DNA of 25,162 bases from a virus. The position numbers and the translations under genes were made by a program. Position 1 is the first letter of the stretch. The number at the start of each line of letters is the position of its first letter. Below, piece by piece: positions 1-25,162 of this stretch. A model generated the notes under the pieces. It saw only the letters and a program-made list of their open reading frames with translations, was not told where the DNA came from and made no database searches. The stretch spans positions 1 to 25,162 of IMG/VR virus record IMGVR_UViG_3300030746_000130. One strand, given 5' to 3'.

Positions 1-1
1 G

Positions 2-2014
2 CTGTCTGGGTTGGGCACAGGTCTTTTAGTCAACACAACTGGCACGGGCGTTCCTACCACCTTGGCCTCAGTCAACGGCGAGTGCGCGCTGGGTTTTGCG
101 GGGAGTTGGGTAGCTGGGGTATGCCCGAATAACATCGTCTTTCCTGTTGGACTTTTATTCGGGGCTGGGGCTACGTCGGCTCCTACGGTGGCAACGGCAG
201 CGCAGATCCAAACGGCTGGACTGGACACGCGTCCAAGTATCATCACGACAACCGGCAAGACGGGCGTTCTTTTGGCTGGAAGCACGACGCAGGTATTCAA
301 TGTAGCCAGCGGAAACGCAGGCACGATCACCTTCCTCCATTTGACGATGGGTAATGTGGTCGGGGGAGACCTCCCTAATATTATCCAGAATAGTCAAATT
401 GAAATCTCCTGCGACGGGCGCATGGTCGCGGTTCCGCTTGGCCTGTTCTTGATGTCTCAGGATTATCCCCAAGCTTTTAGCACGGGTCAGATCAGCGTGC
501 CATTGTCCAATAGCTCGTTCTATGATTCATTCTCGTTCAATCGCCGCGTAAACATTAACTACTACAACGGCTGTACGATTGCACTAGCGAACGCGAGTCC
601 TTTGGGCGACATTTCAATTTACTTTGATACGAGCTACCGTCCGGGTACTCCAGTCGGACCACCCTCCACAGGATATTGGAATGCTTATCCGACCTACTTC
701 CCATCGCTTGCCGCGAACACTGGGGCTTATAACGCACAGCAAGTGGCACTACTCCCCGCAATCACCTCATCTGGCGGGGGGCAACTTGAATCCATCGCGC
801 AATGGGTAAATTCAAGCGTGAATTTCACTACGATAGAGGCCACCCCCACCGTGACAGCGGACTCGATTCTGGCGGCTACAGCGAATGGCGGCGAGGACTT
901 CTTTGGGTGCGGATTCTATTGTGGAGATGGAACAAACGCTTTCCATACCGACAAGTGGGGCATTCTTTGGGCGGTTCAAGGACTTACGAGTACAACTGCG
1001 GGGTTAGCCAATCCCTTGGGCACTTATGACTCGCTGGGCTATAGGTTCTTTACATCCACTCCCCAAGACAATCTGATCTTCAACAGCACACTTCAGGTGA
1101 ACACGGCTAACGGAGATTCTGCGGTGAGTCCAGGTACGGTCAATCTTGCGGGGCTCGTGACATATTTTACAGCAACTCCAACGGCCAGCGTTGCATTCAG
1201 TCCAATACCGGCGACCTATACCGCCTCGCAAACAGTGACATTGACAGCCTACCCATCCTCCGGGGCTACCGTTTGCTACACAACAAACGGCGCTACTCCC
1301 GTGGTGAGTGGAGTCGGAACCTGTTCTACGGGAACCGTCTACACAACTCCAATCACGGTTAGTAGTACTGAAACTCTTTTGGCGGCGGCGCAGGCGGCTG
1401 GATATAACAACAGTTTGGCGTTAGGTGGAATCTACACGATTGAATCGCTCTATCTGAATACGCGATTCACCGAAGCTTCTTCTGGCACCAATCTCGCCGG
1501 AACCATCCCGACCGTTTGCACCGCTGGTTCTGGATGCACATGGACGAACGCGGGTGGGACCGACTTCACCTATCAGACTGGAGGAGGGGTATCGGTTAGC
1601 GGACCGACGACAAATCCAGACCTAATCAATACTGGCCAAACCAATGAGGTCATTCGCTTCACCCTAAATGCATGTGCTGGGACGGGATCGGTCTATTGCG
1701 GGTTTTATCTTCGGTACACGAACGTCAACAACTACATTGCCATCAATTCGTATTCGGGTGCGAACGGGATAAACATCTACGACGGGGTTTCTGGGACTTT
1801 CACGCTGAAAGGAACTATCCCAGTAAGCGCCGCGAGCCCCAACACGGGTAGCTATACGGTGACGCTGAATGGAACGAGTGCGAAGGTTACGGGTCCGAGC
1901 GGTGCGTCCGTTTCCTTCACCACGGCAAACACGACCGGGACAACCTTTGGGTTTCTCGCGGCCACTGGCGCAACATCAATGAAGATAACGGCTCTATCGG
2001 CGGCAAGCCAATGA
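2..2014 (+). CDS. GH172/DUF2961-like protein with chitobiase C-terminal-like and LamG-like domains (5' partial)
   Basis: The frame is open to the left edge, so the gene probably begins outside the window; a TTG at 11 is only the first possible start inside it. Numbering from that TTG, residues about 90-385 resemble DUF2961 (glycoside hydrolase family 172). Visible signs are the 'CDGRMVAVPLG' strand (134-144), 'ISIYFDTSYR' (201-210), 'GGEDFFG' (293-299, compare the family's TEDYF with its acidic residue) and 'YRFF' (344-347). Residues about 390-477 match the chitobiase/beta-hexosaminidase C-terminal repeat ('VCYTTNGATP'). Residues 480-667 look like a beta-sandwich of LamG type. No signal peptide can be judged because the N-terminus is missing. 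Position beside a lysis module suggests a tail spike or host-surface glycan-degrading protein; this is inference. The GH172 call is motif resemblance only. Confidence 0.5.
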   Translation: MSGLGTGLLVNTTGTGVPTTLASVNGECALGFAGSWVAGVCPNNIVFPVGLLFGAGATSAPTVATAAQIQTAGLDTRPSIITTTGKTGVLLAGSTTQVFNVASGNAGTITFLHLTMGNVVGGDLPNIIQNSQIEISCDGRMVAVPLGLFLMSQDYPQAFSTGQISVPLSNSSFYDSFSFNRRVNINYYNGCTIALANASPLGDISIYFDTSYRPGTPVGPPSTGYWNAYPTYFPSLAANTGAYNAQQVALLPAITSSGGGQLESIAQWVNSSVNFTTIEATPTVTADSILAATANGGEDFFGCGFYCGDGTNAFHTDKWGILWAVQGLTSTTAGLANPLGTYDSLGYRFFTSTPQDNLIFNSTLQVNTANGDSAVSPGTVNLAGLVTYFTATPTASVAFSPIPATYTASQTVTLTAYPSSGATVCYTTNGATPVVSGVGTCSTGTVYTTPITVSSTETLLAAAQAAGYNNSLALGGIYTIESLYLNTRFTEASSGTNLAGTIPTVCTAGSGCTWTNAGGTDFTYQTGGGVSVSGPTTNPDLINTGQTNEVIRFTLNACAGTGSVYCGFYLRYTNVNNYIAINSYSGANGINIYDGVSGTFTLKGTIPVSAASPNTGSYTVTLNGTSAKVTGPSGASVSFTTANTTGTTFGFLAATGATSMKITALSAASQ

Positions 2015-2094
2015 TTGATCTTTGGATTATTTTTCCCATCGCTATGTTCTGCTGTGTGGTCGGCTGGTTCGTGCGCAAAGAGGATCGTAAATGA
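2011..2094 (+). CDS. 27-residue single-pass membrane peptide
   Basis: A tiny open frame begins with an ATG that overlaps the upstream stop (ATGA at 2011-2014) and ends with a TGA that overlaps the next gene's start (ATGA at 2091-2094). The peptide starts MIDLWIIFPIAMFCCVVGWF and ends in a charged tail VRKEDRK. That gives one hydrophobic helix of about 19 residues followed by a positive cytoplasmic end. The double four-base overlap argues for coupled translation and makes this more than a chance frame. Function is unknown; small phage membrane peptides are often lysis or secretion accessories. Confidence 0.55.
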   Translation: MIDLWIIFPIAMFCCVVGWFVRKEDRK

Positions 2095-3980
2095 AAACCC
2101 TCCTCTTACTCGCGCTCCTACTCTGCTCCCCTCTAGCCTTCGCCTCGCCCGTCTGCATGTACCAGGATGTGCAATCGGGTCCCGCAAGCGGCGGTGAGGG
2201 CGGTGGTGGAACTTACGTGGACGTATTCGGCGTAGGCTTCGGCTCAACCCTTGGGAGCATAACGGGTACGGTCAACGGTACGGCGATCACCAACTTCATC
2301 TATCTTGGCGCTGATCCAACGGGCAATCGTCAGAAGATAGGGTTTCAGGTACCCAGCGGGGCGACCGGCTCGGGAAGCATCATCCTCAATTTCCCTGGCG
2401 GATCATGCTCAAACATGGTCTTTGCCGTCACGACGGGCCACAGCATTTATTACATCGGCTCGGGCATCGACAACGTTACAACTGGATCATTCACCTGCGC
2501 GAACCTGAAGAACGGAACCGCTGGTGACGGCAGCGGCGGAAGCGGCACCTACGCAAGCCCTTGGACGCTCGGGAACGTAGCAGCCGTAACCCTCAACGGT
2601 GGGTCTGGGAACTATGGGCCTGCGGCCAACGCTCGCACCCCGCAAATGTATTATTCCTGCATCTCGCAAGGCGATACCCTCATATTCCTCAACGGCGCGA
2701 GCTACCCCTACGGCGGCCCGAGCGACTATGCGGGATTGGCATTCAACAACGGATTCACCACAGCGAACGTGTATACGTCTGTGGGCGCGCGACCGGGAGC
2801 TATTGTAAGCATCGGAGGGGACGGATATTCGTCCTTCGGCATACGCGATTACTCCGACCAATACATGCAGGTTTTCGGACTCACGCTCGATGGAACATCG
2901 ACGTCTGCGAACGCCGGAGGGGGTCTGACGTTTGGGGAGACCGCTTCTGGACCTCAAATGCGCGCAGTCGGCAACACAGTGCATTGCAACGGGTGCTATG
3001 GATCAAGCGGTGCCTTGGCTGGCGGATTCGAAGGCGACATCAACACCGCCCTTGAGATCCTGGGGAACTATATCCCGAACGCGAGTTGCACCGCGCCGGG
3101 AGGGCTGTCAAACAAGCAATATCACGCCCTCTATACCTATGGAAATGGACAAGAGATTGGCTGGAACAAGATTGCGAATGTCTGCACCTATAACGGGATA
3201 CAGGTGAATCTCGCATCAGACTCTAGCCTCGGATTTGGTGGCCTCAGCATCCACGACAACGATATTGAAGGGGCGAACGGAGCCGGGATCAACCTTGCCA
3301 CGCTCGACCCAACGCAGGGCGCGATCAACGTTTACAACAACATCATTCACCACGTCGGGATTCAGGCCGCTTCGGACTCGGACGGAAACCACGCCTGCAT
3401 CGCCTCACCGGGCGAGGCTCCATCGGCAGGCTCCGGCACAGTGAACATCTACAACAACACGATGTGGGACTGCTCTTCTGACTTGAACGCGAACAATGTC
3501 AACAACGCGAGCGCGATCCTTTATTTCTACGAGACTGGGCAGACTGGGCTCACGCTAAACCTGGTCAACAACATCATCGCGGCACCAGCGTACACCAATA
3601 CCGGAACGCAGAATGTTTACCTCTCGAATACGGGAGTCTCAGGCCCCGCACTAGCGGGCAACAACAACCTCTTCTATAGCGCCTCGACGCCGGGAAGCAC
3701 ATCGCCAGCCTCTAGTCTAACTTCGCAGGCAATTCCAACCAATCCAGACTTCTCGAACACCACAACACAGGGTCCTTGGACGAATCTTGAGTTGCAAAGC
3801 GGATCACCCGCAATCGGTGCAGGGACTTCCAGCCTCGCCTCTACGCTGGACTTTGTAGGCGTCACGCGGCCTAACCCGCCAGCAATCGGTGCGCTTGAAC
3901 CAGGTGTGGCACCGCCAACATTTCTCGGAGTTCAATTTTCATCTGGAGTAGCCTTGTCATCAGGCACGTCCGTACACTAA
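2091..3980 (+). CDS. Secreted beta-helix protein with IPT/TIG-like and choice-of-anchor Q-like segments
   Basis: The 629-residue product starts with a classical signal peptide (MKTLLLLALLLCSPLAFA, cut before SPVC). Residues about 22-110 form an IPT/TIG-like beta-sandwich ('VDVFGVGFGS', later 'IILNFPGGSCSNMVF'). Residues about 160-560 show the repeating short strands and Asn ladders of a right-handed parallel beta-helix ('INVYNNIIHHV', 'VNIYNNTMWDC', 'LNLVNNIIAAP'). The end has the 'LQSGSPAIGAGT ... GALEPG' pattern seen at the end of many pectate-lyase-like proteins (choice-of-anchor Q type). The ATG overlaps the preceding stop by four bases. The fold is that of polysaccharide lyases and phage tail spikes; no catalytic residues can be assigned. 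A signal peptide on a phage protein is unusual for a structural spike and suggests export or a host-derived moron gene. Confidence 0.7.
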   Translation: MKTLLLLALLLCSPLAFASPVCMYQDVQSGPASGGEGGGGTYVDVFGVGFGSTLGSITGTVNGTAITNFIYLGADPTGNRQKIGFQVPSGATGSGSIILNFPGGSCSNMVFAVTTGHSIYYIGSGIDNVTTGSFTCANLKNGTAGDGSGGSGTYASPWTLGNVAAVTLNGGSGNYGPAANARTPQMYYSCISQGDTLIFLNGASYPYGGPSDYAGLAFNNGFTTANVYTSVGARPGAIVSIGGDGYSSFGIRDYSDQYMQVFGLTLDGTSTSANAGGGLTFGETASGPQMRAVGNTVHCNGCYGSSGALAGGFEGDINTALEILGNYIPNASCTAPGGLSNKQYHALYTYGNGQEIGWNKIANVCTYNGIQVNLASDSSLGFGGLSIHDNDIEGANGAGINLATLDPTQGAINVYNNIIHHVGIQAASDSDGNHACIASPGEAPSAGSGTVNIYNNTMWDCSSDLNANNVNNASAILYFYETGQTGLTLNLVNNIIAAPAYTNTGTQNVYLSNTGVSGPALAGNNNLFYSASTPGSTSPASSLTSQAIPTNPDFSNTTTQGPWTNLELQSGSPAIGAGTSSLASTLDFVGVTRPNPPAIGALEPGVAPPTFLGVQFSSGVALSSGTSVH

Positions 3981-3988
3981 GGAGAACC

Positions 3989-4372
3989 ATGAAAACGAAG
4001 TTATCGCTACTCGCCGCTTTACTTGTCCTCTGCCTGCCAGCCTCGGCCCAAACCAAACATGCCATGCTGGGTGTCGCCTTCGGGCAAACGAGCGGAGCGC
4101 CTTCCGCCACCCTCACATGGACAGCCTCGGCTACCCCTGGTTCAACTGTGACGGTCTACCGCTGCGTTGGAACGTCCTGTACAGCGTTTACCCAGATTGC
4201 GACAGGCATAGCGGCTGGCGGCCCGTATGTAGACACCACGGTCACAGCAGGGGCATATTCCTATTACGTGACGGCAACCGTGAACGGTGTGGCGTCTGGC
4301 CCCTCGAACACGGCGACTGGCACGCTCTCTCCTCTGCCTCCCACCGGCTTGTCCGTCGCCACCGCCAATTAG
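3989..4372 (+). CDS. Small secreted fibronectin type III-like protein
   Basis: The 127-residue product has a signal peptide (MKTKLSLLAALLVLCLPASAQ) and a single Fn3-like sandwich over residues about 35-125, with the typical 'LTWTAS' strand and the closing pattern 'YSYYVTATVNGVASGPSN'. The start is fixed by AAGGAG at 3979-3984, which overlaps the upstream stop codon, five bases before the ATG. Such single Fn3 domains are carbohydrate or surface-binding modules; here it probably accompanies the beta-helix protein. A hydrophobic, Trp-rich out-of-frame stretch follows its stop and is listed separately. Confidence 0.7.
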   Translation: MKTKLSLLAALLVLCLPASAQTKHAMLGVAFGQTSGAPSATLTWTASATPGSTVTVYRCVGTSCTAFTQIATGIAAGGPYVDTTVTAGAYSYYVTATVNGVASGPSNTATGTLSPLPPTGLSVATAN

Positions 4373-4427
4373 CTGGTGGGAGAAGCTCTTGGATTGGCTG
4401 TTTGGATGGTTGAAGGACTTGTTCTGA
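4287..4427 (+). other. Out-of-frame Pro-rich and amphipathic tail after the Fn3 gene
   Basis: In the +1 frame relative to the Fn3 gene, an open stretch begins near a GTG at 4287 and continues past the Fn3 stop. It reads PPACPSPPP and then SWWEKLLDWLFGWLKDLF before TGA at 4425-4427. The last 18 residues form a striking amphipathic Trp/Leu/Lys helix that chance coding would rarely give. It could be a separate small peptide with a GTG start, a C-terminal extension reached by a +1 frameshift, or the product of a one-base sequencing error. No clear ribosome-binding site was found. Confidence 0.25.
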
Positions 4428-4473
4428 GGCCTCCTCGGGGGTGTAGTGGAGAATCTAACCAGAGGTGGGGGCA

Positions 4474-4809
4474 GTGGAATCTAGTTTGCGAGAAGAGGTA
4501 CAAGCGATGATTGGCGCAAAGATGCTAGAACTGCATGGACAGAACCTCGAGCGGTTCGGCAGGATCGAAGAGCGCATAATTGGCATCGATGGCAACGGCA
4601 CTGGGCGCGAGGGTGCACTCCAGCGCCAGGACAAGGTGCTCAAAGCCATCGATGCCAAAGTTGACCAGCTCGGGGATAACGTCGCAACCCTCGTAACGGC
4701 CACCACCACTGTCCGTAGGGATAAGGTCTGGGGCGTGGTGAAGTGGCTGCTCGGCGGTATCGGTGGTTTGGGCATGCTAATTCTCGGTCACTATCTGGGA
4801 GCAAAGTGA
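4474..4809 (+). CDS. Membrane-anchored coiled-coil protein, holin/XhlA-like
   Basis: I chose GTG 4474 because GAGGTG (4462-4467) lies six bases upstream; GTG 4465 is also in frame but has a worse site. The 111-residue product is a charged heptad-rich helix over about residues 1-70 and a C-terminal hydrophobic segment 'VVKWLLGGIGGLGMLILG' ending in LGAK. A coiled coil followed by one membrane span is the layout of XhlA-like accessory holin proteins and of several phage lysis accessories. It overlaps the endolysin gene by four bases (GTGA), supporting a role in lysis. The specific family is not proven. Confidence 0.6.
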   Translation: MESSLREEVQAMIGAKMLELHGQNLERFGRIEERIIGIDGNGTGREGALQRQDKVLKAIDAKVDQLGDNVATLVTATTTVRRDKVWGVVKWLLGGIGGLGMLILGHYLGAK

Positions 4810-5300
4810 GCTTTACCAAAGCCCAAATCGCTGCGGTATGCATGGAGTTTGGTCCTAAGGTTGAGCCGCTTCCGGATGGCGTCGACGGCGCACAACTGCT
4901 TTGGGCGCTATCCGGCAATGAATCCAGTTTTGGCCTAAATGTGACTCCTCGGCATGAGCCAGCCTATGACTTTGGTGGATCTTACGCGGGGTCTGGAAAT
5001 ATGCCCACACTCTTGGAGGAATACGGTCATGCCGCAGCGTGCAGCTATGGGCCATGGCAGGTAATGCTGACTAATGCTGCGACGTTCGCGCCTGACGACT
5101 TCACCGACCTAGAAACGGCGTGCCAGGCCAGCGTTAGTGCCCTCAACAGCCTTCTGCGGCGGTTCAAGCCTGGTTCACTCGTGCAGATCGGGCAGTGCTG
5201 GAATCATGGAGAACCAACGTCGACGCCTAACGCAGGGGTTCTGGCGTATACCGTCGAATTGCAGCAGAACTACAATATTCAAATGCCGGAGGAATCATGA
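4806..5300 (+). CDS. Lytic transglycosylase-like endolysin
   Basis: The start is GTG 4806, overlapping the previous stop as GTGA, giving 164 residues. The sequence 'LLWALSGNESSFG' holds the expected catalytic glutamate of the SLT/lysozyme-like fold, and 'CSYGPWQVM' matches the conserved G-P-x-Q region that follows it. Later 'SALNSLLRRF' and 'QCWNHG' fit the helical second half of the fold. There is no signal peptide, so release would need a holin; two candidate membrane proteins flank it. The product would cut peptidoglycan glycan strands at the end of infection. The class is clear, the exact family less so. Confidence 0.72.
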   Translation: MSFTKAQIAAVCMEFGPKVEPLPDGVDGAQLLWALSGNESSFGLNVTPRHEPAYDFGGSYAGSGNMPTLLEEYGHAAACSYGPWQVMLTNAATFAPDDFTDLETACQASVSALNSLLRRFKPGSLVQIGQCWNHGEPTSTPNAGVLAYTVELQQNYNIQMPEES

Positions 5301-5539
5301 GCGATACCCAAACCTACATCCTTACCGACCCAACGGCGCTAGCTGCGAAGATCGAGGCTGCGGGCGGTCCTCAACTCGATCCCACCAAGCCCACGGGCAC
5401 GGCAGAGGCAGACGGCGTAACCATTGGCTGGACGATTGCAGCTGGCAAGATCACCGTTACTCTGCTCCGTAAGCCTTGGTTGCTGGGTGACGGCGTTATT
5501 TGGGGCCATGTAAACAGACTCCTAGGAGACCCGTTATGA
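5297..5539 (+). CDS. Hypothetical 80-residue protein in the lysis operon
   Basis: The ATG overlaps the endolysin stop (ATGA) and its own stop overlaps the next ATG in the same way, so it is embedded in the lysis cassette. The first 60 residues look like a small mixed alpha/beta domain ('VTIGWTIAAGKITVTL'), followed by 'KPWLLGDGVIWGHVNRLLG'. No signal peptide, membrane span or known motif is visible. The placement suggests a lysis accessory, but I do not recognise the family. Confidence 0.6.
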   Translation: MSDTQTYILTDPTALAAKIEAAGGPQLDPTKPTGTAEADGVTIGWTIAAGKITVTLLRKPWLLGDGVIWGHVNRLLGDPL

Positions 5540-5838
5540 ACAAGTTGAACGTATTTTGGCAGAAGATTCCACCGCCCGTAAAGCAGTGGCTGAAAGGCCT
5601 AGAGGTCGCTGTGGTGACCGGCTGCATCTCAGCTATCGTGGCCGCGCCCTTCGCCGACTTTGGCACCAAGGCGGGCATCACCAAGTTTGCGCTAACAATC
5701 GTCGCAACAGCTGGCGGGTGCGTGCGCTTATACTTGGCTCAGTCGCCTATCCAGGCCGTCCTCAAAGAATCTGTAGAGGTCAAGCAGGAAACTCCGGCCG
5801 GGACCACAACGGTCTCCGCGGAGAAAATCTCTCAATAA
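5536..5838 (+). CDS. Holin-like small membrane protein
   Basis: I chose ATG 5536, which overlaps the upstream stop and has AGGAG at 5523-5527, rather than the longer in-frame reading from 5500. The 100-residue product has a short amphipathic start ('VFWQKIPPPVKQWLKG'), a first hydrophobic segment 'VAVVTGCISAIVAAPFADF', a second 'ALTIVATAGGCVRLYLAQ' and a charged C-terminal tail. Two membrane spans in about 100 residues beside an endolysin is the usual class II holin layout. It would form the pore that lets the endolysin reach the cell wall. Confidence 0.6.
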   Translation: MNKLNVFWQKIPPPVKQWLKGLEVAVVTGCISAIVAAPFADFGTKAGITKFALTIVATAGGCVRLYLAQSPIQAVLKESVEVKQETPAGTTTVSAEKISQ

Positions 5839-5851
5839 GGAGCCTCACCCA

Positions 5852-6343
5852 ATGAAGCGCTACTTGCCCTCCGTCGTAATCGCTATCCTTTGCTCAACCC
5901 TCGCATTCAATACGATTGGCTGCAGCGGCCAACAGACCGCCGCCGAGCTAATCGCAACCGTTGGAACCGCTGTCGCCGCTCTGGAAACCCTTGAGGGCAA
6001 CACCGCTAATGTCGCCAAGATTCAGGCGGACACCCAGGCTGCCGAGACCGCCATCGCCAACTGGAAGACGGGCACACCCGCGCAGGATGTTCTGCAGGTG
6101 CTGTCGATTCTTCAGTCGGACCTCAGCCTGTTGCCCATCGGCGCGCAGGACCAAGCCCTAATCCAGCTTGCCCTTGGAACGGTGGAGCAGATCATCATGC
6201 TGTTTCCGACCTCGACTCCAGCAGTTTCCGCAGTGCGTCAAGTGCATCTGACGGTAACCGTCCACAACAAGGGTGATTTCCGTAAGCAGTGGAATTCGAT
6301 CATCGCGGCAAACCCCGCATTGGCCGGCGCTGCAATCAAGTAG
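5852..6343 (+). CDS. Putative lipoprotein of the lysis module
   Basis: The 163-residue product begins with a signal sequence ending in a lipobox-like TIGC (the -3 residue is Thr, so the match is imperfect), followed by SGQQ. The mature part is helical and Ala-rich (residues 28-140). AAGGAG at 5837-5842 overlaps the upstream stop and sits nine bases before the ATG. An outer-membrane lipoprotein after the holin suggests a spanin-type role (outer-membrane disruption in Gram-negative hosts), but it is longer than typical Rz1 proteins and has no partner Rz in the usual overlap, so this remains a guess. Confidence 0.55.
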   Translation: MKRYLPSVVIAILCSTLAFNTIGCSGQQTAAELIATVGTAVAALETLEGNTANVAKIQADTQAAETAIANWKTGTPAQDVLQVLSILQSDLSLLPIGAQDQALIQLALGTVEQIIMLFPTSTPAVSAVRQVHLTVTVHNKGDFRKQWNSIIAANPALAGAAIK

Positions 6344-6844
6344 ATGGCCGATCTAATTTGTCGGTTCATCAAGACGAAAGACCCCATCGCCGACGGTATC
6401 GCCTGGTGGACAAACTCAGAGTGGGACCATTTTGAGTTTGGGACGCCAGATGAGACCTGGCTGGGAGCTCGGGCGGAAGGTGGGGTGCAGGAACGTTTCG
6501 CGACGTACTGCACCCCCATCCGCGAGCGACGGTATGCTCGCACTGTGACCGACGAGCAGCTCTCCCTGATTATGTCCAGGGCGCGGGCGAAGGTGGGCAC
6601 CAAATACGACTTCATGGACATCGCCGGCCTGTTGCTGCACAATCGGTGGCTAAGCCTCCAGCCCACAGACAAAGAGATTTGCAGCATGTACGGGACCGAG
6701 ATGCTGCTGAGCATCTACCAAGCCAGGGATCTCCTCAACGTCCTCCCCAACTTCACGCCGCTCATCACCCCTGAGATGCTGCACCTTAGTCCTCTGTGGG
6801 TAGAGAGTGACCTTTGCAAGTGCATCTATTCGCTAGGAGTCTGA
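6344..6844 (+). CDS. Permuted NlpC/P60 (YiiX-like) cysteine hydrolase
   Basis: The ATG abuts the upstream TAG with no gap. In the 166-residue product the order is His first and Cys later: 'SEWDHFEFG' (H29) and 'KEICSMYGTEML' (C113), with 'KVGTKYDFMDIAGLLLH' (84-99) between them. That is the circularly permuted papain-like arrangement of YiiX/YebB-type enzymes, usually amidases or peptidases acting on peptidoglycan stems or lipids. No signal peptide is present. Its place next to the lysin genes suggests cell-wall cleavage or a tail-associated function. An alternative is a host-directed protease or deamidase. Confidence 0.6.
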   Translation: MADLICRFIKTKDPIADGIAWWTNSEWDHFEFGTPDETWLGARAEGGVQERFATYCTPIRERRYARTVTDEQLSLIMSRARAKVGTKYDFMDIAGLLLHNRWLSLQPTDKEICSMYGTEMLLSIYQARDLLNVLPNFTPLITPEMLHLSPLWVESDLCKCIYSLGV

Positions 6845-6847
6845 CCC

Positions 6848-7639
6848 ATGAGCCACATTCTCAATGTCCGCAAGGATACTTTTGATCCTCGCGACCACGT
6901 AGTAGCCCCCAACGCTCCCGCGTCTCCGCTGATCATCAGCTACCGCTCGCAGGTGCCATACATCAAGGATCAGGGACAATTGGGCAGCTGCACGGCCCAC
7001 GCCGCAACGGAACACTTTGAGCGGGCCGTCCGCCAGATGAAGTCTCAGGTACCCCTAAGCTATGCCCGAGCCACCATCCGCCTCTCTCCCCTCTTCCAGT
7101 ACGCCCAGGAGCGCATCGCCGAAGGAACCTTTGCGGAGGACGCCGGCGCAGACTCCCGCACCATCTTTACCGTGCTGAGCTCGGTTGGGTGCTGTCTTGA
7201 GTCCTCAGATCCCTATGCCTCCACTAATCTGCTAAAGATGCCCACCGCAGCACAAGTGGCAGAGGCGGCCAATTTCAAGTTTCAGGCCTACCATCGCATC
7301 ATGGACGTCGCCACCGCAAAGACGGTCCTGCAATCGAACTACACCTTTACTGTGGGAACCCCACTCTTCCAGCAATTCCAGAGCGACCAGGCCGCGGAGG
7401 ACGGATTGATTGCCATGCCATCGGGTTCCTCGATCGGCGGCCACGAAATGCATGTTATAGGCTGCGATGATACAAAGCAGGTTCTCGGGCAAGTTGGGGC
7501 ATTTGAGTGTCAGAATTCATGGGCGGACACGTGGGGAGATAAGGGATTTGCGTGGATCCCCTACGCGTACTTTGAAGCGCTGCAAGATCAATGGGATTTT
7601 TGGCTCGGACACTATGGCCGTCAATGGCAGGCTCAGTAG
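6848..7639 (+). CDS. Papain-family (C1) cysteine peptidase
   Basis: The 263-residue product has all four active-site elements of papain-like enzymes: Q42 and C48 in 'DQGQLGSCTAHA', H199 in 'SSIGGHEMHVIG', and N223 in 'ECQNSWADTWGDKGF'. There is no signal peptide or long inhibitory propeptide; only about 35 residues precede the first motif. AGGAG at 6835-6839 serves the ATG. The 3' end overlaps the convergent helicase gene by seven bases. It would cleave proteins; substrate is unknown. C1 peptidases are uncommon in phages, and its pairing with a second cysteine hydrolase is notable. It might act on host surface proteins, capsid or tail proteins, or peptidoglycan cross-links. Confidence 0.82.
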   Translation: MSHILNVRKDTFDPRDHVVAPNAPASPLIISYRSQVPYIKDQGQLGSCTAHAATEHFERAVRQMKSQVPLSYARATIRLSPLFQYAQERIAEGTFAEDAGADSRTIFTVLSSVGCCLESSDPYASTNLLKMPTAAQVAEAANFKFQAYHRIMDVATAKTVLQSNYTFTVGTPLFQQFQSDQAAEDGLIAMPSGSSIGGHEMHVIGCDDTKQVLGQVGAFECQNSWADTWGDKGFAWIPYAYFEALQDQWDFWLGHYGRQWQAQ

Positions 7640-8952
7640 GCGTTCCCGAACTCGCCCTGCACCGGGGTACCCTCGACCTCACCCCACCGCATGTATGCTC
7701 CGTTGAATTTCACTTGGCAGGTTCCGGTATCGCCTTCTCTCTGCTTGGCGATGATAATTTCGTCTGGTTCCTGGCTCTTGCGATCAAAGTAGATTGGCCG
7801 ATGAAGGAACTGGACCATGTCGGCATCCTCTTCGATATCTCCTGAGTCTTTGAGGCTGTCCATGTGGGGGCGTGCGTCGCCTTTGCCATCGTGCCGGCGA
7901 AGTTGGCAGAGCAGCACTACCGCAATGTCTATCTCCTGTGCGGTCTGCTTTAGGCTGTCAGTCTGCTCTCCGATGATTTCGTGCTTGGGCATCCCCTTGC
8001 GGTAAACGTCGGTACTCTTCAACTTTGATAGCTGGTCGATAAAGGCTATGTCAAGACCTCCCCGGCGCTTCATGGAGCTGCACATGGCCCGGATGCGTGT
8101 GCAGGTCATCCTGGTGGAGTCGGTGATGTACAGCGGAGCGTCCATAATGCGAGACTGGGCGTCTTGCATCCCATGGCGCTGTTCGCGGGTAAGCGTGCCA
8201 CCTTGGATATCTCGATAAGGCACGCTGGCGACGTTTGAAAGCATGCGGCGAATAAAGTCGTTCTTGTCCTGCTCGAGAGTAAAGATCGCCGTTGGACGCT
8301 TCAGCACTACTGCTGAATGATAGGCGTCGCAGATCATTCGAGCGGTTTTGCCCATGGAGGGTCTGGCCGCGAGGATACTCAACGCCTTGGGCTGGTAGCC
8401 CATAGTCATCTTGTCGAATTCCGTAATGCCCGTGTGGATGCCCTGCACGGTCGCCATGCGCTCGTACATCTCATCGATGCTTCCGTAGGCGAAGAATACC
8501 TTGGAGACGTGCTCGAGCTCTTGGGTGACCCCTTCCGCGAGTAGGTTCTGCATTTGCTCGGCGATGGCGGGGATTATGGTCTCGGCGCTCTCTTCGTCTG
8601 CCGCGGCGACCATGCCGTCATTGAAGACGTTGGAGAGGCGCCGGCCCACACTCTTGGCCTTTACGATCTTCACATAGCTGTCGACGTTTGGTTTTGCGGG
8701 GATGCCCTCGGTGAGCATTGCTAAGTATGCGGGCCCGCCCACAGCATCAAGCTCTTTACGTTTCCCCAGCGTGTCCATCACCGTAACCAGGTCAACAGAC
8801 TGATTATTGGCCAGCATGTCCCGCATGGCACGGTAGATGCGCTGATGGCTATCTAGAAGGAAGTCCTCGGGAGCTAGGGTGGCAACGGCGTCCTTGACGG
8901 ACGCCGCGTCCTGCATCATGCTCCCCAATACTGCTATTTCAACGTGGGACAT
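7633..8952 (-). CDS. dnaB: DnaB-type replicative DNA helicase
   Basis: The 439-residue product has a DnaB N-terminal domain ('EIAVLGSMMQD', residues 5-15) and a RecA-like motor. Walker A is 'ARPSMGKT' (196-203), the catalytic glutamate lies in 'FTLEQD' (E227), Walker B is 'IAFIDQLSKL' (302-311), and the sensor glutamine is in 'LLCQLRR' (Q350). The family signature 'LKDSGDIEEDADMVQFL' spans 367-383 and 'IIAKQREGDTGT' 400-411. Usual DnaB length is about 440-470. AAAGG just upstream serves the ATG and follows the previous gene's stop by a few bases. It unwinds DNA at the phage replication fork, loaded perhaps by the 22060-22662 product. 'DQLSKL' in place of the usual 'DYLQL' is a small oddity. 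Confidence 0.93.
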   Translation of the reverse strand: MSHVEIAVLGSMMQDAASVKDAVATLAPEDFLLDSHQRIYRAMRDMLANNQSVDLVTVMDTLGKRKELDAVGGPAYLAMLTEGIPAKPNVDSYVKIVKAKSVGRRLSNVFNDGMVAAADEESAETIIPAIAEQMQNLLAEGVTQELEHVSKVFFAYGSIDEMYERMATVQGIHTGITEFDKMTMGYQPKALSILAARPSMGKTARMICDAYHSAVVLKRPTAIFTLEQDKNDFIRRMLSNVASVPYRDIQGGTLTREQRHGMQDAQSRIMDAPLYITDSTRMTCTRIRAMCSSMKRRGGLDIAFIDQLSKLKSTDVYRKGMPKHEIIGEQTDSLKQTAQEIDIAVVLLCQLRRHDGKGDARPHMDSLKDSGDIEEDADMVQFLHRPIYFDRKSQEPDEIIIAKQREGDTGTCQVKFNGAYMRWGEVEGTPVQGEFGNAY

Positions 8953-8961
8953 GGTGCCTTT

Positions 8962-9492
8962 CTACATCTTGAGCAGGTTCTTCTTCGCTCTACCTACATC
9001 GGCAGGCTTGTCTGGATCTGGGACGTGAATCTCAGCGGCAAGATCCTCGGGGCTGACGGCTTCGACCTCCCCACCTTTGCCGAAGAATGTTGTGGCATTC
9101 TGCATGGACTCTTCAGCGCTGAGGGTTGGCACATCGTCGACCAGCGGAAGCTCCGCCTGGCGCTCGGCTTCGGTAAGCGGGCGTACCTTGGCAACTTCGC
9201 CATTGTCGACGCGCCGGTAGGTCAATTCATTCGGGTTGGGCACGTCGTACTCAATGGCGCACTCGACGTTGCGCATCTCGAACTGGTTAGCGAGGTTGCG
9301 GGAGAGCTGGCCAATAGCCTGCTCTACGCTCGCTCGGCGTTCTTTGAATTGAGACTTTACGACAGCTTCCTCAGCGTCGATGTCCTCTTGGCGGTTATAG
9401 GCGGCCGCGAGTTCATCACCCATCTTCAGGCGTTCCTCGTGGGTAAAGTTGTGGCGGAGATATAGAGTTTCTTTGGTGAGTCGCTTTGCCAT
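8962..9492 (-). CDS. Conserved-looking phage protein of unknown function
   Basis: The 176-residue product begins 'MAKRLTKETLYLRHNFT', is helical and highly charged to about residue 70, then has a beta-rich part 'NVECAIEYDVPNPNELTYRR' with a downstream 'RPLTEAERQAELPL', and ends in an acidic tail. The first half looks like a short coiled coil. AAAGGC precedes the ATG inside a recurring leader motif shared with other genes of this strand. It lies nine bases upstream of the helicase gene, so a replication-linked role is plausible. I do not recognise a named family. Confidence 0.72.
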   Translation of the reverse strand: MAKRLTKETLYLRHNFTHEERLKMGDELAAAYNRQEDIDAEEAVVKSQFKERRASVEQAIGQLSRNLANQFEMRNVECAIEYDVPNPNELTYRRVDNGEVAKVRPLTEAERQAELPLVDDVPTLSAEESMQNATTFFGKGGEVEAVSPEDLAAEIHVPDPDKPADVGRAKKNLLKM

Positions 9493-9513
9493 GCTTGCCT
9501 TTCTGGTGCTGGA

Positions 9514-10053
9514 TTACCACTCATCTTCGAGCGGGAGTTCGGGCTCTGCTACTTCTGTCTGCACCAACTTCTTAGGTGCAAACCGAATCTTGTTGGTGAC
9601 GCCGTGCGTGCGTAAACAGGCGTGCATGTAGGATCGGTCTCGTGGATCCTTCCACTCCTCTAAAGCCTGCATCAATGCGATGAAGAAATTATAGTTCAGA
9701 GAACCCTTGAGTCGATTGCAATCTTCACAAACTGCTCGAAGATTATCCAAGTCGTGCGAGCCGCCATGTGTAACGGGTACAACGTGGTCCCATACATAAT
9801 TTGCGAGGGTGATCATGAACGCTGGGCGGCCAATGGCGCGGCAGTAAGGGCATGGGATAACGCCGGGACCAACCTGCTCAAGCGCGCGCTCCCATAGGTC
9901 CGCAGACGTAAAGGAAAGCTTCTCAATGCCAGGAACGCGAACCATACCCTTGCGCTTGCCTGACTTCCAGAGCTTTGTTTTGGCACGGCGCAAGATGTCA
10001 TATCTTGCCTTCGTACACTTATCGCGCAAAGCTTGTTCATTCATCAACATCAC
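9514..10053 (-). CDS. HNH endonuclease
   Basis: The 179-residue product has the zinc-binding HNH layout: 'CPYC' near residue 68, then 'WDHVVPVTHGGSHDLDNL' and 'CEDCNRLKG'. The DH pair and the final Asn of the module are present. Possible starts are GTG 10053 (GTGA overlap with the upstream gene), ATG 10050 and ATG 10044; I list the outermost. It makes DNA cuts, most likely as a homing or group-I-style mobile nuclease. It stands immediately next to another homing-type nuclease, and the pair interrupts the series of accessory genes. Confidence 0.85.
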   Translation of the reverse strand: MMLMNEQALRDKCTKARYDILRRAKTKLWKSGKRKGMVRVPGIEKLSFTSADLWERALEQVGPGVIPCPYCRAIGRPAFMITLANYVWDHVVPVTHGGSHDLDNLRAVCEDCNRLKGSLNYNFFIALMQALEEWKDPRDRSYMHACLRTHGVTNKIRFAPKKLVQTEVAEPELPLEDEW

Positions 10054-10574
10054 TGGGTCCTCGCAAACTCACCATGCATAGATATGGCAGCTTTGGCATA
10101 TGCGGTGCTGGCGTGCTCCGGAGAGTCATAAAGTCCTATGTGGATAGCGCGATTTTTACATCCGATACTGGCTCTCCATTTTCCGCTGGCCTTATGAAAA
10201 TTGACTCCCTTGAAGCCGCTCTTGTTCCTCTTTGATATTTTGCTATTCGCTAGATTTCCCGCAACAGTAGAAGATCGAAGATTAGCTCTCCTGTTATCTA
10301 AAGAATATTCAGCGTTCTTATGGTCGGCAATTTCCCAGTTGAGACCACGCGTTATGCGCTGGTGCAGATATTCGGTGAATTTGCAACCACTGGTCAAATT
10401 TCTTACTGCGTAGTAGTTTCTACCCTTCAGTGTTGCGTACCACTGGTACGGCTGAATTGCAGATAGGTCTTCTAAATCGATCAACGCATATTTCCCTTGG
10501 GTCAAAGGGATATAAGCGATGGAAGGACCGATAGGGACAATGGGAACTCGTTTCGGGGTAAACTGATTGGGCAT
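10050..10574 (-). CDS. Homing endonuclease with HNH and AP2 DNA-binding domains
   Basis: In the 174-residue product, residues about 70-105 carry the HNH_3 signature 'IADHKNAEYSLDNRRANLR'. Residues about 118-170 are a complete AP2 domain with 'SGFKGVNFHKASGKWRA', 'IGLYDSPEHASTAYAKAA' and the terminal 'HGEFART'. The ATG has GGAGG eight bases upstream. HNH-AP2 proteins are self-spreading genes that cut alleles lacking them. The stop overlaps the next endonuclease start. A free-standing selfish gene is more likely than a phage function gene. Confidence 0.9.
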   Translation of the reverse strand: MPNQFTPKRVPIVPIGPSIAYIPLTQGKYALIDLEDLSAIQPYQWYATLKGRNYYAVRNLTSGCKFTEYLHQRITRGLNWEIADHKNAEYSLDNRRANLRSSTVAGNLANSKISKRNKSGFKGVNFHKASGKWRASIGCKNRAIHIGLYDSPEHASTAYAKAAISMHGEFARTQ

Positions 10575-10647
10575 CGGTGGTTCCTCCAGAACCTTTGCGT
10601 CGGTAGGCGTTACAAGCGCGTATCGCGACGATGCTTAGATTCTACTC

Positions 10648-10857
10648 TCATCCATCAACATCACGAGCCTCCAAGAAACTCTCCTGCTCTTCTGGTGCAA
10701 CGCCATCTAGCCGAGGATTTTGGCAATCTCTGTGCATCACTAGGGACCCTACAACGTGCCACCTGTGCCCTTTGCGTATCTTTCCATGGCACTGAGCGCA
10801 GAGCATCCCCGATGCATGAGGTAGTCTCTGCCCGCACTCGCTACAGTAGCTAGCCAT
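10648..10857 (-). CDS. Small zinc-finger protein
   Basis: The 69-residue product has 'CSECGQR' at residues 5-11 and 'CAQCHGKI' at 20-27, a zinc ribbon with further His residues ('GHRWH', 'MHRDC'). The ATG shares one base with the upstream stop (TAATG at 10859-10855). Such small metal-binding proteins are frequent in phage accessory operons; nucleic-acid or protein binding is expected but not shown. Confidence 0.62.
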   Translation of the reverse strand: MASYCSECGQRLPHASGMLCAQCHGKIRKGHRWHVVGSLVMHRDCQNPRLDGVAPEEQESFLEARDVDG

Positions 10858-11012
10858 TACTCCCGCTCTTTCTGAGTGTCCACCATCTCCCGATACGATG
10901 CCACCACGGCCAATTCCTCCCGCGTCAATGCCGGCACGCGGATAAACTCATCATCCGAGCGCAACGCCCTGGCTAAGTCCTCCAGCGCTTTGACTTGCTC
11001 TGGGAGGGTCAC
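10857..11012 (-). CDS. 51-residue helical protein, start coupled to upstream gene
   Basis: A longer in-frame reading exists upstream but overlaps the neighbouring gene and is low-complexity. I start at GTG 11012, which overlaps the upstream TGA as GTGA. The product begins VTLPEQVKALEDLARALR and contains 'PALTREELAVVASYREM'. It is amphipathic and helical, with no known domain. Stop-start overlaps on both sides (GTGA and TAATG) support translation as part of this operon. Confidence 0.6.
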   Translation of the reverse strand: MTLPEQVKALEDLARALRSDDEFIRVPALTREELAVVASYREMVDTQKERE

Positions 11013-11443
11013 AGTGTCTCCTTGGGCTGCGGAGGGTCCACGCTGATTCCGTTCTCCTCCAGAAGTCTCAGCCTGCGCGTGGCCTCGGTCTTGAAGATTT
11101 TGGCGTCCTCCCACGCGGCTTTTACCTCGGCCTCCAACTCCCTTACGCGGCCCTCTAGCGCCGAGACTTTCTTTTGCAGAATAAGAATCCCGCATGTGTC
11201 GCAGTGATAGTTCCCATCTGGCGAAGAAAATTCGGTCCCGCAATCTACGCATGTCTCAGGGGCTGGGGCTTGGGATGCCGCAGGAGCCTCCTTGGGTTCG
11301 TCGTCGGGGATAAAGAATTTCTGATGCTTCTCCCACGGCGCCCCAACGCACCAACGCCATCCTTCATGCATTGCTTTGAATTGGCCGCAGTTTCTGCATC
11401 CTGGCTGGGTGGGTAATTCGGCTGGCTGCTGTGGCTTATTCAT
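11009..11443 (-). CDS. Zinc-ribbon and coiled-coil protein
   Basis: The 144-residue product has a first Cys pair in 'GCRNCGQFKAMHEGWRWC' (residues 15-32), an Ala/Pro linker containing ASQAPAP, a second zinc ribbon 'CVDCGTEFSSPDGNYHCDTC', and a C-terminal coiled coil from about residue 88 ('KKVSALEGRVRELEAEVKAA'). The ATG overlaps the upstream stop by eight bases (ATGAATAA). The linker DNA is nearly repeated in the adjacent upstream gene. Function is unknown; a DNA- or RNA-binding adaptor is possible. Confidence 0.65.
   Translation of the reverse strand: MNKPQQPAELPTQPGCRNCGQFKAMHEGWRWCVGAPWEKHQKFFIPDDEPKEAPAASQAPAPETCVDCGTEFSSPDGNYHCDTCGILILQKKVSALEGRVRELEAEVKAAWEDAKIFKTEATRRLRLLEENGISVDPPQPKETL
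11259..11288. repeat. Copy A of a 30-bp linker-encoding repeat
   Basis: This 30-bp segment matches positions 11617-11646 at 27 of 30 bases in the same orientation. On the minus strand both copies encode the ASQAPAP-type Ala/Pro linker, one in each of two neighbouring genes. Confidence 0.7.
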
Positions 11444-12083
11444 GGTTGGCCTCTACGTTCAACTTCGGGCTACAGTCTGGGTGTTCTAGCGCCCACTTCA
11501 TCATGCGAATTGTCCCATTTCTATCTGCCAGTTGGCCCTCTAGGTAGTCCATGTAGGATTGGCACGCATCATTGAAAGACTCTTGCCGGATAAAATGTCT
11601 TCCATCGGGCCGCTTAGGGGCAGGAGCTTGGGATGCCACAGGAGCCGCCCTATATCCAGCATCATGTAATGCTTTCACCGCTCCAGACGCGGCAATCATC
11701 TCGCCAGGATTCTCAAGGTTGAACTTGAGCGGCTTCGGCTCCTCGCTCCCTGCTGCTGTTGGGGCTGCCTTCCAGTTCTTACACTCGGGAGTTTTCTTGT
11801 GCGGCCCTTCGAGTCTGTAATCGCACTCTCCAAGAATCTCCTGCGGCTCTGAGAGGCTAGCATCATCTTTTTGGAGCTTGGAATAAGCCGCCTCAATGGC
11901 ACCCTCTCTCGTTGGCTCCCCGGCAGCTAAGAGCGTGTCTTCGGTCATCGCTATGTGGCTCCATGCTGACCAACGCTCATGGTAGCGCCCCGTTGTAATT
12001 ACATTGAATTGCAGGAACACTTTACGCAACCGCGCTTCCATCTCTTCTACGCTCAATTCGCTCTGGTTCTCTTTGTTACTCAT
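11436..12083 (-). CDS. Hypothetical multidomain phage protein
   Basis: The 215-residue product has an N-terminal region with 'HERWSAWSHIAMTEDTLLAA' and 'TREGAIEAAYSKLQ', a middle Cys segment ('GECDYRLEGPHKKTPEC'), a short helical part 'GEMIAASGAVKALHDAGY', the ASQAPAP linker, and a C-terminal helical module ('FNDACQSYMDYLEGQLADRN'). It looks like short modules joined by Pro/Ala linkers. The ATG overlaps the upstream stop by eight bases (ATGAGTAA), the same pattern as at its own 3' end. No function is assigned. Confidence 0.65.
   Translation of the reverse strand: MSNKENQSELSVEEMEARLRKVFLQFNVITTGRYHERWSAWSHIAMTEDTLLAAGEPTREGAIEAAYSKLQKDDASLSEPQEILGECDYRLEGPHKKTPECKNWKAAPTAAGSEEPKPLKFNLENPGEMIAASGAVKALHDAGYRAAPVASQAPAPKRPDGRHFIRQESFNDACQSYMDYLEGQLADRNGTIRMMKWALEHPDCSPKLNVEANHE
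11617..11646. repeat. Copy B of a 30-bp linker-encoding repeat
   Basis: Second copy of the linker DNA, differing from positions 11259-11288 at three bases. It lies in the neighbouring gene and encodes the same Ala/Pro linker. Confidence 0.7.
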
Positions 12084-12285
12084 GGCTGCTCCGTTTCATT
12101 CTTTCTTCATCTCGCTTGATTGTTTCCGTGTAATCTGTCAGCCGCCCGCCCGGATAGAGGTGGTAAAACTTATCGTCCACCCAGCCGTACATATCTCGGT
12201 TTGCAGTGACGACTTGCGTGAGGAACTCATCTAAAGAGGCGAACCGTCCGGCCCTCTTTGAAGCCTCCAACCTAAATTCACTCAT
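12076..12285 (-). CDS. Hypothetical 69-residue protein
   Basis: The product contains 'ASLDEFLTQVVTANRDMYGW' and 'DDKFYHLYPGGRLTDYTE', with a charged C-terminus. A Shine-Dalgarno site within CCAGAAAGAGGA precedes the ATG and resembles the leaders of several genes on this strand. The stop overlaps the next start by eight bases. I see no known domain. Confidence 0.6.
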   Translation of the reverse strand: MSEFRLEASKRAGRFASLDEFLTQVVTANRDMYGWVDDKFYHLYPGGRLTDYTETIKRDEERMKRSSHE

Positions 12286-12316
12286 GACTCAGTCCTCTTT
12301 CTGGATGGGGTGGGGC

Positions 12317-12634
12317 TCAAACTCTTACTTCCGGCAGGTTATTCCCTAGATCGCCAATGGTTCCGGGAACGTAAAGCCCCTTGTCAATAATGGCCGCGAG
12401 GATTGCTGCTACGTGGCTACCAGTCGCCCCACAATAGCCGCCGTATTCAGTGGGGACATTGATGTCCCACGTTTTGATTTCCGCCCAAATCGCGTTGAAC
12501 ATTGGGTCGTATTTCATCCACGGCGGGACGTCAGATATGTAGTTGTATGAGGCCGGTTCCATCTTGTTTAGGCGTCTTATCTCTTCGGAGGCGTCACGCG
12601 CTTTCAATCTTCTCTCGTCAGATTCGGTCATCAT
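12317..12634 (-). CDS. Hypothetical 105-residue protein
   Basis: The first 30 residues are charged and helical ('SDERRLKARDASEEIRRLNK'); the rest is more globular ('PPWMKYDPMFNAIWAEIKTW', 'GYCGATGSHVAAILAAIID'). Two adjacent ATGs (12634 and 12631) are possible starts; AAGGAGAG lies just upstream within the repeated CCAGCACCAGAAGG leader. No known domain or catalytic pattern was seen. Confidence 0.62.
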   Translation of the reverse strand: MMTESDERRLKARDASEEIRRLNKMEPASYNYISDVPPWMKYDPMFNAIWAEIKTWDINVPTEYGGYCGATGSHVAAILAAIIDKGLYVPGTIGDLGNNLPEVRV

Positions 12635-12663
12635 CTCTCTCCTTCTGGTGCTGGGGTAAGGGG

Positions 12664-12963
12664 CTACTCAGGGCTTGCTACTGGTGAGGCGTTGGATTTG
12701 AACGCCCATTTATGTCCTCCGGTAGCTTTGTCGATGGCTCGGTTAACTCTTTGGGCAATTGCTTTCCCCTCTTCCGACCCTTGCCAACCATTTATGAACG
12801 GCTGGAGTTCGATTAATGCTTCCAGCATGTCAAACGCAGACCCTCGAACGCGATATATTCTTTGTTTTAGTTCCGTGGGCTGCTCTTTATTTGTTGATCC
12901 GCACTGCTCAGCCGCGCTAACGTCGAATTGTTTTACTGAGTCCGAATAAATTAATTGTTTCAT
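12664..12963 (-). CDS. Hypothetical 99-residue phage protein
   Basis: The C-terminal half has the pattern 'AFDMLEALIELQPFINGW ... IAQRVNRAIDKATGG', an amphipathic helical module seen often in small accessory proteins of tailed phages. The N-terminal half is polar. AAAAGGAGAGG precedes the ATG. It lies between the adenine methyltransferase gene and the preceding hypothetical gene. No function is known to me. Confidence 0.65.
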   Translation of the reverse strand: MKQLIYSDSVKQFDVSAAEQCGSTNKEQPTELKQRIYRVRGSAFDMLEALIELQPFINGWQGSEEGKAIAQRVNRAIDKATGGHKWAFKSNASPVASPE

Positions 12964-12984
12964 CTCAATCCTCTCCTTTTCTGG

Positions 12985-13488
12985 TTATACTGCCTTCCAT
13001 ATCAACAAACAGCATCCAAAAGGAGGCCTCTCGTTGGGGCCTATTCCTTTCTTTCCCACATTAACAAAGCGTGGTCTTCCGGGAAGAAATTCGGCGCAGA
13101 ATCCCTCGTTCTGATCACGAAATGGTTCCACCATGGACTGCCACCAGCGCTGCTCTGTTCTATTGGCAGGAAGTAGCATAACGATCAACTCACAGTTGGT
13201 GGATTGGCTCCAAGCCCTCTCGACCCATGCGGGTATATTGCTATAGGGAGGGTTGCACCACACACGGCCATACCAGGAATACTCGAGGCCGCTGCACTCC
13301 CTAGTAAAGAAATCTGCAACCTTGTAGTTTTCGTGGGATGACGCAACATCCAAGCTGAACCCCCCGAACCGTTTCGACAATTTGTCGAATAAAGCTGGGT
13401 CAGTGCCTCGGTCGTCGATGTGATCTTTGGCCCCAGTCTTTCTAACTTGCTGGGGATGATTATTCGATTTGTAGCCAATCAAGCTCAT
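12985..13488 (-). CDS. Dam-type phage DNA N6-adenine methyltransferase
   Basis: I chose ATG 13488 because GGGAGGAG lies directly upstream; the longer reading from 13503 would place that site inside the gene. The 167-residue product fits the phage Dam family (PF05869 type): 'LFDKLSKRFGGFSLDVAS' (33-50), 'SGLEYSWYGRVWCNPPYSN' with the NPPY motif at 79-82, and 'IVMLLPANRTEQRWW'. It would transfer methyl groups to adenine in phage DNA. No partner restriction enzyme is nearby, so self-protection from host restriction or control of replication timing is likely. Confidence 0.9.
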   Translation of the reverse strand: MSLIGYKSNNHPQQVRKTGAKDHIDDRGTDPALFDKLSKRFGGFSLDVASSHENYKVADFFTRECSGLEYSWYGRVWCNPPYSNIPAWVERAWSQSTNCELIVMLLPANRTEQRWWQSMVEPFRDQNEGFCAEFLPGRPRFVNVGKKGIGPNERPPFGCCLLIWKAV

Positions 13489-13503
13489 CTTCTCTCCTCC
13501 CAA

Positions 13504-13515
13504 GGGCGAACGCCC
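13504..13515. promoter_or_regulatory. Short GC hairpin before the adenine methyltransferase gene
   Basis: In the 46-base gap upstream of the methyltransferase start, GGGCGAACGCCC can form a tight hairpin (UUCG-like loop on the transcribed minus strand). It ends just before GGGAGGAG. There is no T-run, so it is not a standard terminator; it may modulate translation or RNA stability. Confidence 0.35.
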
Positions 13516-13534
13516 CTAATGCTTAGTTGTTGGT

Positions 13535-13702
13535 TCAGCGCGCTTCCATATCCGAATCTTCTATCCAGTCATCCGAACCATCTATGACACAATCACAATC
13601 TCCACACTCGGGGCACCCTCCGCATATTCGACACGGCGGACAACTCATATCCCAATCGTGACCACAATCCTCATACTCCTCGTCATCCAGATCGTCGCTC
13701 AT
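13535..13702 (-). CDS. Cys-rich acidic small protein
   Basis: ATG 13702 follows a purine-rich site (AGAGG, with GAGGG further up); a start at 13771 would overlap the ATPase gene. The 55-residue product is very acidic ('SDDLDDEEYEDCGHDWD', 'DGSDDWIEDSDME') with a dense cysteine core 'CPPCRICGGCPECGDCDC'. The spacing suggests one or two bound metals. Its acidic surface suggests a DNA mimic or an anti-restriction type decoy, but that is inference from composition alone. Confidence 0.6.
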   Translation of the reverse strand: MSDDLDDEEYEDCGHDWDMSCPPCRICGGCPECGDCDCVIDGSDDWIEDSDMEAR

Positions 13703-13752
13703 AATCCTCTTTCCCTCTAGTGCTGTGATGGCAATACATTGCGAAGCGCCGA

Positions 13753-15480
13753 CTACTGCATCATTGTCCAAGGCTGGAGACGTACTTGGCCGGCGCCTGC
13801 ATATTCAATGAACCCAGCAGACTTCATGCCGCTCAATGTGTTATTGAAATAGCCTCCACGTGCTTCTACCGCACCAGATAGTTCCTCTCGACTGAGAGAG
13901 TCTGGATAGTCCTTTACCAGCCTATGCATGATGCGTTCTGGTAAGCCGGTTCCAGCTTGGCGCACTACAGCCTGAAAGAAGTCTTTTGCATTTGCGGGGC
14001 GTTCGCAGCGTGGGGCGCGTGCCGTACCGTCTGAAGTGAGTGCAACCATGCCCGATGATCGGTACTCAACCAAACCTTCAGTCTTCATCTTAGAAAGAGT
14101 GTTGTTGAAGAACCCACCCCGAGCCTCTGCCCATGCACTTAGGACGTTGCGCGGAACCTCATGGCGGCCGATGGCGGCAAACTCAGCAAGGGAGCGCAGG
14201 ATGCGGTTGGGGAGAGCGCCTTCCTTGCCTAGCGGCGCATTGGAGGGTGCTGGAGCCTCGTATCTTGGCGTCTGAGAGATTGTGCGAGCGATGGCAGCTG
14301 AAGGGGCTACAGGGATATGCCGAATCGTCGGCAGCACCACATCCTGCCCAGCGCGCGCATTGGCAATGCACGTATCCATGTCATCAAGGAAACGCAGGAA
14401 CTTCTCAGCGCGGGTCTCTGCGACCGCAACGCGTTGCTCTAATTCGTCGACCCGGGCGGCCTTTTCCTCGAGTTCCTGTACGTGCTTCATCAATTCCATG
14501 TCGGGTTTGCCTCCCTTGGCAACTTCCTTTTCTAGTTCGGCGATACGCTTTTTTAGGAACTCCGGAGACTCCTCGCGTGTGCGTTGAACACTGGCGGCAA
14601 TCTCCTGCCCCAACTTCTCAATGTCTACCTTCGCCATCACCTTAGGCTCAATCCGGCGCTCCCCAGGCTTAGGGGTGGCGCCCGAGTTGAACGTGTTGCG
14701 CTTGCGAACATCAACGCGCTCCCCAAGGTTGAGAGGCGCAGAACAGAAAAATGCCGTTCCTACTGGAAGCCTAGGAAGTTCTGCCTCAACTACTTTGGCG
14801 AAAGGGATGTCGACTTCGCTCTTTATCCAATCCGTGGCCGCTTTGATATCTAGCGGGTGGCTCATTCGGAGCACGGTAAGAATATCGACTTGGGACAGCA
14901 CGTCTTTGTTCATGCTCGCCGGCCGCTGGGTGATCATCGTGAACCCGATGCCGCGGATGCCGCCCTGCTTGACCAGGCGCGAGACGGTCCCAAGACACTT
15001 GTTTTGAAGTAGTCCCAGGGGCTTCTGTGGCGCAAACGTGTCGGCTTCATCCATGAATAGGTGAACCGCCGTGCGATTCAACCGCAGCATCTCCGAAGAG
15101 AAGTCCATCACGAATTGAATCTGCTCCTCGGTGTGCAAGTTGCTGACGTCGAAGATTGCGGAGAATCCCTGCTCAATGAAGGCTCTTGCCATAGCTTTGC
15201 CTGCGCGTGGATCCAGCGGCGCATCTGAGTGATCTCCCCCAAATACGACAATGGGATATCCCTCACCCTCACCATTCGCAGAGGATCGCAATCCCCACCA
15301 TGCTGCGGTGGGGTCGAAAACGCCAATCTGCTGCCCAGCTTTGAGAAGTTCCTCAGCTTCTACGCTGGCGGTATAGCTCTTGCCACTACGTTTCCGCGCG
15401 AGGATAGCTTGGGTCGACGTTACGAGGTCCACCGCAAGCTTGAACAGGTGCCCGTCGCTCTTCTTACCGATATTCAGCAT
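13753..15480 (-). CDS. HerA/DUF87-like ATPase with coiled coil and two winged helices
   Basis: ATG 15480 overlaps the upstream stop (TAATG) and follows GGAGAGGG, giving 575 residues. Walker A is 'ARKRSGKS' (28-35), with Ala in place of the first Gly. Walker B is 'HLFMDEAD' (140-147), and 'MITQRPASM' (182-190) is the sensor typical of HerA-type ATPases. A coiled coil spans about 305-365. The C-terminus holds two related winged-helix repeats at 423-482 and 513-569, each with 'ARGG[FY]FNNTLS' and a 'GLVEY/GFIEY' wing. It would be a DNA-bound motor in recombination or packaging, acting with the YqaJ and ERF products just upstream. Transfer-type ATPase is an alternative reading. Confidence 0.8.
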   Translation of the reverse strand: MLNIGKKSDGHLFKLAVDLVTSTQAILARKRSGKSYTASVEAEELLKAGQQIGVFDPTAAWWGLRSSANGEGEGYPIVVFGGDHSDAPLDPRAGKAMARAFIEQGFSAIFDVSNLHTEEQIQFVMDFSSEMLRLNRTAVHLFMDEADTFAPQKPLGLLQNKCLGTVSRLVKQGGIRGIGFTMITQRPASMNKDVLSQVDILTVLRMSHPLDIKAATDWIKSEVDIPFAKVVEAELPRLPVGTAFFCSAPLNLGERVDVRKRNTFNSGATPKPGERRIEPKVMAKVDIEKLGQEIAASVQRTREESPEFLKKRIAELEKEVAKGGKPDMELMKHVQELEEKAARVDELEQRVAVAETRAEKFLRFLDDMDTCIANARAGQDVVLPTIRHIPVAPSAAIARTISQTPRYEAPAPSNAPLGKEGALPNRILRSLAEFAAIGRHEVPRNVLSAWAEARGGFFNNTLSKMKTEGLVEYRSSGMVALTSDGTARAPRCERPANAKDFFQAVVRQAGTGLPERIMHRLVKDYPDSLSREELSGAVEARGGYFNNTLSGMKSAGFIEYAGAGQVRLQPWTMMQ

Positions 15481-16205
15481 TACCCTCTCCAATTTGGATC
15501 GCAGGCTCGTATGTCGTCGTCGGTGATTCCCAGTTCTGGGTCTATCTCTTGAGGCTTTGGCTTGGGTGCGAAAAGATCAGGATTCAACTTTTCCAGCTTC
15601 ATTAGCAATTCCAAAACTTCGCCAAGGAAGACATTCACACCGGCCTCAATCTCTGCGATGCGCTTCTCATCTCTAGGTAATCGTGCAATGAATAGTTGGT
15701 GGCGTAGTGGCAGCCGGTCGTCAAAAGACGTGAAGTCGCACCACTCGCGCTCTGAGCACACTATCTCCGCGTAGCACTGATCCCGATGCTCTTCTGGAAC
15801 CACACCGTCTAGCATCCATTGGATATGCTTTTGGGTCGTGGGGCATTTTCCCTCCCAGACGCCATCCTCGCTAATCAATCCGTCCGGCGAAGCCATGAAC
15901 CTAGTGATGGTGGGGTGCACCGCAATTCCTACTTGCTCCACAGAATTACCCGTTTTGACTTCGTAGGCAGCGCGCGCATACTTCTCAGTGACGATGCCGT
16001 GTTCCATCGCTGGGGTTACGTAATGTTCCACCGCAAAGCCGGTAAGTATCTCGCTAACCGTGTCGATCAGGTATTTCTTTCGCTTTTCAGACGGCTGCCC
16101 ATTCTTTAGGAAGTCCATCACATCCTTGATGCGGGATCCAGTGCACTGGCCAACCCGCATCTCCAGCCACTCAGCTGTACCCTGCTGCACATTTATCAGA
16201 CTCAT
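15480..16205 (-). CDS. YqaJ-type viral recombinase exonuclease
   Basis: The 241-residue product matches the YqaJ/lambda-exonuclease nuclease fold: 'QGTAEWLEMRVGQCTGS' (8-24), 'MEHGIVTEKYARAAYE' (67-82), 'MASPDGL' with D108, and 'VWEGKCP' with E118 and K120, then 'DFTSFDDRLP'. These give the metal-binding D-(x)n-E-x-K centre. It would resect DNA ends 5' to 3' so that the ERF protein can anneal the exposed strands. It overlaps the ERF gene by four bases (ATGA) and the ATPase gene by one. Length is normal for the family. Confidence 0.9.
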   Translation of the reverse strand: MSLINVQQGTAEWLEMRVGQCTGSRIKDVMDFLKNGQPSEKRKKYLIDTVSEILTGFAVEHYVTPAMEHGIVTEKYARAAYEVKTGNSVEQVGIAVHPTITRFMASPDGLISEDGVWEGKCPTTQKHIQWMLDGVVPEEHRDQCYAEIVCSEREWCDFTSFDDRLPLRHQLFIARLPRDEKRIAEIEAGVNVFLGEVLELLMKLEKLNPDLFAPKPKPQEIDPELGITDDDIRACDPNWRG

Positions 16206-16945
16206 GAAAGTTCTGCCTTTCGCTTGTCTTTGATTTCAAGGAAACTTGCCATCGCATGCTTGTCCCCCATTGCTTGAGCCTTTTTATAGGCTTCGATGTA
16301 GACGCGCTGTAGAGATGCAAGAGTATCTGCGTTTTCTATGGCATCGCGATACTCAAGGTACTCCATCTCCACAAGCCCTGGACCGCTTGGTGTATTGCCG
16401 TCCGTATCATCCTCGCCCACTGCTACATTGAAAATCATCTTTAGCAGATAGCGCATGCCGTAAGAAGTTGCCGCGCCAGAGGCATGCGTCTTGGTCATGA
16501 CATCGCCACCTTTAGCGCCTTTACCATCGTTCGGCATGTCTTTTTGGTACATCTTGCTATAGCCACCGTGGGTGACTTCGCAGAGCACGCGTTCATGATC
16601 TGGAAGTGGGCAGTCGGCCGTGTTGAAGGAAAGGGCAAATCCTTCTTTGGAATAAATTGGCCGCAAAGCTCTATCCAATTTGGCGTAGGATGCATACTTG
16701 CTCTTTGTCTGCGGATTGTTCATGTCTGCCCGAATAGGTGTCATTGCCGACTGCGCCCTTTGCATGGCATCGTTGAACTCAATCTTGTCCTGGTACACCA
16801 TCATCTCCCGTTGTTGGGCGAGGATGCGGTCTACCACCTCAAGTGCCGCGCCATGTTCGATGGCGACCATGAAAGCGCGGCTAAGCATCTCCATGGGCGT
16901 GATAGCCGTCTCGCGTGGTGGAGATACTTCCAGTTCAGTGCTCAC
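16202..16945 (-). CDS. erf: ERF-family single-strand annealing protein
   Basis: GTG 16945 is preferred: AAGGAG lies six bases upstream and the codon overlaps the stop of the preceding small gene (GTGA). The 247-residue product has the ERF core 'EFNDAMQRAQSAMTPIRAD', 'NNPQTKSKYASYAKLDRALR' and 'IYSKEGFALSFNTA', followed by 'SYGMRYLLKMIFNVAVGEDD'. It would coat and anneal single-stranded DNA in phage recombination together with the adjacent exonuclease. The C-terminal 50 residues are a charged helical tail, as usual. Confidence 0.92.
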   Translation of the reverse strand: MSTELEVSPPRETAITPMEMLSRAFMVAIEHGAALEVVDRILAQQREMMVYQDKIEFNDAMQRAQSAMTPIRADMNNPQTKSKYASYAKLDRALRPIYSKEGFALSFNTADCPLPDHERVLCEVTHGGYSKMYQKDMPNDGKGAKGGDVMTKTHASGAATSYGMRYLLKMIFNVAVGEDDTDGNTPSGPGLVEMEYLEYRDAIENADTLASLQRVYIEAYKKAQAMGDKHAMASFLEIKDKRKAELS

Positions 16946-17106
16946 TTTGACTCCTTCGGAAAGCACCGCGCACGAACCTCAGCGGCGATGGTTGGCAACT
17001 TAGTTTCGGACAGCGCTTTCTTCTCTGCAACAGAGAAGCGCGCAAAGACTACCTCGGTAAGCTGAGACTTTGGTCGGCCGACCTTCTTTTTCTTAGCGGT
17101 AGTCAT
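16942..17106 (-). CDS. Small basic DNA-binding-like protein (AT-hook/RHH-like)
   Basis: This 54-residue gene starts at ATG 17106 with AAGGGA upstream, and its stop overlaps the ERF start. The N-terminus 'KKKKVGRPKSQ' contains the GRP core of an AT-hook. The remainder ('TEVVFARFSVAEKKALSETK', then 'PTIAAEVRARC') could fold as strand-helix-helix, like ribbon-helix-helix proteins. A DNA-binding regulator or recombination accessory is plausible. It overlaps the upstream membrane-protein gene by 14 bases. The call rests on length, coupling and composition. Confidence 0.55.
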   Translation of the reverse strand: MTTAKKKKVGRPKSQLTEVVFARFSVAEKKALSETKLPTIAAEVRARCFPKESK

Positions 17107-17248
17107 CGCGTCCCTTCTTCATGGGCACCTGGTAGCGGTTGTTTTCCAGTTTTTCGTGCACGATTGAGGCAATAACCACTGCCACGCAAAAGTGCACGAA
17201 TATTGCCGCCGCCGGGTTGCCATGCCAAAACATCCAATAATATTTCAC
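17093..17248 (-). CDS. 51-residue single-pass membrane protein
   Basis: GTG 17248 has an excellent AGGAGG (17260-17255) seven bases upstream, which overlaps the previous stop. The product has an aromatic start 'VKYYWMFWHGNP', a hydrophobic helix over about residues 13-30 ('AAIFVHFCVAVVIASIV') and a charged tail ('HEKLENNRYQVPMKKGRDDY'). One span with the C-terminus charged. It may be a superinfection or membrane-accessory protein; nothing specific is recognised. Confidence 0.6.
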   Translation of the reverse strand: MKYYWMFWHGNPAAAIFVHFCVAVVIASIVHEKLENNRYQVPMKKGRDDYR

Positions 17249-17258
17249 TCGAACCCTC

Positions 17259-17510
17259 CTAGATCAATTTCGCAACTTCTTCAATCCCATCGAGCTTGGC
17301 CTCAAACTCTGTCTTGCGAAGATCAATGGTCTCCAACTCCGGTGCGTTCTCATACCAGTGCTTTTGGATACTAGCGTAGGTCTCGACTACATCCTTGACC
17401 TCTTCGCGGGCGCGCTCTTGGCCGATCCGCACACCGTTGATCCAGATAACCCGGCCCGATATTGCAGCACCAGCGGTGAAGCCTACGGTGATGAGGATTG
17501 TCCCGATCAT
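17259..17510 (-). CDS. 83-residue membrane-anchored helical protein
   Basis: ATG 17510 overlaps the upstream stop (ATGA) and is preferred over the in-frame start at 17543. The product has an N-terminal membrane segment 'IGTILITVGFTAGAAISG' and a long charged helix, with 'ERAREEVKDVVETYASIQKH' and 'KTEFEAKLDGIEEVAKL'. It resembles a membrane-tethered coiled coil. Function is unknown. Confidence 0.62.
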   Translation of the reverse strand: MIGTILITVGFTAGAAISGRVIWINGVRIGQERAREEVKDVVETYASIQKHWYENAPELETIDLRKTEFEAKLDGIEEVAKLI

Positions 17511-17839
17511 GCAAGCTTCTCCGCAGCGCACTGCGTGTTCCACAGCTCGCCGTCAATGACAACCACGCTATCCTTTGTGCGCCACTCCCATACGCCGGTG
17601 TGCTCCAGGTCGAGCTCATCTTCGCCGCAACCGCAAGTGATCAGTGGTGCGCCGCCGATGATGTGCTCTTCGCACACGATCAGCTCGCCGAGGGGAGTAT
17701 CGACCGTGGCAAAGGTATCCTCGTCCAGGTCGATGTGCCGGTGACCGCATTTGTTGGCATAGAGGCACGGTTTAGATAGGTCGCTGGGGCTGTACTCTGC
17801 GGGGGTTTCGCGGGTCTCGGAGTGGAGTTGGTGTCTCAC
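17507..17839 (-). CDS. Hypothetical 110-residue Cys/His-containing protein
   Basis: GTG 17839 overlaps the preceding stop (GTGA). The product contains 'PCLYANKCGHRHIDLDEDTF', 'CEEHIIGGAPLITCGCGEDE' and a C-terminal 'WNTQCAAEKLA'. The Cys and His residues could bind one metal. Beta-rich and acidic overall; no family recognised. Confidence 0.6.
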   Translation of the reverse strand: MRHQLHSETRETPAEYSPSDLSKPCLYANKCGHRHIDLDEDTFATVDTPLGELIVCEEHIIGGAPLITCGCGEDELDLEHTGVWEWRTKDSVVVIDGELWNTQCAAEKLA

Positions 17840-18198
17840 AGTTCACCTACCTTCTCAAGGATTGCGCGGATGCGCGTGACGTGCTCTCCCATCCATAGAA
17901 CCCGAGAATCTTCCGCGCCATCGTAGCGATTGTCCAACTCGTCAAAAATTTCTTTTAGCGCACTTATCATTTCAGGGATGGGCGATTGATCTTCGGGACT
18001 CGCCTGCCACCTGAAGGATTCTGAAGAAAACTCCATACGGCTATGCGTGCGATATTCCTCAGACATGCTTGGGTCAAAGTGATCGAAGTGGATAATGTCA
18101 CCGTCGATCGCCACAACCCTAAAACACAACGGAGCGCGACCCTTTACCGGGTATTCGCCACCTACTCGAATCGGCCATGCTGCAGTTTCAGTTGCCAT
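17836..18198 (-). CDS. Hypothetical 120-residue protein
   Basis: GGGAGG lies four bases before the ATG and follows closely on the previous gene's stop. The first half is beta-rich ('RVVAIDGDIIHFDHFDP'), perhaps a small barrel; the second half is helical ('PEMISALKEIFDELDNRY', 'GEHVTRIRAILEKVGEL'). No signal peptide or catalytic motif was seen. Confidence 0.62.
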   Translation of the reverse strand: MATETAAWPIRVGGEYPVKGRAPLCFRVVAIDGDIIHFDHFDPSMSEEYRTHSRMEFSSESFRWQASPEDQSPIPEMISALKEIFDELDNRYDGAEDSRVLWMGEHVTRIRAILEKVGEL

Positions 18199-18207
18199 AA
18201 ATCCTCC

Positions 18208-18384
18208 CTAGTTTGTTGCTGGAATCGGTTCGAGCCTTACAGGATGCGCCCAAACCAGTCTGCCGTCGCTGTCATGCCGAACGAGTACATCTCCAAACAC
18301 TGCATCGATCCGACCTGTCACTACGATGCAATCGAACTTGCTGCCGTTTGGTGCGGTATAGCGCATTGGCATATTTGGGATCAT
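18208..18384 (-). CDS. 58-residue beta-rich small protein
   Basis: ATG 18384 overlaps the upstream stop (ATGA at 18384-18381). The product contains 'MRYTAPNGSKFDCIVVTGRI', then 'DVLVRHDSDGRLVWAHPVRL', a compact beta pattern like a small SH3 or Tudor-like barrel. The stop at 18210-18208 touches the Shine-Dalgarno of the next gene. Coupling at both ends supports a real gene. Confidence 0.6.
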   Translation of the reverse strand: MIPNMPMRYTAPNGSKFDCIVVTGRIDAVFGDVLVRHDSDGRLVWAHPVRLEPIPATN

Positions 18385-18542
18385 GCCGCCATCGTCCAGC
18401 GTGTAACGATTTTCAGGCGGCGCTGCATCCTACGAGTAATCGCCCTGTATTTCGCACGCGGTTGGCGCTTTGCCTCAATAAGTGCAATCTTCGGCTTGTG
18501 CGGCTGAAAGACGTAAGGCGAAGCTACATTCGGACTTGCCAT
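18381..18542 (-). CDS. 53-residue basic protein
   Basis: ATG 18542 shares a base with the upstream stop (TGATG) and has AAGGAG six bases upstream. The product is strongly basic in its second half ('KRQPRAKYRAITRRMQRRLK'), with an unstructured Pro-containing start ('ASPNVASPYVFQPHKPK'). Nucleic-acid or ribosome binding is possible. No family is recognised. Confidence 0.5.
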   Translation of the reverse strand: MASPNVASPYVFQPHKPKIALIEAKRQPRAKYRAITRRMQRRLKIVTRWTMAA

Positions 18543-18712
18543 CACAACTCCTTCAAGGTTCCGTATCGCTGACATGTTGGCTTTGTGCATCTCGAGGGCT
18601 TACCATCTCTCCCCGCTACCCTCTCCCCACATGCTGTGCATTGATAAGCAACCCATGGGCGGAGAGGAACCTTTGGCGCAAGCCTAAGCTGCTTACCAGG
18701 AGAAGTTCGCAT
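18542..18712 (-). CDS. Small zinc-ribbon protein
   Basis: The 56-residue product (ATG 18712) carries 'YQCTACGERVAGRDGKPSRC' followed by 'TKPTCQRYG', a four-Cys zinc ribbon. Its 5' end overlaps the upstream membrane-protein gene by 20 bases and no strong ribosome site is seen, so coupling is likely; the in-frame start further upstream at 18766 is not excluded. Confidence 0.5.
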   Translation of the reverse strand: MRTSPGKQLRLAPKVPLRPWVAYQCTACGERVAGRDGKPSRCTKPTCQRYGTLKEL

Positions 18713-18830
18713 AGCCAGAGAAGATCGGGCCAAGGCTGTAATCCAGAATGCCAGAGACGACCGCAAGCACTACGCCGCAGATCATGATGATGGGGAAATT
18801 GTCGTTGTAGAAGTTCCGAAGGTTGGTCAT
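18693..18830 (-). CDS. 45-residue membrane protein, first gene of the leftward operon
   Basis: ATG 18830 has GAGGG eight bases upstream and is the first start after the divergent control region. The product has a polar start 'MTNLRNFYNDNFP', a hydrophobic helix 'IIMICGVVLAVVSGILDY' and an aromatic tail ending in ANFSW. One membrane span. As the first gene of an apparently early operon it could act at the host membrane, but nothing more can be said. Confidence 0.55.
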   Translation of the reverse strand: MTNLRNFYNDNFPIIMICGVVLAVVSGILDYSLGPIFSGYANFSW

Positions 18831-18869
18831 TTGTTGGGCCCTCACGCCCGCTGTTTCGATGTTGAAGCT

Positions 18870-18899
18870 ACTCTAATCCTTTCGCTTGCAAAAATGCAA
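18870..18899 (-). promoter_or_regulatory. Candidate leftward promoter
   Basis: On the minus strand TTGCAT (18899-18894) is followed after 18 bases by TAGAGT (18875-18870). The -35 matches TTGACA at four of six positions and the -10 matches TATAAT at four of six, so it is weak by consensus. Position ahead of the leftward operon and overlap with the inverted repeat make it plausible. Confidence 0.3.
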
Positions 18900-18900
18900 G
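18885..18900. promoter_or_regulatory. Perfect inverted repeat, candidate operator
   Basis: CTTGCA and TGCAAG flank AAAA, a perfect 6-4-6 palindrome placed in the only divergent intergenic region of the window. It overlaps the candidate leftward -35 box. This is where a repressor controlling both arms would be expected to bind; no repressor gene is identified in the window. Confidence 0.45.
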
Positions 18901-18921
18901 AGAAATTATCAACTATTTTCG

Positions 18922-18930
18922 TGCTATGTT
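18922..18930 (+). promoter_or_regulatory. Candidate rightward extended -10 promoter element
   Basis: TGCTATGTT fits an extended -10 (TGnTATnnT). No good -35 is present at the usual distance, as is allowed for extended -10 promoters. Transcription would begin near 18937, at the start of the structured leader that precedes the rightward operon. Confidence 0.35.
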
Positions 18931-18933
18931 GAA

Positions 18934-19035
18934 CACGTCCCCTAGCGGCGCCTCACACGCGGCTGGGGGCTTACTATTTCACTTGCTAAATGGGTGGGTA
19001 TGGTGCATAGTTAGGCATCCTGTGAGGAGGACTGC
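18934..19035 (+). ncRNA. Structured leader 1: hairpin whose loop pairs with the Shine-Dalgarno
   Basis: CCCC-T-AGC (18939-18946) can pair with GCT-GGGG (18962-18968), with one bulged T. The enclosed loop contains CCTCACA (18951-18957), an exact complement of TGTGAGG (19021-19027). That downstream partner includes the first bases of the GAGGAGG ribosome site for the gene at 19036. The result would be a pseudoknot that hides the start site. The 5' end shares a CACGT(N4)TAGYGGYGC motif with leader 2. Seen by eye only; no folding calculation was done. Confidence 0.35.
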
Positions 19036-19260
19036 ATGACCTGCTCTGATTTACTCATACGCGTTATAGAGGCTGGACCGCAAGGTTTACGCCGCGACCT
19101 AATATCCGACCTTCCAACCCTCGAATACCTTCAGAATCTAAAACTTGTGACTGATACCTGCATTCCGTACTGGGCTGGGCCTCGCATATTTGTGCGCGCA
19201 GAGAGAACCGGCCATTATGGCGTTATTGAGAATATTTCATCTTGGAGGAGTTGTCGGTGA
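19036..19260 (+). CDS. Hypothetical 74-residue protein, first gene of the rightward operon
   Basis: GAGGAGG (19024-19030) serves the ATG. The product starts 'MTCSDLLIRVIEAGPQGLRR' and has 'PTLEYLQNLKLVTDT', a helix-turn-helix-like or small winged-helix pattern, followed by a beta part ('PRIFVRAERTGHYGVIE'). A DNA-binding regulator is possible given its position at the control region, but the match is weak. Confidence 0.55.
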   Translation: MTCSDLLIRVIEAGPQGLRRDLISDLPTLEYLQNLKLVTDTCIPYWAGPRIFVRAERTGHYGVIENISSWRSCR

Positions 19261-19616
19261 GCGGCGTAAAAGTCTACCGAGATGGGCGGGAATGTTGCCA
19301 AGATAACGCTGCTGGCCGCAGAGAGTACAAAGCGCGCATAGCCCTCATGTGGGAGCGTCAGCTAGGCTTATGCGCTATTTGCAGACGTGCAATAGCTCTT
19401 GAGGAAGCCACGTACGAGCACGCAATCCCTAGGGGACATGGTGGCGGAAACCGCAATGATGCCTGCAATTTTCCCGATGGGCGCTGGCGGAATGCAGCAA
19501 CGTGCTGGAAATGCAACTCAGCCAAGGGTTCAAAGCGGTATGAGTGGGTGGACAGCTGCTTCGTGCCCATCGGATCAAAGATTGTGTTTGGAAACGAGGA
19601 TCAACCATGGCTGTAG
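19257..19616 (+). CDS. HNH endonuclease
   Basis: GTG 19257 overlaps the previous stop (GTGA) and has GGAGGAG upstream. The 119-residue product has 'LCAICRRAIALEEATYEH' then 'PRGHGGGNRNDACNF' and 'ATCWKCNSAKGSKRY': two Cys pairs around the EH...HGGG...N core of an HNH nuclease. It could be a homing enzyme or a phage DNA-processing nuclease. Unlike the pair at 9514-10574 it is tightly coupled with its neighbours, which favours a phage role. Confidence 0.78.
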   Translation: MSGVKVYRDGRECCQDNAAGRREYKARIALMWERQLGLCAICRRAIALEEATYEHAIPRGHGGGNRNDACNFPDGRWRNAATCWKCNSAKGSKRYEWVDSCFVPIGSKIVFGNEDQPWL

Positions 19617-19900
19617 ACCTGTTTATCCCACCTGCTGGTGCAATGCAGTTTGAGCTAATCCCGAACGGCATCGACGATTCACCGAGAGCCGCGCTCCAGT
19701 GGGCGGATAAAGAGTGTGATGTTATCTGGGTGCACATGCCGCCTCTATCGAATCCTCGGTGCAGTTGCCCGGTCGCTTACAGTGTGGTGCTTGAGTCGCT
19801 TCCATCCCGCATGAGAGCTATTGCGGAGATGAAGATGCGCGCGTGCAGCAATGCTTCGCGAATCCTGGTCTGCAATTGTATGGGCCGACTGATTGAATAA
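19607..19900 (+). CDS. Hypothetical 97-residue Cys-containing protein
   Basis: ATG 19607 overlaps the HNH gene by ten bases. The product contains 'DLFIPPAGAMQFELIPNGID', 'SPRAALQWADKECDVIWVHM' and two Cys pairs, 'PRCSCPVAY' and 'LVCNCMG', which may bind metal. No known family. The gene is followed by an unusually long 128-base gap holding a structured leader. Confidence 0.55.
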   Translation: MAVDLFIPPAGAMQFELIPNGIDDSPRAALQWADKECDVIWVHMPPLSNPRCSCPVAYSVVLESLPSRMRAIAEMKMRACSNASRILVCNCMGRLIE

Positions 19901-19922
19901 TTCTCTTGCTCTCTAAGGCAAC

Positions 19923-20028
19923 CACGTGCAATAGTGGTGCATCGTCCGCCAAGGTCGATTACTGCGTAGCGGCTGGGAGAACTCGAAGGCTCCCGGCCCT
20001 CGCTTGCTCTACTTCGAGAGAGGAAGAT
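19923..20028 (+). ncRNA. Structured leader 2: compact H-type pseudoknot next to the Shine-Dalgarno
   Basis: GGCTGGGAG (19971-19979) pairs with CTCCCGGCC (19990-19998), nine pairs with one G-T. The loop between them contains CTCGAAG (19982-19988), an exact complement of CTTCGAG (20012-20018). This gives stem 1 of 9, a 2-base loop, stem 2 of 7, a 1-base junction and a 13-base loop, classic H-type geometry. Stem 2 ends at the base before AGAGGA (20019-20024), the ribosome site for ATG 20029. The 5' part carries CACGT(N4)TAGTGGTGC, similar to leader 1. A regulatory RNA or riboswitch-like element is suspected. Confidence 0.45.
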
Positions 20029-20349
20029 ATGCCTAAGCCCCGCAAGAGTCCAGAGGACGTGTGCATTGAGTACGCCATAGCCGCAGAAGCTGTGCGGGAA
20101 CAAACTCGCATTATCCGAGCAAATCGCTGTACTGTTGCTGACCGACCATCCGAGCGCAGTTATACCGAAGGGTCAATGACGCCCTGCTTTGACGACGAGG
20201 GGCTAGACCGGGATGAATGGTGCGAGGCCTGTAAGGTGCGCGAGATAGCCGTAGCAGCCCGCAAGCCAGCCCGCCAGCGCATCAAGACCGCCAAGCGCAG
20301 CATAGAGGCCGTGGGGAAGCGCCTGAACGCGGAGGTGAGCCATGTCTAA
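20029..20349 (+). CDS. Hypothetical 106-residue protein
   Basis: ATG 20029 follows AGAGGA; the longer in-frame reading upstream runs through the structured leader and is rejected. The product has 'SPEDVCIEYAIAAEAVREQT', a middle Cys pair in 'EWCEACKVRE', and a basic helical C-terminus ('PARQRIKTAKRSIEAVGKRL'). Possibly nucleic-acid binding. Its level may be set by leader 2. Confidence 0.6.
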   Translation: MPKPRKSPEDVCIEYAIAAEAVREQTRIIRANRCTVADRPSERSYTEGSMTPCFDDEGLDRDEWCEACKVREIAVAARKPARQRIKTAKRSIEAVGKRLNAEVSHV

Positions 20350-20596
20350 GCACATCCCTTGCGTCTTCCGCCCCATTCCCGCAGGACCAAAGAAGGATAC
20401 CGGCATCTGGATCGTCAAGAATGGCTCACAGAGCATCGTCCTCGGCACGGTGAAGTGGTGGGCGCATTGGAGGCGCTACTGCTTCTTTCCTGAGGCAGAC
20501 ATGCTCTTTGACGCCAACTGTTTGTGGGATATTGCGGATTTCTGTGCACGCACGACCACTCAGCACAAGGAAGCTCGGGAGGCTCGCAATGTCTGA
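20342..20596 (+). CDS. Hypothetical 84-residue phage protein
   Basis: The ATG overlaps the preceding stop by eight bases (ATGTCTAA). The product has the pattern 'VLGTVKWWAHWRRYCFFPEA' and 'CLWDIADFCARTT', a small mixed alpha/beta domain that recurs as an unnamed protein in many tailed phages. No function is known to me. Confidence 0.65.
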   Translation: MSKHIPCVFRPIPAGPKKDTGIWIVKNGSQSIVLGTVKWWAHWRRYCFFPEADMLFDANCLWDIADFCARTTTQHKEAREARNV

Positions 20597-20951
20597 AACT
20601 GCCTATTACCCCACAAAGCGAGAGTGGGTAGAAGCATACCTCGCATGGAAAACTGCACACCCACACCTTGCCACGGAAGCGATGAAGCCCTTCCGGTCCA
20701 AACTGGTGCGCGGATGCAGGCGGAAGGCTTGGCACCCCTCCTACGCTGCGGCTATGGCCATTGTGGAGAAGCTTGAGTGCCGGCCTGGGCGTGTTGTGCA
20801 TGCCTACCGATGCGATTTATGTGGAAATTTCCACGTTGGTAACACTTCAGCTGCGCTAATGGGTAAGAAGGATCTGAAGTGTGCAGCCTGTCATCTAGGT
20901 TTCTGCCAGCACTGCACTGGGTGTGCGTGCACGAAGAATGTTCACGAATAA
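20589..20951 (+). CDS. Zinc-binding 120-residue protein
   Basis: ATG 20589 overlaps the previous stop by eight bases (ATGTCTGA). The N-terminal half is helical ('REWVEAYLAWKTAHPH'). The C-terminal half has 'YRCDLCGNFHVGN' and 'CAACHLGFCQHCTGCAC', two metal sites. The 'CDxCGxxHxGN' pattern is common in small phage zinc proteins. It may bind DNA or RNA; unproven. Confidence 0.68.
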   Translation: MSETAYYPTKREWVEAYLAWKTAHPHLATEAMKPFRSKLVRGCRRKAWHPSYAAAMAIVEKLECRPGRVVHAYRCDLCGNFHVGNTSAALMGKKDLKCAACHLGFCQHCTGCACTKNVHE

Positions 20952-20993
20952 ATTTCACTTGTAACGCAGCTACTTTTGCAGTAAGGTGTGCAG

Positions 20994-21218
20994 ATGCAAA
21001 TTACATCATTCGTCCCGCTGCCCCCACGCGCCGGCCGTCCGCCCAAATACGATTGGGAGTCGATGGGTGTGGGGGATTCATTCTTTCGGGAGGGCATCAG
21101 CGTCAATTCGATGTCATCTTGTGCAAACAGAGCAGGTAACCGTCTCGGTATGACATTCACATGCCGCACCGTTTGCGAGGGCGGCGCTGAGGGCGTTCGA
21201 GTGTGGAGAGAGTCCTAG
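20994..21218 (+). CDS. Small conserved phage protein (GDSF ... RVWR type)
   Basis: ATG 20994 has AAGGTG upstream; the GTG at 20988 is less likely. The 74-residue product contains 'YDWESMGVGDSFF', then 'SSCANRAGNRLGMTFTCR' and a final 'GVRVWRES'. This W-x(4)-GDSF ... G-x-x-F-x-x-R ... RVWR layout recurs in short phage and plasmid proteins and looks like a small DNA-binding domain. The preceding 42 bases hold no clear promoter. Confidence 0.65.
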   Translation: MQITSFVPLPPRAGRPPKYDWESMGVGDSFFREGISVNSMSSCANRAGNRLGMTFTCRTVCEGGAEGVRVWRES

Positions 21219-21221
21219 ATC

Positions 21222-22241
21222 ATGGCAGAACGCCTTGCACCTCTTGATTACTACAAATGGCACTGGAAACGCTTTAGGCTTAGCCGAAACGTCCAAAGAC
21301 TTCATTACGTAGCCCGCGGCTTCTATCGCGAGCTTCTAGATGAGCAATTCGCTGAAGGTTTCATCCCAGATGATATACACCTGTTGGCAGATATTTGTGG
21401 GTGTCCGGTTGCTGTGATGCAAGAGCATTGGGACTCACTAGAGAAGTTCTTCCCTTTGGCAGAGCCCGGGCAGCGGGTCAATCCCAATCAAGAATCACAC
21501 AGGACTGAACTTGATCAAAAGCGTGCCGCACAGTCAAGGGCAGGGCAACTTTCAGCCGCATCAAAGGCGAAGGCTAAATCAACAAACGTTGAAGGTTATT
21601 CAACGAACGTTGAACCCAATTCAACGGATGTTAGTGAATCTCCAACATCAACTAACAACTGTTCAACACTGGATGAAGAATTTCCAACAGATGTTCAACC
21701 AGAAGAGAAGAGAAGAGATAGAGAGAAGAGTAGAGGAGAGAAGAGACCTTCTCGCTCCAAAGTCGCGAGCGTTCCTGATCCACGGCACACACCATTCCGG
21801 ACCGCTTTTGAGAAGTACTTCCTGTTTATGAATAAGGGGGTTCAAAAGGCTCCATGGCACCCTTCTGACGGGAAACAACTATCAGAATTCCTAAAAGCAA
21901 ATCCCACGTTCACCACAGAGCAGTGGGTGAAGATGCTGAATAATCGCGTGCGCAGCGACGTAACGCATGGAGAAAACCTGCGCGCATGGGTGGGTAGAAC
22001 CCTAGTTTGGGCTTCTGGACCCACAGATGCACGAGGAAAGCAAATAAATGGAGGAAACAATGCCCGACCAGCCACTACAGCCATTGACAGCGCTAACGAT
22101 CAACTCCTCAGCAACCTACGATCAGAAAGTATGGATTCTGGAGGCCATTTCTCTGGCCGAACGATTGAAGCCAGGGACGCCGGTGTTGGATCTGAAGGCG
22201 CGGGAAGCGCTGGTGAACTTGTACTGCGCGCTGCTGATTGA
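21222..22241 (+). CDS. DUF1376-type replication protein
   Basis: The first 110 residues match DUF1376: 'PLDYYKWHWKRFRLSRNVQR', 'ARGFYRELLDEQFAEGFIPD', 'HLLADICGCPVAVMQEHW', 'RVNPNQ'. Residues 120-161 are a polar linker made of six 7-residue units coded by 21-bp DNA repeats, followed by a basic Glu/Arg/Lys stretch. Residues about 185-275 form a second helical domain. The last 60 residues are low-complexity and overlap the next gene by 182 bases in another frame. DUF1376 proteins lie in phage replication modules at the place of lambda O; origin binding is inferred. Confidence 0.82.
   Translation: MAERLAPLDYYKWHWKRFRLSRNVQRLHYVARGFYRELLDEQFAEGFIPDDIHLLADICGCPVAVMQEHWDSLEKFFPLAEPGQRVNPNQESHRTELDQKRAAQSRAGQLSAASKAKAKSTNVEGYSTNVEPNSTDVSESPTSTNNCSTLDEEFPTDVQPEEKRRDREKSRGEKRPSRSKVASVPDPRHTPFRTAFEKYFLFMNKGVQKAPWHPSDGKQLSEFLKANPTFTTEQWVKMLNNRVRSDVTHGENLRAWVGRTLVWASGPTDARGKQINGGNNARPATTAIDSANDQLLSNLRSESMDSGGHFSGRTIEARDAGVGSEGAGSAGELVLRAAD
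21579..21704 (+). repeat. Six 21-bp direct repeats (iteron-like), candidate replication origin
   Basis: The pentamer YCAAC starts at 21579, 21600, 21621, 21642, 21663 and 21684, exactly 21 bases apart. Copies 1 and 2 share TCAAC[AG]AACGTTGAA, which contains the inverted repeat TCAAC/GTTGA. Copies 3 and 6 keep CAAC..ATGTT, and copies 4 and 5 are degenerate. The unit encodes ST[ND]V-type heptapeptides in the DUF1376 gene. A purine tract follows directly. The layout matches lambda, where iterons and an asymmetric tract lie inside the O gene. Confidence 0.55.
21701..21746 (+). other. 46-base polypurine tract after the iterons
   Basis: Only two of 46 bases (21719 and 21731) are pyrimidines. It encodes a Lys/Arg/Glu-rich linker, and as DNA it could be a strand-asymmetric, easily unwound element beside the repeats. 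Confidence 0.6.
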
Positions 22242-22662
22242 GATTGGGCAAGAGCGCTTTGAGGAAGCGTTTCAGCGCGTGCTGAACTCCTCAAAGTTCC
22301 GCCCAGACATCTCAGAGCTGCGAGAAGCGGCCGGCGCGCCAATGCAGAACCCGTACCATGTGCAAGCGCTTGAGGACCTAAAGACATTGTTCATCATCAT
22401 GCGGGAGCACGGAAAGACGATCAGGCCCACGCGCCAGAAGGACGGGAGCACGCTAACCCCGCCGCGCTTGAATGAAACAACCGTGCTAACGTGCAGAGAG
22501 TTGGGGTTTGGCGACGCTTACGCAGGGTTTGAGTTCGTGTACAACCATCCGGCTTTGGACATCGCGCGAGGGCTGAATGAGACCGCAGAGCTACCTTTTC
22601 GGTCCGCAGAGAAGATCGAAGCCAAGTTTGTGCAGACATGGGTGAAGGTGAACACCAAGTGA
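22060..22662 (+). CDS. Helicase-loader-like replication protein
   Basis: ATG 22060 has GGAGG directly upstream; an ATG at 22048 would lack it. The 200-residue product is helical, with 'VLDLKAREALVNLYCALLIE' and 'FEEAFQRVLNSSKFRPDISE' followed by LREAAG. That second stretch resembles the module of G39P-like helicase loaders, in which a short helical domain sits before a proline-containing 'FxPxxxEL' turn. It has no ATPase motif. The first 182 bases overlap the DUF1376 gene in a different frame. Location after DUF1376 mirrors lambda P after O. Confidence 0.6.
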   Translation: MPDQPLQPLTALTINSSATYDQKVWILEAISLAERLKPGTPVLDLKAREALVNLYCALLIEIGQERFEEAFQRVLNSSKFRPDISELREAAGAPMQNPYHVQALEDLKTLFIIMREHGKTIRPTRQKDGSTLTPPRLNETTVLTCRELGFGDAYAGFEFVYNHPALDIARGLNETAELPFRSAEKIEAKFVQTWVKVNTK

Positions 22663-23834
22663 AGCCAACAATGGGAAGTCTCTTTGCTGGCATTGGAGGC
22701 TTCGATCTAGGCTTTGAACGCGCTGGTTTCGAGACAACCTGGCAGGTAGAGATTGATCCGTGGGCGCGGAAAGTGCTTGCGAAGAACTTCCCGAACGCAG
22801 AAAGGTTTGAAGATGTCCGAACAGTTGGAGCGCACAACCTCAAGTTCGTCGACGTTATCTGCGGCGGCTTCCCCTGCCAGGACATCAGCAACGCCGGTCT
22901 GCGTGCCGGTATTGAGGGAGCACGTTCAGGACTCTGGAGCGAGTATGCGCGAATCATTCGCGAGCTACAGCCCCGATTCGTCCTCGTGGAGAACGTCGCA
23001 GCTTTGCTTGGACGGGGAATGGGCCGAGTTCTCGGAGACCTGGCCGAAATCGGGTATGACGCGGAGTGGGAGGTCGTATCCGCTGCCGACGTCGGCGCGC
23101 CGCATCTCAGGGAGCGCATCTGGATACTGGCCTACCCCTGCGGCACAATCGCCGGGCGCGGGACCGAACAATTCAAAGGTGGAGAACCTGTTGACGGGCA
23201 GCCGACACAGCTTCTATCTGAGCCATGCGGTGGAAGCGGAGAGGCGAAAGCCTGGGATCATTACAGGGATGTGGCCCACGCCGGACACAAGGGGATTCTC
23301 GAACGAGGGTGGGATAGCGGCACTGGCGCGGAAGACAGATTCGATGGACGAGCTAAGGGGGATGTCCTATCGAGCGAACCAGCGCCACAGGGATCGAGCT
23401 ATGGCGAAGATGCTACCGTCGCCGACGGCGAGCAACACGAAGGCGGTTCACCTGCGCACGAATGGGCGACCGCCGCGGAGCTACCTGCCGACGCCAACGG
23501 GGACAATGGGCGAGAAAGGCGGGCGAGGCGACTTGCTGGCGATTGTGCGGACGGGCAAGGTGAGCGGTCGGAAGCACTGGCCGACGCCGGCCGCGCAGGA
23601 CGCGAAGAACTCGACGCTGCCGCAGTCGCAGTCGCAGTCGCAGAGGGGTTCGATACCTGGGGCGCTGCTGAGGGAAGGTTGCCCGGTTGGTGGGCAGTTG
23701 AACCCAGTGTGGGTCGAGTGGCTAATGGGATACCCAAGCGGGTGGACAGACTTAGGGGACTCGGCAACGCCGTAGTGCCGCAGATTCCAGAAATGTATGC
23801 ACAGCGTATCAAGCAACTATTGGAGAATTCATGA
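22659..23834 (+). CDS. DNA (cytosine-5) methyltransferase
   Basis: GTG 22659 overlaps the upstream stop (GTGA), giving 391 residues; ATG 22638 and ATG 22671 are also in frame. Motif I is 'SLFAGIGGFDLGFERAG' (7-23), motif IV 'GGFPCQDIS' with catalytic C73, motif VI 'VLVENVAALL' (108-117), motif VIII 'RERIWILAYP' (151-160), and motif X 'RLRGLGNAVVPQI' (364-376). The middle, about 165-335, is Gly/Glu/Ala-rich and holds the target-recognition part. All key motifs are intact. No cognate restriction nuclease is nearby, so protection of phage DNA is likely. The 'AVAVAVA' run comes from a hexanucleotide repeat. Confidence 0.93.
   Translation: MKPTMGSLFAGIGGFDLGFERAGFETTWQVEIDPWARKVLAKNFPNAERFEDVRTVGAHNLKFVDVICGGFPCQDISNAGLRAGIEGARSGLWSEYARIIRELQPRFVLVENVAALLGRGMGRVLGDLAEIGYDAEWEVVSAADVGAPHLRERIWILAYPCGTIAGRGTEQFKGGEPVDGQPTQLLSEPCGGSGEAKAWDHYRDVAHAGHKGILERGWDSGTGAEDRFDGRAKGDVLSSEPAPQGSSYGEDATVADGEQHEGGSPAHEWATAAELPADANGDNGRERRARRLAGDCADGQGERSEALADAGRAGREELDAAAVAVAVAEGFDTWGAAEGRLPGWWAVEPSVGRVANGIPKRVDRLRGLGNAVVPQIPEMYAQRIKQLLENS
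22813..23775 (+). CDS. Nested out-of-phase gene: WPTP-repeat, methyltransferase-associated protein
   Basis: A second frame, fully inside the cytosine methyltransferase gene, is open for 320 codons from ATG 22813 (AAAGG seven bases upstream) to TAG 23773-23775. The product has 'SSWRTSQLCLDGEW', 'EFSETWPKSGMTRSGRSYPL' (72-91), five WPTP/LPTP/LPSP repeats (106, 154, 201, 225, 256) and 'LNPVWVEWLMGYPSGWTDL' (296-314). From memory, this set of motifs occurs as separate phage and prophage proteins often labelled as DNA methyltransferase or methylase-associated. It lacks the catalytic PCQ motif and SAM loop. It may be a genuine overprinted gene or a shadow of the methyltransferase frame that databases have propagated. 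Confidence 0.45.
   Translation: MSEQLERTTSSSSTLSAAASPARTSATPVCVPVLREHVQDSGASMRESFASYSPDSSSWRTSQLCLDGEWAEFSETWPKSGMTRSGRSYPLPTSARRISGSASGYWPTPAAQSPGAGPNNSKVENLLTGSRHSFYLSHAVEAERRKPGIITGMWPTPDTRGFSNEGGIAALARKTDSMDELRGMSYRANQRHRDRAMAKMLPSPTASNTKAVHLRTNGRPPRSYLPTPTGTMGEKGGRGDLLAIVRTGKVSGRKHWPTPAAQDAKNSTLPQSQSQSQRGSIPGALLREGCPVGGQLNPVWVEWLMGYPSGWTDLGDSATP
23621..23643 (+). repeat. Hexanucleotide microsatellite
   Basis: About four units of CGCAGT. The six-base unit keeps both overlapping reading frames intact when it slips, encoding AV repeats in the methyltransferase and QS repeats in the nested frame. Confidence 0.75.
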
Positions 23835-24049
23835 TCAACACCAGCATCTACCGCCCAGGCATAGCAAATGAGCTCGCCAAGATCGAGAATCTGCCCAAAG
23901 ACTCACGGCGCCGGCAGAAGTCACAGCGTTGCACAGTGGGCAAGCATGACACCTGCAGCGGTAAGCGGCTGGATAAATACATGCGGATTCGGGTTCCGTG
24001 TGCTTGCAGTTGCCACGACACGCCCGTAGTAATGGACCCCACACTCTAG
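23831..24049 (+). CDS. Small zinc-binding protein
   Basis: The ATG overlaps the methyltransferase stop (ATGA). The 72-residue product has 'CTVGKHDTCSGKR' and 'VPCACSCHD', the C-x(n)-C-S-G ... C-x-C-x-C-H arrangement seen in small phage proteins that bind zinc. The first 30 residues are helical and basic. Function is unknown. Confidence 0.68.
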   Translation: MINTSIYRPGIANELAKIENLPKDSRRRQKSQRCTVGKHDTCSGKRLDKYMRIRVPCACSCHDTPVVMDPTL

Positions 24050-24058
24050 GAGGAAGAA

Positions 24059-24265
24059 ATGGAATTTCCCAAAACGTTCGATGAAATGAAGGCAGCAAAG
24101 TACACTTTCGACAACGATGCGACCTGCAGAGGTTGCGGAGATGAAATCGAGTGGTGGATCACACCGACGGGTAAAAAGCTCCCCATGAACCCCATGACGA
24201 GCGGTAACTCTCCAGCCATAGCGCACTGGGCGACATGCGATAACCCGCCAGAAAGGAAGTTATGA
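24059..24265 (+). CDS. Small phage zinc-ribbon-like protein
   Basis: GGAGGAAG lies just before the ATG. The 68-residue product contains 'CRGCGDEIEWWITPTGKKLP', then 'MNP' and 'AHWATCDNPPE', a treble-Cys/His pattern ('CxxC...IxWxxTPxGKxxPxxP...HWxTC') that is frequent in phage accessory regions. It probably binds one zinc ion. The role is unknown. Confidence 0.72.
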   Translation: MEFPKTFDEMKAAKYTFDNDATCRGCGDEIEWWITPTGKKLPMNPMTSGNSPAIAHWATCDNPPERKL

Positions 24266-24717
24266 ATTTCGATAAAGAGGTCGCTTGGGCAACTGGATTT
24301 TTTGAGGGAGAGGGAACGGTCAGTGTAATGAAGCCACGACAGCGGAACTGGGGCTCGCTGTGTGTCTCAGTCGTCAACACGGAAAGGCATTTAGTTGAGT
24401 TTTTTCAAAGTCGCTGGGGAGGTAGGATCCGCGAAATGAAGATGTCAGGAAACCGCAAGAGGGCATGGAGGTGGACGCTCTCTTCGCGGCAAGCGGCCAA
24501 GTATCTCGCGGACATCCAACCCTACGTATTCGGACAGAGGATGAAAGATAGGGTTTTCTTGGGGCTTGCTTTCCAGGACAACAAATGGTCCATGAATCGC
24601 CATGTTTCGGAAGCGGAGCGCGAGGATTACTGGAAGGCTAACGTTTGGTATTGGAGGCAGTTCTACCACCTCAATCGCCGCGGTTTGTGCAGCGATGCTC
24701 CAAGCTTTCGCAAATAG
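24262..24717 (+). CDS. LAGLIDADG-type homing endonuclease
   Basis: The ATG overlaps the preceding stop (ATGA). In the 151-residue product 'EVAWATGFFEGEGTVSV' (6-22) is the LAGLIDADG motif with E15 as the likely metal ligand, followed by 'SLCVSVVNTERHLVEFFQ' and 'WRWTLSSRQAAKYLADIQPY'. A single motif means it would act as a homodimer. It cleaves DNA at a long recognition site and spreads itself. It is the fourth endonuclease of mobile type in the window. Confidence 0.82.
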   Translation: MNFDKEVAWATGFFEGEGTVSVMKPRQRNWGSLCVSVVNTERHLVEFFQSRWGGRIREMKMSGNRKRAWRWTLSSRQAAKYLADIQPYVFGQRMKDRVFLGLAFQDNKWSMNRHVSEAEREDYWKANVWYWRQFYHLNRRGLCSDAPSFRK

Positions 24718-24748
24718 TCGGGCCACAAATCCACAACGAGGTAAGGCA

Positions 24749-24985
24749 ATGTTCCTAGCTATCGCACTGGCAGTAAGCGGATTTTGGCATTACAACTCCT
24801 TCGCCAACGAACTCCACTACGTCATCCCAACCGGCCAAACCTGCGGAGCCATCGGCAAGTCCTCTGGTGGCATGTTCTACGCGGACGTAATGGCCTCTGG
24901 TGGTGCCGAGTCCTCCGGTTCGACGGAATTCAACACGATCGACGCAGCAGAGCGCCACGTCGAGCAGAAATGTCGTGCACGATGA
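24749..24985 (+). CDS. Small secreted or membrane-anchored protein
   Basis: ATG 24749 follows GAGGTAAGG; the longer in-frame reading from 24602 overlaps the homing endonuclease and is rejected. The 78-residue product has a hydrophobic N-terminus ('MFLAIALAVSGFW') serving as a signal or anchor, then 'HYVIPTGQTCGAIGKSSGGM' and a polar C-terminus with one more Cys. It may form a disulfide outside the membrane. Not recognised. Confidence 0.55.
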   Translation: MFLAIALAVSGFWHYNSFANELHYVIPTGQTCGAIGKSSGGMFYADVMASGGAESSGSTEFNTIDAAERHVEQKCRAR

Positions 24986-25113
24986 TTGACTTCTTCCGGT
25001 TCATCTTCAGCATGGCGCTGGCGTTTGTCATCGTATTCTGCATCTTTTGGGGAGCATTCTTCCTCATTTTCTGGGGATTTCAGGTGATAAAAGCATTGTG
25101 GCAAATCCTGTAA
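24982..25113 (+). CDS. 43-residue hydrophobic membrane peptide
   Basis: The ATG overlaps the preceding stop (ATGA). Nearly the whole product is hydrophobic and aromatic ('MIDFFRFIFSMALAFVIVFC', then 'FWGAFFLIFWGFQVIKAL'), enough for one long or two short spans. It is translationally coupled with the small secreted protein. The 49 bases beyond it to the window end hold no supported feature. Confidence 0.55.
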   Translation: MIDFFRFIFSMALAFVIVFCIFWGAFFLIFWGFQVIKALWQIL

Positions 25114-25162
25114 AAGCGAATTCTCTCTAGATGAACCACGGGAGATAACCATTTAGGCCCAT

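Follow-up and report, generated by a model that had tools for sequence, protein, structure and literature searches.

Nested in the +1 frame of phage cytosine methyltransferase genes: a putative second subunit of an overlapping-frame C5 methyltransferase

C5-cytosine methyltransferases can work as two polypeptides and can reassemble from fragments (PMC3404938). The large subunit of M.EcoHK31I comprises motifs I-VIII, motif X and the TRD, and its small subunit contains motif IX only. In M.AquI the small subunit consists of the distal variable region and motifs IX-X (PMC3404938). A second reading frame within a phage methylase gene has been described for the ShiLan domain, an out-of-frame HNH domain in a mycobacteriophage methylase (PMC11855218). 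Here we analyze a phage methyltransferase gene, MT, that contains the gene of a second protein, WP, in its +1 frame. Searches of the open-access literature for this overlap yielded the ShiLan element and the split C5 methyltransferases and nothing more.

The window is a stretch of 25,162 nucleotides of viral DNA (IMG/VR record IMGVR_UViG_3300030746_000130); all features of the two genes lie on its plus strand. MT, the alpha frame, is an open reading frame of 398 amino acids at positions 22638..23834 with an in-frame ATG at 22671 as possible alternative start. It matches the Pfam profile DNA_methylase (1.1e-49) over residues 12-166 only, and residues 14-166 align with M.HhaI (E 2.7e-23). Motifs I, IV (PCQ), VI (VLVENV, 22980..22997, with the ENV signature), VIII (RERIW, 23109..23123) and X (GLGNAVVPQ, 23757..23783) identify MT as a C5-cytosine DNA methyltransferase. 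The target-recognition region and motif IX are absent from the MT chain, since the Pfam match ends at residue 166 and the motif-IX-like segment is found in the +1 frame.

This +1 frame is already open from 22750. The nested gene WP, which encodes 320 amino acids and a putative beta subunit, extends over 22813..23775 from an ATG at 22813 to a TAG at 23773-23775 that lies within the motif X sequence of MT. A Shine-Dalgarno-like AGAAAGG (22799..22805), which belongs to a conserved internal-start class, is located 7 nt 5' of the ATG. The motif SETWPKSGM (23032..23058) is overprinted on the motif VI-VIII region, with constraint in both frames. It is followed by five W/LP(T/S)P repeats within 23128..23589 (WPTP at 23128, WPTP at 23272, LPSP at 23413, LPTP at 23485 and WPTP at 23578) and by the motif-IX-like segment LNPVWVEWLMGYPSGW (23698..23745), the DNA of which reads EPSVGRVANGIPKRV in the MT frame. 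Thus, the 320-codon reading frame out of phase inside an intact methyltransferase gene was found as the initial annotation had described it, with the motifs of both frames in place and the DNA of motifs VI-VIII doubling as the segment from SETWP to the first WPTP. In the PHROGs profile search WP matched phrog_1008 (3.6e-32), a family whose label, DNA methyltransferase, is silent on the +1 position of its members. WP gave no Pfam or NCBIfam match, and no solved structural relatives of WP were found. Two further observations concern the neighborhood of the gene. Upstream of MT, a primosomal-like reading frame (21222-22241, phrog_9327) shares 194 nt with a second one (22048-22662, phrog_9804) that is read in a different frame, and directly downstream a homing-endonuclease-like reading frame is present at 24262-24717 (phrog_5046, HNH label, 4e-17; weak LAGLIDADG match in Pfam).

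M.EcoHK31I (YGGCCR) resembles the MT/WP pair in that its large polypeptide carries motifs I-VIII and X. Its motif IX resides on a second polypeptide, and the IX-like segment of WP is a candidate counterpart. The gene of its beta subunit reportedly lies in another frame within that of alpha. However, the TRD of M.EcoHK31I is part of alpha and its beta subunit holds IX only, whereas the WPTP variable region of the window belongs to WP; the type B loci treated below (L090, L112, L144) look closer to M.EcoHK31I. M.AquI resembles the split relatives in phiBT1 and Vash, which have a catalytic I-VIII subunit and a second subunit with the distal variable region and IX-X. It differs from the window, where beta is nested within alpha and motif X is kept in alpha. 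The second reading frame of the window overlaps the catalytic one and is under selection, as would suit a two-polypeptide enzyme of the M.EcoHK31I/M.AquI kind. The ShiLan domain shares with WP the position in a second reading frame of a phage methylase gene, but this domain is an HNH homing element that was inserted in the third frame and occurs sporadically. In contrast, WP lies in the +1 frame over conserved catalytic motifs, occurs in most relatives and gave no match to an HNH profile of Pfam, PHROGs or NCBIfam.

The length of the open +1 frame was compared with synonymous-codon permutations. In the window the longest +1 run is 341 codons versus 143 expected, and none of 2,000 permutations gave a run as long; the +2 frame showed 68 codons versus 70 expected (p = 0.49). 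When WP homologs from viral contigs were collected (best 80 matches), all 80 listed homologs had the methyltransferase frame in the same phase. Because this set had been picked by WP similarity, further loci were fetched with MT residues 9-62 as a guard against ascertainment bias; nearly all of this segment is encoded before the ATG start of WP. Permutation of 67 of these unbiased loci (methyltransferase of at least 250 aa), with the MT protein and codon use kept, was exceeded by the +1 run at p < 0.05 in 56 loci and at p < 0.01 in 34, compared with 4 of 67 for the +2 frame. The +1 run covered a median share of 0.85 of MT versus 0.40 expected, and the +2 run 0.22 versus 0.24. The longest nested +1 runs reach 585 codons. 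No +1 excess was observed for the canonical methyltransferases dcm, L339 and L340. One of these, from a Rubrobacter genome (L340:1420-2751), has a 250-codon open run in the +2 frame that none of 500 permutations reached. A nested form was also found on the Leptospira interrogans plasmid p2 (L336:1221-2036), with a +1 run of 262 codons (p = 0.0105).

In order to follow selection in the MT frame, synonymous mismatch was expressed as the ratio of observed to expected values from codon usage. For 86 nested type A loci, taken as one set irrespective of kinship after removal of near-identical sequences, so that related loci remain, this ratio was 0.98 for residues 9-58, 0.87 for 59-90, 0.73 for 91-166, 0.26 for 356-365 opposite WVEWLMG, and 0.97 for 384-398, past the WP stop. 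The unbiased subset, treated in the same manner, gave 0.90 (9-58), 0.83 (59-90), 0.67 (91-166), 0.56 (346-383) and 0.87 (384-398). Single MT codons were fixed, for example A136 as GCC in 59/59 and I138 as ATC in 21/21 sequences. Relative to L089 and L093, its closest distinct relatives, the window showed synonymous differences of 0.64 and 0.63 in the part preceding the overlap; within the overlap these dropped to 0.35 and 0.28.

Synonymous change in the WP frame was approximately 0.9-1.0 at the first WPTP, which makes WP the constrained frame there; it averaged 0.61 in the IX-like segment and was 0.50 opposite motifs VI-VIII. These two-way counts indicate that MT dominates in the motif VI-VIII region and WP in the repeats, and that both matter near IX. 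In 184 nested loci a regular expression for the repeat found 357 motifs in the +1 frame, compared with one in frame 0 and two in +2. In these loci the third positions of WPTP were free (1.6-1.9 bits), as were the opposite MT residues (D/N/H/Y and A/T/S/P); the near-zero entropy at first and second positions is imposed by the regular expression and was not counted as evidence. The idea that WPTP is a mere shadow of LADA codons was rejected on the grounds of the WP-frame constraint, the motif counts and the free third positions. Across many homologous loci the second frame is thus under purifying selection, visible as suppressed MT synonymous change inside WP, and contains few stops among relatives. 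Judged by sequence evolution, dual coding of MT and WP is almost certainly real.

Internal starts were searched as a Shine-Dalgarno sequence of at least 5 bases with ATG or GTG at MT residues 50-69. Among 112 loci, 34 had such a signal in the +1 frame, 2 in frame 0 and none in +2. In many loci WP is equipped with its own putative Shine-Dalgarno start. A different arrangement was seen in type B, where 18 of 27 loci have paired starts, ATGnATG or, in two loci, ATGnGTG; the leading start of the pair belongs to the MT frame and the other to +1. The initial annotation had left open whether the overlap is genuine overprinting or a database-wide artefact; selection, the few stops and the conserved starts speak for overprinting and against the artefact.

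The distribution of the overlap was surveyed with the best 80 matches per query. Motif patterns assigned the listed loci to at least 207 nested, at least 33 fused and at least 27 split forms, and at least 61 were without recognized IX. The nested form accounted for 73 of 78 viral loci found with WP, for 53 of 79 found with MT and, among the matches listed from bacterial and archaeal genomes, for 77 of 78. Many bacterial phyla are represented among the phages and prophages with this form, with AT-rich phages of Firmicutes at one extreme and GC-rich actinophages at the other, and at least one archaeal genome has it as well. The conserved overlap comprises roughly 150-585 codons, which is surprising because long same-strand overlaps are often dismissed as annotation errors. 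The second protein is rarely annotated. In the Paenibacillus phage Pagassa both reading frames (gp59/gp60) are annotated as methyltransferase, and in R9.1 and vB_AbaM_ABMM1 the +1 reading frame is present and unannotated. Split phages such as phiBT1, Vash and PrincessTrina encode a protein with no motifs other than I-VIII; the repeats, IX and X are found in a +1 reading frame that comes next. The fused actinophage enzymes WillSterrel gp71 and Tweety gp72 have a homologous catalytic part, but differ in carrying everything in one frame, with I-VIII, LPTP repeats, the EWMMGWP segment and GNGVVPQ in a single chain. Among the matches listed, no WP gene was free of a methyltransferase frame. Apparent stand-alone loci turned out to be contig ends or to adjoin a scrambled upstream part. 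Hence the stand-alone phage protein family mentioned in the initial annotation was not recovered in this set, and its WP homologs are nested in, adjacent to or fused to a methyltransferase frame.

In a tree of the catalytic part, for which three canonical methyltransferases served as the root, the sampled type A fused genes all fell into one clade (99) within nested type A, together with every sampled split gene except two. The nested form would consequently be ancestral, with the pair later split or fused in actinophages and the single-frame enzymes derived from it, although this root is provisional because the outgroup is small and long-branched.

The C-terminal half of WP matches the variable region and IX-like segment of the fused actinophage methyltransferases. 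An hhalign alignment of WP against the fused enzymes gave 98.6% (E 5.9e-16) from the repeats to the EW(L/M)MG segment. WP is therefore no entirely novel protein without kinship to the enzyme but resembles the half that MT lacks. In an AlphaFold model of the fused form, which resembles M.HhaI, the catalytic part and the segment from about residue 301 to 390 were confident and the repeats unfolded; WP alone was modeled poorly (pLDDT 54.6). The IX-like segment scored -3.2 bits against motif IX of M.HhaI, which is not significant alone, and its pattern is suggestive.

Three points lead us to favor a two-subunit enzyme: the repeats and the IX-like segment are in WP and motifs I-VIII and X in MT, relatives unite these parts in one chain, and two-polypeptide enzymes are known. 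MT and WP are probably the subunits of an overlapping-frame two-polypeptide C5 methyltransferase. A single phage mRNA would be translated into two polypeptides from overlapping frames. Alpha, the product of frame 0, would be the AdoMet-binding catalytic part, and beta, the +1 product translated from its own internal start, would bring in the variable region with the WPTP repeats and the motif-IX-like segment. Both may assemble into one methyltransferase as in M.EcoHK31I and M.AquI, with WP presumably responsible for target recognition. Its likely role would be that of an orphan phage methyltransferase shielding the genome against host restriction. The nesting would date from early in this methyltransferase lineage, and actinophages would later have shifted the WPTP/IX part into the MT frame (fused) or to an independent reading frame downstream (split).

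WP might instead have a separate function, for example in anti-restriction or regulation, overprinted on an MT that is a complete enzyme alone. We regard this as unlikely, although it accounts for the motif X and continuous reading frame retained by MT, for the separate start of WP and for the +1 repeat reading frame beside a fused methyltransferase in some actinophages (ReT1v-2, L186, L193). It does not agree with the homology between the C-terminal halves of WP and the fused enzymes, with an MT frame unconstrained at WPTP, as for a linker and not a recognition domain, or with the split form, which groups IX and X with WP. A ribosomal frameshift past motif VIII, making the WP sequence a C-terminal extension of MT in one chain of I-VIII, repeats and IX, is considerably less probable still. 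The WP sequence does continue the enzyme in fused phages, and shifted alleles occur in mycobacteriophages (Jarcob gp69/gp70, L178), but conservation of WP extends far upstream of the presumed shift site, WP possesses a Shine-Dalgarno start of its own, paired starts are used in type B, and a second shift back would be required to include motif X. That the +1 conservation is a by-product of a conserved, GC-rich MT can practically be dismissed, because, although several loci are GC-rich and LADA codons in such DNA automatically yield WPTP in +1, the excess persists at GC 0.42-0.50 (L049: 310 codons versus 76 expected) and in permutations that preserve protein and codon use, third bases at WPTP are free, and the canonical enzymes lack the excess.

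The two-subunit enzyme can be extended to a broader proposal, to which we give an even chance. A large phage cytosine methyltransferase lineage, present in several bacterial phyla and one or more archaeal genomes, would keep its target-recognition half overprinted on the catalytic gene. The second frame would have originated when parts of the enzyme exchanged frames, and actinophages would later have brought it back into frame. In length and distribution the family would rank near the top among dual-coding genes on one strand in prokaryotes. MT/WP is a strong test case for the evolution of overlapping genes, and its nested, split and fused relatives give a direct view of the origin and resolution of a two-frame gene. 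Should WP prove to be a required subunit, then only half of the enzyme is on record for many annotated orphan phage methyltransferases, a possible reason for clones without activity and for specificities not yet assigned.

Several loci deviate from the arrangement of the window. Type B (L090, L098, L112, L144 and others) forms a second dual-coding methyltransferase class, in which the +1 reading frame spans almost the whole gene and constraint goes down to 0.22 within +1-conserved stretches. Its +1 product ends in the motif-IX-like GIRWLSGSERLTIMGFxxDWM, motif X lies in the MT frame, and a plasmid homolog of this product was looked for and not found. E. coli matches were rejected as members of the nested type and belong to another one. 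In this type C, from E. coli prophage regions (L346:1992-3518, L347:1992-3248, L134), the MT frame includes IX and X, but +1 encodes the segment after VIII (SQVLE..PQRYFLSSTACAGILRRAE); the genes are flagged incomplete in RefSeq. The frameshifted mycobacteriophage alleles L004 (Jarcob gp69/gp70) and L178 pass from the N-terminal part of WP in +1 to MT motif VIII and on to LPTP, IX and X. ReT1v-2 (L169), L186 and L193 have the LPTP repeats in +1 beside an intact MT frame with an IX-like EW segment of its own, so that the repeats seem to move between frames. The +1 reading frame of ReT1v-2 and like actinophages carries repeats without IX, and WP may therefore act otherwise there.
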